Shown here one piece after another: positions 1-64,000 of a DNA stretch of 64,000 nt. A model generated the notes under the pieces. That model was not told where the DNA came from. It saw nothing but the letters and a program-made list of their open reading frames with translations, and did not search any database. Both the position numbers and the translations under genes were made by a program. This stretch comes from Alitabrizicola rongguiensis (GTDB taxonomy: Bacteria; Pseudomonadota; Alphaproteobacteria; Rhodobacterales; Rhodobacteraceae), in contig NZ_JAKENF010000005.1 in assembly GCF_021491355.1 (NCBI RefSeq), positions 62,001 through 126,000 of the forward strand. The letters are read 5' to 3'. Position 1 is the first letter of the stretch. Every line of letters starts with the position of its first letter.

Positions 1-3000
1 CTCGCGGTGGAAGGGATGGCTGCCCTGCATGCCGTCGGCGATGAAGGTCAGCTGGTAGTTCCCGGCGACCCAGGTCTGGGTGAAGGTCCCGCCATAGTCG
101 CCATCCTCGGCCTGGCCATCCTGATGGGTGCCATCGTCGATCAGCGTCAGCAGGCTGACCTGCCCGTTCGGCGCCTCGACGCGCACCTTCACCGTGGCGC
201 CCCTGACCGGCAGGTCGGCCTCGCTCAGCACCGCATTCAGCCGGATCGGATCGCCGATGTATTTGTTCGCCGGATCGACATAGGGCTGCAGCCGCAGGTT
301 CGAACCCGCGCCGATGGCGATGCCGTAGTCAACGGGATCCTTCAGCTTGAAGCAGCGCTTGGGCAGGAAGCCGTTTCCGGTACTGCCTCCCTCGCGCCCA
401 TCCACTTCGCCCGAACAGACATAGCCGTCGTGATGCACCCAGACGGTCCAGAGGCCGACATAGCGGTCGGGTTCCTTGTTGGGGAAGAAGAACTCGACGA
501 AGCGCGCCGTAGGAGTCGACCGGTAGCGCACAGCAAAGCCGGGCGGCAGAGAGTTGCCCGACAGGATCTCGCCCTTCGGGCTTTCAATATGGAAGGGCAG
601 GCGATGGCCGGGCATGTCATAGACGACAACCATCGCATTCACGTCGCCCGGCAGGACGTTGAACTGGTGCGGATGCTTGTCGCCGGGCGAGATCGTGTAG
701 AACGGATCGGAAATCTGCGACAGACCTGCCGTCTCCATGAAGATCTGGGTGAAGTATTTCTCCAGCAGGAACCAGTTCTTGCCGGTCAGATCCTGCGCGC
801 CCTGATAGCTGGCCCCCGTCGCCGTCGCGATGGCGGTCAACACGCCCGAGCTGATCTGTCCGGGCTGGCCGATACCGATGGCATAGGTCTTGTCGGTGAT
901 AGCCAGCGGATCACTGTCCTGCGGGGTGTTGTCGGGCCGGCGCATGCCGTCGGCCGCATCCGCCCCAGAGAGTGACAGCCACGGGCCGCTTCCGCCTTTC
1001 TGGAAGCAGCGGTTTTCCATCCCGTCGGTCAGGACCACCATCGCCTTCTTCAATTGTGGCGGGTTGGCGGGATGGGCCGTCGCGAGCTGTTCCATGCCAA
1101 GGATCGCGCCCCCGGCAATATTGGTCATGCCGGTTGGGGCAAAGGGTGGGTTGGCCAGCGCCCCCATCAGCGCGGCACGGTTGGGTCCGGCCTCGACCAT
1201 GGACTGGTGCGTTTGCGGGAGTTCGTTGAACCCGACGACTGCGCAGCGGTCCGGGGCGGTGTCGCGCAGCATCTGCACGAGCAGCTTCGCGCCAGACAGC
1301 GCCGCCTCCATCTTGTTGCGCGACCAGGCCGGATCATCCATCGAGCCAGACCGGTCGAGCACCAGTGAGATGTCGATCGGGACCGGATCGATGATTTCGG
1401 CAGAGAGGGGGAAATCCCAGGTCTTGGTGCCTGGTTCGTTGGTCCCGTTGTGGCCCTCGATGCGCAGGACCGCGCTGAAGGGACCGTTGGCCCCGTCAGC
1501 GAAGAAGCTGACCGCGACCGGCTGCACCGGATTGCCTACTGCTCCGGGGCCACACCGGACGGAGGGCAAGACCGAATAGGGGCGCGAGTCCGGGGCATCG
1601 GTAATGTCGTTCTCGGGCAGGACCAGGCCGAAATTCGCCGCCTGAGCAGGGGTTGCCCCCGCGATGATGCGGGCGGTGAAGGTCAGGTCAGCGTCGCCGG
1701 TGTTGGTGACATCGATGAAGCGGACGGTACGGAAGCCGCGTTCAACCTTGCCGAAGGTCAGGGGCGTAATCACCTGAACCGAGATCGCCGCGTTCGGGAT
1801 GCAGCCCGCGCCCGTGCAATGGATGGTGCGGGGCGTGCCGGCAGATGGGGTAACGGTGATGTCCCGCGGGGTCGAGGTGCCGTCGGTCGTAGTGGTGAAG
1901 GCCACGTTCTGCGGCGCGGTGGTTGCCCCGACCGGCAGGGGCAACCCGGCAACCGGTGCCCAGGTGAAATCCGACCCGCCTGGCGGAGGGGCGATGGCGA
2001 TGGTGAGGTTCAGATCGCCGTTGTTGGTGACGGTGAAGTTCTTGTTGGCGGTGCCGGGCGGGATCGGCACGGTGCCGAAGGCCAGCGCGCTGACCGATGT
2101 CGCGATCGAGGCGACCGCCGCCCGCGCCTTGCCCTTGCAGGAGATGACGCTGTCGCCATTCGCCGGAGTGCGGGTGATGGTCAGGTCGCGCTGGATGCTG
2201 TTCGACGGCGCGGCGGGCGCAAAGACGATGTCGATGGTCATCGTCTCGGTCGGGGCGAGGACCTTGGGGAACTTGGCCACCGAGGCGGCCGTCAGCGAGT
2301 AGGGGGCAATGTTGGCGACGCCGTTGATCGTGATGCAGTCGCTGCCTTCGTTCTTCAGAGTGACCGTGCGGGTGGTGGCGGCGAGCGCCGGGTTGCTTGC
2401 GCCCAGCACCGCTTCGCCGAAATCCACGTTCCCGCCGACGACCTTGGCGCTGCCCAGGGGGCGCGGCCCGGCCGTCTGGTTGCTGAAGCCCGAATTCGGA
2501 TAGTGCATGATCAACTGGCTGGCCGTGATTTCGGCCCAGGGCGTGTTGCTGATGTTCGACACCACATTCGGGCCGGACAGGACAACCGCGCCATTGTCGC
2601 TGCGGCAGATGGCAAAGTTCTTCATCTCGTTCACCGTCGTCGTCGGGGCCCAGATGAAGACGAGGCTGCCATTGCCGGGGCTGGCCGAAAGACTGGGCAG
2701 GCCGGTGCCGCTTGAGACGCTGCTTTGCGTCAGAAGGGGGGTCAGGCCGGGCGTGCTGCCCGAAACGGTAAAGTCCACGATCGACAGAAAGCGGTCGAAA
2801 ATCCCCGGTCCCCCGTCGATCCGCAGCAGCGCGACGAAGCCCGACCCGAAGACCGCACTGCGGAAATCGCCATTCAGGACAAGAGCATTCGGGTAGGAGG
2901 AGTGACCTACCGAAATGCTGGACGCGGTTCGGGTGATGGTGATCGCCCCGGAGTTGAAGTTTGTGGTCGAAAAGGTGACGTTCGAAAAAGTGCCGTTGGA

Positions 3001-3018
3001 CAGGTTGAGACAAGGCAT
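1..3018 (-). CDS. Large VWA-domain protein with HYDIN/ASH-like repeats (3' end outside window)
   Basis: An uninterrupted frame of 1006 codons runs from ATG at 3018 off the left edge. The start has a GGAGGA ribosome site 7 bases upstream. No N-terminal signal peptide is visible. Residues about 190-300, 310-400 and 418-540 hold three Ig-like repeats with the pattern VDFG/LAFG/LTFG, then V..TN.GD, as in HYDIN/ASH or DUF1573 folds. A von Willebrand factor A domain follows (about 548-740) with an intact metal-binding MIDAS: D555-x-S557-x-S559, a Thr near 629-632 and D665 in LTDG. After it come beta-rich segments resembling choice-of-anchor domains, ending with a DDGTHQDG..EDGDY stretch. VWA domains bind protein ligands through Mg; the repeats suggest an extended scaffold. 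It lies 186 bp downstream of the SHMT-like gene on the same strand. Export route and ligand are unknown; the missing C-terminus may carry a type I secretion signal. Confidence 0.85.
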   Translation of the reverse strand, partial: MPCLNLSNGTFSNVTFSTTNFNSGAITITRTASSISVGHSSYPNALVLNGDFRSAVFGSGFVALLRIDGGPGIFDRFLSIVDFTVSGSTPGLTPLLTQSSVSSGTGLPSLSASPGNGSLVFIWAPTTTVNEMKNFAICRSDNGAVVLSGPNVVSNISNTPWAEITASQLIMHYPNSGFSNQTAGPRPLGSAKVVGGNVDFGEAVLGASNPALAATTRTVTLKNEGSDCITINGVANIAPYSLTAASVAKFPKVLAPTETMTIDIVFAPAAPSNSIQRDLTITRTPANGDSVISCKGKARAAVASIATSVSALAFGTVPIPPGTANKNFTVTNNGDLNLTIAIAPPPGGSDFTWAPVAGLPLPVGATTAPQNVAFTTTTDGTSTPRDITVTPSAGTPRTIHCTGAGCIPNAAISVQVITPLTFGKVERGFRTVRFIDVTNTGDADLTFTARIIAGATPAQAANFGLVLPENDITDAPDSRPYSVLPSVRCGPGAVGNPVQPVAVSFFADGANGPFSAVLRIEGHNGTNEPGTKTWDFPLSAEIIDPVPIDISLVLDRSGSMDDPAWSRNKMEAALSGAKLLVQMLRDTAPDRCAVVGFNELPQTHQSMVEAGPNRAALMGALANPPFAPTGMTNIAGGAILGMEQLATAHPANPPQLKKAMVVLTDGMENRCFQKGGSGPWLSLSGADAADGMRRPDNTPQDSDPLAITDKTYAIGIGQPGQISSGVLTAIATATGASYQGAQDLTGKNWFLLEKYFTQIFMETAGLSQISDPFYTISPGDKHPHQFNVLPGDVNAMVVVYDMPGHRLPFHIESPKGEILSGNSLPPGFAVRYRSTPTARFVEFFFPNKEPDRYVGLWTVWVHHDGYVCSGEVDGREGGSTGNGFLPKRCFKLKDPVDYGIAIGAGSNLRLQPYVDPANKYIGDPIRLNAVLSEADLPVRGATVKVRVEAPNGQVSLLTLIDDGTHQDGQAEDGDYGGTFTQTWVAGNYQLTFIADGMQGSHPFHRE

Positions 3019-3204
3019 GGCGACATCCTCCGGTCGGAATGACTGGTGCGGGAAAACGTTGTTTGACAGGGCTTTAACGAAATGACTTCACGAAAAGCCT
3101 ACGCCTTCCGCGGCGCAGGTCAACGCGGAAGACGCAAGGCATTTCAGGGGTTTGACGCGACTCTCACGTTGCCTTGCGGCGCCGTGTCACGCAACCGGTG
3201 GTGG

Positions 3205-4527
3205 TCAGGCGCGGATGTAGTGCAGCCCGGTGAAGCGCTCGCGCAGCGCCGCTGTGCGCGGCGCCACATCTTCAGGCCGGTTGCCGCGCAGTCCCTCGGC
3301 GATCAGAGCGGCCAGTGCCGGGGCGTCGGCGGGGGTCACGCCACGGCGGACGAGTTCGGGGGTGCCGATCCGTAGGCCGTTCATGTCGCCTGCCACCTCG
3401 GCGATCGGCAGGCCGATGCCGCAGGCGAGGAAACCGGCGCGGCGCAGCGTCCTGGAGGCGGCCTGACCGCCGCCGAAGGCCGCGGCCTCGATGGCGAACT
3501 GGTGCGATTGTGTGGCGCCGCGGTCAGCGGCGAAGACTGGCAGGCCGAGGGCGGCGAGTTCCTTCGCCAGTGCCTGGGCGAGGTCGATCATTGCCCCAGC
3601 ATAGGCCGCCCCATAGGCGCGCCAGTCGAGCAGAGTTATCGCCAGCGCTGCCGATTTTGCCGCGTCGAAATTGGCGGTCAGGCCGGGGAAGGCGATGGCA
3701 TCCAGCCGTTCGGCGATCGCGGCGTCATTGGTCACGATCAGCCCGCCCGCCGGGCCGCCGAGGCTCTTGTAGGTGCTCATCGTCATGAGATGCGCGCCCT
3801 CGTCGAGCGGGTTTGGCCAGGCCTTACCCGCGATTATCCCGCATTGATGGGCGGCGTCGAACAGGACCTTCGCGCCGACTTCATCCGCAATCGCCCGGAT
3901 CTCGCGCACGGGATGGGGGAAGAGGTTGAGGCTGCCGCCGATGGTGATGATCCGGGGCTTCACCTTGCGGGCGAGGTCGCGGAGCGCGGCGAGGTCCACC
4001 GTATAGCCATCGGCATTGACCGGGGCAGGGTGGGTTGTCAGCCCGTAAAGCCCCGCACAGCCCGCCTGATGGTGGGTCACATGGCCGCCGACCGCCGCCG
4101 GGGGCGCGATGATCGCGTCGCCCGGTTTTGCCAGCGCCATGAAGCCGTAGAGGTTGGCGAGCGCGCCGGAGCCGACGCGGATTTCGGCATGGGTGGCGCC
4201 GAAGACCTCGGCGGCGAGTTCGGCGGCGATCACCTCGATCTCTTCGATGGCCTCCATCCCCATCTCGTACTTGTCGCCGGTATAGCCGAGCGAGGGGCGG
4301 CTGCCGATGCCGCGGGCCAGTGCCGCCTCGGCCTTCGGGTTCATCACGTTGGTCGCGGGGTTGAGGTTGAAACACTCGGTGTCGTGGATTTCGAGGTTGC
4401 GGCGGATCAGCGCCTCGATCCGGGCATCAACGGCGGCATCGGTCGCCTTGGCCGTTTCCCCGGCGATCGACTGGACACGGGTTTCGCACAGGTCGGGAAC
4501 CCAGGGGCGGGGGACGAGAGTGGTCAT
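3205..4527 (-). CDS. PLP-dependent fold-type I enzyme, serine hydroxymethyltransferase-like
   Basis: The 440-residue product has the SHMT-type PLP core. FDAAHQ at about 223-228 supplies the Asp that contacts the cofactor ring nitrogen, and STYKSLGGPAGG places the Schiff-base Lys at K254. Canonical SHMTs read T-T-T-H-K-T-L-R-G-P; here Tyr replaces the His before the Lys and the Arg is missing, so this is a divergent branch. A beta-hydroxy-amino-acid lyase, or a transferase acting on an alternative substrate such as a 2-alkylserine, is as likely as housekeeping glyA. ATG 4527 is preceded by AAGGAG. The gene diverges from the LysR gene across 99 bp that contains a perfect inverted repeat, so LysR control is likely. 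The VWA gene follows on the same strand. Confidence 0.8.
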   Translation of the reverse strand: MTTLVPRPWVPDLCETRVQSIAGETAKATDAAVDARIEALIRRNLEIHDTECFNLNPATNVMNPKAEAALARGIGSRPSLGYTGDKYEMGMEAIEEIEVIAAELAAEVFGATHAEIRVGSGALANLYGFMALAKPGDAIIAPPAAVGGHVTHHQAGCAGLYGLTTHPAPVNADGYTVDLAALRDLARKVKPRIITIGGSLNLFPHPVREIRAIADEVGAKVLFDAAHQCGIIAGKAWPNPLDEGAHLMTMSTYKSLGGPAGGLIVTNDAAIAERLDAIAFPGLTANFDAAKSAALAITLLDWRAYGAAYAGAMIDLAQALAKELAALGLPVFAADRGATQSHQFAIEAAAFGGGQAASRTLRRAGFLACGIGLPIAEVAGDMNGLRIGTPELVRRGVTPADAPALAALIAEGLRGNRPEDVAPRTAALRERFTGLHYIRA

Positions 4528-4579
4528 GGCGGCGCTCCTTCTTGGCTTGGGATCAGGAAAACCGAGGTTGAGCTTGCGG

Positions 4580-4594
4580 GCAAATCAGATTTGC
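4580..4594. promoter_or_regulatory. Inverted repeat in the divergent SHMT-like/LysR promoter region
   Basis: GCAAAT-CAG-ATTTGC is a perfect 6-bp inverted repeat with a 3-bp centre, 53 bp from the SHMT-like start and 33 bp from the LysR start. Its position and AT-rich half-sites suit a LysR-family operator controlling both genes, but binding is inferred. Confidence 0.5.
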
Positions 4595-4626
4595 GAAAAT
4601 CTAGGGTCAGAAAAATTGAGTCTATT

Positions 4627-5493
4627 ATGGCCGTTGCGCCGCCCAAACCGAAAGACCTTTCGCTGTCCGCGCTTCGCGCCTTCGAGGCGGCGGCGCGGCT
4701 TGGCGGCTTCGCGGCGGCGGCCGAGGAACTGGGCGTCTCTCCCGGCGCGGTGACGGCGCATGTCAAGGCGCTGGAGGATCGGCTGGGGGCGGTGCTATTC
4801 CAGCGAGACGCGAAGGGGGTGCGGCTTACGGCGCTTGGCCAGAGGGTGTTGCCCGGTCTGTCAGAGGCCTTCGACCATCTTGCGGCGGCAAGCCACCACA
4901 TGCAGGCCGAGGCCGCACCGCAACTGGTCCATATCGCCACGCTCCCCGCCATCGCGCAGTTCTGGCTGTCGCCCCGCCTGCCCGAACTGCGCCGGATCGC
5001 CCCGGAAATCTCGGTTTCGATCACTGCGATGGAGGCGCCGCCGAACCTGAAGCGCGCGCCTTACGATCTTTGCCTGTTCTTCGGCGGCTCGCAGGGAACC
5101 GCACTGACCGAGGACGTGATCTTCCCGGTCTGCGCGCCCTCGGTCGCGGCGCGGCTCCGTTCGGTGGCCGATCTGGCGGATGTCCCCTGCCTGTCAGACA
5201 CGGCATGGTCCGAGGATTGGGCGCTGTGGCTGGCCGCGGCGCAGCCGGAAGGCGGGATCGCCCCGCGCGGGCCGGCCTATTCGCTTTACGCTCTGGCGGT
5301 GGAAGAGGCGGTCAACGGCGCGGGCGTGCTGATCGGGCACGAGGCGCTGGTGGCGCGGCATCTGGCCGCAGGGCGGCTGGTCGCGCCCTTTGCCGAACGT
5401 GCCACGACGGGGCGCAGCCTGAGGTTGTGGTCCGCGCCGCCGGCAGGTCCGGCCGCGCGGCAGGTCATGCGCTGGTTGACGGAGAGCGCCTGA
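4627..5493 (+). CDS. LysR-family transcriptional regulator
   Basis: The 288-residue protein begins with the LysR winged helix-turn-helix (about residues 11-67: ALRAFEAAARLGGFAAAAEELG, then SPGAVTAHVKALEDRLG). It ends with the periplasmic-binding-like effector domain (about 90-285). This layout matches the GcvA subgroup. It is divergent from the SHMT-like gene, the arrangement in which LysR proteins usually regulate their neighbour. Its TGA (5491-5493) abuts the opposite-strand stop of the enolase-family gene, the two stops forming the palindrome TGATCA, so the genes converge with no terminator room. The inducer is unknown, perhaps a substrate of the flanking PLP enzyme or dehydratase. Confidence 0.88.
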   Translation: MAVAPPKPKDLSLSALRAFEAAARLGGFAAAAEELGVSPGAVTAHVKALEDRLGAVLFQRDAKGVRLTALGQRVLPGLSEAFDHLAAASHHMQAEAAPQLVHIATLPAIAQFWLSPRLPELRRIAPEISVSITAMEAPPNLKRAPYDLCLFFGGSQGTALTEDVIFPVCAPSVAARLRSVADLADVPCLSDTAWSEDWALWLAAAQPEGGIAPRGPAYSLYALAVEEAVNGAGVLIGHEALVARHLAAGRLVAPFAERATTGRSLRLWSAPPAGPAARQVMRWLTESA

Positions 5494-6600
5494 TCAGCCC
5501 TGCCATTCGCTGGCCTTGTATTGCGAACAGTAGAGCCATTCCGGGTTGATCTCGACCCCCCAGCCCGGCGCGTCGGTGACGATCGCGTGGCCGTCCTCGA
5601 TGCGGTAGGGGTCGCCAAGGAACAGCCCGTCCTGCCACGGGTAGTAGTCCAGCCCCTCGATCGAGAATTCCAGATACTTGCCCGCATTCGGGATCGCGCG
5701 CAGCAGGTGCATCGTGCACATGGTGACGAGGCCGAGGTTCGCGGCATGAGGGGTAACGGGTAGGCCGGCCGCCTCGGCCATCCTGCAGACGGCGAGCGTG
5801 CGGTTGATCCCGCCCAGATACATCACGTCGGGCTGGACGATATCGACGACATGGCTGTCGATCATCGTCTTCCAAGCGGTGAACTCGCAATCCTGCTCGC
5901 CGCCCGCCACGTCGATCTTGAGCGCCTCGCGCACCTCGCGGGTCTGGTCGAATTCCCAATAGGGGCAGGGTTCCTCGAAATGGCCGATGCCCTCGTCCTC
6001 GAGCAGGCGGCCGACTTCGATGGCGCGCTTGGGGGAGTAGCAGGAATTGCCGTCCACGAGCTTGTCGATGCCGTCACCGAGGGCGCGGGCAACGAGGGGC
6101 ACGATCGCCTCGGTCCGGCCCGGCCATTCGTCCTGATCGCGCCCCGTCTCGGCCCCCACGCGCCACTTGAAGGCGGTGAAGCCCTTTTCATCGCGCAGCT
6201 TCAGGAAGCGGTCGCGTTCGGCCTCGGGGGTGATGTCGCGCTTCATCGAGCTGGCATAGGCGCGGATCTTGCCCGGCGTTCCGCCCAGAAGCTCGACCAC
6301 CGGCTTGCCCGCGAGCTTGCCGCGCATGTCCCAGAGCGCGGTATCGAGACCGGTCGTGGCGCGGCGCAGGTAGGAGCCGGGGAACTTGTGCTCCTTTTCG
6401 TTGATCTTCAGCAGCGTGTCGGAGTGGTCGAGCGCGTCGGAGCCGAGCGCATAGGGAGCCACCTGCCGGTGCAGGATCTCGCAGGTGATGTCGGCGTTGT
6501 ATGTCGAGACCTGACCCCAGCCCTGCTCGCCGCTGTCGGTTGTCACGCGAACGAATCCCACGAAGGGGGTACAGAAGGTTTCAAGCTTGCGGATTTTCAT
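5494..6600 (-). CDS. Mandelate racemase/muconate lactonizing enzyme family protein (probable sugar-acid dehydratase)
   Basis: The 368-residue protein starting MKIRKLETF has the enolase-superfamily layout: N-terminal capping domain, then the barrel. Metal ligands D183, E209 and E235 and the D258-H285 dyad are spaced 26, 26, 23 and 27 residues apart, exactly as in mandelate racemase (D195, E221, E247, D270, H297). The second catalytic Lys of K-x-K is Arg here (K145-W-R147). Such enzymes abstract the proton alpha to a carboxylate, most often dehydrating aldonic or aldaric acids or racemising. Substrate cannot be read from sequence. I chose the ATG at 6600 because family members begin there; an in-frame ATG at 6660 would add 20 unlike residues. 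It converges with the LysR gene. Confidence 0.85.
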
Positions 6601-6922
6601 GGGTGGATTCGCCTGTTGGGTACCGATTCTGCAACCGGCAGCGGAGTTTGGCCGGTTCACGACGGCGCGAGGTTAGGGCTGGCACCCCAACAATCCAAGG
6701 GGCTGAATGTCGGAAAACGCGCCCGATGTGACGCCGCGTGAAGACCGCGATTGACAGACGTGAAACAGAAGGAAGAATGCGTTCTGCAGGTGCCTTGCAT
6801 CAGGCACCGGATCGTCGGGGGAAAACCGCAACAGTCATTGAATTGTCACGCGCGCCCTGCATGTCACAGATCGCCATGAAAGGCGACGATGCACGCAAAT
6901 TCGCAACAAGGGAGTTACCTTC
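6601..6922. promoter_or_regulatory. Divergent control region (322 bp) upstream of the polyamine-type ABC operon
   Basis: No gene is seen here. It holds a TTGACA box at 6751-6756 without a convincing -10 element 17 bp on, and a perfect inverted repeat at 6789-6808 (GGTGCCT, six-base loop, AGGCACC) that could be an operator or leader hairpin. An AAGGGAG ribosome site lies at 6908-6914. Confidence 0.4.
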
Positions 6923-8059
6923 GTGAAGAAGACCGAAACTACGATGAATCGCCGTACAGTCCTGAAGGGCACGGCGCTTGGCCTCGGCGCCCTGGCGGCT
7001 CCGGCCATTATCCCGCGCAGCGCGCTCGCCTCGTCGGGCGAGGTGAATTTCATGGGTTGGGCCGGCTATCCGGTTCTGGCCGAGAAGGTCTTCCCGGCTT
7101 TCACGGAAGCGACCGGGATCAAGGTGAATTTCGTCGAGCAGCCCGACCAGGACGCGTTCTTTGCCCAGGGCAAGCTGGCGCTTCAGACCGGCGGCACCGA
7201 CATCATCGAGCCGACACTCGACCGTGTGGCTGGCTGGAACCAGAACGGGCTTCTCCAGCCCTGGGACACCGCCAAGCTGGCGATGGACAACTACGTGTCC
7301 GGCCTGGCCGACGGCGCCGCTGGCGAGCGCGCCACGATCGACGGCGGTCGCATGATCGTTCCGTCGGTTTGGGGCACCGAGGCGCTGGTTCACAGCACCG
7401 CCGATTTCCCGACCGAGTATGGCAAGGCGAGCCTCGGCGACCTGTTCGCACCCGAGCAGGCTGGCAAGGTCTGCGTCCGCGCCCACTCGGCGTTGGCGGC
7501 TATGGGGCGTTACCTTGATGCCGAAGGCAAGCTGCCGAAGCCCTGGCTCGACGGCTACAAGGACGAAGCCACGATGGTCGAGCTGTGGGACATCGCTCTG
7601 GCCGAGGCGATCAAGGCCAAGGGCAACATCGTCCAGTGGTGGTCGGGCGAGAACGAAGCTCAGGCTGGCTTCCTGACCAACGGTGCGACGCTTGGCCTGT
7701 GCTGGGATTCGACCGGCTACAACCTGCGTGAGCAGGGCTACAGCTACGTTCCGCCGAAAGAGGGCGCCTTCGCCTGGAACCAGGGCTTCGTTCTGATGAA
7801 GAACGCGACCAACATCGACCAGGCGCATGAATTCGCCAAGTGGGTGTCGACCGCCGATGGTTCGTCGATGTGGGCCAGCGCCTTCTCGGCAAACCCGGTC
7901 GGCAAGGGCGGTATCGACAAGATGGATCCGGCAGTGGCCGCCTTCTACAACGGCGCCTTCAATGCAGATGCGCTGTCGAAGCTGTGGTGGTGGCCGGACC
8001 AGGAAGCGTGGTTCATCGCCAAGCGCGGCGAATACGCGGACAAGTTCAAGGCTGCCTGA
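6923..8059 (+). CDS. ABC transporter substrate-binding protein, spermidine/putrescine (PotD/PotF) type
   Basis: The 378-residue product is the periplasmic receptor of the importer encoded by the next three genes. It begins with a Tat-type signal (NRRTVLKG, then a hydrophobic stretch ending in SALA at about residue 37), so it is probably exported folded. The mature part has the bilobed family 1 fold, opening with VNFMGWAGYPVLAEKVFPAF. The family binds polyamines, but relatives take up other small cations or amino compounds, so the ligand is open. GTG 6923 is chosen for its AAGGGAG site; an in-frame ATG at 6944 would also keep the twin-Arg motif. A strong stem-loop follows the gene, expected to keep receptor mRNA more abundant than that of the membrane subunits. 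Confidence 0.88.
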   Translation: MKKTETTMNRRTVLKGTALGLGALAAPAIIPRSALASSGEVNFMGWAGYPVLAEKVFPAFTEATGIKVNFVEQPDQDAFFAQGKLALQTGGTDIIEPTLDRVAGWNQNGLLQPWDTAKLAMDNYVSGLADGAAGERATIDGGRMIVPSVWGTEALVHSTADFPTEYGKASLGDLFAPEQAGKVCVRAHSALAAMGRYLDAEGKLPKPWLDGYKDEATMVELWDIALAEAIKAKGNIVQWWSGENEAQAGFLTNGATLGLCWDSTGYNLREQGYSYVPPKEGAFAWNQGFVLMKNATNIDQAHEFAKWVSTADGSSMWASAFSANPVGKGGIDKMDPAVAAFYNGAFNADALSKLWWWPDQEAWFIAKRGEYADKFKAA

Positions 8060-8077
8060 GAAAGCGGCACATACAGA

Positions 8078-8108
8078 CCCGCCGGCGCTTTGCGCGCCGG
8101 CGGGTTTT
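8078..8108 (+). terminator. Stem-loop with U-run between receptor and ATPase genes (attenuator/partial terminator)
   Basis: CCCGCCGGCGC at 8078-8088 pairs perfectly with GCGCCGGCGGG at 8094-8104 across the loop TTTGC, followed by TTTT. This has intrinsic-terminator form but sits inside an operon, so it probably gives partial read-through or protects the receptor transcript's 3' end. Confidence 0.75.
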
Positions 8109-8172
8109 GCAATGAAACCAAGACCAGCCCAAGGCTGGCAACGCCAACAGGGAAAAGGGGCTGCGACACGCG

Positions 8173-9270
8173 ATGAGCGCCGGGGTCGAACTTGATAATG
8201 TCACGATGGAATTCGGCAGCTTCCGCGCCGTCGACAACGTGTCGGTGAATATCCAGCCGGGGGAATTCTTTTCCTTCCTTGGTCCGTCGGGCTGCGGCAA
8301 GACGACCATCCTGAGGATGATTTCTGGCTTCATCCAGCCGACGAAAGGGTTGGTGAAGATCGGCGGAAAGGACATGCAAGGCGCGCGACCGAACCAGCGC
8401 CCGACGGCGCTGATCTTCCAGAACCTCGCGCTGTTCCCTCTGATGCCTGTCTGGGAAAACATCGCCTTCGGGCTTGAAGTGCGCGGCGTCGACAAGGCCA
8501 AGCGCCGGGCGCGGGCCGAGGAGCTTCTGCGTCTCGTCGATCTGCCGGATGCAGCGGACAAGCGGGTGAGCCAGCTTTCGGGCGGACAGAAGCAGAGGGT
8601 GGCGATCGCCCGTGCGCTTGCGGTGGAGCCGTCGGTGATGCTGCTGGACGAACCGTTGTCCGCTCTGGACTTGAAACTCCGCCAGCACATGCGGGCAGAA
8701 CTGCGGGCCATCCAGAAACGCACCCAGGTGACCTTCATCTATATCACCCACGACCAGGGCGAGGCGCTGGCCATGTCCGACCGCGTGGGCGTCATGAGCC
8801 ACGGCAAGCTGCAGCAGGTCGCCGTGCCGCAGGACATCTACAATAATCCCGCCAATGGTTTCGTCGCCTCTTTCGTGGGCGAAAACAACATCCTGAGCGG
8901 CGATATCACCGGCGAAGAAGGGGGTCTTGTTTCCTTTGCCACGCCGAGCGGCACGTTCTCGGCGCGGCTTGGACCTGGTGTCAGCAAGGGCGCGAAGGCC
9001 CGGCTTTTCCTGCGTCCCGAACATGCGCGGCTGTCGACCGAGGCCGGCAAGGAGAACTCGGTGCCGGTCGAGGTGACCGATGTAGCCTTCGAAGGCAATT
9101 TCATCAGCGTCCATTCGGTTGATGCCAAGGGGCAGACCTACATCTCGGAGGCACGAAACGATGGCTCAGCCGTCATTCCGGGGCGCGGCGACAAGCGTCA
9201 CATCGTGTTCGAAGGACAGCACGCCGTACTTCTGACCGGTGACATCTCGGCCAAGGACGTCGACGAATGA
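8173..9270 (+). CDS. ABC transporter ATP-binding protein, PotA type
   Basis: The 365-residue ATPase energises the polyamine-type importer. It has Walker A GPSGCGKTT (about residues 38-46), a Q-loop (FQNLALFP), signature LSGGQKQRVAIARA, Walker B VMLLDEPLSALD and H-loop THDQ. A C-terminal TOBE/MOP-like domain (about 280-360) is usual in PotA, MalK and CysA proteins and often regulatory. Start ATG 8173 lies downstream of the stem-loop at 8078-8108. The stop overlaps the first permease start by ATGA, giving translational coupling. Confidence 0.92.
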   Translation: MSAGVELDNVTMEFGSFRAVDNVSVNIQPGEFFSFLGPSGCGKTTILRMISGFIQPTKGLVKIGGKDMQGARPNQRPTALIFQNLALFPLMPVWENIAFGLEVRGVDKAKRRARAEELLRLVDLPDAADKRVSQLSGGQKQRVAIARALAVEPSVMLLDEPLSALDLKLRQHMRAELRAIQKRTQVTFIYITHDQGEALAMSDRVGVMSHGKLQQVAVPQDIYNNPANGFVASFVGENNILSGDITGEEGGLVSFATPSGTFSARLGPGVSKGAKARLFLRPEHARLSTEAGKENSVPVEVTDVAFEGNFISVHSVDAKGQTYISEARNDGSAVIPGRGDKRHIVFEGQHAVLLTGDISAKDVDE

Positions 9271-10151
9271 GCGACCTCCTCAATCGCTATGGCGGGCTTC
9301 TGACCGCAATCTTCATCCTTCTGACGGCCTTCTGGCTGCTGATGCTGGTGATCCTTCCGAACATTTACCTGTTCGAGAACTCGTTCCGGCCCTACCTGCC
9401 GGTCAACGAAATGGGCGGGCCGAAGGATGTCTACAGCCTGAACAACTACCTGACATTCTTCAAAAGTCCGATCCACATGAACGTCTTCGTGTGGACGATC
9501 ATCTATTCCAGCCTAGTGACGCTGATCTGTTTCATCATCGCCTATCCGCTGGCCTACTACATGTCCAAGATCGCGCCCGACAGGATCATACCGACGCTTT
9601 TCCTGCTCCTGTTCGTCCCGCTCTGGGTCTCCGAGGTGCTTCGCAGCTTCGCCTGGTTCATCATCCTGGCGCTGAAGGGGCCGCTGAACTCGACTCTTCT
9701 GGGGCTGGGGATCATCGAGGCGCCGGTGCGCTGGATCATGGGGTTCCGTGGCGTCGTGATCGGGCTTGTGTACACGTATGTCCTGTTCATGCTGTTTCCG
9801 ATCTACAACGCGATCCAGTCACTCGACACCAACCAGATCGAGGCGGCCGAGGATCTGGGTTCGCCCTGGTGGCGCACGCACCTGCGGGTGATCCTGCCGC
9901 ATTCGAAACCTGGCATCGCCTCTGGCGCGGTCATGGTGTTCATGTTGTCAGCCGGGTCCATCCTCGTGCCGACGCTTCTGGCATCGACCACGTCGCGCTG
10001 GTTCACCGAGATCATCCAGCAGTGGATGTTCGAGAGCCAGGATTGGAACACGGGGTCGGCCTATGCGTTCCTGCTGCTGATCCTGTGTACGGTGTTCGTC
10101 TCGGTCGTGATGCGGGTGTTCCGCGTCAAGCTGTCCGACATCGCGAAGTAA
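9267..10151 (+). CDS. ABC transporter permease, PotB type
   Basis: The 294-residue inner-membrane permease has about six hydrophobic segments and the coupling loop EAAEDLGSPWWRTHLRVILPHSKPG (about residues 191-215), which matches the EAA motif that docks on the ATPase. It overlaps the ATPase gene by ATGA and is followed 12 bp later by the second permease, so the two form the heterodimeric channel. Length and motif match PotB/PotH. Confidence 0.9.
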   Translation: MSDLLNRYGGLLTAIFILLTAFWLLMLVILPNIYLFENSFRPYLPVNEMGGPKDVYSLNNYLTFFKSPIHMNVFVWTIIYSSLVTLICFIIAYPLAYYMSKIAPDRIIPTLFLLLFVPLWVSEVLRSFAWFIILALKGPLNSTLLGLGIIEAPVRWIMGFRGVVIGLVYTYVLFMLFPIYNAIQSLDTNQIEAAEDLGSPWWRTHLRVILPHSKPGIASGAVMVFMLSAGSILVPTLLASTTSRWFTEIIQQWMFESQDWNTGSAYAFLLLILCTVFVSVVMRVFRVKLSDIAK

Positions 10152-10163
10152 GGGGAGGGGCAG

Positions 10164-10949
10164 ATGCGCAAATCGAACTTCCTCTTCCACCTCTACATGG
10201 TGCTGTTCCTCATCTATATGATCCTGCCGCTGGTGGTCATGGGCGGGGCGGCGTTCAACGACTCGCGTTTTCCGTCGATCTACCCCTGGGTGGGCTGGAC
10301 GGACCGCTGGTTCATCGAGTTGTGGAAGGACACCCGCATGTGGGTCGCCTTCCGCAACACGATCCTGGTGGCGCTGGCGGTCGTGGCGATCTCGATCCCG
10401 ATCGGTACAGCGGCGGCGATCCTCATCAACTCGATTGCCGGCTCGACCCGGACGGTGCTCTATTCGCTGATGGTGGCGCCGATCCTGACCCCCGGCGCGG
10501 TCATCGGGATCTCGACACTGCTGTTCTGGAACACGCTAAATGTTCCGGCCGGCCTGCATCTGTCGGTGCTGGGTCAGGTGTCGTTCATCGCGGCCTTCGT
10601 GATGCTCCTGGTGCTGGCGCGGCTGCAAAGCTTCGACCGGGGGCTGGAAGAGGCGGCGCTCGACCTTGGCGCCAGCCATGCGCAGGTGCTGCGTCGGATC
10701 CTGTTGCCGCACCTGTACCCGGCGATCGGGGCGGGAGCGGCGATCGGTTTCTTCCAGTCGATCGAGAACTTCAACGTCACGCTCTTCACCCGCGGCACCT
10801 ATGACACGCTTACGGTCTATGTGTTCTCCAAGGTACGGACGGGCATTACCCCGACGATCAACGCGCTGGCACTGATCCTGATCGCCGTCACGCTGTTCTG
10901 CGCGATCGCCTACGAGGTGCGCCGCCGCGCCGTCGCGCGGCGGGGCTGA
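10164..10949 (+). CDS. ABC transporter permease, PotC type
   Basis: The 261-residue second permease has about six membrane segments and the EAA loop EEAALDLGASHAQVLRRILLPHLYP (about 170-195). A ribosome site GGGGAGGGG sits just before the ATG. It pairs with the upstream permease. It closes the four-gene importer; a 10-bp stem-loop without a U-run follows. Confidence 0.9.
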   Translation: MRKSNFLFHLYMVLFLIYMILPLVVMGGAAFNDSRFPSIYPWVGWTDRWFIELWKDTRMWVAFRNTILVALAVVAISIPIGTAAAILINSIAGSTRTVLYSLMVAPILTPGAVIGISTLLFWNTLNVPAGLHLSVLGQVSFIAAFVMLLVLARLQSFDRGLEEAALDLGASHAQVLRRILLPHLYPAIGAGAAIGFFQSIENFNVTLFTRGTYDTLTVYVFSKVRTGITPTINALALILIAVTLFCAIAYEVRRRAVARRG

Positions 10950-10958
10950 CGACACCTG

Positions 10959-10982
10959 CCCGCTACCCTTGCGGGTGGCGGG
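10959..10982 (+). terminator. GC-rich stem-loop after the importer operon
   Basis: CCCGCTACCC (10959-10968) pairs with GGGTGGCGGG (10973-10982), one G-T pair, around a TTGC loop. No U-run follows, so termination, if any, would be weak or Rho-assisted. It separates the importer from the haloperoxidase operon. Confidence 0.4.
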
Positions 10983-11046
10983 CGTGGCATGCTTATCTTC
11001 CCGCGAAACCGCGTGCGACATGATGCGCGGACACGGGAGGACAATC

Positions 11047-12381
11047 ATGGACCCATCGCGCCGCGACGTGTTGCTGGCGGGGCTTGCCTTGCAGGTCGCT
11101 GCTTTCTTGCCGCGCTCAGCAAGGGCCGAAGCGGAGCGCCCATCGCCGGAAGAAGTGATGGCGACGTGGTATCGTCTGGTCCTGGAGCTTGTCCGCCACA
11201 CGCCGACCTATTCGCCGCCGGTGGCGAGCCGCGCCTTCGCCTATCTTGGTATCTCGGTCTACGAGGCGCTGGCGCAGGGCAAGGCGCCGATGGTCAGCCT
11301 TGCAGGGCAATTGCACAGCTTGAAGCCGGTTCCCGCTGCGGTCGATCCTCTGGCCGAATGTGACGAGGCCGTGCTGCTGCATTCGGTCTTTGCCGACGCG
11401 GTGCGCATCTTCTTCAGCAATACCGGTCCGACCGGACAGCGGGCGATGAAGGCGATGACCGACAGGCTCGGGGCCAAAGTCGCAGCCGGGTTGTCGCCGG
11501 AGGTCGTCGAACGCAGCGCGGCGCAGGGCAGGGCGGTTGTCGACCACATCGTTGCCTGGTCACAGGACGATGGCGGTGCGGTCATCGAGAACATGGGTTT
11601 TCCCCTTGACTATGAACCTAGCCGCGACCCCGGACACTGGCGTCCGACCAGCACGATCGCGCAGCAGCAGGCGCCGCTTCTGCCGAACTGGGGCACGAAC
11701 CGGCCCTTTGCCATGCCGTCGCCCACGGCCTGCACGCTGCCGCCACCACCGGCCTACAGTGAGGAAAAGGGGACAGAGTTCTACGCCGAGGCCTTGGAGG
11801 TCTATGAGACGGTCCGCAATCTGACCCCGGAACAGACGGCGATTGCGCGCTTCTGGTCCGACGACCCGATGCTGTCGACCACACCGCCCGGCCATTGGAA
11901 CCAGATCGCGCTTGAGCAGCTCGAGATCGAGAATGCCCCTGCCAGGCGGCGGGCCGAGGTGATGGCCCGGCTGGGGATCACGGTTGCCGATGCCTTCATT
12001 GCCTGCTGGCAATCCAAGTATGAGTACGACCTTGTCCGGCCAGTCACCTACATCAAGAAGGTCATCGACAAGACCTGGGAGCCTCTGCTCATCACGCCGC
12101 CTTTCCCGGAATATCCATCGGGCCACAGCACGCAATCAGGCGCGGCAGCCAGGGTGTTGACCGCAATCTGGGGGAACAACTTCGCCTTCACCGATACCAG
12201 CCACGAAGATGATGGCTTGCCGTCGCGATCCTATCCGAGCTTCTGGGCGGCGGCTGACGAGGCGGGGATCTCGCGCCTTTACGGCGGCATCCACTTCCGT
12301 TCGGCAATCGACCGTGGGCTGGAGCAGGGGCGCTGCGTCGGGGCATTTGCCGTCGCCCTGAAAATGGGCGCACAGGCATGA
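11047..12381 (+). CDS. Tat-exported vanadium-dependent haloperoxidase / PAP2-family protein
   Basis: The 444-residue product has a twin-arginine signal (SRRDVLLAGLALQ...ARA, residues 4-28) after ATG 11047, which follows GGGAGGACA. The vanadate-pocket residues are all in place: K324 and R331 (KYEYDLVRP), S358-G359-H360 (YPSGHS), R410 and H416 (SRLYGGIHF). The K-to-R spacing (7) and R-to-H spacing (6) equal those of fungal vanadium chloroperoxidase. Such enzymes oxidise halide with peroxide; the same scaffold also serves acid phosphatases, so halogenation is inferred. Its stop overlaps the next start by ATGA, so it is coupled to the secreted VCBS protein and then the dehydrogenase. Action is expected in the periplasm. 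Confidence 0.85.
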   Translation: MDPSRRDVLLAGLALQVAAFLPRSARAEAERPSPEEVMATWYRLVLELVRHTPTYSPPVASRAFAYLGISVYEALAQGKAPMVSLAGQLHSLKPVPAAVDPLAECDEAVLLHSVFADAVRIFFSNTGPTGQRAMKAMTDRLGAKVAAGLSPEVVERSAAQGRAVVDHIVAWSQDDGGAVIENMGFPLDYEPSRDPGHWRPTSTIAQQQAPLLPNWGTNRPFAMPSPTACTLPPPPAYSEEKGTEFYAEALEVYETVRNLTPEQTAIARFWSDDPMLSTTPPGHWNQIALEQLEIENAPARRRAEVMARLGITVADAFIACWQSKYEYDLVRPVTYIKKVIDKTWEPLLITPPFPEYPSGHSTQSGAAARVLTAIWGNNFAFTDTSHEDDGLPSRSYPSFWAAADEAGISRLYGGIHFRSAIDRGLEQGRCVGAFAVALKMGAQA

Positions 12382-13967
12382 GAGTTATCGCCGTCGCGCT
12401 GCCTTCGATGCTGCTTGCCGGGCCACTGGCCGCCGCCGACCTGCCACTGATCCCGTCCTTCACCGAGGAAACGACGACTGCCGGGGTCGACAGCATCTAT
12501 TCGGGCGACTGGGAATACATGGTAGGCGGTGGCGCGGCAGTGTTCGACTGTTCGGGCGACGGGTTTCCCGACCTGTTCCTTGCCGGCGGCGAGGGCAAGG
12601 CGGGGTTCTGGCGCAATGCCAGCGCCCGGGGCGGGCAACTGCGCTTCGAGAAGACAGAGAGCGGACTGGAACTGGACCATGTGACGGGTGCCTATCCCCT
12701 CGATATCGACAGCGACGGGATCATGGACCTCGTCCTGCTGCGGGTCGGCGAGAACCTGGTCATGAGGGGCGAAGGGCAGTGCCGCTTCACCCCCGCCAAC
12801 AGCGCCTGGGGCTTCGACGGCGGCGACGCCTGGTCAACCGCGCTGGCCGCAACCTGGGAGAAGGGCAACTCCTGGCCCACGATTGCCATCGGCAACTATA
12901 TCGATCGGACGCAGGATGCCTTTCCCTGGGGAAGCTGCACCGCCAATTGGCTCCACCGTCCGAATGTCGGGGGGACGGGCTTCGCCCCGCCGGTTGCGCT
13001 GGAGCCAAGCTACTGCGCGCTGTCGATGCTGTTCACCGACTGGAACCTGTCGGGTACGCCGTCGCTGCGTGTGTCAAACGACCGGGAGTACTACAAGGGC
13101 GGACAGGAGCAGATGTGGAAGGTGCTGCCGGGTCAGCCGCCTGTCCTCTACACCAAGGACGAGGGCTGGAAGTACCTGCGCATCTGGGGAATGGGCATCG
13201 CCTCTGCCGATGTGACGGGCGACGGATACCCCGACTACTTCCTGGCCAGCATGGCCGACAACAAGCTGCAGACGCTGGCGACGCCGCTCAAGGAAGGCGA
13301 GCCCGTGCCCGGCTTTGCCGATGTGGCCTTCGCCCGCGGAGCCACGGCACACCGGCCCTATACCGGGGGCGACGTCAGGCCCTCGACCGCGTGGCACGCG
13401 CAGTTCGAGGATGTGAACAACGACGGCTGGCCTGATCTGTTCGTGGCCAAGGGCAATGTCTCGGACATGCCGGATTTCGCTCGGAACGACCCCAACAACC
13501 TGATGCTCATGGATGACCAGGGCAAGTTTCACGAGGTCGGCGACAAGGCCGGCGTCGCCAGCATGGCGGTGTCGCGTGGCGGGGCGCTGGCGGATCTGAA
13601 TCTTGATGGGCTGATCGACCTGGTCGTCGTCAACCGCCATTCTCCGGCGCAGATCTGGCGCAACACCACCATCGGCGCTGGGCATTGGCTGGGGTTGAAG
13701 CCGGTGCAGGCGGGTGCAAATCCTGATGCAGTAGGTGGATGGGTCGAGGTCCGGACAGGCGACCGGGTGCAGCGGCGGGAACTGACCGCTGGCGGCGGTC
13801 ATGCAAGCGGCGTGACTGGCTGGTGGCATGCCGGACTCGGGCCGGTCGATCAGGCCGAGGTGCGGGTGATCTGGCCCGATGGCGTGGCCGGCGACTGGGA
13901 GCAGGTTGCGGCGGACACCCTCTATGTTATCGACCGGGACAAGGGTGCGCAGGAATGGACCCCATGA
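12378..13967 (+). CDS. Secreted VCBS/FG-GAP repeat protein with ASPIC/UnbV domain (CRTAC1-like)
   Basis: The 529-residue protein starts with a Sec signal peptide (residues 1-20, ending PLAAA). It then carries at least five FG-GAP/VCBS units with calcium-loop motifs: DCSGDGFPDLF, DIDSDGIMDL, DVTGDGYPDYF, DVNNDGWPDLF and DLNLDGLIDL. The C-terminal 110 residues are an ASPIC/UnbV domain (GHWLGLKP... to ...VIWPDG). These propellers bind calcium and usually mediate protein or surface contacts; no enzyme activity is evident. ATGA overlaps at both ends place it between the haloperoxidase-like gene and the dehydrogenase, suggesting it works with the exported oxidase, perhaps as partner or scaffold. 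Confidence 0.85.
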   Translation: MRVIAVALPSMLLAGPLAAADLPLIPSFTEETTTAGVDSIYSGDWEYMVGGGAAVFDCSGDGFPDLFLAGGEGKAGFWRNASARGGQLRFEKTESGLELDHVTGAYPLDIDSDGIMDLVLLRVGENLVMRGEGQCRFTPANSAWGFDGGDAWSTALAATWEKGNSWPTIAIGNYIDRTQDAFPWGSCTANWLHRPNVGGTGFAPPVALEPSYCALSMLFTDWNLSGTPSLRVSNDREYYKGGQEQMWKVLPGQPPVLYTKDEGWKYLRIWGMGIASADVTGDGYPDYFLASMADNKLQTLATPLKEGEPVPGFADVAFARGATAHRPYTGGDVRPSTAWHAQFEDVNNDGWPDLFVAKGNVSDMPDFARNDPNNLMLMDDQGKFHEVGDKAGVASMAVSRGGALADLNLDGLIDLVVVNRHSPAQIWRNTTIGAGHWLGLKPVQAGANPDAVGGWVEVRTGDRVQRRELTAGGGHASGVTGWWHAGLGPVDQAEVRVIWPDGVAGDWEQVAADTLYVIDRDKGAQEWTP

Positions 13968-15112
13968 AGACTTTTGCGGTCCTGACCCCGCCCCGCATCC
14001 TGTTCGGGCGCGGCGAGGCGGCGAAGGCGCCTGACCTCATCCGGACCTTCGGCAGCCGCGGCCTGGTGGTGCATGGGGCTTCGGCTTCGCGGGCGGCCTG
14101 GCTGGTCGAGGGGCTGCGCGGGACCGGTGCCGAAGTGATGACGCTCGCCTGCCGAGCCGAGCCCGTCCTGGCAGGGGTGCTGGAGGCGACGGAGGCCGCG
14201 CGGGGCTTCCGCCCTGACTGGGTCGCGGCGATCGGCGGCGGGGCTGTGCTTGACTTCGGGAAGGCGCTGGCGGCGCTCGTGCCCTCGGTCACGCCGGCGC
14301 TCGACCACCTGGAGGTGGTGGGCAAGGGCCTGCCACTTGGCACGCCGCCCTTACCCTTTATCGCGCTTCCCACGACGTCGGGCACCGGGTCCGAGGTGAC
14401 GCGCAATGCGGTGATCGGGTTGCCGGAGCATGGGCGGAAGGTCTCGCTTCGCGACGACCGGATGGTGGCGCGGCTGGCCATCGTCGATCCTGCGCTGACC
14501 GACGGCGCGCCGCATCGTGTGACGCTGGCCTCGGGCCTTGATGCGGTTGTGCAGGTGATCGAACCCTATGTCTCGCTGAAGGCAACGCCCTATACCGACG
14601 CACTTTCGCTGCCGGCGATCAAACAGGGGATCGCGGCGCTGGCCCGGCTGATGGAGGGTGAAGATCAGGCGGCCCGTGATGCGCTTTCTTGGGTTAGCCT
14701 GTGCGGCGGACTGGCGCTCAGCAACGGTGGTCTTGGCGCAGTTCACGGCTTTGCCGGAGTCTTGGGTGGGATCATCCCGGCGCCGCATGGGCTGATCTGC
14801 GGGCGACTGATCGGACCGGTGCTGCGGGCGAACAGGGACAGGGTCGGCGGGCCAATGGCCGAGCGCCTGGACCTGGTCTTTGCCGTGCTTGCCTCCGTGC
14901 TGGGGGGGCGGGCCAAGGATGCGCCTGAGAGCCTGTGCGACTGGGTTGCCGCTCAACGGCTGGCCCCACTGCGCGCCTTTGGCCTGGCGCCTGACCGGTT
15001 CGAAGCCGTGGCAGAGGCTGCGCAGTCGTCCTCGTCCATGAAGGGCAATCCGGCGGCGCTGGGCGTCGCCGATCTGGTTGCGATCCTGCAGCACGAAGCG
15101 CGGATCGGTTGA
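13964..15112 (+). CDS. Iron-type (group III) alcohol dehydrogenase with altered metal site
   Basis: The 382-residue protein has the Fe-ADH dinucleotide-binding part (AIGGGAVLDFGKA, about residues 89-101; LPTTSGTGSEVT, 135-146) and C-terminal helical metal domain. Of the usual ligands, D193, H261 and H275 are present, but the His four residues after the Asp is Gln (Q197 in GLDAVVQVIEPY) and the conserved second His near 265 is Gly. Metal choice or catalysis may therefore differ from FucO-like enzymes; a maleylacetate-reductase-like or non-iron branch is possible. ATG 13964 overlaps the previous stop as ATGA, with AGGAA at 13951; ATG 13955 is an alternative. It lacks an export signal and should act in the cytoplasm, unlike its two operon partners. 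Confidence 0.82.
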   Translation: MKTFAVLTPPRILFGRGEAAKAPDLIRTFGSRGLVVHGASASRAAWLVEGLRGTGAEVMTLACRAEPVLAGVLEATEAARGFRPDWVAAIGGGAVLDFGKALAALVPSVTPALDHLEVVGKGLPLGTPPLPFIALPTTSGTGSEVTRNAVIGLPEHGRKVSLRDDRMVARLAIVDPALTDGAPHRVTLASGLDAVVQVIEPYVSLKATPYTDALSLPAIKQGIAALARLMEGEDQAARDALSWVSLCGGLALSNGGLGAVHGFAGVLGGIIPAPHGLICGRLIGPVLRANRDRVGGPMAERLDLVFAVLASVLGGRAKDAPESLCDWVAAQRLAPLRAFGLAPDRFEAVAEAAQSSSSMKGNPAALGVADLVAILQHEARIG

Positions 15113-15197
15113 AGCCAGACTGATCCGCCTTGCGCCGGGAATGCCGCGCTGCCTAGAGCTTGCATGCAGCCCTTGTATCGGGGCCGGGGGTTGAAGA

Positions 15198-15800
15198 ATG
15201 CGCAAGCTCGTGCGGTTTCTGCTGGCAACGCTGATCGGGGGCGTCCTGCTCTTGTTGCCGATCGGCATTGTCGTCGTGGTCGGCATGCGCCTCTTTGCCT
15301 ATGCCCGGACCTTCGGGCAGATGGCGCATGACCTGCTTTTCCCGAACCAGACCGGCAACCTGCTTCCTGCCCTGTTCGCGGCACTCTTCCTGCTGGTGGT
15401 TGCCTTTCTAGCCGGTGCCTTCGTTCAGACCGAGGTGGGACGGCGCGTCTTTCGCTGGATGGAAGAGGCGATCCTTGCCCGTGTCCCGCTTTACACGATC
15501 TTCGCGCAGATGGCGGCCGACTGGACCGGCGGACCCATGCGGCTTGTCGGCAGCGCCAGCGCCGATCTGGAGGTCGCGCTGGTCCGATTTGATGATTACG
15601 AGGCCATCGCCTTTGTCATCGAGCGCGGGCGGAAGGGCAAGGCCGTGATTTATCTGCCCGGAGCACCCTCGGCGCTGAGCGGAAGCGTTGCCCTTGTCGA
15701 TGAGGACCGGCTCATCCACACCGACCTGACGCCTGGCGATGTGATGATGGGCCTGCGGCGGCTCGGGGGCGGGCTGATCGCCCTGAACCGCCGCAGCTGA
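15198..15800 (+). CDS. DUF502 family inner-membrane protein
   Basis: This 200-residue protein has two N-terminal membrane helices (about residues 5-33 and 55-77) followed by a soluble beta-rich part. The ARVPLYTIFAQMAADW and YLPGAPSALSGSVALVDEDRLIHTDLTPGDVM stretches match the DUF502 pattern (RVPLVRSIY..., TPNPTSG...), whose function is unknown. It ends 2 bp before the convergent ThuB-like gene. It lies 85 bp after the dehydrogenase on the same strand, perhaps with its own promoter. Confidence 0.82.
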   Translation: MRKLVRFLLATLIGGVLLLLPIGIVVVVGMRLFAYARTFGQMAHDLLFPNQTGNLLPALFAALFLLVVAFLAGAFVQTEVGRRVFRWMEEAILARVPLYTIFAQMAADWTGGPMRLVGSASADLEVALVRFDDYEAIAFVIERGRKGKAVIYLPGAPSALSGSVALVDEDRLIHTDLTPGDVMMGLRRLGGGLIALNRRS

Positions 15801-15802
15801 CC

Positions 15803-16861
15803 CTAGACGGGCAGGCTACACCCACCCTTGGCTGCCGATTGCTCGGCCCGGTCGAGCAGGCGCTGAAGCTCGGCGCCTCTGGCGAAGTCTGGCTCGGCCT
15901 TGCCTTCGCCGCGGATCGCCGCAATGAAGCGCTCGTAGATGGAGGGCAGGACCGGCGTCTCGACCTCGGTCCAGGTAGCGGTTGCGATGTCCTCCCCGAG
16001 GCAGGCGCGCAGGCGGCTGGCCCAGTTCTCGAACCCGACCTCAAGCCCACCCTTGTCGCCGTAGATCCGAAGCCGCAGGTCGTTCATGTGGCCGGTGGCG
16101 AAACGGGTCGCCGCCACGGTGCCTAGCGCCCCGTTGGAAAGCCGCACCTGCATCGTGGCGCTGTCATTCGCATCAAGCACATAGTCCCCGATCTGACCCC
16201 CCGGCGCCTTGTCGAAGGTCTGGAGCAGGCAGGACACCTCGGCCACCGGCTGCCCTGCGACAAAGGTCGCGAAGTCGAGGATATGGATGCCCACGTCACC
16301 CAGAACGCCCTTGGATCCGTGCCTGGTCGACAGCCGCCAGAGCCACTGGCTTTCCGTTCGCCAGTCGCCCCAGGCGGGCTGGGTCAGCCAGCTTTGCAGA
16401 TAGCTCGCCTCGAAATGCCGGACCGTGCCGATCGCACCCTCGGCTACCATCCTTGCCGCCTGCTGAAGCGCCGCGACGTTGCGATAGCTGAGGTTGACCA
16501 TGTTCACGACGCCCGCCGCCTGCGCAGCGGCCGTCATCGCCTCTGCATCGGCGGAACTGGTCGCGAGCGGCTTCTCACAGAGCACATGCTTCTTCGCGGC
16601 GAGGAACGGCATGGTCGTCGGGTAATGCGCCGCGTCGGGGGTGACATTGGTCACCGCATCGAACTCGCCCCAGTCCAGCGCCTGATCCACCGACGAAAAC
16701 CGGTTGGGGATGTGATGCATGTCGCAGAAGTCGGCGAGCGGTTCGGGACGCGTGTCGATCCCTGCGACGAGACTGACGTCGGGCATTGCGGCAAAGGCTT
16801 CGGCATGGTTGCGGGCCATGCCGCCGGTGCCGAGGATCAGAAGGCGGACGGGTTGGGCCAT
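15803..16861 (-). CDS. thuB: Gfo/Idh/MocA-family oxidoreductase, ThuB-like
   Basis: The 352-residue protein has the Rossmann motif GTGGMARNHA (residues 11-20), the EKP signature (CEKPLA, E96-K97-P98) and GDVGIH (D189, H193), the usual catalytic Asp/His of this NAD(P)-dependent sugar oxidoreductase family. It starts 4 bp after the ThuA-like stop; this ThuA-ThuB pairing is known from rhizobial trehalose/disaccharide use, where the pair oxidises disaccharides to 3-keto sugars. That role is inferred from pairing; there is no sugar transporter beside it here. Residues upstream of ATG 16861 would overlap ThuA and lack family similarity. Confidence 0.82.
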   Translation of the reverse strand: MAQPVRLLILGTGGMARNHAEAFAAMPDVSLVAGIDTRPEPLADFCDMHHIPNRFSSVDQALDWGEFDAVTNVTPDAAHYPTTMPFLAAKKHVLCEKPLATSSADAEAMTAAAQAAGVVNMVNLSYRNVAALQQAARMVAEGAIGTVRHFEASYLQSWLTQPAWGDWRTESQWLWRLSTRHGSKGVLGDVGIHILDFATFVAGQPVAEVSCLLQTFDKAPGGQIGDYVLDANDSATMQVRLSNGALGTVAATRFATGHMNDLRLRIYGDKGGLEVGFENWASRLRACLGEDIATATWTEVETPVLPSIYERFIAAIRGEGKAEPDFARGAELQRLLDRAEQSAAKGGCSLPV

Positions 16862-16865
16862 GCGC

Positions 16866-17651
16866 TTACCGGAACCCCTGTTCGCCGTCGTGGTGCAGGC
16901 GGGGGCCACGTTCCTCGATCCTTTCGGGGGCCGTCTCGACCGGCACGTTCGGTGCATCGTTCGGGTCGGCAATGCGCGCCGCCGGATTGTAGGCCCATTT
17001 GACCGCGTTGCGGATCACCCGCTGCACATTGGCGTCATGGAAGGTCGGGTAGGTCTCATGGCCGGGACGGAAATAGAAGACATTGCCCGCCCCGCGCTTG
17101 TAGGTGAGCCCCGAGCGGAAGACTTCGCCACCCTGGAACCAGCTGACGAAGACCGTCTCCATCGGCTCGGGCACACCGAAGGGTTCGCCGTACATCTCTT
17201 CATTCTCGAGTTCGAAATGGTCGGGCAGGCCGGCGGCGATGGGGTGGTTGCGGCTGGTTAGCCACAGGCGTTCGCGTTCCCCGGCCTCGCGCCAGGTCAG
17301 GTTGCAGGGTGTGCCCATCAACCGTTTGAACGGCTTGGAGAAATGGGCGGAATGCAGGAAGATCATGCCCATGCCCGACCATACGGCGTCGCAGACCCGG
17401 TCGACCACGTGATCCTGCACGTCGCCATGGGCGGCGTGGCCCCACCAAATCAGGACATCGGTCTGGGCGAGTTTCTCGGCTGTCAGGCCATGTTCCGGTT
17501 CCTGAAGGGTGACGGTGACCGCGCGGCAGTCCGGATCGGCATTGATCGCCTGGGCGATGGTGCTGTGCATCCCCTCGGGATAGATGCCGGCGACAATCCG
17601 GTTCTTCTGCTCGTGGACATTTTCGCCGAAGACGGTGACACGGATGACCAT
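16866..17651 (-). CDS. thuA: ThuA-family protein (trehalose utilisation-like)
   Basis: The 261-residue protein shows the ThuA domain, a class I glutamine-amidotransferase-like fold lacking a clear Cys nucleophile. Recognisable pieces are VLIWWGHAAHGDV, FLHSAHFSKPFKRLMGT, FELENEEMYGEPF and VFYFRPGHETYPTFHD. ThuA proteins accompany Gfo/Idh/MocA dehydrogenases in disaccharide catabolism, and the ThuB-like gene begins 4 bp downstream. The biochemical role in the pathway is not firmly settled in the family. The gene is divergent from the cysteine-rich protein gene across about 200 bp. Confidence 0.85.
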   Translation of the reverse strand: MVIRVTVFGENVHEQKNRIVAGIYPEGMHSTIAQAINADPDCRAVTVTLQEPEHGLTAEKLAQTDVLIWWGHAAHGDVQDHVVDRVCDAVWSGMGMIFLHSAHFSKPFKRLMGTPCNLTWREAGERERLWLTSRNHPIAAGLPDHFELENEEMYGEPFGVPEPMETVFVSWFQGGEVFRSGLTYKRGAGNVFYFRPGHETYPTFHDANVQRVIRNAVKWAYNPAARIADPNDAPNVPVETAPERIEERGPRLHHDGEQGFR

Positions 17652-17804
17652 CCTGTATTCCTCTTGATTCTGTGGGCATGGGCGCCGGGGCCCGTGATCA
17701 GGGTTGATGTTATCGCAAACGCTGGCGAGCGACAGGGGTGGTTCGGCCCGAGATATTCAGCGGTGTCGGATGACCCACCCCATTGTGACACATCGACCGA
17801 TTGC

Positions 17805-17819
17805 GCCTGCTGCGCAGGC
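17805..17819. promoter_or_regulatory. Inverted repeat in the thuA/cysteine-rich-protein divergent region
   Basis: GCCTGC-TGC-GCAGGC, perfect 6-bp arms around three bases, lies 33 bp before the plus-strand gene. It may be an operator for either gene; no regulator gene is adjacent. Confidence 0.3.
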
Positions 17820-17852
17820 TTCTATTCTCGGCAAACGCACAGAGGTTCAGGC

Positions 17853-18323
17853 ATGGCCATCCCCCGAATTCCGCTGTTCATCCTGTCTGCCTTGGCGGCG
17901 GTTTCCGCGGCCACAGCAAGCTTTTCCCAAACGGGGAGTGGCTGCGCCCTGCAATACAGCCGCGTCTGCCCGGGCGTTTCGGCGGGTGGGCCAGGGTTGC
18001 AGGCCTGCCTTGATCGTCAGGGGGCAGTCCTGTCGCCGGCCTGCCGTCAGGCGGCGGGGGCACCGACAGTACCGCTCGACACCCATCCGAAGTTGACCGT
18101 CAACCCTCCCGGCGCGACGGCCACTGTCCCCGTAGACCCTGCCGCCGCGCCCCGTGCAACGGTCGCGCCCTCGCAACTGGGCTTTCTTTGTGCCGACGAT
18201 CTCATCAAGCTTTGCCCGAACGTGGTCAAAGGCACCGAAACCGGCGCCCTGGCCTGCCTGCGGCGCAACTTGGACCGGGTCTCGGAGCCCTGCGCCTTGG
18301 GCCTTGGCGGCGGAACGCCCTGA
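17853..18323 (+). CDS. Small secreted protein with two cysteine-rich (GLG1-type) repeats
   Basis: The 156-residue product has a signal peptide (residues 1-25) and two four-cysteine units: C31, C39, C52, C64 and C113, C121, C135, C147. The spacing (8/13-14/12) and the C..D..K.CP....G....CL.....VS..C pattern of the second unit fit the cysteine-rich repeat of GLG1-like proteins, found in many short bacterial exported proteins. A Pro/Val/Ala-rich linker (about 70-108) joins them. Disulfide bonding in the periplasm is expected; function is unknown. Its stop is 3 bp from the convergent lipoprotein gene. Confidence 0.75.
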   Translation: MAIPRIPLFILSALAAVSAATASFSQTGSGCALQYSRVCPGVSAGGPGLQACLDRQGAVLSPACRQAAGAPTVPLDTHPKLTVNPPGATATVPVDPAAAPRATVAPSQLGFLCADDLIKLCPNVVKGTETGALACLRRNLDRVSEPCALGLGGGTP

Positions 18324-18326
18324 CCT

Positions 18327-19436
18327 CTATGGCGCGCCGGTCAGTGGTGACAGGATCAGCCGCGCCCCGGCCTGCGCAAGTTCGACGCCTCCTTGCAAGC
18401 TGTTCGATGCAAGTTGATCGAGACCCGCAATGCCGGCTGCGTCCATGCGGTGCAGGTAGTCCAGAAGCGCAGGCGACTCCGCTTCGCTGAAATGGTCGAG
18501 CGCACCGCCGCCCTTCAGATCGGTCGCGTTGATGACATAGACGCGATTGAGGTTGCCCAATTCCGCCGTGCTGCGGATCGAGCCCAGACGGTCACGCTGG
18601 CCGCGCAGCTTGGCAGAGATGGCGAGCGCCTTGTCGCGATCCGAGATCAAGAGGAAGATCGGAACGCCCCGTCCGGTGATGAGGGGGGCAATCTCCTTGA
18701 AGATGCCGACATCGATATCCGCCGATATCAGAACGACCCCCGCGATCTTGGAGAAGACCGAATCCGGTTCGGTCATGGCCATGGTGCGGAGCGTGTCGAC
18801 GAGAAGGAATGTTCCCATCGAATGCGCGACAAGATAGAGACTGTCTGCGTCGCTCCGTGCCATGGTCTCGATCGTGCGTTGCAGAAACGGCCGTGAATAC
18901 AGGACGTTGTCGAGATCGCCAAGATAGCCGTCTGCCTTGGCCAGAGATGGCCAGGAATAGTGGACCGGCACGGTGATGCTGCCCACGTCGTGGATCAGCT
19001 GTGCTTCCCGATAAAGGCCCTCGGCGAAGTCGGTGTTGAACCCATGGATGAACATCGAAGCCGCCTTGACCTTTTTCCGCTGAAGATCGTCGTTGATCGC
19101 GGCGACGAATTCGGCCTCCGATCCCAGCCGTTCCGACGAACTGACCATGAACTGTGTCTGCGGGTTGGGGTATTGCGGATTGGGGTACTTGATGGTCCCA
19201 ACCTTTCGTTTCGGCGGAACGGACACCTCGAACAGGGCGTAGTTCGTCGAAGTCGCCCGCTGCGAGCCAAAGAACTGCGTCGGACCGATCCAGGCGCGAT
19301 CTGTGGCCACGATGATCCGCTCCTGCTTGGCCACCGTCGCGGCGGCGGGATCTGTCACGATCTGGCCGCGCTGGCCGCAGCCTGTCAGGACAAGGGCGGC
19401 TCCGAGCAAGAGGGGAAGAAGGCGGCCAAGCAGCAT
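18327..19436 (-). CDS. Lipoprotein alpha/beta hydrolase, DUF900 family
   Basis: The 369-residue protein carries a lipobox (LVLTGC, lipidated C20). The hydrolase fold shows the oxyanion segment FIHGFNTDF (about 129-137) and the nucleophile elbow AHSMG with S206. The acid and base are less certain by eye; HF at the ...LDHFSEAESP segment is a candidate. DUF900 proteins are esterase-like enzymes of unknown substrate. Anchoring is expected on the periplasmic face of a membrane. It converges with the cysteine-rich protein gene. Confidence 0.82.
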   Translation of the reverse strand: MLLGRLLPLLLGAALVLTGCGQRGQIVTDPAAATVAKQERIIVATDRAWIGPTQFFGSQRATSTNYALFEVSVPPKRKVGTIKYPNPQYPNPQTQFMVSSSERLGSEAEFVAAINDDLQRKKVKAASMFIHGFNTDFAEGLYREAQLIHDVGSITVPVHYSWPSLAKADGYLGDLDNVLYSRPFLQRTIETMARSDADSLYLVAHSMGTFLLVDTLRTMAMTEPDSVFSKIAGVVLISADIDVGIFKEIAPLITGRGVPIFLLISDRDKALAISAKLRGQRDRLGSIRSTAELGNLNRVYVINATDLKGGGALDHFSEAESPALLDYLHRMDAAGIAGLDQLASNSLQGGVELAQAGARLILSPLTGAP

Positions 19437-19698
19437 GAGGTGACTCGAGAAGCGGCAATTGGCAGAAGGCTAGCGTGGAATTCCGCCTACTGCACGCGCA
19501 GAGAGGCGCGCGTGGTGAAGTCCCGGCGCGACCAATCGAGCCACCCGGGCGGGAGTTTGTGGCCGGACTGGGTGATCTTGCCGAAAAACATGGCGATGGC
19601 GGCGTTCCGGCCGGGGATTTGCCGCCATACGGCTATGCAGACTTGTCACAGTCCTTCGCCGATGCGAGGCTTTGTCCGAAAACTGTCGGAAAACCGTA
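19437..19698. other. Intergenic stretch without assigned gene (262 bp)
   Basis: Divergent promoters for the lipoprotein and the cyclic-nucleotide-binding protein must lie here. On the minus strand a short frame ends in WLDWSRRDFTTRASLRVQ, but it lacks a ribosome site and is not called. Confidence 0.4.
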
Positions 19699-20184
19699 AT
19701 GAAATCCGTTCTCGAAGTCTGCGCCTACCTGCCGGAAGCGACTTATCCGCCGGGCGAGATCCTGATTCGTGAAGGCAGCAGCGAAGGCCGCATCTTCGTC
19801 CTGCTCGAGGGAACCGTTGTGGTGATGAAGGGCAATGTCCGCGTTACCCGCGTTCGCACCCCCGGCGCGCTGTTCGGCGAAATGTCGATCCTTCTCGAGA
19901 TGCCCGCGACGGCGACGGTTGTCGCCGAAACCGAGGTGAAGGTGCGGCAGGTGGAGGATGGAGGCGCCTTCCTTGCCTCGACACCCGAAGTTGCGCTGCA
20001 TACGGCGCGCCTGCTTGCGCAGCGGTTGCATGACACGACGACCTATCTCGCCGATGTGAAGGCTCAGTTCGAGAACAAGACGGATCATTTCGGCATGGTC
20101 GATCGCATCATCGGCTCGCTTCTGAACCAGCAGGCCGCCAAAACCACCGCGAAGACGCCCGAGAAATCCGACCCGCGCCTTTAG
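19699..20184 (+). CDS. Stand-alone cyclic nucleotide-binding domain protein (Crp-like, no DNA-binding domain)
   Basis: The 161-residue protein is one cNMP-binding beta-roll: YPPGEILIREGSSEGRIFVLLEGTVVV, then the phosphate-binding-cassette-like FGEMSILLEMPATATVVAETE. The Gly-Glu pair fits, but the Arg that contacts the cyclic phosphate (R-T/S-A in CRP) is replaced in MPATATV. Ligand binding is thus uncertain. About 60 residues of helix follow, with no helix-turn-helix, so it is a sensor or adaptor rather than a transcription factor. ATG 19699 is preferred over TTG 19672. It overlaps the convergent metallophosphoesterase by 4 bp and lies within 5 kb of a nucleotide cyclase. Confidence 0.75.
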   Translation: MKSVLEVCAYLPEATYPPGEILIREGSSEGRIFVLLEGTVVVMKGNVRVTRVRTPGALFGEMSILLEMPATATVVAETEVKVRQVEDGGAFLASTPEVALHTARLLAQRLHDTTTYLADVKAQFENKTDHFGMVDRIIGSLLNQQAAKTTAKTPEKSDPRL

Positions 20185-20954
20185 CGCATCCAGTCGGGAA
20201 CCGAGGTGATTGCAGGGAATGGCCGACTGATCGGGGCATCGAGCGGGATCGTTTCTGCCCCGTAGATCGAGAACCACCACGCGGTTTCGGCATCCAGATC
20301 GAGGATGATGTGCGCTGGCACCTCGCCGATCTGCTTGCCGGAGTTGAAGACCCAGGTCTTGCCTATCCGGTCGGCCCAGGATCCGCCGCTGATGAAAGGC
20401 GAGTTGTGGACATGGCCTGAGAAGACGAAGTCAGGCTGATATTTCTCTATCCAGCGGCGCAGTTCGGTATCGCCATAGTGGCGCTTCCCGTCCCAACTCA
20501 CCGGACTTTCGGCGGGAGGGGCGTGGTAGACCCAGATCCAGCGGTCGCGCGGTTCAGGGGCGGTCGCGGCCAGTTGCGCCGCGATCGCATCCTGCGTCGA
20601 AGGACCGTCCCACCATGGACACACGGTCACCAGAGTGTCACCGAGCCGCAGGGTCGTACTGTCGCCGATCACGCCAAGCAGGTCGAGGTCGCGCATCCAG
20701 TCCGCAATCTGCTCGCCGTTGTCATCCACAACGTCGAGGTCGTGGTTGCCCGAGCAGACGATCGTCCTGGTGGTTTCGGCCAGGTGCTCCAGATAAGTCT
20801 TGACCACCACCATCTGGGCACGCCGTTCGACGCTGGACGAGATTTCCAGAAGGTCCCCAGCCAGGATGACAAGGTCGAAGCGCGGCGCCATCGCCAGCAC
20901 CCAGTCGTACTGCTTCAGCGAATAATGGATGTCGGCGACGATCAGGATCTTCAT
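20181..20954 (-). CDS. Calcineurin-like metallophosphoesterase
   Basis: The 257-residue enzyme holds the full two-metal phosphoesterase set: D8-x-H10, G33-D34, G69-N70-H71-D72, H144 and G180-H181-V-H183. Such cytoplasmic enzymes cleave phosphomono- or diesters; class III cAMP phosphodiesterases (CpdA) share these motifs, and the nearby cyclase and cyclic-nucleotide-binding protein make that idea testable, though substrate cannot be read from the motifs. Its stop TAA overlaps the convergent gene's TAG by 4 bp. Confidence 0.85.
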   Translation of the reverse strand: MKILIVADIHYSLKQYDWVLAMAPRFDLVILAGDLLEISSSVERRAQMVVVKTYLEHLAETTRTIVCSGNHDLDVVDDNGEQIADWMRDLDLLGVIGDSTTLRLGDTLVTVCPWWDGPSTQDAIAAQLAATAPEPRDRWIWVYHAPPAESPVSWDGKRHYGDTELRRWIEKYQPDFVFSGHVHNSPFISGGSWADRIGKTWVFNSGKQIGEVPAHIILDLDAETAWWFSIYGAETIPLDAPISRPFPAITSVPDWMR

Positions 20955-21263
20955 TGCCGCAGCCTAGTTGCGGACGATCTGCGCTGTCGAGATTCGCACA
21001 TTCGAATTCCAGCCTTGCCGCTAGCTGATGCATCGATTGCCGGTATTTTGGCCGTTGCGCCCAAATCTTGGGCTTTGGAGTGGAGGCCGATCCCTTGAGA
21101 GGCCTTGGGCGGCCCAATCCGTTTCTCCTTTGAAAACAATCGAATTTTTTCCTAGGGAATCATTGTGGCAGGAGGTATTCGCATCGATATTGTGGCAAGA
21201 GTTGGGCGAAATGACGGCCTGCCTCTGTCCGTTTTGTGAACCTTGGTTGTGGAGCCTGTATCG
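20955..21263. promoter_or_regulatory. AT-richer control region upstream of the VPLPA-CTERM gene
   Basis: About 309 bp without a gene, visibly less GC-rich than its surroundings. It contains a perfect inverted repeat GCCCAA-ATC-TTGGGC at 21059-21073 and T/A-rich runs near 21130-21165. Promoters for the divergent phosphoesterase and VPLPA genes are expected. Confidence 0.4.
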
Positions 21264-21950
21264 GTGTCGGTCGCATCAATTACCAGATTGCTCAGCATGG
21301 CGGCCCTCGCCGTCACCGTTGCTGTCAGCGCCGGTTCGGCCAGCACGATTTCTGGCCTTGATCGGACTCAGTTCGCGGCAGAGGTCTCCGACGGCGTGAT
21401 GCAACGGGAGACGTTCGACTCCCTCGAAGTCGGGCCGATCTCCGGAACGCCGACGCTCAAGTTTTCTTCCACAGCCGGAAAGGTGGTTGTCACGCACAAG
21501 TTCCGTGCCTCGACCGGCGTTGGTTCACTCGGCGGCGGTGCGCTGGAGTATTTTCTTCCGCACCAGACCCTTACCATTACCTTTGCCACCGCCATCACGG
21601 CCTTCGGGATCGACATCAACAGCTGGTCGACGCTTGCCAATTCCTTCGTGGGCACGACGAACACAGGCGAATCCTACGGCAGCGTCTTCTCGCCATTCCC
21701 CGGCAAGGCGACGGGGCAGTTTCTGGGCTTCACCTCGTCAACGCCCTTCACTTCGATCACGATCGCCGCGAAGGGCAAATACACCTTTACCGTCGATACG
21801 ATCAACCACGGCAAAAAGGATCCCGATCCGGTCGTGAAGCCGGATCCCGAACCCGCTCCCGTGCCGCTGCCGGCATCTGCCGCGCTTCTGGTCGGAGCCC
21901 TGGGCGCGATAGCCGTATTGCGCCGCCGCTTCGGCGGCAGTTCGGCATAA
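21264..21950 (+). CDS. VPLPA-CTERM sorting domain protein
   Basis: The secreted protein of about 228 residues has a signal peptide (to about ...VSAGSAS) and a beta-rich body. The tail begins VPLPASAALLVGALGA, continues as a membrane helix and ends in RRRF, the VPLPA-CTERM sorting signal typical of Rhodobacterales and read by an exosortase variant. The exosortase is not in this window. A Pro/Asp/Lys-rich spacer (KKDPDPVVKPDPEPAP) precedes the signal. The middle resembles other PEP-CTERM-type exoproteins linked to extracellular polymer but has no named enzyme domain. The start is uncertain: GTG 21264 has GGAG 9 bases upstream; TTG 21243, GTG 21249 and ATG 21297 are alternatives. Confidence 0.8.
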   Translation: MSVASITRLLSMAALAVTVAVSAGSASTISGLDRTQFAAEVSDGVMQRETFDSLEVGPISGTPTLKFSSTAGKVVVTHKFRASTGVGSLGGGALEYFLPHQTLTITFATAITAFGIDINSWSTLANSFVGTTNTGESYGSVFSPFPGKATGQFLGFTSSTPFTSITIAAKGKYTFTVDTINHGKKDPDPVVKPDPEPAPVPLPASAALLVGALGAIAVLRRRFGGSSA

Positions 21951-22074
21951 GACTGCACAAATTGCAGGCAAGCGGGCGTTTTCGCTTCGCCTCCAGTCCC
22001 ACTCGGCGCTAGAACTCCTCTCGCGGGTCATTCGTGCTGCCCGCACATGCCATAGGTTGAGACGGACAGGACAG

Positions 22075-22461
22075 GTGCATCCGACTGTAGTAGCGGTATT
22101 GGCGATCGTCCTTGCGCTTCAGATCAAGCATCTGATTGCTGATTTCTACCTTCAGAACGGCTACATCATTCAGAACCGGCGCCTCTATGGGCATCCCGCC
22201 GGACTGCTGCACGTTGCAATCCATCTGGCCGGATCCCTTGTCGTGCTAGTGCTGTTCCACACGCCGCTCTGGCTGCTCGGCGCAATGCTTCTGTGCGAAG
22301 GACTGTTTCACTACCACCTCGACTGGGCCAAGGACAATTACGTTGCCAACAGGGGACTGACACCGCGGGATGCAGCCTTCTGGCATGCGTTCGGGATCGA
22401 TCAGGCGTTGCATCACGCTTCCTACCTGGCCATGGCCTGGGCTTGGGCCGTCTGGGCCTGA
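22075..22461 (+). CDS. DUF3307 family membrane protein
   Basis: A 128-residue hydrophobic protein with three to four membrane helices. LALQIKHLIADFYLQ near the N-terminus and HYHLDWAKDN later are the conserved DUF3307 stretches; function is unknown. GTG 22075 follows a purine-rich AGGACA; TTG 22057 would add six residues. Its TGA directly abuts the convergent cyclase stop. Confidence 0.78.
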   Translation: MHPTVVAVLAIVLALQIKHLIADFYLQNGYIIQNRRLYGHPAGLLHVAIHLAGSLVVLVLFHTPLWLLGAMLLCEGLFHYHLDWAKDNYVANRGLTPRDAAFWHAFGIDQALHHASYLAMAWAWAVWA

Positions 22462-24591
22462 CTAGCGGAAATCCTCGCTCCGCTGCGCAATGGCATCGTA
22501 GAAACCTGCCAGACCCGGTTCGATCGCCTCTCCCGCGGCACGGCAGCGGGTCAACAGCTCCTCCGCAGGGGGGGAGTCCGCCATGGTCGCCACAAGATCG
22601 GCATGTAGGCGCATCAGGTTCTTGAACCCGTCCGTCGCGGCAAGCGTTGCGTCACCGATCAGGATCGAGGCTGGAATGCGTTCGCTGACCCCCTTGAGCG
22701 TCAGTGTTCCGGCCGGCAGGATCGCCAGGCCAGTCGCCGCTTCGGCGGTCGCCCGCGCCAGAAGGATATCGTAGCCTACCCGCCGGCATCCGCTTTCAAT
22801 GCGGGCCGCAAGGTTCACCGTCTCGCCGACTACCGTGTAGTTGAAGCGGTCGCGCGAGCCGATGTTGCCGACGCAAACCGTTCCCGAGGCGAGGCCGAGT
22901 GCGAGCCGCACCGGCTTCGGCGCGGCACCCGACGCATTGAACCGGGAGAGCGCGTGGCGCATCCTCAGCGCAGCGACGGCGGCGCGAACCTCGTGGTCGG
23001 GCAGGTCGAGGGGCGCGTTCCAAAACGCCATGATTGCGTCGCCGATAAACTTGTCGATCGTGCCCTGCTCGACGAGGATCTCATCGCCGAGTTCGGTGAA
23101 CAGCCGGTTGAGCAGTTCGACCAACTCGTGGGCGGTCATCGTCTCGCTCAGGGGGGTGAAGTCGCGGATGTCGCTGAACATCACCGTCACCGGCTTTATC
23201 ACGCCGCCAAGTTCCAGACGGTGCCCACCGCGCTCGATCTGGGTCAGGACCGAGGGCGCAACGTAATGGGCAAAGGACCGGCGGATCATCCGCTTGTCGC
23301 GGTCGGCAATGACGAACTGATAGGCGGTCAGCCCCGCGAAGGCGAGGAACCCGCCGATAAGGGGAAAGGTGGCGTCGAACAGGATTCCCGCCCGCGTGAA
23401 GGCGATCCAGCTTGCCCCTGTGACGAGCACGGCCGAGAGGAGACCCGCAGCGATCGAGGCAACAGGACCGGCAATGGACATGACCAGTGTCACGATCAGG
23501 CCGAGAAGCAGGAAAGAGATCACTTCGCTGGCCTCGACAAGGCCGTCTCGGCGCAGGAAGCCACCGGACAGGATCTGCTCTATCATCTGGGCATGGATCG
23601 AGACGCCGGGCACGTTCTCGCCCAGAGCCGTTGTGCGGATGTCGAGCAGGCCAGCCGCCGAGGTGCCGATCAGGACGATCTGGCCCTCGAGCCGCGCCCG
23701 CAGGCCCGGATCCTCGCCCTCTGCCAGCACCGACCGCGCCGGAACATAGAGATCCGGCGTGTCATGGCGGTAATGCAGCCAAAGCGAGCCGTCAGGCGTT
23801 GTCGGGATCTGGAATTGGCCGAGGCGGATCTGCTCGACAAAACCCGACAGGTCGGGAGCGCCCGAGATGATGTAGGTCGTTTCACCCAGGGCCAGACGCA
23901 GGGCCTCGATCGACAGCGCGGGCAGGATACCATCGGGTGTCTTCCACAGTATCGGAATGCGGCGGATCACCGTCGCCGTATCGAAGGGACTGATATTGAC
24001 CACACCTATGCTCGCTGCCGCCTCCTGCAGGACGGGCAGGATCGGGACGGCATGGGGGATAGACGGCAGGCCGAGTGCCGGCGCTTCGCCGATCTCGACA
24101 ACGCCGGCCTTGCCCGTGATGGGCTGAGCAGCGCTGTCGGTCGATTGCGAAGTGCCAAGCACCACGAGCGACCGGGAGATTGCCTCGGCGAAATGGCGGT
24201 CGCTGTCGATCGGAGCAAGATCGGATGGCGTCAGCCCGGGTGCGAGGAGTCCCTTGGCTGACAGCGTGGCGGCAAGCCGGGCCGGCGACATCCGGTCCGG
24301 TTCCGGGAACAGCACGTCGACAGCCACGACAGCCGCGCCATAGCCACGCAGCCGGTCCACCAGTTGTGCCAGCAGGTCGCGCGGCCAGGGCCATTGGCCG
24401 AGCTCCTGCAGCGATGCCTCGTCGATATCCACGACCCGCACTGGCAGATCGGCGGCTTCGCGCGGACGGAGCCGCTGGAGCAGGTCGAAATAGGCCTCTC
24501 TAACTGACTGGATCGGCTGGGGATCCTGGGCGCGCAGCAGCGTCAGAATGCCCAGCAGGATGCAGCCAAGAACGACGACTGTCTTGCGCAT
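22462..24591 (-). CDS. CHASE2-domain adenylate/guanylate cyclase (class III)
   Basis: The 709-residue membrane protein begins with an N-terminal helix, then a large extracytoplasmic CHASE2 sensor (about residues 25-340). Three helices follow (about 355-430), then a cytoplasmic class III cyclase domain (about 440-640). Catalytic features are the metal Asp in FSDIRDFT (about 473), the base-reading Lys plus second metal Asp in IDKFIGDAIMAFW, and the transition-state Asn/Arg in YTVVGETVNLAARIE. Lys with Thr at the purine positions favours ATP. The gene lies 66 bp downstream of a FecR-domain gene, a frequent pairing with CHASE2 cyclases. It should convert an outside signal into cAMP (or cGMP). Confidence 0.9.
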   Translation of the reverse strand: MRKTVVVLGCILLGILTLLRAQDPQPIQSVREAYFDLLQRLRPREAADLPVRVVDIDEASLQELGQWPWPRDLLAQLVDRLRGYGAAVVAVDVLFPEPDRMSPARLAATLSAKGLLAPGLTPSDLAPIDSDRHFAEAISRSLVVLGTSQSTDSAAQPITGKAGVVEIGEAPALGLPSIPHAVPILPVLQEAAASIGVVNISPFDTATVIRRIPILWKTPDGILPALSIEALRLALGETTYIISGAPDLSGFVEQIRLGQFQIPTTPDGSLWLHYRHDTPDLYVPARSVLAEGEDPGLRARLEGQIVLIGTSAAGLLDIRTTALGENVPGVSIHAQMIEQILSGGFLRRDGLVEASEVISFLLLGLIVTLVMSIAGPVASIAAGLLSAVLVTGASWIAFTRAGILFDATFPLIGGFLAFAGLTAYQFVIADRDKRMIRRSFAHYVAPSVLTQIERGGHRLELGGVIKPVTVMFSDIRDFTPLSETMTAHELVELLNRLFTELGDEILVEQGTIDKFIGDAIMAFWNAPLDLPDHEVRAAVAALRMRHALSRFNASGAAPKPVRLALGLASGTVCVGNIGSRDRFNYTVVGETVNLAARIESGCRRVGYDILLARATAEAATGLAILPAGTLTLKGVSERIPASILIGDATLAATDGFKNLMRLHADLVATMADSPPAEELLTRCRAAGEAIEPGLAGFYDAIAQRSEDFR

Positions 24592-24657
24592 GTCAGAAGG
24601 CCCGGCCCGGCCTGCCAGCCCACTTGAGCGGAATGACGGCCGGGCGTTTCACATTGA

Positions 24658-25536
24658 TCAGTCCGAAGGCGGCGGATCAGGCGGATCAGGCGGATCAGGC
24701 GGATCAGGCGGATCTGGGGGATCCGGTTGTTCCGGCGCCGATGGGGCTTCGCGCTCGGTCGATGGCCGGTCCGTTTGAGACCTGTTGCTTTCCTGCCGAG
24801 GCGAAAGAGTGTTCGTGACAGGCGCCGGCACTGCAACCTTTCGGACGGTGGCAGCCTTGGCGCTCAGGTCCCCGCAGCCCCCGACAGGCGCCCGAAATTT
24901 CGGTGTGATCGCTTCCTGATCGATGACAAAGGGGAAATCGTCGATCAGCACGGTGTCGCGTTCGTCGACGGTCTTGGGGGCGGCGATTTTGCCCCTGCGG
25001 TTCGAGACCGCGACCGCGCACTCGCCCTGCATGTTCGCGCAGGCTCCGGACGTGCAGAGCCGAACCTTGCCGCGGAACAGGGCGACGTTGGTGCCTTTCT
25101 TTCGGCTCACGTTGAAATCGAAGATCGTACCGCGAATGGCCATCGTCGCCGTGGGGGTCGTGATGTCATAGGCGGGCTTCGGGCTGTTGCCGGTGATGAA
25201 GCGGAAGCTGCCGCTGACGGCCGATATGGCAAACCGCTCTGCCTTGGCTGGCGACTGCATCAGGACCTCGTCGATCACCAGCTTCGACGCGGGGCCGACC
25301 ACGACCTTGGTCTCGTCATCGAACAACAGCTCGGCCCGACCGCTCGCATCGGTCGTGACCACGTCGCCCGAGGAAAGCCGCGCGCCGCGCTTCAGGACGA
25401 CTGTTCCCGATGCGCCCTTGAGCGTTGCTCCGGGCGATACAGCGGCGACCTGCCCGATCCCCTGAGCCTGAGCGAGGGAGGGGGCAAGCATAAGGATTGT
25501 GAACAAACCGACGATAAAAGCAGACCACAGCCGCAT
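24658..25536 (-). CDS. FecR-domain exported protein with Asp-Pro repeat tail
   Basis: The 292-residue protein starts at ATG 25536 (GGGGTG upstream) with a Sec signal ending AQAQG. The FecR domain spans about residues 35-160: VSPGATLKG, LKRGARLSSGDVVTTDASGRAELLFDD, then ITTPTATMAIRGTIFDF. The C-terminal tail is acidic/proline-rich with repeated D-P-P units encoded by 9-bp repeats. FecR-domain proteins sense or relay signals at the periplasm; here the partner is probably the CHASE2 cyclase encoded 66 bp downstream. An ATG at 25659 would add 41 residues before the signal peptide and is disfavoured. Confidence 0.85.
   Translation of the reverse strand: MRLWSAFIVGLFTILMLAPSLAQAQGIGQVAAVSPGATLKGASGTVVLKRGARLSSGDVVTTDASGRAELLFDDETKVVVGPASKLVIDEVLMQSPAKAERFAISAVSGSFRFITGNSPKPAYDITTPTATMAIRGTIFDFNVSRKKGTNVALFRGKVRLCTSGACANMQGECAVAVSNRRGKIAAPKTVDERDTVLIDDFPFVIDQEAITPKFRAPVGGCGDLSAKAATVRKVAVPAPVTNTLSPRQESNRSQTDRPSTEREAPSAPEQPDPPDPPDPPDPPDPPDPPPSD
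24674..24727 (-). repeat. 9-bp tandem repeat encoding the D-P-P tail
   Basis: GGATCAGGC is repeated four times without change (24674-24709), followed by two diverged copies. The 9-bp unit keeps the reading frame, so slippage would change tail length without a frameshift. Confidence 0.85.
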
Positions 25537-26065
25537 TCGTGACACCCCGATACAGACGAGTCCCAGCACTGAGCCCCGCTGGAAATGCCTAAGCGGGCGG
25601 GGGGCCAATCCGAAGCTATTCAACTGGAATTCCAATGCGTGCGTCCACTGGAAATGCATTGGCGGCGTCGTTCACGCGATTCTGCATAGAAATTAAGCAT
25701 TTCCGGGGATTCGCAAGGAGATGGGCCGCCGCCCACAGCTAGCCGATCCTGTCCAACGCCGCTGTCAGGACGGAGAATATCATTCTCTTGATCTGCTCCA
25801 AAATGCCCGGTCTCTTCTCTTGCAATACACGATAGAGTAAGTCGTAATTTGCTGCATGGATCTGCTGACCTGATGCGAGGAGGGCTCGACGATGACATTT
25901 CACACCGCGAAATCCGCAGTCTTGGGCGATGGCGACGGCTCGTCTGTCGGGACTTCGGCCCAGGCGCTGGCTCCGGCAACGATCCTGGGGCTAATGCCGT
26001 CCCTTCCGTTTTTCGCCGCGCGGCCAAAGGGGCCGAAGGCCGACAACTCGACATTGGAGACTACG
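25537..26065. promoter_or_regulatory. 529-bp divergent control region, FecR gene / sulfate importer
   Basis: It contains a perfect inverted repeat GAGAAT-ATC-ATTCTC at 25773-25787 and a possible promoter (TTGCAA at 25820, TAATTT at 25845, 19-bp spacing). A strong AGGAGG site (25878-25883) lies 8 bp before an ATG at 25892 that is in frame with the sulfate-binding protein. No known sulfur riboswitch was recognised by eye. Confidence 0.45.
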
Positions 26066-27133
26066 ATGACCGATACGACCCGCATCCCTGCGGACCATGG
26101 CCTGTTCGACGGCTTCCTCGATGGGCTTGGGGCCCTGCATCGCGGTTGGCGCGCTATCCTGGCCGCGACGGCGATCGCGGCCCTTGGCGCTGGTGCGCCT
26201 GGCGCCGTACATGCCCAGTCGCTGCTGAACGTTTCCTACGACCCGACGCGTGAGCTTTACCGCGACATCAATGCCGCCTTCATCGCCGACTGGGTCGCCA
26301 AGGGGAATCCCGAGCCCAAGATCGAAACCAGCCATGGCGGTTCGGGCGCTCAGGCGCGGGCCGTGATCGACGGGCTGGAAGCCCAGGTGGTGACTCTGGC
26401 GCTTGCGGGCGACATCGACAAGATTGCCAAGACTGGCAAGTTGCCGGCCGACTGGCAGTCGAAATTCCCTCACAACTCCTCGCCCTATACCTCGACGATC
26501 GTCTTCCTTGTCCGCGAGGGCAATCCGAAGGGGATCAAGGATTGGGGCGACCTCCTGAATGACGGGGTCGGGGTGATCACGCCGAACCCGAAGACCTCGG
26601 GCGGTGCGCGCTGGAATTACCTTGCCGCCTGGGCCTGGGCCGAGAAGAACGGCAAGGACCCGAAAGAGTTCGTCAAGCAGCTCTACACCCATGTCCCGGT
26701 GCTCGACTCCGGTGCGCGCGGGTCGACGACGACTTTTGCGCAACGCGGCATCGGTGACGTGCTTCTGGCCTGGGAAAACGAGGCCTACCTCGCGCTGAAC
26801 GAGCTTGGCGACGATAAGTTCGACATCGTTGTGCCGTCGGTGTCGGTGCTGGCGGAACCGCCAGTCGCGATCGTCGATGGCAACATCAAGGATGACGCGC
26901 AGCGCAAGCTGGCCGAGGCCTATATCAACTTCCTCTACACGCCCGAAGCGCAAGCCATCATCTTCAAGGACTACTACCGGGGCTGGGATACGTCCAAGGC
27001 CGACCCGGCGGATGTGGCGCGGTTCCCCAAGCTTGATCTCGTGACGATCGACGATCTGGGCGGCTGGTCCAAGGTTCAGCCGGAGCACTTCGGCGACGGC
27101 GGCATCTTCGACCAGATCTATGTGGCGAAGTGA
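26066..27133 (+). CDS. sbp: Sulfate ABC transporter substrate-binding protein
   Basis: The 355-residue receptor follows the Sbp/CysP pattern: [20 protein letters not shown], then [31 protein letters not shown], then [16 protein letters not shown]. The oxyanion-binding SGGS/SGG-type segments are present. ATG 26066 follows GGAG by 7 bases. It gives an unusually long 27-residue n-region before the hydrophobic signal core ([14 protein letters not shown], ending VHAQ). An in-frame ATG at 25892 with better Shine-Dalgarno would add 58 residues of no recognisable kind. It heads the cysTWA importer genes. Confidence 0.9.
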
Positions 27134-27175
27134 CGGAGCGATCGTGACAGCGATCCACAAAGCAAAGGGCAGGGC

Positions 27176-28009
27176 GTGACGACATTTGTTCACCGTTCTC
27201 CGATGCCGGGCTTCGGGCTCAGCCTTGGAATCACTCTCAGTGTGTTGTCACTGGTCGTCCTCCTGCCCATCGGCGCCCTTCTTCTGAAGGGCGCCGCCTT
27301 CGGCCCGGCGGGGATCTGGTCGGTCGTCTCGACCGAACGCAGCCTGGCCGCGCTGTTCCTGTCGTTCCGGCTCGCGCTGTTCGCAGCGTTGTTCAACCTC
27401 GTCTTTGGCGTGCTGCTGGCCTGGGTGCTGGTGCGCTATGACTTTCCAGGGCGCCGCCTGATCGATGCGGCGGTGGACCTGCCCTTTGCCCTGCCGACGG
27501 CGGTGGCAGGCATCGCGCTGACGACGCTCTACGCGCCGACCGGCATCTTCGGATCGCTGGCCAAAGAGGTCGGCTGGAAGATCGCCTACACGCAGTGGGG
27601 CATCCTGATCGCGCTGATCTTCGTAGGCCTTCCCTTCGTCACCCGCACCGTCCAGCCGGTCATCGAGGAGATCGAGCGCGAGGTCGAAGAGGCGTCTGCC
27701 ACGCTCGGGGCCAACCGGGCCTATACACTGCGTCGGGTCGTTCTTCCGACGCTGACGCCGGCGGCCCTGACCGGCTTCGCGTTGTCCCTGGCCCGGGCCG
27801 TTGGTGAGTACGGATCGGTCATCTTCATCGCGGGCAACATCCCCCTGAAGACCGAGATCGCGCCCCTGCTTATCGTGATCCGCCTCGAGGAGTTCGACTA
27901 TGACGGCGCGGCGGCGATCGGCATCGCCATGCTCGTCATCTCGTTCGCCATGCTGCTGGCCATCAACATCATCCAGGTCTGGAGCCGGCGGAGGATTTCC
28001 CATGTCTAG
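27176..28009 (+). CDS. cysT: Sulfate ABC transporter permease CysT
   Basis: The 277-residue inner-membrane protein matches CysT (CysU): six hydrophobic segments, LPFALPTAVAGIALTTLYAP, and EAA loop EEASATLGANRAYTLRRVVLPTLTPA. It starts at GTG 27176 and overlaps CysW by 8 bp. With CysW it forms the channel for sulfate or thiosulfate. Confidence 0.93.
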   Translation: MTTFVHRSPMPGFGLSLGITLSVLSLVVLLPIGALLLKGAAFGPAGIWSVVSTERSLAALFLSFRLALFAALFNLVFGVLLAWVLVRYDFPGRRLIDAAVDLPFALPTAVAGIALTTLYAPTGIFGSLAKEVGWKIAYTQWGILIALIFVGLPFVTRTVQPVIEEIEREVEEASATLGANRAYTLRRVVLPTLTPAALTGFALSLARAVGEYGSVIFIAGNIPLKTEIAPLLIVIRLEEFDYDGAAAIGIAMLVISFAMLLAINIIQVWSRRRISHV

Positions 28010-28877
28010 TGCCTATCCAACGCTGACCGCCCGGCGGTTTCGACCGGTCACGCAAGAGGCGCCGCTGGTTCGGGTGGCCCTGATCGCCTTCGTGATCCTG
28101 GTTCTGGTCGTCCTGCTCTTTGCCCCTCTGATCGCCGTTTTCGTCGAGGCGCTGGCCAAAGGTTGGCTCGCCGCCATAGAATCTCTCGCCCATCCCGATG
28201 CGCGCTCTGCAATCTGGCTGACGCTGACGGTGGCTGCCATCTCGGTGCCCTTGAACGCCGTTTTCGGCATCGCCGCTGCCTGGGCCATCGCCAAGTTCGA
28301 TTTTCGCGGCAAGGCGCTTCTCATCACCCTCATCGACCTGCCGTTTTCGGTCTCGCCGGTGGTGGCGGGTCTCTGCATGGTACTGCTGTTCGGCGCCAAC
28401 AGCCTGATGGGCGGCTGGCTCGTTGCCCAAGGCTTCCCGATCGTCTTTGCGCTGCCGGGCATCGTGCTGGCGACGATGTTCGTGACCTTTCCCTTCGTCG
28501 CCCGTGAGTTGATCCCGGTGATGATCGAGCAGGGCCGGGCTGAGGAAGAGGCGGCGCTGACCCTTGGCGCGAGCGGCTGGCGCACCTTCCTGACCGTGAC
28601 GCTGCCGAACATCCGTTGGGCGCTTCTTTACGGCGTTCTCTTGTGCAATGCCCGCGCCATGGGCGAATTCGGAGCGGTCGCGGTCGTGTCGGGCAAGATC
28701 CGCGGCCAGACCGCCACAATGCCGATCACCATCGAGATGCTCTACAACGAGTATCTTTCGGTTGCGGCCTTCAGCCTGGCTGCCGTGCTGGCGGGCCTCG
28801 CCCTTGTCACCCTGACCCTAAAGACGCTGCTGGAATGGCGCCATGCTGACCAGCTTGCCGCGACGCACCGCCATTGA
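28002..28877 (+). CDS. cysW: Sulfate ABC transporter permease CysW
   Basis: The 291-residue second permease shows [19 protein letters not shown] and the EAA loop [47 protein letters not shown] is characteristic of CysW. ATG 28002 lies within the end of cysT, indicating coupling. ATPase cysA follows 8 bp later. Confidence 0.93.
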
Positions 28878-28885
28878 AAGGACGC

Positions 28886-29608
28886 ATGATTCATATCGAA
28901 ATCGACGAGATCTCGAAGACCTTCGGCGCGACGTCAGCCCTGCATCCCGTGTCGCTGGCCATCCCATCCGGTGCGCTGGTGGCGCTTCTCGGGCCCTCAG
29001 GGTCGGGCAAGACGACGCTTTTGCGTATCCTCGGCGGGCTGGAGTACCCGACCTCCGGTCGGGTACTGTTCGACGGGCAGGATGCGACGGGCCTCACAGT
29101 GCAGGAGCGGCGGGCAGGGTTCGTCTTCCAGTCCTACGCGCTTTTCCGGCACATGACCGTCTTCGAGAACATTGCCTATGGGCTGCGCGCGCGTCCGCGC
29201 AGAAGCCGCCCCTCGAACCCGGAGATTGCGCGGCGCGTGGCCAGGCTTCTGGACCTGATCCAGCTGCCCTACATCGGTGCACGCTATCCCAACCAGCTGT
29301 CCGGGGGGCAACGCCAGCGGGTCGCGCTGGCGCGGGCATTGGCGATCGAGCCGAGGATGCTCCTTCTGGACGAGCCCTTCGGCGCGCTGGATGCGCAGGT
29401 GCGCAAGGAATTGCGGCAGGGCTTGCGCGAGATCCACGACACGACCGGACTGACCTCGATTTTCGTGACCCATGACCAGGCGGAAGCCATGGAGCTGGCC
29501 GATGTCGTGGTTGTCATGTCGATGGGACGGATCGAGCAGATCGGAAAGCCTTCGGAAATCCGCGCGCGTCCCAAGACCGATTTCGTGCGCGAATTCATAT
29601 CTGTTTGA
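28886..29608 (+). CDS. cysA: Sulfate ABC transporter ATP-binding protein CysA (short form)
   Basis: The 240-residue ATPase has Walker [11 protein letters not shown]-loop [10 protein letters not shown], signature [14 protein letters not shown], Walker [13 protein letters not shown] and H-loop VTHDQ. It ends soon after [25 protein letters not shown], so it lacks the roughly 100-residue C-terminal TOBE-like domain of long CysA proteins. TTG 28874 is an alternative start; ATG 28886 follows AAAGGA. Context (Sbp, CysT, CysW) fixes the substrate class as sulfate/thiosulfate. Confidence 0.92.
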
Positions 29609-29622
29609 CTGGTACCCAAGAC

Positions 29623-30087
29623 ATGGACCGCATCGACCGAAAGATCATCTTCGAACTGCAACGCGACGCCACGGTATCAATCGCGCAGCTGGCCGACCGG
29701 GTCGGCCTGTCGCAGACCCCGTGCTGGAAACGTATCCAGAAGCTGGAACAGGCAGGTGTCATCCGCGGTCGGGTGGCACTTGTCGATCCGGACCGCATCG
29801 GCCTCGGCCTGACCGTGTTTGTCGAGGTTGAAGCCTCGGATCACAGCCCCAGCTGGCGCGAGGCCTTTACCAAGGCCGTTGCCGCCATGCCGGAGGTGAT
29901 GGAGGTCTATCGCATGGCGGGCGATGTCGACTACCTGCTCAAGGTAGCGGCGGCCGACATGCCCGCCTTCGATACCTTCTACAAGCGGCTGACGGAGGCG
30001 CTGGAGTTGAAGAACGTGACGTCCCAATTCGCCATGGAGCGGATCAAGTTCTCGACCGCCTATCCGGTGAACACGGTCGATCCCTGA
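29623..30087 (+). CDS. Lrp/AsnC-family transcriptional regulator
   Basis: The 154-residue protein has an N-terminal helix-turn-helix (MDRIDRKIIFELQRDATVSIAQLADRVGLSQTPCWKRIQKLE) and a C-terminal RAM ligand-binding domain. It starts 14 bp after cysA on the same strand, probably in the sulfate operon. Lrp members such as DecR/YbaO respond to cysteine, so a role in sulfur-amino-acid feedback is a reasonable inference. The effector is not readable from sequence. Confidence 0.88.
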   Translation: MDRIDRKIIFELQRDATVSIAQLADRVGLSQTPCWKRIQKLEQAGVIRGRVALVDPDRIGLGLTVFVEVEASDHSPSWREAFTKAVAAMPEVMEVYRMAGDVDYLLKVAAADMPAFDTFYKRLTEALELKNVTSQFAMERIKFSTAYPVNTVDP

Positions 30088-30119
30088 CGTCGGGCGGCAG
30101 GAACCGTCTGGGGCTATCG

Positions 30120-30962
30120 TCAGGGGATGGTTCCACCGCCGGTATCCGTAGCGCCACCGGTCCCCGCACTGCCTCCGGTATCCGTCCCGCCACCTGTGCC
30201 CGCACCTGCGCCGGTATCCGTGCCACCGCCAGTATCCGTACCGCCACCTGTGCCAGCGCCGCCACCGGTATCGGTACCGCCGCCAGTATCCGTACCGCCA
30301 CCTGTGCCGGCGCCACCGCCGGTATCCGTGCCACCGCCGGTATCCGTGCCGCCGCCGGTATCCGTGCCACCGCCGGTATCCGTGCCGCCGCCGGTATCCG
30401 TGCCACCGCCGGTATCCGTGCCACCGCCGGTATCCGTGCCGCCACCGGTATCCGTGCCGCCACCGGTATCCGTGCCACCGCCGGTATCCGTGCCGCCACC
30501 GGTATCCGTGCCACCGCCGGTATCCGTGCCACCGCCGGTATCCGTGCCGCCACCGGTATCCGTGCCGCCAGTTCCGCTACCTTTTCCGGAACCGCTTGTG
30601 GTGGTCCCTGTCGTCGGCTTGGGTTTCGAGGTCCCGGAGGTCGAAAGCGAAGGTTGGCTCACTGCTGCGGCCGCACTGACGCTGCGCACCATGTCGCTGG
30701 TCGATCCGCCACGCTCGACGCGCAGGCAGTTCAACTGGCCTTGCTGGCCTTCTTTCAGGAACTGCGCCAGTTCGATCGCAAGCGCGTCGTTCCCGCGTGT
30801 CAGCTCCTTGTTCCTCGTAAGAAAAGAGAACAAACCCTTGCAATTATTGGCAGAGACCAGTTTGTCGAGCCGTTCCAACTTGCGCATGGTGATTTCGGCA
30901 GGGGCCGGCGTGGCCAGCACAAGGGTCAGGCTGGCCAGAAGGGTTGCGGAGAGGTGCTTCAT
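30120..30962 (-). CDS. Exported protein with a long TDTGGG tandem-repeat tail
   Basis: The 280-residue protein has a signal peptide (residues 1-22, ...TPAPA). A helical N-terminal domain of about 90 residues follows (LERLDKLVSANNCKGLFSFL, then LAQFLKEGQQGQLNCLRVERGG) with two Cys. A Ser/Thr/Lys-rich linker then leads to about 145 residues of hexapeptide repeats, mainly TDTGGG with AGTGGG variants, ending GGGTIP. ATG 30962 has GGAG upstream. The Gly/Thr-rich tail resembles flexible surface or wall-spanning linkers. I do not recognise the N-terminal domain. The neighbour on the same strand is a LytR_C-type membrane protein, 41 bp upstream. Confidence 0.78.
   Translation of the reverse strand: MKHLSATLLASLTLVLATPAPAEITMRKLERLDKLVSANNCKGLFSFLTRNKELTRGNDALAIELAQFLKEGQQGQLNCLRVERGGSTSDMVRSVSAAAAVSQPSLSTSGTSKPKPTTGTTTSGSGKGSGTGGTDTGGGTDTGGGTDTGGGTDTGGGTDTGGGTDTGGGTDTGGGTDTGGGTDTGGGTDTGGGTDTGGGTDTGGGTDTGGGTDTGGGAGTGGGTDTGGGTDTGGGAGTGGGTDTGGGTDTGAGAGTGGGTDTGGSAGTGGATDTGGGTIP
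30141..30572 (-). repeat. 24 tandem copies of an 18-bp coding repeat
   Basis: Twenty-four units of 18 bp encode the TDTGGG tail. The fourteen units nearest the N-terminal side (30321-30572) differ almost only at silent third positions. The ten at the C-terminal end are diverged and partly arranged as 54-bp triplets (two TDTGGG-type units plus one AGTGGG-type). Copy number is likely variable. Confidence 0.9.
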
Positions 30963-31003
30963 CGGGTGTACTCCGGAATGGGATTGGCCTAAAAGCCGTT
31001 GTT

Positions 31004-32686
31004 CTAGTTGAATTTTTCCAAGCTGAATTTCTCGGCGATCGCGGATTTCTTGGCCTGAATCGGATCGCTTGCGGCGGGTTTCGGGGCGGCAGGTTTTGCC
31101 GCAGCAGTCTGTTGTTTCTTCGGTTTCGCGGCCTTGGCCGGTTTTGCCGCTGCCGGTTTCTTCGCGACAACCGGGGCCTCCGGCGTGCCGGCAAGCCACA
31201 ACTCGACCATGCCGAGCGCGGGGGCGTCGTTGGTGCCGATAAAGGATCGCGCTTTCCCGCCGCTCGCTTCGGCCAACCGTTCGGCCAACAGCCTGTCCTG
31301 TTCGTGATAGTAACGGACATGGGTCGTCTTGATGGTCACGTCGACCGGGTGCGCCTTTGCCACCACGAATCCTGCGGAGGCGATCCGACCGGTCGTTTCC
31401 TGTGTCGTCGCCTCACGCATCCCGGCGGGAATGAATACCTGCACTTCGACAGGTGCCGGAGCGGGTGGTCCCTCGGGCGCTGACAAAGCCTGGTCCTGCG
31501 AAGGCACGCCGCCCGTGAGAGGTGCGACAAGACGCGCGGAAATGAGTCCGGGACCGGGCAGCCGGGCGGAAATCTCTGGTGGGGCGAGCGAAGCAAGTGA
31601 TGTCAGGTCCGTCGCCGCCATGATCGCATCTGGCCCGGTCGAGGACAGCGGAGCTGCATCCGGCTGATGTGCAACCCCAAGGACAGTTGGTCCGAGGAGA
31701 GGCGACAGGGCAACGGGGACAGCCAGCTGCACCGCCGGCTCATCCGCGGACGGAGCGGCTGGGGGAAGCACTGTCCCTGGATCCGGTACGCTTGCCAGGG
31801 TTGTGGGCGGTGCAATCAAGGGGGGCGCTTCGCTTGCGGCGGCGACAGATTTTCCGGGTTCGGAGGGCGACGCCGGGCGGACAGTCGCCGCCGGTAGTTG
31901 CGGTTCACTGTCTGGGATGCTGCCGGTCAGAATGCCGGGGGTCGCCGGGACAGTTCCTGCATGGGGTTGGGGCAGTGCAGCGCTGTCCGCGCCGGGCTGT
32001 TGCCCGGCGCTCGCGGCCGGCGCCACGCTGGCTGGCGCGGAAGCGGACGACGATGACGCGGGAACTGCAACATCGGGCGCAGGGCTGGTCGTCAGCCAGC
32101 CTGCGATCAACGACGACAGGGAAAAGCCGAGTCCAATCGCTATGCCGAGCGCGAAGCCTCCGGCGATCTTTCCCGCAGTCAGCCAGGATTTTTGGGCACC
32201 CGGCTCGGCTGGGGGCGCGCTGGCGGCGACAACCGGCGCCACCTGGACAACGGGTGAGGCAGCTTTCGCCGCCGGAACGGGCCGGGTCGCGGGCTGGAGT
32301 TCCGCCCGAAGCGGCGGAACGGCACGCAAGCCGGGCAGAGGGCGCGGCGGCGGGGCCGACACGTCGTCGAACTCTTCGAACTCTTCCTCTTCCGTAGGAA
32401 AGAGGTCTGTCCGGGGCACAGGGCCGGCCCGCAGGCCCGAGAGCGGCTCGATCCGGGGGAGCGGGTCCGCCACCAGAGGCGCGGCGCCCACGACCTCGAG
32501 CCGTGGCATTTGCGGCCGGGGGGGTAGTTCGGGCGCAGGCCCGCGTTCGGCAAGAATGCGTTCGCGCTGCTGGCGGGCAGCCTCAAGTCGCTTCTGCCAT
32601 TCATCTGACTGAAGCAGAGGCAGAAGTTCCGAAACCGCATCTGTCCCGACGGACGGGCCAGTGTCCCGTTCGGTCAAATCATCCAT
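31004..32686 (-). CDS. Single-pass membrane protein with C-terminal LytR_C-type domain
   Basis: The 560-residue protein has a cytoplasmic N-terminal part (1-165, with coiled WQKRLEAARQQRERILAE and acidic EEEEFEEFDD) and one membrane helix (about 172-198). A long Ala/Pro/Ser-rich segment (200-410) leads to a compact domain (about 415-505: VEVQVFIPAGMREATTQETTGRI, then VRYYHEQDRLLAERLAEA, then VELWLAG). This domain resembles the LytR C-terminal/SPOR-like fold. A Lys/Ala/Pro-rich tail ends it. Such domains bind cell-wall or polymer partners. The repeat protein gene follows 41 bp downstream. Specific function unknown. Confidence 0.72.
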   Translation of the reverse strand: MDDLTERDTGPSVGTDAVSELLPLLQSDEWQKRLEAARQQRERILAERGPAPELPPRPQMPRLEVVGAAPLVADPLPRIEPLSGLRAGPVPRTDLFPTEEEEFEEFDDVSAPPPRPLPGLRAVPPLRAELQPATRPVPAAKAASPVVQVAPVVAASAPPAEPGAQKSWLTAGKIAGGFALGIAIGLGFSLSSLIAGWLTTSPAPDVAVPASSSSASAPASVAPAASAGQQPGADSAALPQPHAGTVPATPGILTGSIPDSEPQLPAATVRPASPSEPGKSVAAASEAPPLIAPPTTLASVPDPGTVLPPAAPSADEPAVQLAVPVALSPLLGPTVLGVAHQPDAAPLSSTGPDAIMAATDLTSLASLAPPEISARLPGPGLISARLVAPLTGGVPSQDQALSAPEGPPAPAPVEVQVFIPAGMREATTQETTGRIASAGFVVAKAHPVDVTIKTTHVRYYHEQDRLLAERLAEASGGKARSFIGTNDAPALGMVELWLAGTPEAPVVAKKPAAAKPAKAAKPKKQQTAAAKPAAPKPAASDPIQAKKSAIAEKFSLEKFN

Positions 32687-32877
32687 GCGAGGGCCCCCCG
32701 ACCCAGTCAGGACGTCCTTTCCGCAGTGACAGCAAGCGAGTCGGAAAAGGGGCGTTCCTGAAACAGCGTCTCAGTTTACCGCCTTTTGCAGCCGGTCGGT
32801 AGTCCCAGAAGCCGACGGACCCGTTCGGTCGGCGGATATCGGCATGTCCGGTTCGGCGCGGCCCCTGGAGCCTTCCT

Positions 32878-33582
32878 TCAGATATGCAGGCGCGCTGTGA
32901 TCGGCAGATGATCCGACGCGACGCGTGACAGCGGCGTGTCATGAACCGAGAAATCGACGAGTTTCGTCCGTTCGGAAGCGAGGATGCGGTCAAGCGGCAG
33001 CATCGGGTATCGGGCAGGGAAGCTCCGCCCTCCGTGACTGGCAGGAAAATGGCTTTCGAAGGGCCGCAGCGACGATCGCGTGCCGGTCCGCCATTCGTTC
33101 AGATCGCCCATCAGTACGGTCGGACGGTGGTCGAGGCCGTGGATCCGCTCGAGGATAGCGCGCGCCTGAATCAGCCGCGACTGGGCCAGAAGACCCAGAT
33201 GAGTGGCCACGACCCTCAGGCTGTGCCCGGCGACGGCGATGTCGGCGATGAGCGCGCCGCGCGGTTCCAGCCCCGGCAAGTGGAGATGGTGAACGATCTC
33301 GGCCTCGGTATTGCGGGCGAGGATGAGATTGCCGTGAAACCCATGCGATGAGCGGTGCCGTTCGATCGGCAGCGGCACGAGACCCGTCAACTCCTCGAGT
33401 GCCGGCAGGTTCAGAAGCCCGGTGCGGTCGCCAAAGCGCATATCGGCTTCCTGCAGCGCGATCACGTCTGCGTCGATCTCGCTGATGACGCGCACGATTC
33501 GCGCCGGGTCGCGTTTGCGGTCGGTGCCGACCGCCTTGTGGATGTTGTAGGATGCGATCCTGATGCTGCGGGACAAGGGCAT
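32878..33582 (-). CDS. Endonuclease/exonuclease/phosphatase family protein (YbhP-like)
   Basis: The 234-residue enzyme has the EEP motifs: SYNIHKA (N13), LQEAD (E45), the His of ATHLG, MGDLNEW, and the terminal SDHLPI Asp-His. The family cleaves phosphodiesters in nucleic acids, phosphoinositides or lipids. Members of this size (YbhP) often sit by phospholipid genes, which is also true here (MprF, PlsC and CdsA nearby). ATG 33582 gives the family-typical start; ATG 33654 is possible and would add 24 residues. Confidence 0.82.
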   Translation of the reverse strand: MPLSRSIRIASYNIHKAVGTDRKRDPARIVRVISEIDADVIALQEADMRFGDRTGLLNLPALEELTGLVPLPIERHRSSHGFHGNLILARNTEAEIVHHLHLPGLEPRGALIADIAVAGHSLRVVATHLGLLAQSRLIQARAILERIHGLDHRPTVLMGDLNEWRTGTRSSLRPFESHFPASHGGRSFPARYPMLPLDRILASERTKLVDFSVHDTPLSRVASDHLPITARLHI

Positions 33583-33674
33583 ACCTGCAATCGGCTGACT
33601 CTCTGGTCCATCGACATGGCCGTAGCCGGGGGGTCTGGCAAGACCATATGTCATGCCGACATCCGGCTTGCGCG

Positions 33675-34298
33675 TCACAGCACGCCGGACAGAACGTTTA
33701 CCGTCAAGGCGAGGACACAGAGGTTGAAGACGAATGCGATGATGCCGTGGACGGTTGCAACCCGGCGCATATGGCGGCGGGTGATCACCACGTCTGATAC
33801 CTGGCAGGTCATGCCTATGACGAACGAGAAATAGCAAAAGTCCGAAAAGACGGGCGGTTCTTCGCCGGGGAACTGCAGACCGGAGGTCGCCGGCGATTTC
33901 TTGGGGCCGTAGAAGAGATGTGCGTAGTGAAAGGCATAGATGAGGTTGATGAAGGTCCAGCCAAGCAGCAGCGAGACGGCCGCAAGCAGGAAGTCCTGCA
34001 CGGACATGTTGTTCTTGTGGATCACCATCCAGCCAACCGCGCTCACGATCACGGAGACGATGATGGTCGTCGTCAGCAGCAACAGCAACCGACCACCATC
34101 GTCATTCTCGACCCGCCCTGGAACCGCATCGGAGTGGAACAGCGGGAGGCATAGCAGGATGAACAGCGCCACCGACAGATCGAACGCGGTCAGCATGGCC
34201 GATGGCATCGCCAGCACTTCTGCCAGAACCGGCGTGAGCACGATCAGCGACGCAAGGAACGAGAAGAACCTGTAGTGCGGGATCCTGGACAGTCGCAT
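33675..34298 (-). CDS. DUF1345 family membrane protein
   Basis: The 207-residue protein has about five membrane helices and the DUF1345 pattern (NLIYAFHYAHLFYG, then FSDFCYFSFVIGMTCQVSDVVITRRHMRRVATVHGIIAFVFN). Function is unknown. ATG 34298 has GAGGAAG about ten bases upstream; ATG 34346 would add 16 residues. It is upstream of the EEP gene on the same strand and divergent from mprF. Confidence 0.85.
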   Translation of the reverse strand: MRLSRIPHYRFFSFLASLIVLTPVLAEVLAMPSAMLTAFDLSVALFILLCLPLFHSDAVPGRVENDDGGRLLLLLTTTIIVSVIVSAVGWMVIHKNNMSVQDFLLAAVSLLLGWTFINLIYAFHYAHLFYGPKKSPATSGLQFPGEEPPVFSDFCYFSFVIGMTCQVSDVVITRRHMRRVATVHGIIAFVFNLCVLALTVNVLSGVL

Positions 34299-34495
34299 GG
34301 CAAACTCATCTTCCTCGCTGACGCCCGGTCGGGCCGTCGGCGTCATTCAAGCCTGCTGCGCGGGACATTGCCAGCCCTTGCGATCGCGAGGTGCGAACTT
34401 GCCACTGAATGCGCCTCGGCGAGCCGTCCGTGCATTGCCCCTGCCGCGGCTTTCGGCAAGAGTGCCCGCCAAGGTTGATGACGGATGGTCCTTGA

Positions 34496-37123
34496 ATGAA
34501 ACCCGATCCTGCAAGGGTTGAAACGGTCTGGAGCCGGATTCGGGCGATTTTGCCCTATGCGGCCACGATCGGCCTGTTTGCACTTGGGCTTTACGCAATC
34601 TCGCGGCTTCTCGAAGAGGTCGACCTGAACGACGTCCTTCGGCAGGTGCACGATACCCCCACCTACATCCTGGTCCTGTCCTGGCTCGCGACAGTGGGTG
34701 GATACCTTTGCCTGGTCGGTTATGACTGGTCGGCGCTGCGCTACATCGGCAAGCCGCTGCCGCTTCCGATCACGATCACCGGCGGACTGATGGCCTATGC
34801 CTTTGGCAACACGGTAGGTCTGGCCGCGGTCTCGGGTGGTGCGGTGCGCTACCGGCTCTATTCGAGCCTCGGACTTGACGGTTATGACATTGCCGCCGTG
34901 TCGACCTTTACCGCCGTCTCCTACGGCACCGCGGCCGCGCTTGTGGGCTTCGTCGCGCTGGTGGTCGATCCGGGGCTTCTGGGCTCGCTTTCGCCTTTGC
35001 CGCCGCATCTTCTGCGATGGGCAGCCCTTGGCGCGATACTGATCGTCGTCGTGCCGCTTGTCTGGGCCGGCATGACGCGCAAGAGCCTGACGATCCGGCG
35101 CTTTACCCTTCGCGCGCCATCGCTTCCGATCCTGATCGGTCAGGCGCTGTTCAGCATCGGTGACATCGCGCTTGCCTCGATGGCGCTCTATGTGCTGCTA
35201 CCGTCGGGACATATCGACATCGTCGCTTTCCTGGGCATCTACGCCGCCGCGACGATGGCCGGGATCCTCAGCCATGTGCCGGGCGGGGTCGGCGTGTTCG
35301 AAACCGTCGTGCTGGCCTCCCTGCCTGAATCGATCCCGGTCGACAGGGCGGCGGCGGCGCTGCTTCTGTTCCGCATCATCTATTTCATTGTTCCCTTTGT
35401 CCTGGCGCTCGTCGTCCTCGCGCTGTTCGAGGCGCTCGTCGTGGTGCGCGGAGCGGCTGGCAAGGCGCCCGGCGGCAAGCTGGGACGGGCCTTGGCTGCG
35501 CTCGCGCCGACCCTGTCTGCCCTGAGCCCGATGGCGCCTATCCTGCTGGCAACGATGATCTTCGGATCGGGGCTGTGGATGTCGTTCTCCTCCCTGATTC
35601 CGCCCGATGCCCATGCGCCCGAGGCGCTGGAGACGCTGTTCCCGCTGGTCTTCCTCGAGGCAGGGGCGCTTCTGTCCAGCATCCTGGGCGCGGTTCTCAT
35701 CATCGTGGCGCTCGGCGTGGCACGGCGCAGCCTTGGCGCATACTGGCTCGCTATCGCGGCGATGGCGGGCGGAGCGCTGCTGTCGCTTTTGCAGATGCAG
35801 ATGTGGGATGTGAAACGGGCCGTTACGCTGGCACTGGCTGTCCTGATCCTTCTGCCGTTCCGGCGCGAGTTCAACCGCCGCGCCAGCCTGGTTCACGGGG
35901 CGTTTTCGCCGATCTGGTTTGCACTGGTGATCGGCTTGGTCCTGTCCGCGGCCTTCGTCATCAATTTCGGCCATAAGCATGCGCCCTATGCCGGCGAGAT
36001 CTGGTGGCAATTCGCTGCCAATGCCGGCGCGCCGCGAGCGGCGCGCGCAGGGTTGGTCCTGGCGGTGACGGTGCTTCTGGCCTCTCTGGCGCTGCTGCTG
36101 CGCGTGCCTCACCTGTCTCCGGCGGCGCCAACCTCCGACGATCTGCGCAAGGCCCGTCGCATCATCGAGGCGCAGGATGATCCCGATGCCAGCCTCGCGC
36201 TGACCGGGGACAAGTCCCTGATGTTCTCTGACGACGGTCGCGGGTTCATCATGTATGGCGTGCACGGCCGCTCCTGGATCGCTCTTGGCGGGCCGGTCGG
36301 GCCGCGCGACTGCGCTGCAGAACTGGGCTGGGCCTTCGTCGATGCCGCCCGACGGGCTGGCGCGCGCCCGGTCTTCTACGAGGTGGGCGGACAGGACTTG
36401 CCGCTGATGTTGGACCTTGGCCTTGCCCTGCACAAGCTTGGCGAACGGGCGATGGTCGATCTGACGCAATTCACGCTGGACGGCTCTGCGAACAAACGCC
36501 TGCGCGATGCCTATCACCACGGACAGAAGGAAGGGCTGGACTTGCAGATCGTGCAGCCGCCCCACGCGCCCGAGCTGATCCGCCGGCTGAGGCAGATTTC
36601 CGACGACTGGCTGACCTCGAAGAACACGCGCGAGAAACAGTTCTCGGTCGGCCGCTTTGATCCTGATTGGCTGCAGAACGGGCCACTGGTGCTGGTGACA
36701 GAGGGAAGCGGGCGGATCGTGGCCTTCGCCAATCTGCTTCTGACGCCGTCACGCGAGGTGGCCACCATCGATCTCATGCGACATCCGCATGACGCTCCGA
36801 CTGGTGTCATGGATTTCCTGTTCATTGCGCTCATGCTGGCGCTCAAGGCCGAGGGATTTGCTCGGTTCTCGATGGGGATGGCCCCGCTCTCTGGCATGGA
36901 GGCCCGGCGCGGAACACGCCTTTGGAACCGGTTCGGCGCGGCGCTTTTCCATCATGGCGGCCACTTCTACAACTTCTCGGGCCTGCGCGATTTCAAGGCC
37001 AAGTTCCGACCCACTTGGGAATCGCGCTATCTGGCTGTTCCGCAGCGGTCAGCCCCTCTCGCGCCCATTGCAGATGCGACGATGCTGATCGGCGGGGGAT
37101 CACGCGGAGTCGTCGCTCACTGA
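34496..37123 (+). CDS. mprF: Bifunctional phosphatidylglycerol aminoacyltransferase/flippase, MprF type
   Basis: The 875-residue protein has an N-terminal flippase region with about 13 membrane helices (UPF0104-like: LAAVSGGAVRYRLYSSLG, GILSHVPGGVGVFETVV). A cytoplasmic DUF2156 synthase domain follows (about 550-860: SLMFSDDGRGFIMYGVHGRSWIALGGPVG, then FSMGMAPLSGMEARRG and FKAKFRPTWESRYLAVP). MprF transfers Lys, Ala or similar from aminoacyl-tRNA to phosphatidylglycerol and flips the product, protecting against cationic peptides and acid. Which amino acid is used cannot be judged. The gene stands alone on its strand with 197 bp upstream. Confidence 0.92.
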   Translation: MKPDPARVETVWSRIRAILPYAATIGLFALGLYAISRLLEEVDLNDVLRQVHDTPTYILVLSWLATVGGYLCLVGYDWSALRYIGKPLPLPITITGGLMAYAFGNTVGLAAVSGGAVRYRLYSSLGLDGYDIAAVSTFTAVSYGTAAALVGFVALVVDPGLLGSLSPLPPHLLRWAALGAILIVVVPLVWAGMTRKSLTIRRFTLRAPSLPILIGQALFSIGDIALASMALYVLLPSGHIDIVAFLGIYAAATMAGILSHVPGGVGVFETVVLASLPESIPVDRAAAALLLFRIIYFIVPFVLALVVLALFEALVVVRGAAGKAPGGKLGRALAALAPTLSALSPMAPILLATMIFGSGLWMSFSSLIPPDAHAPEALETLFPLVFLEAGALLSSILGAVLIIVALGVARRSLGAYWLAIAAMAGGALLSLLQMQMWDVKRAVTLALAVLILLPFRREFNRRASLVHGAFSPIWFALVIGLVLSAAFVINFGHKHAPYAGEIWWQFAANAGAPRAARAGLVLAVTVLLASLALLLRVPHLSPAAPTSDDLRKARRIIEAQDDPDASLALTGDKSLMFSDDGRGFIMYGVHGRSWIALGGPVGPRDCAAELGWAFVDAARRAGARPVFYEVGGQDLPLMLDLGLALHKLGERAMVDLTQFTLDGSANKRLRDAYHHGQKEGLDLQIVQPPHAPELIRRLRQISDDWLTSKNTREKQFSVGRFDPDWLQNGPLVLVTEGSGRIVAFANLLLTPSREVATIDLMRHPHDAPTGVMDFLFIALMLALKAEGFARFSMGMAPLSGMEARRGTRLWNRFGAALFHHGGHFYNFSGLRDFKAKFRPTWESRYLAVPQRSAPLAPIADATMLIGGGSRGVVAH

Positions 37124-37338
37124 GACCCCGATCCCGCCGGCGCGGGCCCTTCTGCCACATCATTGCCATGAATCCGTCCCCCCTAGGCCACAGCTGCGCC
37201 GCGGCGCCGTCCGATTGGCCTGTCTGAATAGGCACGTTCGGTTTCCGGAGCGCTGCCAATTCCAGGTGACCGAGTCGCTACACGATGTCTCACCGGCGTC
37301 CAGAGACGAAGCCGGATCGCGCCAGAAGGGGATGTTAG

Positions 37339-38553
37339 ATGACGGAGCATACCGATTACAGCACGCTCGATGCGGTTCCCGCAGGCCTGCAGGTGGCCTT
37401 GTGGCCAGAGGCCCGCGCGAAAGCCGCGGCAGAGCGCGCAGCGCCACTGGTGCTTGGACGGGATAGCTCCTGGTCGTTCCGTACCGTCCGCAGCCTCGCC
37501 CGTGATGGTGTGGTCGAGCCGGACGCGATCCTGCAGATGGTTCGCGCGCCCGACACGCCCGCCCGCCTCCATCCGGCGCCCGAGGGCAAGGCCGTCGGAT
37601 TTGCCGCACAGGGGCTCGATCAGTTCGCCGTCCGCCTCAAGGGGCCGGAGCCGGAAAAGCCCGGCGCCCCGCGCGGTCGGGTCAGCGTGGTCGACATCTA
37701 CAGCCGCCATTTCGGCCTGACGAACCGCCCCTTCGCCCTGACCCCGGACACCGAATTCCTGTTCTGGTCGGAAGCGCATCAGCATGCCTATACCACGATG
37801 GAGTATGGTATCCTGACCAAGTCGCCGATCACGCTGGTGACGGGCGACATCGGCGCTGGCAAAACCACGCTGGTACAGCACCTGATCGAGCGGATCACGG
37901 CGAACGGCGACCTTCGCATCGGCCTGATTTCCAACGCGCAGACCTCGCGCTGCGAGATGCTGCGTTGGGTGATGATGTCGCTTGGCCAGTTCACCGATCC
38001 GGAAGCGACCGATCCCGAACTGGTCGATGCGTTCAACGCCTACCTGATCGACGAATATGCGCAGGGCCGCCGGACTGTCCTGATCTTCGACGAGGCACAG
38101 AACCTTGGCGCCGATGCGCTGGAAGAACTGCGCCTGCTGACCAACATCAACACCAACAAGGACGTGCTGCTGCAACTGGTCCTCGTCGGCCAGCCCGAAC
38201 TGCGCAACCTTGTCGATCGCGACGAAAGCCTGCCCTTCGCGCAGCGCATCGCCACCAGTTTCCATCTTGGCGGCATGGATCTTGCGACGACCCGCGAGTA
38301 CATTGACCACCGCCTGAAGATTGCCGGCGCCGGCAAGCCCCTGTTCAGCGACGCGGCGATACAACTGGTCTTCGAGGCGACGGGTGGGATCCCGCGCCGG
38401 ATCAACCAGCTGTGCGATCTGGCGATGGTCTATGCCTTCACCAGCAATCTGCGCAGCGTCGTGCGCTTCACGGTGCAGCAGGTTCTGAACGATGGCACGT
38501 TCTTCGGTGCTGCGCCGGCGATGTCGGACCACCTTTCGGGCGCGATGCACTGA
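37339..38553 (+). CDS. ExeA/MshM-like AAA ATPase with N-terminal extension
   Basis: The 404-residue ATPase shows the ExeA-family opening HFGLTNRPFALTPDTEFLFWSEAHQHAY (about 124-151), Walker A GDIGAGKTT (169-177) and Walker B TVLIFDEAQNL (D251-E252). A late GGIPRRINQLCDLAMVYAF sensor-2 region follows. Relatives energise secretion, pilus assembly or exosortase-linked polysaccharide export. It carries about 113 residues before the usual start that resemble nothing known to me. A VPLPA-CTERM protein is encoded elsewhere in the window, but no exosortase or polysaccharide genes adjoin it. AAGGGG precedes ATG 37339; a strong stem-loop follows. Confidence 0.82.
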   Translation: MTEHTDYSTLDAVPAGLQVALWPEARAKAAAERAAPLVLGRDSSWSFRTVRSLARDGVVEPDAILQMVRAPDTPARLHPAPEGKAVGFAAQGLDQFAVRLKGPEPEKPGAPRGRVSVVDIYSRHFGLTNRPFALTPDTEFLFWSEAHQHAYTTMEYGILTKSPITLVTGDIGAGKTTLVQHLIERITANGDLRIGLISNAQTSRCEMLRWVMMSLGQFTDPEATDPELVDAFNAYLIDEYAQGRRTVLIFDEAQNLGADALEELRLLTNINTNKDVLLQLVLVGQPELRNLVDRDESLPFAQRIATSFHLGGMDLATTREYIDHRLKIAGAGKPLFSDAAIQLVFEATGGIPRRINQLCDLAMVYAFTSNLRSVVRFTVQQVLNDGTFFGAAPAMSDHLSGAMH

Positions 38554-38572
38554 CACCTGACAAATGATCGAA

Positions 38573-38600
38573 AAGGGCCTCCCTCGCCGGGGAGGCCCTT
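38573..38600. terminator. Stem-loop between the ExeA-like gene and plsC
   Basis: AAGGGCCTCCC (38573-38583) pairs perfectly with GGGAGGCCCTT (38590-38600) around TCGCCG. Plus-strand read-out ends TTCCTCGTT, minus-strand in TTTT, so it may stop transcription in both directions. Confidence 0.7.
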
Positions 38601-38666
38601 CCTCGTTGCCAGCCTGCTTTCCCTTAAGCTAACCTGCCGAAAAGACAGGAAGGGTGCGGGGGCATT

Positions 38667-39311
38667 GTGACGGGGCTGCTTGCCGGTCTGGTGGCGAACC
38701 TGATCGTCATCTTCGCGCGGTTCGTCACCGCTGTCCGGGGCATATGGATGTCCGGTCCGCCGGACACGCGCCCAAAGGTTTATTTCGCCAATCACACGAG
38801 CAATGGTGATTTCGTCCTGGTCTGGGCGGCCCTGCCGCACCGTGTCCGGTCGCGCACGCGCCCGGTGGCCGCCAGTGACTACTGGCTGACCAACCCGCTC
38901 CGCGCCTTTGTCGGGCGCGAGGTGTTCAAGGCGGTGCTCATCAACCGCAATCCCGAAGAGCGGACCGAAGACCCGGTTCAGTTGATGCTGAATGCGCTCG
39001 ATGACGGCTCGTCGCTGATCCTGTTCCCCGAGGGCAAGCGCAACATGGGCCCGGACCGGCTGCTGCCCTTCAAGACCGGCCTCTATCATCTGGCCCGGCA
39101 GCGCATCGACACCGACCTTGTCCCGGTCTGGATCGAGAACCTGAACCGCGCCCTGCCGAAGGGAGAGATCCTGCCGATCCCGATCATCTGCACGGTGACC
39201 TTCGGCCCGCCGATCCAGATCGCTCTGAACGAGACGAAGGAGGATTTCCTGGCCCGGGCACAGGCAGCCCTGGCGAAGGTGGCGGAAACCGTTGAAAGGC
39301 CACGCTCATGA
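38667..39311 (+). CDS. plsC: 1-acyl-sn-glycerol-3-phosphate acyltransferase (PlsC-like)
   Basis: The 214-residue membrane enzyme has the acyltransferase H-x4-D motif (NHTSNGD, H43/D48), an N-terminal anchor helix, and the FPEGKRN substrate motif (P121-E122-G123). It should acylate lysophosphatidate to phosphatidate. GTG start. The stop overlaps cdsA by ATGA, so the next step of phospholipid synthesis is translated in line. Confidence 0.88.
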   Translation: MTGLLAGLVANLIVIFARFVTAVRGIWMSGPPDTRPKVYFANHTSNGDFVLVWAALPHRVRSRTRPVAASDYWLTNPLRAFVGREVFKAVLINRNPEERTEDPVQLMLNALDDGSSLILFPEGKRNMGPDRLLPFKTGLYHLARQRIDTDLVPVWIENLNRALPKGEILPIPIICTVTFGPPIQIALNETKEDFLARAQAALAKVAETVERPRS

Positions 39312-40258
39312 CGATGCCGCTGCCTGACCTGACCTCGCTTCTGGCTGGCCTTGGTCTGTTCATGCTCGTGGCTTCTGTCGCGGGCTACGTGCTGCAACTG
39401 TGGTTCTCGCCCGAGGGCGACAACCCGGTCATCGAGAACCTGAACGCCCGCATCCGCTCGTGGTGGGCGATGATCATCCTGATGGCGCTGGCGCTTCTGG
39501 CGGGGCGGGTAGGGACAACGCTGTTGTTCGCCTTCGCTTCGTTCGCGGCGCTGCGCGAATTCGTGACGCTGCTCGACACGCGGCGGGGCGATCACTGGGC
39601 CGTCGCGGTCGCGTTCTTCATCGTGTTGCCGCTGCAATATTGGTTCATCGCCACCAACTGGTACGGGCTCTATTCGATCCTGATCCCGGTCTATGCCTTC
39701 CTCATCATCCCGATGATCGCGGTGCTGCGCGGCGATACCGAGCGTTTCCTGGGCCGGGTTGCCGGAATCCAGTGGGCGCTGATGATCTGCGTCTATTGCA
39801 TCGCCCATGTCCCGGCGCTGCTGAACCTCGAGATCCCCGGCTATGCCGGGCGGAACGTCATGCTGATCGCCTTCCTCATCATCGTGGTGCAGGGATCGGA
39901 CGTGGCGCAGTACATCTGGGGCAAGCTCCTGGGCAAACGGAAGATCGCACCCTCGGTCTCGCCTTCGAAAACGGTCGAGGGCTTTGTGGGCGGCGCGCTT
40001 TCGGCGGTCGTGATCGGTGCGGCCCTGTCCTGGATCACGCCCTTCGGGCCGGTGCGGGCCGGGCTGATGGCCTTTGTCATCGTGATTGCCGGGTTCCTTG
40101 GCGGGTTGGTCATGTCGGCCATCAAGCGCGACCGGGGGGTGAAGGATTGGGGGCATACCATCCCCGGCCATGGCGGGTTCCTGGACCGGCTGGATTCGGT
40201 GATCTTTTCGGCCCCGATCTTCTTCCACCTGACGCGGTACTGGTGGTCGCTGACATGA
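39308..40258 (+). CDS. cdsA: Phosphatidate cytidylyltransferase
   Basis: The 316-residue protein has about eight membrane helices and the CdsA signature: SPSKTVEGFVGG, then SAIKRDRGVKDWGHTIPGHGGFLDRLDS. It makes CDP-diacylglycerol from phosphatidate and CTP. It overlaps plsC and the following CDP-alcohol transferase by ATGA on both sides. Because cells usually carry a main cdsA elsewhere (near uppS/dxr), this may be a second, specialised copy. Confidence 0.92.
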   Translation: MTMPLPDLTSLLAGLGLFMLVASVAGYVLQLWFSPEGDNPVIENLNARIRSWWAMIILMALALLAGRVGTTLLFAFASFAALREFVTLLDTRRGDHWAVAVAFFIVLPLQYWFIATNWYGLYSILIPVYAFLIIPMIAVLRGDTERFLGRVAGIQWALMICVYCIAHVPALLNLEIPGYAGRNVMLIAFLIIVVQGSDVAQYIWGKLLGKRKIAPSVSPSKTVEGFVGGALSAVVIGAALSWITPFGPVRAGLMAFVIVIAGFLGGLVMSAIKRDRGVKDWGHTIPGHGGFLDRLDSVIFSAPIFFHLTRYWWSLT

Positions 40259-40893
40259 GCGATGGAGACCGCCGGCCGCTTGCAAGCCGTGACACCGGCT
40301 GGGCGCGGGCCCTGGCCCGGCGCGTGGCGGCCACCTCAATCACGCCTAACCAGATTTCCATCGCGGCCATGGGCTTTGCGGCCTTGGCCGGGATCGGGTT
40401 CTGGGCCGCAGGCGGGGCGACTGGGCTTGGTCGCGCCGCTTTGTTGCTGCTTGCCGCCGCGGGGTGTCAGCTGCGTTTGATCTGCAACCTGATCGACGGA
40501 ATGGTGGCGGTCGAGGGCGGAAAGGGTGGCCCGGATGGCGCCTTCTGGAACGAAGCGCCCGACCGGGTTTCGGACATTCTCGTGCTTGTAGGGATGGGCC
40601 TTGGGGTTGGGATCCCGGCACTCGGCTGGTCGGCGGCCTGTCTTGCAGTGCTGACGGCCTATCTGCGCGAGGAGGGCCGGTCGCTTGGCCTCGCCGCCGA
40701 CTATTCGGGACCGATGGCGAAACCGCAGCGGATGGCGGTTGCGACCGGCGTGGCGGTGCTGTCGCTGGCCGAGCCGCTTTGGGGCGGGCAGGGCGAGGTA
40801 CAGCTGTTCGGTCTGTGGATCATCCTGATCGGAGCGGGTTGGACCTGCCTTCGCCGCGCGCGGCGGATCCTCGCCGGGCTGAACGCGCGTTAG
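40255..40893 (+). CDS. CDP-alcohol phosphatidyltransferase-like protein with altered catalytic motif
   Basis: The 212-residue membrane protein has the CDP-alcohol transferase layout, including the N-terminal SITPNQIS segment. The signature normally reads D-x2-DG-x2-AR-x8-G-x3-D-x3-D. Here it is N78-x2-D81-G82-x2-A85-V86-x8-G95-x3-N99-x3-D103: exact spacing, but the first and third Asp are Asn and the Arg is Val. Metal binding and catalysis should be changed or lost. It ends the plsC-cdsA operon by ATGA overlap and would use its product CDP-diacylglycerol if active. It overlaps the convergent MaoC-like gene by 4 bp. Confidence 0.82.
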   Translation: MSDGDRRPLASRDTGWARALARRVAATSITPNQISIAAMGFAALAGIGFWAAGGATGLGRAALLLLAAAGCQLRLICNLIDGMVAVEGGKGGPDGAFWNEAPDRVSDILVLVGMGLGVGIPALGWSAACLAVLTAYLREEGRSLGLAADYSGPMAKPQRMAVATGVAVLSLAEPLWGGQGEVQLFGLWIILIGAGWTCLRRARRILAGLNAR

Positions 40894-41342
40894 GGACGGG
40901 CAATCAGCCGGGTCGTCCCGCGCTGGACCACCTCTTCGTGCTGGTTCAGCGCTTCCATCGCCAGTTCGATCAGGGTCTGACCGCCGGGCGCGGGGCGTAG
41001 CCGCGTGACGGTAAACTGCGCACGGATCCTGTCACCAAGCAGGACCGGACGGCGGAAGGTCACGCTCCATCCTCCCGATGCATAGGCGTCGATCCGGGCC
41101 GGAGCGCGGCTTTTCAGACCCTCGATCAGCGACAGCACGAGCAGGCCGTGGGCAACGCGCCGTGGGAAGCCGGCGCGTGCCGCCTCCGTGGCATCAAGGT
41201 GGATCAGATGGCGGTCGCCGGCCAGGTCCGCAAAGCGTTCGATCAGGGCTGCCGTCACCTCTACGGCGTCGGTCTCGATCCGGTCGCCGACGGAAAGCTC
41301 GGACGAGGAATGCAGGCCCGGGGGTAGAAGGCGGTTCTCCAT
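40890..41342 (-). CDS. MaoC-like (R)-hydratase family protein
   Basis: The 150-residue protein is a hot-dog fold. The hydratase segment FADLAGDRHLIHLDATEAARAGFPRRVAHGLL supplies the conserved Asp and His (D-x4-H) and the AHG turn. It likely hydrates an enoyl-CoA or related thioester. It is alone on its strand, convergent with the lipid operon and divergent from the LacI gene; substrate is unknown. Confidence 0.85.
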   Translation of the reverse strand: MENRLLPPGLHSSSELSVGDRIETDAVEVTAALIERFADLAGDRHLIHLDATEAARAGFPRRVAHGLLVLSLIEGLKSRAPARIDAYASGGWSVTFRRPVLLGDRIRAQFTVTRLRPAPGGQTLIELAMEALNQHEEVVQRGTTRLIARP

Positions 41343-41480
41343 CAGGAGAGCTTCGCGTCACAGCCGATTGGCGGCAAGAGGTTTTCCGTTCTGGAGCAGA
41401 GGGTGAGGGCGCTGATAAATCCGCTCTTGATTTACGTACCTCATGCGATCACCTAACAGGAGGGGGGAAAGGGAATCACC

Positions 41481-42506
41481 GTGGGACGCCCGACGATCAA
41501 CGATCTGGCCGCCGAGGCCGGGGTCAGCCTGGCGACGGTGGACCGCGTTTTGAACGGCCGCGCCGGGGTTCGCGAGGCGACCGTCGCGCGCGTGAACGAG
41601 GCGATCGAGCGCATCGGCTATGTCCGCGACCCCTTTGCCGCCAGCCTTGCCCGCCGCCGCGACTTCCGCGTTCTGGCCTTCGTGCCGGATGGCGATGGGC
41701 AGTTCCTGGGCGAAGTTCGCGCTGCGGTCCAGAAGACTGCGATCAGCCTTCTGTCGGATCGTGTGGTGCTGGACCTTGAGCTTTTCCGCCCCGATCCGCA
41801 TGTCTTCGCGGCGAGGCTGGGCGCGATCGATCCCGAAGATGTGGATGGCGTGATCCTGATGGCACCCGAGACACCACATCTGCGCGATGCCGTGCGTCAT
41901 CTGCGAGAGCGTGGGGTGGCCACGGCCGCGATCATTTCGGATCTTCCGAACTCTCGAGTGGATTACTTTATCGGAATCAACAACTTGAATGCGGGTCGTA
42001 CCGCGGCGAGCCTGCTGGGCAGGTTCCTGGGGCCAGGTCCGGCGCGCATTGCGGTGATCGCCGATACGCTGACGGCGCGAGACAGCCTTGACCGTCGGCT
42101 TGGGTTTGACCGGGTCATGGCCGAGGATTTCCCGGAGATTGAAGTCTTGCCGACGGTCGAGGGGCGGGGCGATCCGCAGGGGCTCGAGGCGGCTTTGCGG
42201 AACCTCCTGCGCAGTTTTCCCGATCTGCGCGGGGTCTACTCCATGGGGGGCGGCAACCGTCTGTTGCTGGAGTTTCTCGCTCGCTCCGGGCTGACGCCGC
42301 GGCCGCGGGTTGTGGTCCATGAGCTGACCCCGACCACCCGGCAGGGTCTGCAGACTGGCCAGATCGACGCGGTCATTACCCAGGATCTGGGCCACATCCT
42401 TCGAAGCGCCATCCGCCGCCTGAGGGCCGGGCGCGACAATCGCCCGATCCTGCAAGAGCAGGAACGGATTCGCATCGAGATCCTCGTCCGTGACAATCTC
42501 TACTGA
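41481..42506 (+). CDS. LacI-family transcriptional regulator
   Basis: The 341-residue protein has a LacI DNA-binding head (PTINDLAAEAGVSLATVDRVLNG, residues 3-26) and a periplasmic-binding-like sensor domain. It begins at GTG 41481. It directly precedes the sugar/polyol importer, and two copies of a perfect palindrome lie between them, so it is probably the operon's repressor. A half-site ACCTCA at 41438-41443, ahead of its own start, hints at autoregulation. The inducer is likely the imported compound or its phosphate. Confidence 0.9.
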   Translation: MGRPTINDLAAEAGVSLATVDRVLNGRAGVREATVARVNEAIERIGYVRDPFAASLARRRDFRVLAFVPDGDGQFLGEVRAAVQKTAISLLSDRVVLDLELFRPDPHVFAARLGAIDPEDVDGVILMAPETPHLRDAVRHLRERGVATAAIISDLPNSRVDYFIGINNLNAGRTAASLLGRFLGPGPARIAVIADTLTARDSLDRRLGFDRVMAEDFPEIEVLPTVEGRGDPQGLEAALRNLLRSFPDLRGVYSMGGGNRLLLEFLARSGLTPRPRVVVHELTPTTRQGLQTGQIDAVITQDLGHILRSAIRRLRAGRDNRPILQEQERIRIEILVRDNLY

Positions 42507-42554
42507 CTTTTAGTGCGGACATTTCGGCGCCTCGAACTGAATTCCTAATGAGTT

Positions 42555-42570
42555 TGAGGTGCGCACCTCA
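42555..42570. promoter_or_regulatory. Operator 1, 16-bp perfect palindrome
   Basis: TGAGGTGCGCACCTCA is fully symmetric with the central C-G step typical of LacI-family sites. It lies 91 bp before the receptor ATG and 49 bp after the LacI stop. Confidence 0.85.
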
Positions 42571-42584
42571 GAAATTCATGGACA

Positions 42585-42600
42585 TGAGGTGCGCACCTCA
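42585..42600. promoter_or_regulatory. Operator 2, identical 16-bp palindrome
   Basis: The second exact TGAGGTGCGCACCTCA, with centre 30 bp (about three helical turns) from the first. Same-face spacing favours cooperative binding by the upstream-encoded LacI regulator. Confidence 0.85.
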
Positions 42601-42660
42601 TGTATGCCGGGGGCAGCCTGGGGGAATCGCTTCCCTTCCAGGATAATGGGGAGGAGACCG

Positions 42661-43992
42661 ATGAACGTAGGAACGCGCGCCATTGCGGCGGCTGCGGTTG
42701 CTGTCGCCGGCATGGCCGGAACCGCTGCGCAGGCTCAGGATAAGACACTCACCCTCTGCTGGGCGGCCTGGGATCCCGCCAACGCTCTCGTCGAGCTGTC
42801 GAAGGACTTCGAGGCGAAGTCAGGCATCAAGATGAAGTTCGAGTTCGTTCCGTGGCCGAACTTCGCGGACCGCATGTTGAACGAGCTGAACTCGGGCGGG
42901 AAACTCTGTGACCTGATGATCGGCGACAGCCAGTGGATCGGGGCAGGGGCCGAAAGCGGCCACTACATCAAGTTGAACGACTTCTTTGCCGCCAACGGCA
43001 TCGACATGGCGAACTTCGTGCCGGCGACCGTGACCGGCTATGCCGAATGGCCGAAGGGAACGCCGAACTACTGGGCGCTGCCGGCATTCGGTGACGTGGT
43101 CGGCTGGACCTACCGCAAGGACTGGTTCGAACGGCCCGAAATCCAGGCTGCGTTCAAGGAACAGTATGGCCGCGACCTGACGCCGCCGCAGACCTTCGCC
43201 GAGCTCATGGACATCGCCAAGTTCTTCCAGGGCCGCGAAATCGACGGCAAGAAGGTCTATGGCGCCTCCATCTATACCGAGCGTGGTTCGGAAGGGATCA
43301 CGATGGGCGTGATGGATGTGCTCTACAGCTTCGGCTTCGAGTACCAGAACCCCGAAAAGCCCTACGACATGCAGGGCTTCGTGAACTCACCCGGCGCAGT
43401 GGCCGGCCTGGAATACTACAAGGCGCTCTATGATTGCTGCACGGCACCGGGCGCATCGAACACCTACATGGGCGAAGGCATCGACGCCTACAAGTCGGGC
43501 CAGGTCGCGCTCCAGATGAACTTCGCGTTCACCTGGCCAGGTTTCGAAGTCGATCCGAATGTGGGCGGCGGCAAGACCGGTTATCTCGTGAACCCGGCCG
43601 GCCCGGATGGCAAACGTTTCGCCCAGCTGGGCGGGCAGGGCATCTCGGTCGTGTCCTACTCGGAAAAGCAGGCGGATGCGCTTGAGTATATCAAGTGGTT
43701 CGCCCAGCCTGACGTGCAGGAGAAGTGGTGGTCGATGGGCGGCTTCTCGACCCTTCGGTCGGTTGTCGAAAACCCGTCCTTCGCGAAGAGTCAGCCCTAT
43801 GCCCAGACCTATCTAGACTCGATGGCGATCGTGAAGGACTTCTGGGCTGACCCGAGCTACGCGACCCTGCTGCAGGATGCCCAGAAACGCTTCCACGACT
43901 ACGTGGTCGCCGGCAACGGCACCGCGCAGGAAGCGCTGGATGGTCTGGTCCAGGACTGGACCACGGTTTTCGAGGACGACGGCAAGCTCTGA
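42661..43992 (+). CDS. ABC transporter sugar/polyol-binding protein (family 1)
   Basis: The 443-residue receptor has a Sec signal (residues 1-23, ...GTAAQAQ) and family 1 sugar-binder features: LTLCWAAWDPANALVELSKDFEAKSGI, then GDSQWIGAGAESGHYIKLND, then QMNFAFTWPGF. ATG 42661 follows GGGGAGGAG. It is the first gene after the twin operators. Downstream come two permeases, two ATPases and a dihydroxyacetone-type kinase, so the ligand is probably a short polyol or ketose, or a compound broken down to one. A 10-bp stem-loop follows the gene. Confidence 0.9.
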   Translation: MNVGTRAIAAAAVAVAGMAGTAAQAQDKTLTLCWAAWDPANALVELSKDFEAKSGIKMKFEFVPWPNFADRMLNELNSGGKLCDLMIGDSQWIGAGAESGHYIKLNDFFAANGIDMANFVPATVTGYAEWPKGTPNYWALPAFGDVVGWTYRKDWFERPEIQAAFKEQYGRDLTPPQTFAELMDIAKFFQGREIDGKKVYGASIYTERGSEGITMGVMDVLYSFGFEYQNPEKPYDMQGFVNSPGAVAGLEYYKALYDCCTAPGASNTYMGEGIDAYKSGQVALQMNFAFTWPGFEVDPNVGGGKTGYLVNPAGPDGKRFAQLGGQGISVVSYSEKQADALEYIKWFAQPDVQEKWWSMGGFSTLRSVVENPSFAKSQPYAQTYLDSMAIVKDFWADPSYATLLQDAQKRFHDYVVAGNGTAQEALDGLVQDWTTVFEDDGKL

Positions 43993-44003
43993 CCTCGAAA
44001 TTC

Positions 44004-44033
44004 GGGCGCGCCGGGGCCAAACGCGGCGCGCCC
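44004..44033 (+). terminator. Stem-loop between receptor and first permease genes
   Basis: GGGCGCGCCG (44004-44013) pairs perfectly with CGGCGCGCCC (44024-44033) around a 10-base loop, with no U-run. It likely shields the receptor mRNA 3' end rather than ending transcription. Confidence 0.6.
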
Positions 44034-44088
44034 ACTTCGACCCGACTTGAGATATGCTGGCGCGACCGCCACCCGCAGGATTCCCGAC

Positions 44089-45042
44089 ATGGCCGAGACT
44101 CCCATAGACCGACTGGCGCGGAATACGCCTGCATCCGTTGCGCACCGTGTGCGGGGATTGAGCGACAGGGCCATCGCCTGGGCCTTTGTGACGCCGACGA
44201 TCCTGCTTCTGCTCGCGATCAACATCTTCCCGCTGATCTGGACGATCCGTCTCAGCTTTACCAACTTCCGCGCCAACCGCCCGAACGAGCCCGTCGAATT
44301 CGTGGGCCTGCGCAACTATCAGCGCATCCTGACCGATCCCGACATCTGGCATACGATGCAGGCGACCGCGCATTTCCTGTTCTGGACGCTGTTCTTCCAG
44401 GTGGTGATCGGCTTCGGCCTGGCCTGGCTCATCAACCGCAAGTTCAAAGGCAATGACCTGCTGACCACGCTGATCGTGCTGCCGATGATGCTGTCGCCGG
44501 CGGTGGTCGGGAACTTCTGGACCTTCCTCTACCAGCCTCAGATCGGACTTTTCAATTACGCGGTCGAGTTCCTGACCGGCGGCAGCGTTGCTGCCTCGTC
44601 CTTCACCATGCTCGGTTCGGTCGAGCTCGCGCCCTGGGCGATCGTGATCGTCGACACGTGGATGTGGACGCCCTTCGTGATGCTGATCTGTCTGGCCGGG
44701 CTGCGGTCGATCCCCGATTACATCTACGAGGCGGCCGAGGTCGACCGCGCCTCCAAGTGGCGGCAGTTCTGGACGATGACCGTGCCGCTGGTGCTGCCCT
44801 TCCTGATGCTGGCCGTCCTGTTCCGGGGCATCGAGAACTTCAAGATGTTCGACCTTGTGGTGCAGCTGACCGGAGGTGGCCCCGGTGACACGACGCTTCT
44901 GACCTCGATCGAGCTGAAGCGCGAAGCCTTCGAGAAGTGGCGCACCGGCTTCAGCTCCGCCTACGCGATCATCCTGTTCGTGACCGTCTTCGGCCTCGCC
45001 TCGATCTACGTGAAGGCCCTCAACAAGGTGAAGGAAAGATGA
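44089..45042 (+). CDS. ABC sugar permease, MalF/UgpA type
   Basis: The 317-residue permease has six hydrophobic segments and the EAA loop YEAAEVDRASKWRQFWTMTVPLVLP (about 221-245). ATG 44089 follows AGGA by 8 bases. The last codons overlap the second permease by ATGA; the two form the channel of the LacI-controlled importer. Confidence 0.92.
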   Translation: MAETPIDRLARNTPASVAHRVRGLSDRAIAWAFVTPTILLLLAINIFPLIWTIRLSFTNFRANRPNEPVEFVGLRNYQRILTDPDIWHTMQATAHFLFWTLFFQVVIGFGLAWLINRKFKGNDLLTTLIVLPMMLSPAVVGNFWTFLYQPQIGLFNYAVEFLTGGSVAASSFTMLGSVELAPWAIVIVDTWMWTPFVMLICLAGLRSIPDYIYEAAEVDRASKWRQFWTMTVPLVLPFLMLAVLFRGIENFKMFDLVVQLTGGGPGDTTLLTSIELKREAFEKWRTGFSSAYAIILFVTVFGLASIYVKALNKVKER

Positions 45043-45980
45043 GCGCCTACTCCGTCACCGCGCCGTCGCGCCGTTCAAAGTTCTTTGCGGGCGCGCTTGT
45101 GCTTCTCTACACGGTCATCACGCTGTTGCCGTTGTTGTGGATCATCTCGACCGGCTTCAAGACCGGGCCGGATTCCATTGCCTATCCGCCGAAAGTGGTC
45201 TTTTCGCCCTCGCTCGAAGGCTATGTGAACCTCTTCACCAGCCGGACGCGCGCCACCAACGAACAATTGGCCGAGATGCCGCCGCCCGCAAACTGGGTGG
45301 AAGAGATCGTGCGGCGCCGCAACGAGGTCATCACCGGACCGTCGCGCTTCGGCGAGCGGTTCATGAACTCGGTCATCATCGGCTTCGGCTCGACCTTCCT
45401 GTCGATTTTCCTGGGCACGCTCGCGGCCTACGCCTTCTCGCGCTTCCGCGTGCCGCTGAAGGATGACCTGATGTTCTTCATCCTCTCGACGCGGATGATG
45501 CCGCCGATCGCGGTGGCGATCCCGATTTTCCTGATGTTCCGCGGTCTGGGTCTGTCGGACACGCATCTGGGGATGATCCTGCTTTACACCGGCGTGAACA
45601 TCAGCCTCGCGGTCTGGCTTCTGAAGGGGTTCATCGATGAGATCCCGCGCGAATACGAGGAAGCGGCGCTGATCGACGGCTACACCCGGTTTCAGGCGTT
45701 CCGGAAGGTCGTGCTGCCGCAAGCGGCGACGGGTATCGCCTCGACCGCGATCTTCTGCCTGATCTTCGCATGGAACGAATATGCCTTTGCGGTGCTGCTG
45801 ACCTCGGGCAACGCCCAGACCGCGCCGCCCTTCATCCCCACCATCATCGGCGTTGGCGGGCAGGACTGGCCGGCGGTGGCGGCGGGCGCCACGCTGTTCC
45901 TCTTGCCGGTCATGGTGTTCACCATCCTTCTGCGCAAGCACCTGCTGCGCGGGATCACCTTCGGAGCGGTGCGCAAATGA
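45039..45980 (+). CDS. ABC sugar permease, MalG/UgpE type
   Basis: The 313-residue permease carries the EAA loop EYEEAALIDGYTRFQAFRKVVLPQAATG and the FAWNEYAFAVLLTSG segment typical of the MalG branch. AAGGAAAG precedes the overlapping ATG. A periplasmic insertion of about 45 residues after the first helix (NLFTSRTRATNEQLAEMPPPANWVEEIVRRRNEV) is longer than in many relatives. Two small hairpins follow. Confidence 0.92.
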   Translation: MSAYSVTAPSRRSKFFAGALVLLYTVITLLPLLWIISTGFKTGPDSIAYPPKVVFSPSLEGYVNLFTSRTRATNEQLAEMPPPANWVEEIVRRRNEVITGPSRFGERFMNSVIIGFGSTFLSIFLGTLAAYAFSRFRVPLKDDLMFFILSTRMMPPIAVAIPIFLMFRGLGLSDTHLGMILLYTGVNISLAVWLLKGFIDEIPREYEEAALIDGYTRFQAFRKVVLPQAATGIASTAIFCLIFAWNEYAFAVLLTSGNAQTAPPFIPTIIGVGGQDWPAVAAGATLFLLPVMVFTILLRKHLLRGITFGAVRK

Positions 45981-45983
45981 CCC

Positions 45984-46002
45984 GATTTTTCTACGAAAAA
46001 TC
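45984..46002. repeat. AT-rich hairpin A after the second permease
   Basis: GATTTTTC-TAC-GAAAAATC, perfect 8-bp arms with a 3-base loop, begins 3 bp after the permease stop. It has the same TTTTC-N3-GAAAA core as hairpin B. Confidence 0.75.
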
Positions 46003-46017
46003 CCGTCGCGCCGCGTC

Positions 46018-46038
46018 CGAATTTTCGCAGAAAATTCG
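46018..46038. repeat. AT-rich hairpin B before the small membrane protein
   Basis: CGAATTTTC-GCA-GAAAATTCG, perfect 9-bp arms with a 3-base loop, ends 5 bp before the GGAGG of the next gene. Its placement could affect ribosome access there. Confidence 0.75.
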
Positions 46039-46053
46039 TGCTGGAGGCCGATC

Positions 46054-46242
46054 ATGACCCGCTTCCTGTCCGGCCTCGCCCGGTTCCGTCGCGGGCCCTG
46101 GGAGATGCTCGCGACCATCCTGATCGCGCTCGGCGTGGTCATGCTGATGCAGCCCTTCGTCCTCTGGGCCTTCACCTGGAGCTTCATCGTCACTCTTGTC
46201 GGCACGGTCATGTTCATCATCACCAGCCACTTCCCGGACTGA
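46054..46242 (+). CDS. 62-residue two-helix membrane protein inside the importer operon
   Basis: The short frame MTRFLSGLARFRRGPWEML... has two hydrophobic helices (about 17-36 and 39-58) and a basic N-terminus, so the N-terminus is expected in the cytoplasm. GGAGG at 46043-46047 precedes ATG 46054, and the first ATPase begins 3 bp after its stop, supporting real translation. Its position between permease and ATPase genes recalls the small DUF2160 membrane protein of rhizobial glycerol importers, but I see no firm similarity. A transporter accessory subunit is likely. Confidence 0.72.
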   Translation: MTRFLSGLARFRRGPWEMLATILIALGVVMLMQPFVLWAFTWSFIVTLVGTVMFIITSHFPD

Positions 46243-46245
46243 GAC

Positions 46246-47343
46246 ATGGCCCAGATCGTCATCAAGAACCTGCGCAAGGAATTCGGCGCCTTCACCGCGG
46301 TGAAGTCGTCGAGCTTTACCGTGGAGGACGGCGAATTCTTCATGCTGCTCGGCCCGTCCGGCTGCGGCAAGACCACGACGTTGCGCATGATCGCGGGGCT
46401 TGAACTGCCGACGAGCGGAGAAATCTGGATCGATGGCGAAGAGGTGGCGCAAAAGCCGGCAAGCCAGCGCGACATCGCTTTCGTCTTCCAGATGTTCGCG
46501 CTCTATCCGCATCTGAACGTGCGCAGGAACATCAGCTACCCGCTGGTCAGCCAGGGTATGTCCAAGGCCGCAGTCGCGGCGAAGGTCGCGGAGGTCGCCC
46601 GCATACTCGGCATCGAGCATATCCTCGACAAGGGCGTGTCGGGCCTGTCGGGTGGCGACCGCCAGCGCGTGGCGCTTGGCCGCGCCATCGTGCGCAACCC
46701 CAAGGCCTTCATGATGGACGAGCCGCTCGGCGCGCTCGATGCCGAGTTCCGCGAGCATATGGCCGAGGAACTGCGCGCTCTACACGACCGGATGAAGGCT
46801 ACGACCGTCTACGTCACCCACGACCAGCTCGAGGCGATGCAGATGGGCGACAAGATCGTAGTGATGAACCATGGCGTGATCGAGCAGTTCGGCCGCCCGC
46901 AAGAGATCTACGACAAACCCGCCACCCTTTTCGTGGCAGAGTTCATCGGCTCGCCGCCCATGAACTTCCTGCGCTTCGAAGGCCGGGTGCGGCCGGGGCA
47001 GGACCATGTCCGGCTGGGCGAAGCCGAGCTGCGCGTGCCCCGGCAGCATGAAGAGGCAGGGGGCGAGCTCGTCTTCGGGGTCAGGCCCGAGCATGTCACG
47101 CTTGACGACCATGCAGCCTACCGCGGGCGGGTTGTCGCCTCGGAATACCTTGGCACGACGCAGATCCTCACCATCGACACGGCCCATGGGGCCATCAAGG
47201 CGCGGGTGCCGTCGTCGCAGGTGGTGAAGTCGGGCGAGCTGACCGGGCTGCGCTTCACCCCCGAGACGGTGACGCTGTTCGAGGCCCAGCAAGGCCGGGC
47301 GCTGCGCTCGGCGTTGCATGACGAGGGAGGCGCGCGTGGCTGA
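46246..47343 (+). CDS. ABC transporter ATP-binding protein, UgpC/MalK type (first of two)
   Basis: The 365-residue ATPase has Walker A GPSGCGKTT, Q-loop FQMFALYPHL, signature LSGGD (Asp for the usual Gln) QRVALGRA, Walker B FMMDEPLGALD and H-loop VTHDQ. A TOBE/MalK-type regulatory C-terminus (about 240-360) follows. All catalytic motifs are intact. It overlaps the second ATPase by 8 bp. Two unlike ATPases in one importer suggest a heterodimer, as in the GlpS/GlpT glycerol system. Confidence 0.92.
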   Translation: MAQIVIKNLRKEFGAFTAVKSSSFTVEDGEFFMLLGPSGCGKTTTLRMIAGLELPTSGEIWIDGEEVAQKPASQRDIAFVFQMFALYPHLNVRRNISYPLVSQGMSKAAVAAKVAEVARILGIEHILDKGVSGLSGGDRQRVALGRAIVRNPKAFMMDEPLGALDAEFREHMAEELRALHDRMKATTVYVTHDQLEAMQMGDKIVVMNHGVIEQFGRPQEIYDKPATLFVAEFIGSPPMNFLRFEGRVRPGQDHVRLGEAELRVPRQHEEAGGELVFGVRPEHVTLDDHAAYRGRVVASEYLGTTQILTIDTAHGAIKARVPSSQVVKSGELTGLRFTPETVTLFEAQQGRALRSALHDEGGARG

Positions 47344-48340
47344 GGTTGTCCTGTCGCATGTGAACAAGGCCTTCGGCGTGACCCAGGCCAGCCGGGACGT
47401 GTCGCTGACCGTGCCGGACGGTGCCTTCGTCGTGCTGCTCGGTCCGTCGGGCGCGGGCAAGACGACGCTGCTGCGGCTGATCTCGGGGCTCGACAAGCCG
47501 GATTCCGGCCAGATCACCATCGGCGGGCAGGATGTGGCCCGCCTGACCCCGGCGGAACGGAACGTGGCGATGGTGTTCCAGCAATACTCGCTCTATCCGC
47601 ATCTGACGGTGCGACAGAACCTGGAGTTTCCGCTGAAATCGCCGGTCCTGCGTACGCCGCAGCCCGAGATCGAGGCAAAGGTCGCCAAGGTGGCCGAGGT
47701 TCTGAGGATTGGCCACAAGCTCGACAACAAGGCCACGAACCTGTCGGGCGGCGAGATGCAGCGGGTGTCGATCGGGCGCGCCCTGGTGCGCAATCCGTCG
47801 ATCTACCTGATGGACGAGCCGCTGTCCTCTCTCGACGCGAAGCTGCGGGCCGACCTGCGGATTGAACTGAAGCACATCCAGGCCGATCTGGGCGCGACGA
47901 TCCTTTATGTCACCCATGACCAGATCGAGGCGATGACACTCGCCACCCATGTGGGTGTGCTTGATCATGGCGAACTGGTGCAGTTCGGAACCCCGCGCGA
48001 GATCTACGAGGCGCCGCGCACGCTGGCGGTGGCACAGCGGTTGGGGCAGCCCCGCATCAACGCGCTGCCGGCCGGGCTTTTCCCCGACGCACCATCCGGC
48101 GCGGCGACCATCGCGCTTCGGCCAGAACACATCCTTCTGGGCGAGGGCCGCGAAGCGCGTGTCACCCGCGTCGAACGGCTTGGCGACCAGACCCGCCTGC
48201 ATCTGCGCTACGAGGGCCACGATCTGGTCACCGTCGCCGATCCCCACTCGCGTCTCGAGTCAGGCGACACCATCGCCATGCGACCCCACAATCCGCTGTA
48301 TTTCGACCAGAACGGAGCGCGCATCGCGCAGAAAGGCTGA
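47336..48340 (+). CDS. ABC transporter ATP-binding protein, UgpC/MalK type (second of two)
   Basis: The 334-residue ATPase has Walker A GPSGAGKTT, Q-loop FQQYSLYPHL, signature LSGGE-MQRVSIGRA, Walker B IYLMDEPLSSLD and VTHDQ, plus a TOBE-like C-terminus. GTG 47336 follows AGGGAGG; an ATG at 47318 has no such site. The kinase gene starts 3 bp after its stop. Confidence 0.9.
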   Translation: MAEVVLSHVNKAFGVTQASRDVSLTVPDGAFVVLLGPSGAGKTTLLRLISGLDKPDSGQITIGGQDVARLTPAERNVAMVFQQYSLYPHLTVRQNLEFPLKSPVLRTPQPEIEAKVAKVAEVLRIGHKLDNKATNLSGGEMQRVSIGRALVRNPSIYLMDEPLSSLDAKLRADLRIELKHIQADLGATILYVTHDQIEAMTLATHVGVLDHGELVQFGTPREIYEAPRTLAVAQRLGQPRINALPAGLFPDAPSGAATIALRPEHILLGEGREARVTRVERLGDQTRLHLRYEGHDLVTVADPHSRLESGDTIAMRPHNPLYFDQNGARIAQKG

Positions 48341-48343
48341 TCC

Positions 48344-49957
48344 ATGACCCAGTTCATCAATGATCGCGATGCGCTTGTCACCGAGGCCATCTCCGGGCTT
48401 CTGCGCGCGTCAAACGGCAAGCTCGCGCGGCTCGACGGTTTCCCGCACATCAAGGTCGTGGTCCGAAACGACTGGGACCGCTCCAAGGTCGCGCTTGTCT
48501 CGGGCGGCGGGTCGGGACACGAGCCGGCCCATGCCGGCTTCGTCGGGGCCGGGATGCTGACCGCCGCGGTCTGCGGCGATGTGTTCGCCTCTCCCTCGGT
48601 CGATGCGGTGTTGGCGGGCATCCTCGCCGTCACTGGCAAGGCGGGCTGCCTGCTGATCGTCAAGAACTACACGGGCGACCGCCTGAACTTCGGGCTGGCG
48701 GCGGAACGGGCGCGGGCCTTCGGTCTCAAGGTGTCGATGGTCATCGTCGATGACGACGTGGCGCTGCCGGAGCTGCCGCAGCCGCGCGGCGTGGCGGGGA
48801 CCCTGTTTGTACACAAGATCGCCGGCGCCTTGGCCGAGGCGGGCGCGGATCTCGACACGGTCACCGCGGCGGCGCGGCGGGTGATCGACGGTGCAATCTC
48901 GATCGGCATGTCGCTTGACACCTGCACCGTCCCGGGCTCGCCCAAGGAACAGAGGATCGCTTATGGCAAGGCCGAACTGGGTCTTGGCATCCATGGCGAG
49001 GCCGGGGTGGAGCAGGTGGATTTCGAGGGGGCGCGCCACGCAATGAGCATGGTCGTCGAGCGGCTGAAGCCCGCGATGGCCGAAGGTCCGCATGTCGCGC
49101 TAATCAACAACCTCGGCGGCGCGACCCTTCTCGAAATGCAGGTCCTGACCGAGGAACTGGCCCGCTCGCCCATCGGGGCTCGGATCACCCATGTTGTCGG
49201 ACCAGCCTCGATGATGACCTCGCTCGACATGCAGGGTTTCTCGGTCTCGCTTTTGCCGCTGACCGAAGCCGACCGGCAGGCGCTGGCGGCACCGGTCGCC
49301 ATAGCCGCATGGCCGGGGTTGTCCGACTTCCGCGAGGGAGCGGTGCTGCCGTTGCCGGACGGCCTCATGCCGATCCAGCCGACGCCTTCGGCGAACCCGC
49401 AGCGACGGGAACTGCTGAAGCGCTGCTGCGAGATCCTGATCGCCGAGGAGGCGGCGCTGAACGCGCTCGATGCCAAGTCGGGCGACGGCGACACCGGCAG
49501 CACGCTCGCCACGGCCTCGCGGGCGCTGATTGCGGCGCTCGACCGGATGCCGCTTGCCGATCTGACGCAGCTATATCGCGCCGTCGGGATTGAGTTGAGC
49601 CAGACGATGGGGGGCTCCTCGGGTGTGCTGCTTGCGATCTTCTTCGCTGCGGCCGGGGATGCCTCGGCCAGCGGAAAGGGCTGGATCGAGTCGCTGGACG
49701 AGGGGCTGAAGCGGGTCCAGCAGGTCGGCGGCGCCCAGCCGGGCGACCGGACCATGATTGACGCGCTGGCACCGGCGCTGGCGGCGCTGCCGCAGGGGAT
49801 CAAGGCCGCCGCAACCGCCGCCCGCAAGGGCGCCGATCATACGGCGACCATGCAGCGCGCCCGTGCGGGACGGTCGAGCTATGTCAACGCCGAGAAGCTT
49901 TTGGGTCACAACGACCCAGGCGCCGAAGCCATCGCCCGGCTGTTCGAAAAGCTCTGA
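48344..49957 (+). CDS. Fused DhaK-DhaL ATP-dependent dihydroxyacetone-type kinase
   Basis: The 537-residue protein joins a DhaK domain (1-335) to a DhaL domain (355-537). DhaK shows GGGSGHEPAH, D112 and the His that binds the ketone as hemiaminal (GLGIHGEAG, H217). DhaL has the nucleotide/metal Asps D376, D381 and D383 (LDAKSGDGDTG) and QTMGGSSG. This one-chain layout uses ATP, not PTS phosphate. Such kinases act on dihydroxyacetone, glyceraldehyde or erythrulose. As the last gene of the LacI-controlled import operon it likely phosphorylates the imported compound or a derivative. Confidence 0.9.
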   Translation: MTQFINDRDALVTEAISGLLRASNGKLARLDGFPHIKVVVRNDWDRSKVALVSGGGSGHEPAHAGFVGAGMLTAAVCGDVFASPSVDAVLAGILAVTGKAGCLLIVKNYTGDRLNFGLAAERARAFGLKVSMVIVDDDVALPELPQPRGVAGTLFVHKIAGALAEAGADLDTVTAAARRVIDGAISIGMSLDTCTVPGSPKEQRIAYGKAELGLGIHGEAGVEQVDFEGARHAMSMVVERLKPAMAEGPHVALINNLGGATLLEMQVLTEELARSPIGARITHVVGPASMMTSLDMQGFSVSLLPLTEADRQALAAPVAIAAWPGLSDFREGAVLPLPDGLMPIQPTPSANPQRRELLKRCCEILIAEEAALNALDAKSGDGDTGSTLATASRALIAALDRMPLADLTQLYRAVGIELSQTMGGSSGVLLAIFFAAAGDASASGKGWIESLDEGLKRVQQVGGAQPGDRTMIDALAPALAALPQGIKAAATAARKGADHTATMQRARAGRSSYVNAEKLLGHNDPGAEAIARLFEKL

Positions 49958-49960
49958 CCG

Positions 49961-50926
49961 TCATCTGCGGTCGCCGGAAAAGGCGGCAAGGCTGATCGCC
50001 AGCAGGATCAGCGCCGCTCCGGCCAGCCCTTTGCCATCCAGCCTCTCTCCCAGAAAAAGAAAGGCGACCGCCGCGCCGAACAGGCTTTCGGCCGAGACGA
50101 GCAGTGCGGCCGTCGGTGCGGTCACGCGGGACTGGGCGTGGCATTGCAGCAGAAAGGCGATCCCGGTCGAAAAGATGCCGAGCAGCAGCAGTTCCGGCAG
50201 TGCCGCGCGGAGGTCAGTCCAACTCGGCAGATCGACTGTCAGTACGATGGGAAGCAGAACCGCGACCGTCACCGCGAATTGCAGACATGTCGTTCGGATC
50301 GGGCGGCCATACTGCCTTGCATGCTGGCCAAGCGCGACCATCCAGGCCGCGTAGAACACCGCCGAGGCGAGACAGGCGAGATCGCCGAGATTCATCCGGG
50401 TGGGCGAGAAATGTCCCCCGCTCATCAGATAGATCCCGACAATCATTATCCCGGCCGACAGGAAATGCACGCGCGCGGGCGGTGCCCGCAGGGCAAGCCA
50501 GACGATCAGGGGCGTCAACGGACCCGCGATGTTTACCAGAAAGCTCGCATTGGTCACGGTAGTCAGGCCGAAGGCGAATTGTTGCAGCACAAGCGCCACG
50601 GCAAACAGCAACGACACGAAGAACAGGCTTGTGTTCGGTCTTGCCGTGCGGGGCGGAGGGATCGGATCGCGCGAGACAAAGGGCAAAAGCACCAGAACGG
50701 CGAAGAGGCAGCGCATCATCACCGCGGTCACGGGGTCTACATGCTCGAGCACCGTCTTGTTCGCCACATTGCCAGCCCCCCAGAAAAAGGCTGCAAGGAG
50801 CAGGAGCAACACGGCGTTGCGGCGGTCTCGGCGCAGGCTCAGTTCGGCATGCGCGAGCGTCAGTCGGGAGGTCGCAAGCGGTGGGGTCAGTCGGCCGGAG
50901 CGGCCGGGATCGTTCAACACGGTCAT
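49961..50926 (-). CDS. EamA-family (DMT) transporter
   Basis: The 321-residue protein has ten hydrophobic segments in two EamA halves (LLAAFFWGAGNVANKTVLEHVDPVTAVMMR opens the first; LLVSAESLFGAAVAFLFLGERLDGKGLAGAALIL the second). These export or exchange metabolites such as amino acids or nucleosides; substrate unknown. ATG 50926 is chosen; ATG 51043 would add 39 atypical residues. It converges with the kinase gene, 3 bp apart. Confidence 0.88.
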   Translation of the reverse strand: MTVLNDPGRSGRLTPPLATSRLTLAHAELSLRRDRRNAVLLLLLAAFFWGAGNVANKTVLEHVDPVTAVMMRCLFAVLVLLPFVSRDPIPPPRTARPNTSLFFVSLLFAVALVLQQFAFGLTTVTNASFLVNIAGPLTPLIVWLALRAPPARVHFLSAGIMIVGIYLMSGGHFSPTRMNLGDLACLASAVFYAAWMVALGQHARQYGRPIRTTCLQFAVTVAVLLPIVLTVDLPSWTDLRAALPELLLLGIFSTGIAFLLQCHAQSRVTAPTAALLVSAESLFGAAVAFLFLGERLDGKGLAGAALILLAISLAAFSGDRR

Positions 50927-51076
50927 GAGGGCCTCGGCGTACCAGGGAAGATGGCGCGACGGGCCCAGGGAGAAAAACCAGGTCATTGAAAAGGAATTCG
51001 ACCCGCCGCACAGGGACCATCGCAGCCGGTCCGTTGACCCCACGTCACCCTGCCGTCAACGCAGCGTGAAAATCGC

Positions 51077-51637
51077 TCAGAGGGCGTTCTGCCAGTCGAG
51101 GACCGACTGGATCGGCCAGACAAGCATGACGATGTTCAGGATCAGCCCGTCGCGGATGAGGATCATCGTCGCGGTCTCAAGGCCGATGACGACAATGACG
51201 CTCGCCCATACCGGAATGGTCCGCGCCAGCGTAAAGCCAATCATCATGGCGACGATGTCGGAGAGCGAATTGATCACGCTGTCGCCGAAATAGTCGAGCG
51301 AGATCGTTACCGTCCGGTAGCGGTCCATGATGATCGGGGTGTTCTCGAGGATTTCCCAGAACGCCTCTATCGCCGTCGCCAGGGCGAAACGCCAGCCGAT
51401 CGGCATCCTGCGCGCGACCAGCCACAGGCCCCAGTAGAACAGGAAGCCGTGGATGATATGCGAAGCCGTCCACCAATCCGTCAGGTGCTGGGAGTTCTGG
51501 TTTGTGCCGAGAACGCCATTCCAAGCCAGCACATAGCCGCATTTGCAGATCAGCGTATGGCCCATGCCCGACAGCAGGAAGGCCGTGGCCACGAATATCG
51601 CAGCGGTGATCCAGTAGGGAAGTGAACGTCGGCTCAT
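51077..51637 (-). CDS. UPF0314 / DUF2585 membrane protein
   Basis: The 186-residue protein matches the alphaproteobacterial UPF0314 pattern: GMGHTLICKCGYVLAWNG, HLTDWWTASHIIHGFLFYWGLWLVARRMPIGWRFALA, then ENTPIIMDRYRTVTISLDYFGDSVINSLSD. About five membrane helices. The function of the family is unknown. It begins 12 bp after the transglutaminase-like stop on the same strand and may be co-transcribed. Confidence 0.9.
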   Translation of the reverse strand: MSRRSLPYWITAAIFVATAFLLSGMGHTLICKCGYVLAWNGVLGTNQNSQHLTDWWTASHIIHGFLFYWGLWLVARRMPIGWRFALATAIEAFWEILENTPIIMDRYRTVTISLDYFGDSVINSLSDIVAMMIGFTLARTIPVWASVIVVIGLETATMILIRDGLILNIVMLVWPIQSVLDWQNAL

Positions 51638-51649
51638 AAGCTGAGGAAA

Positions 51650-52537
51650 TCACGCGCGCATCGCGTCGTCCAGCGGGATCACGTCCACGGCCTGTTCGCT
51701 CGACTGGCCGCCGTAGATGCGCAACACGCCCTTGACCGGGGCGACGTCGAAGTAGTCGCGCCCATGGGCGACTGCGATGTGGTCATGGCCCGCGAAAGTG
51801 GCGTTGGTCGGGTCATATTCGACCCAACCTGCCTCTGGGCCGCACCAGGCGCGCACCCAGGCATGCATCGCATCCGCACCTTCCAGTCGCGGCTTGCCCG
51901 GAGGCGGGATCGTCCGCAGGAACCCCGATACATACCCGGCCGGAATGCCGATGCCGCGCAGACCCGCGATCATGATGTGGCTGAAATCCTGACAGACGCC
52001 GTGGCGGGCCGCGAAGGCCTCAGCCATGGGCGTGTCGACGTCGGTCGCCTCGGGATCGTAGCGCATCTCGGCATGGATCGCTTGGCCCAGGGCCTCGACG
52101 GCGGTCAGGCTGTCGGCGGCAGCCGAGCGGCGGGCAAAGGCGATGACCTCTGCGTCGGGCGGCACTCTGGGCGAGGGCGAGGTGAAATGTGAAGGCGCCA
52201 GCGGATCAAGGCTGCGGGTCGCCGCGACCAACCCCGGCAACTCGGCCAGGGGGGCGGAACCAACGGGGCGCGCGCTTGTCGCCAGCCGTTGAACGCGGGC
52301 CTGCAGGCGCAGGGTGATCTGGTCATGGGCAGACCTGAACGCAAAGTCGGAGCAGAGATTGCCGAAGAAATCAGCCCTGTCGGTTCGCTCTGCCGGCTCG
52401 GGGGCGATGTCGAGATGCCCTGCAATCAGCCGCTGCACGCCTGGAATGTCCGCCGGCATCAGCCGCACGAGATGCCGTCCGCCGGTGGCGAGGCTGGCAT
52501 AGCGGTAAGTGATGTTGAGGCGGATGTCGTAGAGCAT
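51650..52537 (-). CDS. Transglutaminase-like cysteine protein
   Basis: The 295-residue protein has the bacterial transglutaminase N-terminal beta domain (1-150: LYDIRLNITYRY) and a catalytic core with C182 (HGVCQDFSHI), H225 (AMHAWV) and D242 (YDPTN). It is cytoplasmic by lack of signal. It is third in an operon with the ATP-grasp/alpha-E and DUF2126 genes, a conserved set predicted to make or cleave amide-linked peptides. Confidence 0.9.
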   Translation of the reverse strand: MLYDIRLNITYRYASLATGGRHLVRLMPADIPGVQRLIAGHLDIAPEPAERTDRADFFGNLCSDFAFRSAHDQITLRLQARVQRLATSARPVGSAPLAELPGLVAATRSLDPLAPSHFTSPSPRVPPDAEVIAFARRSAAADSLTAVEALGQAIHAEMRYDPEATDVDTPMAEAFAARHGVCQDFSHIMIAGLRGIGIPAGYVSGFLRTIPPPGKPRLEGADAMHAWVRAWCGPEAGWVEYDPTNATFAGHDHIAVAHGRDYFDVAPVKGVLRIYGGQSSEQAVDVIPLDDAMRA

Positions 52538-52546
52538 GACGCAAGG

Positions 52547-54955
52547 CTACATGAGGTAAGTTGCCCCTAGCACCCCCGAAAGCGCCAGAATGTCGCCGCG
52601 CAATGTCGCCAAAGCCGCAGGCGTCAGGCTTTCGGGAGAATGCAGGGCAAGACGTGTCTGCACCTCCAGCACCCGCCTCCCGAATTCGGTGACCGGCGCT
52701 GCGGCTTGAGGTTGCCCGCCAAGCGCATCGGCCTGTTCGCGCAACTCGTTGAGGTGGAACAGGATCGACCTCGGGTTCTGCGCATCGAGCGCCAGAAGGT
52801 CCACCACGCTTTCTCGCCGCGTCGTGACCGGGTAGCGCTGCCGATGGGTCATGGCGCTGTCGCCGATCTCGATCGCAAGGTCGAGCGATCCGGTCGGGGC
52901 ATCCTCGGCCGTGAACGCGCGCAGGACGTCCGCCATGGTCGACGCCCGTTCGAGCGACCGTCCGATGGTCAGGAACCGCCAGCCTGCAGTGCGATACATG
53001 TTCTCGTGTACCAGCCCCGAGAAGCCGGCGATCTTGCGCAGAAGCACGCCCATCGCTAGCGCCGCATCCGATCCGGCGGTCACGGTCGAACCCATGCGCC
53101 GCATGGTCTTGTCGAGGTCTGTCAGCGCCGCCCAGCCATCGACCGAGAAGCGGTCGCGAATCTGGCTCGCGCTGTTCACCGCGCCGCCTAATGTCTGGAT
53201 CAGACCGGGTGGCATCGCCACTTCGGCTCCAATGCCATAGCCGCCAAGGAACTCTGCGATCTCGGGCAAGAGCGCCGCGCCGCCGTCATCGGCGAGGCGC
53301 GCGTTATAGGCGCGGGTGAGGCGCAGCACGCCCTCGGTCCGCTCGACATAGCGACCAAGCCAGAACAGGTTGTCGGCGGCACGCGCGGGCAGGGCGGTCC
53401 CTTCGGCGCGCGCAAAGGGATGGGCCGTGCGCGACAGCATCGTCTCTTCCGGCACGGCGCGGTCGGACACCACCCAGACATCGGCGACCGAACTGCCTTG
53501 CGCCATCGCGATTGCGGCGGTCCCTGATCCATGGCCCATCGCGATCCGGGCAAAGCCGCCGGGCATCGTCACCCAGCCCTGCGGCGTCCGGGCGAGAAAG
53601 ACGCGAATTGTCATGGGCCGGGGCTCGAGCCGGCCGCCGACCAGGACGGGCGTCGTCGACAAGGTAACAAGCTCCTGCCCAACCAGCCCCGAGGCATTGC
53701 GGGTGAGCCAGTCGTCGAACGGGCCGTCGGCGCCGCGCAGGACCCCGCCAAGCGCGTGGGTTCCGTCCGTCTCGAAGGGCAGGCGGGTGGCGAGCGCCGG
53801 GCCGATCAGCATGCGTCCGGCCTCGGCCCGGACATGATCCAGTTCGACAGATCCTCCGCACCACCAGGTCGCGATGTTCGGCATCTTCAGCGGCTGTCCG
53901 GTCAGCGCCTCGGAAATTCGCGGCAGGAAGGCGAGCATCGCCTGTGCCTCAAGCACGCCCACGCCGAGCGCGTTGACTAGCGTCACCTCGCCTGCACGGA
54001 TCGCAGAGAGCAGGCCCGGCGTGCCGATATAGGAGTTGTCCCGCAATTCGAGCGGATCGGCCCAGCCGGAGTCGAGCCGCCGCCACAACACGTCGATCGG
54101 CACAGGTCCTGACACGGTGCGCACCTTTACCGCATCTCCCTCGACCGTGAGGTCCGCCCCTTCGAGAAGCGGCATCCCAAGGTAGCGGGCGATATAGGCG
54201 TGCTCGTAATAGGTGTCGGTCATCGGGCCTGGCGTGAGGATCCCCACCTTCGATCCCGACAGGACCGAGGCATTGGCCTGCAACCCGTTCAGCGCGTCGC
54301 GGAAGGCGCGGAAGAAACCGGCAAGGCGGTGGACATGGGCGCCCGGATAATGCTCGGCAAAGACGCGGGAAGAGGCGACGCGGTTTTCCAGCGCGAAGCC
54401 CGCGCCCGAGGGGGCTTCGGTCCGGTCGCCCAGCACCCACCAGCGGCCATCGGGGCCGCGACCGATCTCGAAGGCGAGGAAATGCAGGAAATGGCCGCCA
54501 CGGGGGGCGATGCCGACCAGCGGGCGCAGCCATTCGGGGTTCTCGCCGACCAGCGTGGCCGGCAGATGCCCCTCGGACACCAGCCGGTTCGGCCCGTAAA
54601 GGTCGGCCGCCACCGCTTCCAGCAGGTCGGCGCGCTGTGCCAGCCCCTCGGCGATCTGCGCCCATTCTCCTTCCGAAAGCACGATCGGCAGCGGCGTGAA
54701 GGGCCAGTCCCGCTCGCCGAGCGTTGTCGCACCATAGCGACGGAAATAGACTCCTGCCTCCCGCAGGTACTGCTCGCCCCTCGCCACATGAGACACGAGT
54801 TCGGAGGCCGACAGGCTTTCGAGATGCGCAATCAGCGGCGCCCAGGCCGGGCGCATCGCGCCGGATGGGTCAAGCAGCTCGTCGGGCACGCCTGGAAGTG
54901 GGCGGTAGCCCTCGATCAGGCTTGTCTTGCGCGTCTTTGCACCGGGTTTTGGCAT
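52547..54955 (-). CDS. Circularly permuted ATP-grasp (type 2) fused to alpha-E domain
   Basis: The 802-residue protein has an N-terminal circularly permuted ATP-grasp ligase domain (about 70-475: YFRRYGATTLGERDWPFTPLPIVLSEGEWAQI, LYGPNRLVSEGHLP, GILTPGPMTDTYYEHAYIARYLGMPLLEGADL, then NALGVGVLEAQAMLAFLPRI). It also has a C-terminal helical alpha-E (DUF403) domain (about 505-800: NLFWLGRYVERTEGVLRL). It should use ATP to form an amide bond on an unknown peptide or amine. It starts 1 bp after the DUF2126 gene stop and is followed 9 bp later by the small transglutaminase gene. Confidence 0.9.
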   Translation of the reverse strand: MPKPGAKTRKTSLIEGYRPLPGVPDELLDPSGAMRPAWAPLIAHLESLSASELVSHVARGEQYLREAGVYFRRYGATTLGERDWPFTPLPIVLSEGEWAQIAEGLAQRADLLEAVAADLYGPNRLVSEGHLPATLVGENPEWLRPLVGIAPRGGHFLHFLAFEIGRGPDGRWWVLGDRTEAPSGAGFALENRVASSRVFAEHYPGAHVHRLAGFFRAFRDALNGLQANASVLSGSKVGILTPGPMTDTYYEHAYIARYLGMPLLEGADLTVEGDAVKVRTVSGPVPIDVLWRRLDSGWADPLELRDNSYIGTPGLLSAIRAGEVTLVNALGVGVLEAQAMLAFLPRISEALTGQPLKMPNIATWWCGGSVELDHVRAEAGRMLIGPALATRLPFETDGTHALGGVLRGADGPFDDWLTRNASGLVGQELVTLSTTPVLVGGRLEPRPMTIRVFLARTPQGWVTMPGGFARIAMGHGSGTAAIAMAQGSSVADVWVVSDRAVPEETMLSRTAHPFARAEGTALPARAADNLFWLGRYVERTEGVLRLTRAYNARLADDGGAALLPEIAEFLGGYGIGAEVAMPPGLIQTLGGAVNSASQIRDRFSVDGWAALTDLDKTMRRMGSTVTAGSDAALAMGVLLRKIAGFSGLVHENMYRTAGWRFLTIGRSLERASTMADVLRAFTAEDAPTGSLDLAIEIGDSAMTHRQRYPVTTRRESVVDLLALDAQNPRSILFHLNELREQADALGGQPQAAAPVTEFGRRVLEVQTRLALHSPESLTPAALATLRGDILALSGVLGATYLM

Positions 54956-54956
54956 G

Positions 54957-57900
54957 TCAGAGTCCCGGTGCCCGCCGCAGGTCGAGCGTCATCGGGAATT
55001 CCGGATGGCGAACCTCCTGCGGCGGCAGATAGGGTCCGGCCCGGTGGCCATTGGCGGTAAAACGCGCCAGACGCCGCGCCTCGGCCTCGTTGCCGTTCAC
55101 CGGGAAGGTGTCGTAGTTCCGCCCGCCCGGATGGGCGACGTGATAGACGCAGCCGCCAAGCGCCCGACCCGACCAGCGGTCGTAAATGTCGAAGGTCAGG
55201 GGCGCGTTCACCGGCAGCACCGGGTGCAGCGCCAGCGCGGGCTGCCAGGCCTTGAACCGCACTGCGGCGACCGCGACGCCGTTCGTTCCGGTCGTGGTCA
55301 ATGGCACAGTGCGGCCATTGCAGGCGACGGTGTAGCGATCCGGGTCGGTCGTTGTCAGCTTCACCTGCAGGCGCTCGACCGAGCTGTCGGTGTAACGCAC
55401 CGTCCCGCCGATCGCGCCAGTTTCGCCCAGCACATGCCAGGGCTCCAGCGCCTGGCGGATTTCCAGCGTGGTGCCCTCGTAAGTCACCTCGCCGCAGAAG
55501 GGGAAACGGAATTCGGCCTGCGCCTCGAACCATTCGGGTTGCATGGCAAAGCCGTGCTCCTTCAGGTCGCGCAAGACGTCGAGGAAATCCTCCCAGATGA
55601 AATGCGGCAGCATGAAACGGTCGTGGAGGGTTGTGCCCCACCGCGGCAGCGGACCGCTGAGCGGTCTGTCCCACATCCGCGCGATGATCGCGCGCAAGAG
55701 AAGCTGCTGCGCAAGGCTCATGCGTGGATTGGGTGGCATCTCGAAGCCGCGGAACTCGACCAGACCCAGCCTGCCGGTCGGGCCATCGGGCGAATAGAGC
55801 TTGTCAATGCAGATCTCGGCCCTGTGCGTGTTGCCGGTCACGTCGACCAGCAGGTTGCGCAACAGCCGGTCCACTAGCCAGGGCAGCGGCTGCGGCCCCT
55901 GACCGGGTGCCGGGATCTGCGCCAGTGCCATTTCCAGTTCGTACAGCGCGTCGTGCCGCGCCTCGTCGATCCGGGGTGCCTGGCTGGTCGGGCCGATGAA
56001 GAGGCCCGAGAAGAGGTAGCTCAGCGACGGGTGCCGCGCCCAGTGCAGGATGAGGCTTTTGAGCAGGTCGGGCCGGCGCAGGAACGGGCTGTCGGCGGGC
56101 GTCGCGCCACCGACGACGACATGGTTGCCGCCGCCAGTGCCGGTATGCTTGCCGTCGATCATGAACTTGTCGGCACCGAGCCGAACCTGCCGGGCCTCGT
56201 CATAGACCGCCTCGGTCGTCGCGACGCAGTCTTCCCAGCTATGGGCAGGGTGGATGTTTACCTCGATCACGCCCGGATCGGGGGCGACGCGGATGACGTT
56301 GATCCGTGGGTCATGGGGCGGGGCGTAGCCCTCGATATGCACCGGAAGGCCGAGCTTTTTCGCCGCCGTCTCGGCTGCTGCGACCAGTTCCAGGTAATCC
56401 TCGATCCGTTCGACCGGCGGCATGAACACACAGAGCCGACCGTCTCGGGGTTCGACCGACAATGCGGTCCGCACCGATCCGCCGACCTCGGAGATCGACT
56501 GCGCGATCTGGCCTTCGCCCTGCGGCACCACCGTCCGGGTCGAGACGGGCAGGGGCCGCCCCGCCACGTTGGCGGGCTCAGGCAGGGGCGGACGATCGTC
56601 GAACGGGTCGGCCGGATTGATATAGGGGAAGGCCGCCGGCGGCACATAGGGCAGCGATCCAAGCGGAAGGCGATAGCCGACCGGGCTGTCGCCGGGGACA
56701 AGGAACAGATGCCCGCGCCGCAGCGGCCATTTCTCGGTCACCCAGCCCTTGGCCGATTTCGCCTGCCAGCGCTGAACGGGCAGCACGAAACCCGAAGGCT
56801 CGGTCAGCCCCCGTCCGAAGACCCGGGCGATCCGCGCCCGCTCCTCGGCGTCCTTGAGTTTGGAATTCTCGGGCGTCACGTTCTCGGGCAGATTGCCTTC
56901 CTTCAGGATCCATTCCGCCGGGTCCTCGAAGGCCGGTACCACATGGTCGGCGGGAAGCCCCAGTTCCCCGGCGATCCCGGCCAGCAGCGCCTCGGCCTGC
57001 GCGGGGGTGGCACCGGTGGCGTCCTCCTTGGCGACCAGCGCCTCATCCTGCCAGATCGGCTTGCCGTCGCGCCGCCAGTACAGGCTGAATGTCCAGCGCG
57101 GCAGTGTCTCGCCCGGATACCATTTGCCCTGCCCGTAATGCAGGAAGCCGCCGGGGGCGAAGCGGTCGCGCAGGCGGCGGATCAGCTGGTCGGCGAAGAG
57201 GCGTTTCGTCGGGCCGACGGCGTCGGTATTCCATTCCGGCGCCTCGAAATCGAGGGTCGAGACAAAGGTCGGCTCGCCACCCATGGTCAACCGTACGTCG
57301 CCCTTCTGAAGGGCCGCATCGACCTTTCGGCCGAGCGCGTCGAGGGCGGCCCAGGAGTCGTCCGAGAAGGGCTTGGTGATGCGCGGATGCTCGGCCACCC
57401 GGCGGACCTTCATGTCGAAACCGAAATCGACCTCGGCATAGCTCGCCATGCCCGAGATCGGCGCGGCGTTGCGGTAATGCGGCGTCGCAGCCAGCGGAAT
57501 GTGGCTTTCCCCGGTCAGAAGACCAGAGGTCGGGTCCAGCCCGATCCAGCCCGCGCCAGGCAGGTAGACCTCGCACCAAGCGTGCAGGTCGGTGAAATCG
57601 ACCTCGGTCCCCGAGGGGCCGTCGAGCGCCTTGAGGTCCGGCTTCAGCTGGATCAGGTAGCCCGACACAAAGCGCGCGGCAAAGCCCAGATGCCGCAGCG
57701 CCTGCACCAGAAGCCAGCTCGAGTCGCGGCAGGAGCCTGTGCCGCGCCCGAAGGTTTCCTCGGGCGTCTGCACACCCGGCTCCATGCGGATGACATAGCC
57801 GACCTCTTGCGCCACGCGCGCATTCAGGCCGACGACGAAATCGACGGTCCGCTGCCGCTCGCGCGGGATCGAGGCGAGAAACGCGGCGAGATGCGGCCCG

Positions 57901-58268
57901 GCAGGTTCCGGCGTGCGATAGATCACCAGATCAGGCGCGATGTCCTCCGGATAGTCGAAGGGCCAGTGCTCGGCCGTGTCCTCGACGAAGAAGTCGAAGG
58001 GGTTGTAGACGGTCATGTCGGCGATCAGATCGACCTCGATCTTCAACTCGCGCACCGGCTCGGGGAAGACATAGCGCGCCAGCCAGTTGCCGTAGGGGTC
58101 CTGCTGGTGGTTCACGAAATGCGGCTGGGGACCGACCTTGAGCGAATGCGACACCACGCGGGTGCGGCTGTGCGGGGCCGGGCGCAGGCGGATGACCTGC
58201 GGGCCGAGCGTGACGGGACGGTCGTATCTGTAATGCGTCAGGTGGTAGATCGAGGCGAGAATGGACAT
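54957..58268 (-). CDS. Transglutaminase-like protein fused to DUF2126
   Basis: The 1103-residue protein has an N-terminal transglutaminase module (catalytic C180 in [11 protein letters not shown]229 in LHAWCEV, D245 in LDPTSG). About 800 residues of DUF2126 follow ([92 protein letters not shown]), related to glutamate-cysteine-ligase-like or peptide ligase folds. It is first in the three-gene operon. The family is predicted to build and process peptide tags, but biochemical proof is lacking. The companion Anbu-type peptidase seen with some such clusters is not in this window. Confidence 0.9.
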
Positions 58269-58419
58269 CGGCTGACTGGTCTGCGGCTGGGGTGTCTGCC
58301 CGAATTCGTTTCACATCTGTCCCGACCACGCCACGGATTATTGCGGCTTTTCCGGGCCAGCGCAGGGGCGGTCGGTTTCTTTGCCGAGATGCCCAATAAT
58401 TGAGCAAACGGTGATGGGA

Positions 58420-59028
58420 TCAGCGGGCGATCAGCCTGTCCACTTGTCGGCCCACGCGGTCCAGATGCCGCGCGCGACTTTCGGCGGTCGAGCTGTCCAT
58501 CAGGTAGTGGGCGGCGAACACCTTGCGTGTCCTTCCGCAGAGAAGGCCAATTCCGCGCATGAGGGTGCGCTTGCCGGGTGCGCCGACCAGAAGTGTCAGC
58601 CACCGGCTCGCCCCGCAGGTGGTGAAGACTCCCAACCGCTCGATATGGGTCAGGCCCGGACGGATGTCCTGGCCATCGGCTTGCGGCAGGTGGAACGCGA
58701 CCTCGGGCAGCAGCACCCGGTCAAGCCACCCTTTCAGCATCGCCGGCAAGCCATACCACCAGGTCGGATAGACAAAGATCAGGGTGTTGCACCACAGTAG
58801 GTCGGCCACCTCTTTCGCAACGGGAGCCCGGTTGGCCGGGGCGTCGCCATTGGTCCGCCATTCTGCAAGGCTCAGCGTGGGGCGGAAATCAACAGCATAG
58901 AGATCGGTCAGGCGGACCTCGGCCCCCGCCGCCGACAATCGGTCGATCACACGGTCCCGCACGGCAGCGGTGTAGCTCGTGCCGCTTGGATGGCAGAAGA
59001 CGACCAGTGCACGGATTACCGTTGCCAT
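58420..59028 (-). CDS. NAD(P)H-dependent flavodoxin-fold oxidoreductase (NQO family)
   Basis: The 202-residue protein has the NQO1-type flavodoxin fold: VVFCHPSGTSYTAAVRDRVIDRL (phosphate/flavin loop), LIFVYPTWWYGLPAMLKGWLDRVL, then a FTTCGA segment. It probably binds FMN or FAD and reduces quinones or nitro/azo compounds with two electrons. It lies 150 bp downstream of the lipocalin-like gene on the same strand; joint transcription is unclear. Confidence 0.88.
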   Translation of the reverse strand: MATVIRALVVFCHPSGTSYTAAVRDRVIDRLSAAGAEVRLTDLYAVDFRPTLSLAEWRTNGDAPANRAPVAKEVADLLWCNTLIFVYPTWWYGLPAMLKGWLDRVLLPEVAFHLPQADGQDIRPGLTHIERLGVFTTCGASRWLTLLVGAPGKRTLMRGIGLLCGRTRKVFAAHYLMDSSTAESRARHLDRVGRQVDRLIAR

Positions 59029-59178
59029 GTGTCACTCCCGACTCGTTCAGTTCCCGGATTGCATCCGGCGAGGCCACGCCCGGATGCTCTGCCGACAAGA
59101 CATCGTCATGGGCGAAGGCCCAATGGGCAAGGGCCGGAATGCGACGGGCAGGACCAAAGGCCCCCGTGGCCGCCGCGG

Positions 59179-60228
59179 TCAATAGCCTGTCATCTCCAGA
59201 TAGCCGCGCCCGGTCCGGCTGCCCTCGATGCGGATCGGCCCCTCCCAGTAGGGCGGGTTGACGGCCATCCAGGATTGCGGGTTCAAGGCCTTGGTCGTGA
59301 CGTCGATCCCATACTGGTCAAGCTCCAGCCGCCATTCGACCGGCACGGTCCGCCCCGCCACTTGCGCGGTCGTGAGCGGGGTCAGCTTCAGCGCACCGGG
59401 CGGTAATGCGGAGGGGGTGCCGTCGGCGTCGATCCAGGTGCCGGAGCTGTAGCCGCCCGCGCCATCGCGCAAGCGGAACCCCATCAGTCGCGCCCCGTCA
59501 TCGAAGAGCAGCGAGAACCAGTCCCAGCCGGTCTGATCCGAGCCGAGCGGCTGGCTCGACCATTCCCGGTCGAGCCAGGCCTGCCCGGTGACCTGAACCG
59601 GACCAGAGGGCAGGTCGAGGCGCCCCTCGACACGGTAGAAGGGTTGCGAATAGTACATGCTCGCCTGACCCTGCGCGGATTTCACCGAATAGCCGTGATC
59701 GCCCTGCGGCACGATCGGTCCGTCGGTTGAGAGGTGCAGCTCATAGCCGAAATCGGCGCCCCGCGCCGCCACGTCCAGCCGCGCCAGTTGGTCCTGCCCT
59801 GCCGCGGCCTGCCCCTGCATCTGCCAGTCGTCGATCCATGCCTCGAACGGCTCTGCCTGCACACCCGCTTGTCCGATCCCGCCGCGCGCCAGCCTCTCGG
59901 CCACGAATTGCCGGTCCGGGGTCGTGACCCCTGCATGGCCGAGCCAGACCTGCGGACTGTCCCAGCCTCCGGCCTCACCGGGCGCCAGCGCGGTGCGGAA
60001 CAGCGTCCATTGCGCGCCATACTCGGTGCCGTCCGGCCCGGTCAGCGTCGCGGTCAGGTACCACCATTCCACCCGGAACTCGGGATGGGCGCCGTGATCG
60101 GCGGGAAAGACCAACTCGCGGCGCTCGGGCAGGGCAAAACCCTCCGACGTCGTGCCAAGACCGGCAAAGCCCTGAGCGAGCACGGGCAGGGGCACCAGCA
60201 ACGCAAGCAGCAGCGCCTTAGCGTTCAT
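59179..60228 (-). CDS. Secreted CrtC/AttH lipocalin-like protein
   Basis: The 349-residue protein has a signal peptide (residues 1-19, ending VLAQG) and the two lipocalin-like halves of the AttH/CrtC family: FRVEWWYLTATLTGPDGTEYGAQWTLFR, GQAWLDREWSSQPLG..QTGWDWFSLLFDDG, then PYWEGPIRIEGSRTGRGYLEMTGY. The relative CrtC is carotenoid 1,2-hydratase, but no carotenoid genes are near, and the ABC export context points to the AttH type, a periplasmic lipid-binding partner. ATG 60228 overlaps the permease gene by 11 bp. Confidence 0.87.
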   Translation of the reverse strand: MNAKALLLALLVPLPVLAQGFAGLGTTSEGFALPERRELVFPADHGAHPEFRVEWWYLTATLTGPDGTEYGAQWTLFRTALAPGEAGGWDSPQVWLGHAGVTTPDRQFVAERLARGGIGQAGVQAEPFEAWIDDWQMQGQAAAGQDQLARLDVAARGADFGYELHLSTDGPIVPQGDHGYSVKSAQGQASMYYSQPFYRVEGRLDLPSGPVQVTGQAWLDREWSSQPLGSDQTGWDWFSLLFDDGARLMGFRLRDGAGGYSSGTWIDADGTPSALPPGALKLTPLTTAQVAGRTVPVEWRLELDQYGIDVTTKALNPQSWMAVNPPYWEGPIRIEGSRTGRGYLEMTGY

Positions 60229-62610
60229 TGGCAAAGACCCCCAGAAGCCGCGCAGGAGCCATCCGGGCCAGACGCAGCGCAGGAACCAGCGCGGCGAGGC
60301 CCGCCGCGACCAGCGCCAGCCCGAGCAGCCGCAGCCAGTCGCCGGGAAAGACCTCCATGGGGAGCCGCCAACCGAAGGCTTCGACATTCACCACCGCCAG
60401 CAGCACCCAGGCCAGCGCCAGCCCGAGCGGCAAGGCGGCCGCAAAGGTGAAGAGCGCAAGTGCCAGCGACCGGACCAGTTCCAGCCGCGCCAACCGCGCC
60501 CGGGTCAGTCCCATCGCCCAGACCGGGGCGAGCTGCGGCAGACGCAGGCCGGCGAGCGTCAGAAGGCTTGCGAACAAGGCAAGCCCGGCAACGGCCAGCG
60601 TCAGCACGTTCAGTGCTGTCGTGACCGTGAAGGTCCGCTCGAAGATGCGCAGCGACTCCGCCTTGATTGCCGCCTGATCGACCAGCGCTTCGGGCGGCAG
60701 GGGGAAGCTGCGTGTCAGGCCTTCCACCAGTGCCTCCGTCTGCTCCGGGGGCAGGCGCAGCCCGAAGCGCAGATGCGGGACGTCCGGAAAACGCTTGTCG
60801 AAGGTCGAGAGCCCCATCAGCACCTGTGCGCGCGGATTGCCGTAGTCCGAATAGACGCCGACCACGGGCAAGGCCCCGTCCGGCAGGTCGATCCGGTCAC
60901 CAAGGCTCATCCGGCCTTGCCGGAACATTTGTTCGTTCGCCAGAACCCCGCGACCGGTCGCGACCAGATCCCAGACGCCGGGCTGCGCTTCGAGCACCGG
61001 CCAATGGTCGCGGTAGGTGGCATGGTCGGCAACGCCGTAGATGTCACCCGGTCGGCCTGCAAGCACCGCCTCGACCCGGACAATGGGCAGGATCGCCTCT
61101 ACCTTCGGTGCGAGCCAGTCGGTCAGACGCTTGGCCTCGGCCTCGTCCGCAGCGGTGAGGTAAAGCTCCGAGGCCAGCCTTTGGTCTAGCCAGCCGGTGA
61201 AGGTCGCGCGGAAGCTCGACACCATGGTTCCGACGCCGATATTGGCCGCCAGCGCGAGGAGCAAGGCCATCAGCGACAGGCTCAACCCCGGCACCTGCTG
61301 GCGCGTGTCGGCCCAGAACCACTCCGCCACGACACCTCGGGACAGGCGGCCCCCGGCGCGGGTGGCTGCGGCGAGGAACAGCGGCAGAAGGAGCGCGGCC
61401 CCGATCAGCAACGCTGCCAGCGCCCCGAATCCGGCCCAGAGGCCCGCACCCGGCCTGCCCAGGACAAGGAGGGCACAAAGGACCAACAGCACCGATCCCG
61501 CGGCGGCCTGACCCATCAGCGCCCGACCTCTGGCCCGTGCCCAGGCCCGCGGCTGGGCAGCGGTCAGAAGCGGCAGGCGCCAGAGATGCCAAAGCCCTTG
61601 TGCCGAAGCGATCAGCGTGCCGGCAAGGGCGATCCCCATCCCCGCCACCCACCATCCTGGCCGAAGGCTCAGCGTTCCCGGCACCTCGGCGCCGTAAAGC
61701 CCACGCAAGGTCGCCGCCACATCCGGCAGAAGCGCACCGGCCACGAGATAGCCCAGCAGCACGCCTGCCGTCCCGGCCAGAGCCCCAAGGATCAGCAGTT
61801 CCGCCAGCATGAGGCCCATCAGCAGGCGCGCCGGAACCCCTAGCGCCCGAAGCGTGCGGACCATCGTGCGCCGCTGCTCGAAGGCCAGTCCGATCGCCGA
61901 ATGGACGATGAACAGCCCGACGGCGAACGCCAGAAACCCGAAGGCCGTCAGGTTGAGATGAAAGCTGTCGGTCAGCCGCGCGATGTCGCCCTGCTGCTCG
62001 GCCGAGCGGCGCACCAATCCGGTCACGACCGTGCCCGGATCGCCGGACCAGTCTGGCGCCAGCACCAACCGGTCCATCGCTTCGCCTCGACCCAGCAGAC
62101 CCTGCGCGATGCCGATATCGGCCAAGGCCACGCCATCGGGAAGGTTTTCGTCCAGACGGACCGTCGGCAACGCCGACCCGGCCAGCCGCCGGGCCGTTTC
62201 GGCATTGGCAAGCAGCAGGCCCGGCGGGCGCAGGAACGCCGCAAGGTCACCGGCGCCGTTCAGGCCGTCCTGCCGCGCCTCGGCGGGCAGGGTCAGCGGT
62301 TCTATCCCGACCAGTCGAACGCTCAATCCCGGCAAACGCCCCTCGACCATGGGCGAGACCGGCCACCCGGCGCGACGCAACGCCACGTAGTCGGCCAGCG
62401 TCAGGGGTTGCCCGTCGGACCTGACGATCCGGTCGAGCCGGTTCTGGCCAAGCGCGGCCGCTGCACGGTCATAACTCGCCCGTGCCTCGGCATTGATCGC
62501 CTGCACCCCCGACCAGAGCGCAGTGGCGAGTGCCAGTCCGGCAAGCAGCATTGCAAGTTGCAGCGGATGTCGCCGCCAATGTGACAGAAGCGCGCCAAGC
62601 CCTGCCCGGA

Positions 62611-62614
<4 letters not shown>
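60218..62614 (-). CDS. FtsX/MacB-type ABC permease (AttFG-like)
   Basis: The 798-residue membrane protein has an N-terminal helix, an extracytoplasmic domain and two FtsX-type four-helix permease blocks (about 210-430 and 670-795), so one chain holds both halves. It starts within the end of the ATPase gene (ATGA-type overlap) and overlaps the lipocalin-like gene. By analogy to LolCDE/Att systems it moves or extracts lipids or lipoproteins at the outer leaflet. Confidence 0.88.
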
Positions 62615-63267
<653 letters not shown>

Positions 63268-63518
63268 CGGTTCTCCGTTTCTGCCCGCGATGTAGCATGC
63301 CCATTCCTCCGGACCAGCGCCAATGCCGCCGGATCATCCTTTGGGTCCAAATATCCTCGTGCCGGCCCCGGGCGAGCAGCCGAAGTTGGGGGCGGAACGC
63401 CCGCGTCTGTCGTCGAAACCTCGCGCAATTCTGGCATTATCGCGGCGCCACCTCTGGTCCTACGCGCCTTTGCCGCGGCGTGGTGTTCTGGGCCATCTCT
63501 TTTTGACAGGAGGCCCAA
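63268..63518. promoter_or_regulatory. Divergent region between the exporter set and the aminotransferase
   Basis: About 251 bp with no gene seen. AGGAGG at 63508-63513 serves the aminotransferase. No clear promoter motif was picked out. Confidence 0.35.
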
Positions 63519-64000
63519 ATGGCCGTGACTCTAGGAAACGACATGACCGCCGTGGTCGAGGCCGACCGCGCCCATGTCTGGCACCACCTGATCCAGCACA
63601 AGCAGTTCGAGTCGATCGACCCGCGCGTGATGGTCGAAGGCAAGGGCATGAAGGTCTGGGATGCCAAGGGCAAGGAGCATCTCGATGCCGTGTCGGGCGG
63701 CGTCTGGACGGTCAACGTCGGCTACGGCCGCGAGTCGATCGCCAATGCCGTGCGCGACCAGTTGATCCAGATGTGCTACTTCGCCGGCGCCTCTGGCTCG
63801 ATCCCCGGCGCGCTGTTCGCCCAGAAGCTCATCGAGAAGATGCCGGGCATGAGCCGGGTCTACTATGCCAACTCGGGGTCGGAAGCGAACGAGAAGGTCT
63901 TCAAGATGGTCCGCCAGATCGCGGCGCGCCATCACGGAGGCAAGAAATACAAGGTCCTCTACCGCGAGCGCGACTATCACGGCACCACCATCACCGCACT
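63519..64000 (+). CDS. tpa: Class III aminotransferase, probably taurine-pyruvate aminotransferase (3' end outside window)
   Basis: The first 160 residues are present. HHLIQHKQFE, then VWDAKGKEHLDAVSGGVWTVNVGYGRESI, YYANSGSEANEKVFKMVRQIAARHHGGKKYK and RDYHGTT show the fold-type I class III core, with the SGSEAN phosphate loop and YHG segment. The phrasing is very like Rhodobacterales taurine-pyruvate aminotransferases, which start taurine degradation by making sulfoacetaldehyde. The catalytic Lys lies beyond the edge. Other omega-aminotransferases cannot be excluded. The start has AGGAGG five bases upstream. Confidence 0.75.
   Translation, partial: MAVTLGNDMTAVVEADRAHVWHHLIQHKQFESIDPRVMVEGKGMKVWDAKGKEHLDAVSGGVWTVNVGYGRESIANAVRDQLIQMCYFAGASGSIPGALFAQKLIEKMPGMSRVYYANSGSEANEKVFKMVRQIAARHHGGKKYKVLYRERDYHGTTITA

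Follow-up and report, generated by a model that had tools for sequence, protein, structure and literature searches.

Clear roles are lacking for bacterial vanadium-dependent haloperoxidases (VHPOs) outside biosynthetic clusters and for propellers of the CRTAC1 family. The solved VHPOs closest to the present case are the Zobellia vanadium iodoperoxidase zgVIPO1 (PDB 4cit, 4usz), which belongs to a bacterial subgroup with specificity for iodide only, and the Curvularia vanadium chloroperoxidase (VCPO; 1idu, 1vnc). Among heme proteins, MauG and MbnH are enzymes with two hemes whose substrate, which they oxidise, is a partner protein. The activities of di-heme peroxidases of this superfamily range from H2O2 reduction through to post-translational modification (PMC6405878). 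CRTAC1-family genes also occur among hydrazine-synthase-like alpha and beta-gamma genes, and that study compares the gamma part with CCP/MauG (PMC12758564). A commentary on bacterial haloperoxidases emphasises natural products and quorum signals (PMC8407465). I found no open-access paper joining a vanadium haloperoxidase with CRTAC1 or UnbV, which agrees with the preliminary description of the present locus in that no characterised system of such composition was recognised, and which is weak evidence, most subscription papers lying outside the scope of the search.

The operon and its two exported proteins

The window (the whole stretch of DNA analysed, 64,000 nucleotides) contains an operon of three overlapping genes, all on the + strand: a VHPO homologue (gene 1, 11047-12381, 444 aa), an exported FG-GAP/UnbV_ASPIC propeller of the CRTAC1 family (gene 2, 12378-13967, 529 aa) and an iron-type alcohol dehydrogenase (gene 3, 13964-15112, 382 aa). 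The two exact ATGA overlaps by which the preliminary description had joined these genes were confirmed, as were the gene coordinates (overlaps at 12378-12381 and 13964-13967). Further upstream, ABC transporter genes for a binding protein, an ATPase and two permeases occupy 6923-10949 and end 97 bases 5' of the haloperoxidase gene; the ATPase and the binding protein are related to polyamine and aminophosphonate models, with scores below the cut-offs.

The gene 1 protein matches PAP2 in a profile search (E 3.4e-10), and its best solved relative by sequence is the Zobellia iodoperoxidase (4cit, E 6.7e-78). Its AF2 model (33 sequences, pLDDT 88) has the helical-bundle fold of the VHPO family, with 4usz as the top match (TM 0.83, 37% identity) and vanadium chloroperoxidases next; identity to zgVIPO1 is 37-38% over the two entries, and the pocket residues are shared. 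The vanadate residues are K324 and R331 (codons K324 to R331, 12016-12039), S358, G359 and H360 (12118-12126), and R410 and H416 (codons R410 to H416, 12274-12294). All seven are invariant across 33 aligned relatives and stand at the same local intervals as in VCPO, with R seven residues after K (K-x6-R), a contiguous SGH and H six residues after R (R-x5-H), so that the full pocket with VCPO-like spacing claimed earlier is indeed present. Trp321 and Phe353 align to the Trp and Phe of the VCPO halide site. VCPO differs in being larger, in sharing ~18% identity and in having Asp at the fourth position past the last His, which gene 1 lacks. The nearest solved structure, whether judged by sequence or by fold, makes the gene 1 protein a putative VHPO of zgVIPO1 type, a placement from which halide specificity is not readable.

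The N-terminus of the window protein reads SRRDVLLAG, a Tat-like signal consistent with the Tat-type export proposed for it before. An RR motif (loose pattern) was found in 42 of 60 VHPO-propeller pairs, one of the rest being truncated, and for this reason Tat export is ruled out as a trait of the whole family.

Gene 2 encodes FG-GAP repeats followed by UnbV_ASPIC, both above cut-off (71.5 and 45.5 bits), which bears out its earlier identification as an ASPIC-UnbV propeller. The top fold match of its AF2 model (50 sequences, pLDDT 93) is murine CRTAC1 (9etn; TM 0.72), matched over its full length. The FG-GAP propeller with a UnbV_ASPIC end is thus common to both, whereas identity to CRTAC1 is 19% and gene 2 belongs to a branch from bacteria whose members occur close to peroxidase genes.

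Conservation of the haloperoxidase-propeller pair

A pattern scan with one genome per species, which detects close relatives only, gave 56 named loci, all from Alphaproteobacteria by their titles except one titled only 'bacterium'. The propeller lies directly 3' of the VHPO on the same strand in 55 of them, and the exception (L049) is a contig end. Within the window's family a VHPO match occurs in 36 of 295 genomes and a close match in 25; of the 25, all but one have the propeller next, and the exception (G091, which is absent from the list of genomes with a propeller match) is again a contig end. Over 60 pairs the propeller start, as chosen, lies no more than 31 nt ahead of the VHPO stop and no more than 32 nt past it, with a 4-base overlap in 19, and the flanking genes vary between loci. 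Genes 1 and 2 are a real conserved module. The two trees are correlated over the 56 pairs (mirror-tree correlation 0.85), a value not counted as evidence of contact because species relatedness is uncontrolled in it.

The link is a property of this branch of VHPOs. Thirteen VHPOs that are only distantly related (28-40% identity), drawn from the family and the class, have no such propeller nearby by tblastn at E 1e-3, in stretches of about 4 kb on each side where the contig allows, and the idea that the propeller accompanies any VHPO was therefore rejected for the fetched stretches. A class-wide draw of 385 genomes yielded, besides the window, two distant VHPO relatives, neither with a propeller nearby. 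Phyla beyond Alphaproteobacteria were sampled through plasmid records only. There, plasmid 2 of Gemmatirosa kalamazoonensis (Gemmatimonadota; L209, 2609-11069) carries a VHPO that shares 40% identity with gene 1; a long FG-GAP/UnbV_ASPIC protein is encoded next, and another match of propeller type lies on the 5' side. For six further plasmid VHPOs, also of other groups, tblastn found no propeller nearby; one of them, from Oscillatoria, has an annotated FG-GAP-like repeat protein about 3.3 kb downstream that tblastn did not match.

In six loci (L037, L039, L041, L047, L053, L088) ABC transporter genes and a CDP-alcohol phosphatidyltransferase-like gene come after the pair, a set that resembles E. 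coli ynjBCDF; the L037 binding protein passes the PRK11622 cut-off.

The third gene is a lineage-specific tail outside the conserved module. Its product matches the Fe-ADH domain family and retains the metal ligands D193, H261 and H275, and Gln197 (codon 14552-14554) stands where the first metal His is usual, so that it has the Asp and two of the three His of an iron-activated alcohol dehydrogenase. The preliminary description had rightly noticed the missing His. Since all 12 distinct ADH relatives compared, at an identity of at least 59.5%, have the same Gln, it is a subfamily trait and was rejected as a special feature of gene 3. An ADH follows the VHPO-propeller pair in one of the 56 named loci (L033), and ADH relatives in nine other loci (L180-L188) sit near an FGGY-kinase-like gene, which in L181, the one tested, passes the GlpK cut-off; gene 3 is on these grounds a local addition, incidental to the module. 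Of the coupling once envisaged for all three genes, the pairing of the two exported families is supported and that with the dehydrogenase is not. As the ADH follows the pair only in L033, the suggestion that a product is detoxified or reduced inside the cell finds no comparative support.

A separate stretch of Rhodobacteraceae bacterium SC52 (L217, 5842-12813) has a CRTAC1 gene and a cytochrome-c peroxidase gene next to an Fe-ADH that is 30% identical to gene 3 and has His at the position of Gln197; aldehyde dehydrogenase and glutamine synthetase genes are also present, and no xylose gene is annotated there.

Propellers without the haloperoxidase

Propeller relatives are far commoner than this VHPO, with matches, some of them weak, in 156 of the 295 family genomes. 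I call propellers paired with this VHPO class A and relatives without it class B. About 131 family propellers are unpaired with a VHPO, and the surroundings of 60 were examined; these class B loci are mostly the top of the ranking of the about 131, with some added for their long open frames, and are not a random sample. D-xylose genes were found, by thresholds of my own, in 58 of the 60, and representatives of XylF, XylA and XylB pass the NCBIfam cut-offs. A ROK regulator lies directly 5' of the propeller in 50 loci. In 48 loci a di-heme enzyme of the CCP_MauG family is encoded at most 4.5 kb from the propeller, on the opposite strand in 47 of them and hence outside the propeller operon. Two further loci (L126, L141) have a DHOR-type ('putative peroxidase') di-heme protein between the ROK regulator and the propeller, at the place that the VHPO occupies in class A. 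None of the three kinds of enzyme was found near the other 10 propellers, and two of these 10 genomes have no MauG-like match anywhere. The new observation is that most of the examined propeller relatives without this VHPO sit in D-xylose loci beside a di-heme enzyme of the MauG superfamily.

Five open reading frames appeared to fuse a ROK regulator to the propeller (L119, L121, L123, L124, L127). Their N-terminal halves resemble GC-rich out-of-frame readings of ROK, and because tblastn places ROK before the propeller in all five loci, the fusion was rejected.

The class B enzyme resembles MauG and MbnH in its CCP_MauG assignment (representative L113) and in having two CxxCH motifs in 51 of 51 sequences. 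It differs in that L113 scores below the MauG and MbnH cut-offs and in its ligand position: where MauG has Tyr, the axial ligand on its six-coordinate heme, and CCP has Met, 50 of the 51 sequences have His and L151 has Met (motif read by eye). Because of this His, the chemistry of the class B enzyme may differ from that of MauG and CCP. The hydrazine-synthase-like clusters likewise combine a gene for a propeller with a nearby one whose di-heme product has been compared with CCP/MauG, and differ in belonging to Planctomycetota and Desulfobacterota, in their additional alpha subunit and in being without a vanadium enzyme (PMC12758564).

The propeller occurs in 14 of the 385 genomes of the class-wide draw, and nine of the 14 belong to other families. 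A DHOR-like gene lies 5' of the propeller in three of these loci from other families (L189, L192, L196), and four of the nine have xylose genes (L189, L191, L196, L197), with no peroxidase seen in L191 or L197. The propellers of L190, L193 and L195 adjoin other ABC transporter genes, and that of L194, on a short contig, has no recognised partner.

A very divergent propeller with a long end branch (L125, genome G042) lies next to a xylulokinase-like gene; neither this VHPO nor the MauG-like enzyme has a match in that genome.

Exchange of the partner enzyme

The partner enzymes tend to exclude one another across whole genomes as well. Searched for genome-wide, a MauG-like enzyme occurs in 1 of 26 genomes with a VHPO pair (a copy of 50% identity in G040). 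Propeller genomes without a nearby copy have one elsewhere in 8 of 10 cases (55-65% identity), propeller-less genomes have one in 2 of 19 (50% identity), and all four positive controls have it. With matches counted at E 1e-30, Fisher's test returns p 1.3e-5 for 1/26 against 8/10 and p 4e-4 for 8/10 against 2/19, values that treat the genomes as independent and are flattering because the genomes are related.

In a propeller tree of 77 rows, the VHPO-paired propellers make up a single clade of 31 (SH-aLRT 99); L203, where a contig end truncates the haloperoxidase gene, is included among them. Taken by themselves, the three partner types require two changes on this tree, the minimum for three states; if the 16 rows that lack a recognised partner are scored as a fourth state, 14 changes are needed. 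Since the VHPO-paired propellers are one clade, a single exchange can explain class A, and this clade together with the minimal number of changes means that the exclusion statistics reflect relatedness as well as function. The occurrence of the same kind of propeller beside unrelated enzymes suggests that vanadium and heme peroxidases do the same job with it.

The propellers themselves differ by partner at some positions. Ten distinguish those paired with a VHPO, and three of the ten (184, 267, 367) are common to most DHOR-paired ones. Residue 237 (Glu in the window, codon 13086-13088) is Glu in 60 of 60 propellers with a VHPO, His in 50 of 51 with a MauG-like partner and Gln in 5 of 5 with a DHOR-like one; in 15 propellers without a recognised partner it is His in nine, Gln in three and other residues in the rest. 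It is flanked by Asn-Asp-Arg and Tyr, which are invariant in the three partnered classes except for one Asp in place of Asn. Judging by the strands and the calcium-type loops, the class-distinguishing positions, 237 among them, probably occupy the propeller face opposite the calcium loops. Because the VHPO-paired propellers are one clade, ancestry confounds any link between partner type and propeller residues.

What the module may do

What could tie a vanadium enzyme and two kinds of heme enzyme to one propeller? The account I favour, with somewhat better than even confidence, is that the VHPO displaced a di-heme peroxidase-type enzyme as the dedicated oxidant of one propeller in a two-protein extracytoplasmic module. 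It builds on the pairing of the genes, the signal-like N-termini, the pocket, the exchange of the neighbouring enzyme and the mutual exclusion. Genes 1 and 2 would then form an extracytoplasmic oxidation module of a zgVIPO1-type vanadate enzyme and a dedicated CRTAC1-like propeller. Many alphaproteobacterial D-xylose loci have the same kind of propeller with a di-heme MauG-superfamily enzyme beside it, some lineages have a DHOR-type di-heme protein directly 5' of the propeller, and in the window's lineage the vanadium haloperoxidase would have taken the heme enzyme's place. All three enzymes would most likely supply an H2O2-driven oxidation acting on, or steered by, the conserved face of the propeller, which presupposes use of H2O2, physical contact, an oxidised target and an enzyme acting on or through the propeller. 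The simplest account would be that one propeller requires one periplasmic oxidant, vanadium or heme based.

An unlikely but serious alternative is that the peroxidases merely remove or use periplasmic H2O2 or halide, with the propeller as a passive scaffold or stabiliser. The VHPO, MauG-superfamily and DHOR enzymes are all peroxidase-like, and the propeller resembles interaction proteins in its fold, CRTAC1, the LGI1-ADAM22 pair and integrins among them. However, a passive scaffold would hardly hold 88 positions at 97% conservation or more over 131 aligned sequences (among them four Cys, Trp152, 264, 270 and 339, His340 and Lys358), nor would it be expected to accompany three different enzymes, and the propeller is the constant and by far the commoner part.

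It is improbable, in my estimate, that the propeller itself catalyses or senses a sugar-linked step, for instance by oxidising or binding xylose or an oligosaccharide, with a peroxidase that clears its H2O2 or matures it. Besides the xylose genes and ROK regulators that prevail in class B, class A has xylose genes (same thresholds) in 25 of its 56 loci and a ROK regulator immediately 5' of the VHPO in 12 of the 56, and aldos-2-ulose dehydratase (4a7y) ranks ninth among the fold matches of the propeller model. Yet no xylose gene was found in the other 31 class A loci within the stretches at hand, some of them short, nor does one adjoin the window operon, and the 4a7y match is to a propeller in general, with no catalytic residues recognised.

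Still within an oxidative role, I regard as doubtful the more specific proposal that the partner enzyme matures the propeller by oxidising or halogenating the propeller's side chains in an H2O2-dependent reaction, the invariant Trp or Tyr on the non-calcium face being examples. The maturing enzyme would be MauG-like or DHOR-like and di-heme in most lineages, and the VHPO here. If true, this would make a vanadium enzyme a protein-modifying enzyme that substitutes for a heme enzyme.

That gene 1 encodes a vanadate-inhibitable phosphatase, its neighbourhood reflecting phosphate chemistry, is very improbable: the pocket is common to the PAP2 superfamily, sequence cannot settle the choice between phosphatase and haloperoxidase, and acid phosphatases appear as weak fold matches, but haloperoxidases are closest by both sequence and fold, Ala420 replaces what I take to be the Asp of the phosphatase motif SRX5HX3D, and the alternative partners are heme proteins.

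The preferred reading, an oxidant exchanged on a constant propeller, turns a shared propeller with a vanadium- or heme-filled enzyme slot into one testable question for both protein families. Phaeobacter inhibens DSM 17395 is a tractable host for it, with the heme version in a xylose locus.

An annotated example of that version lies on its plasmid pPGA1_262 (NC_018291.1; L216, 5474-11861), where the gene order is xylF, ROK, CRTAC1 family protein, cytochrome c peroxidase and aldose epimerase (PGA1_RS18345 to RS18325).
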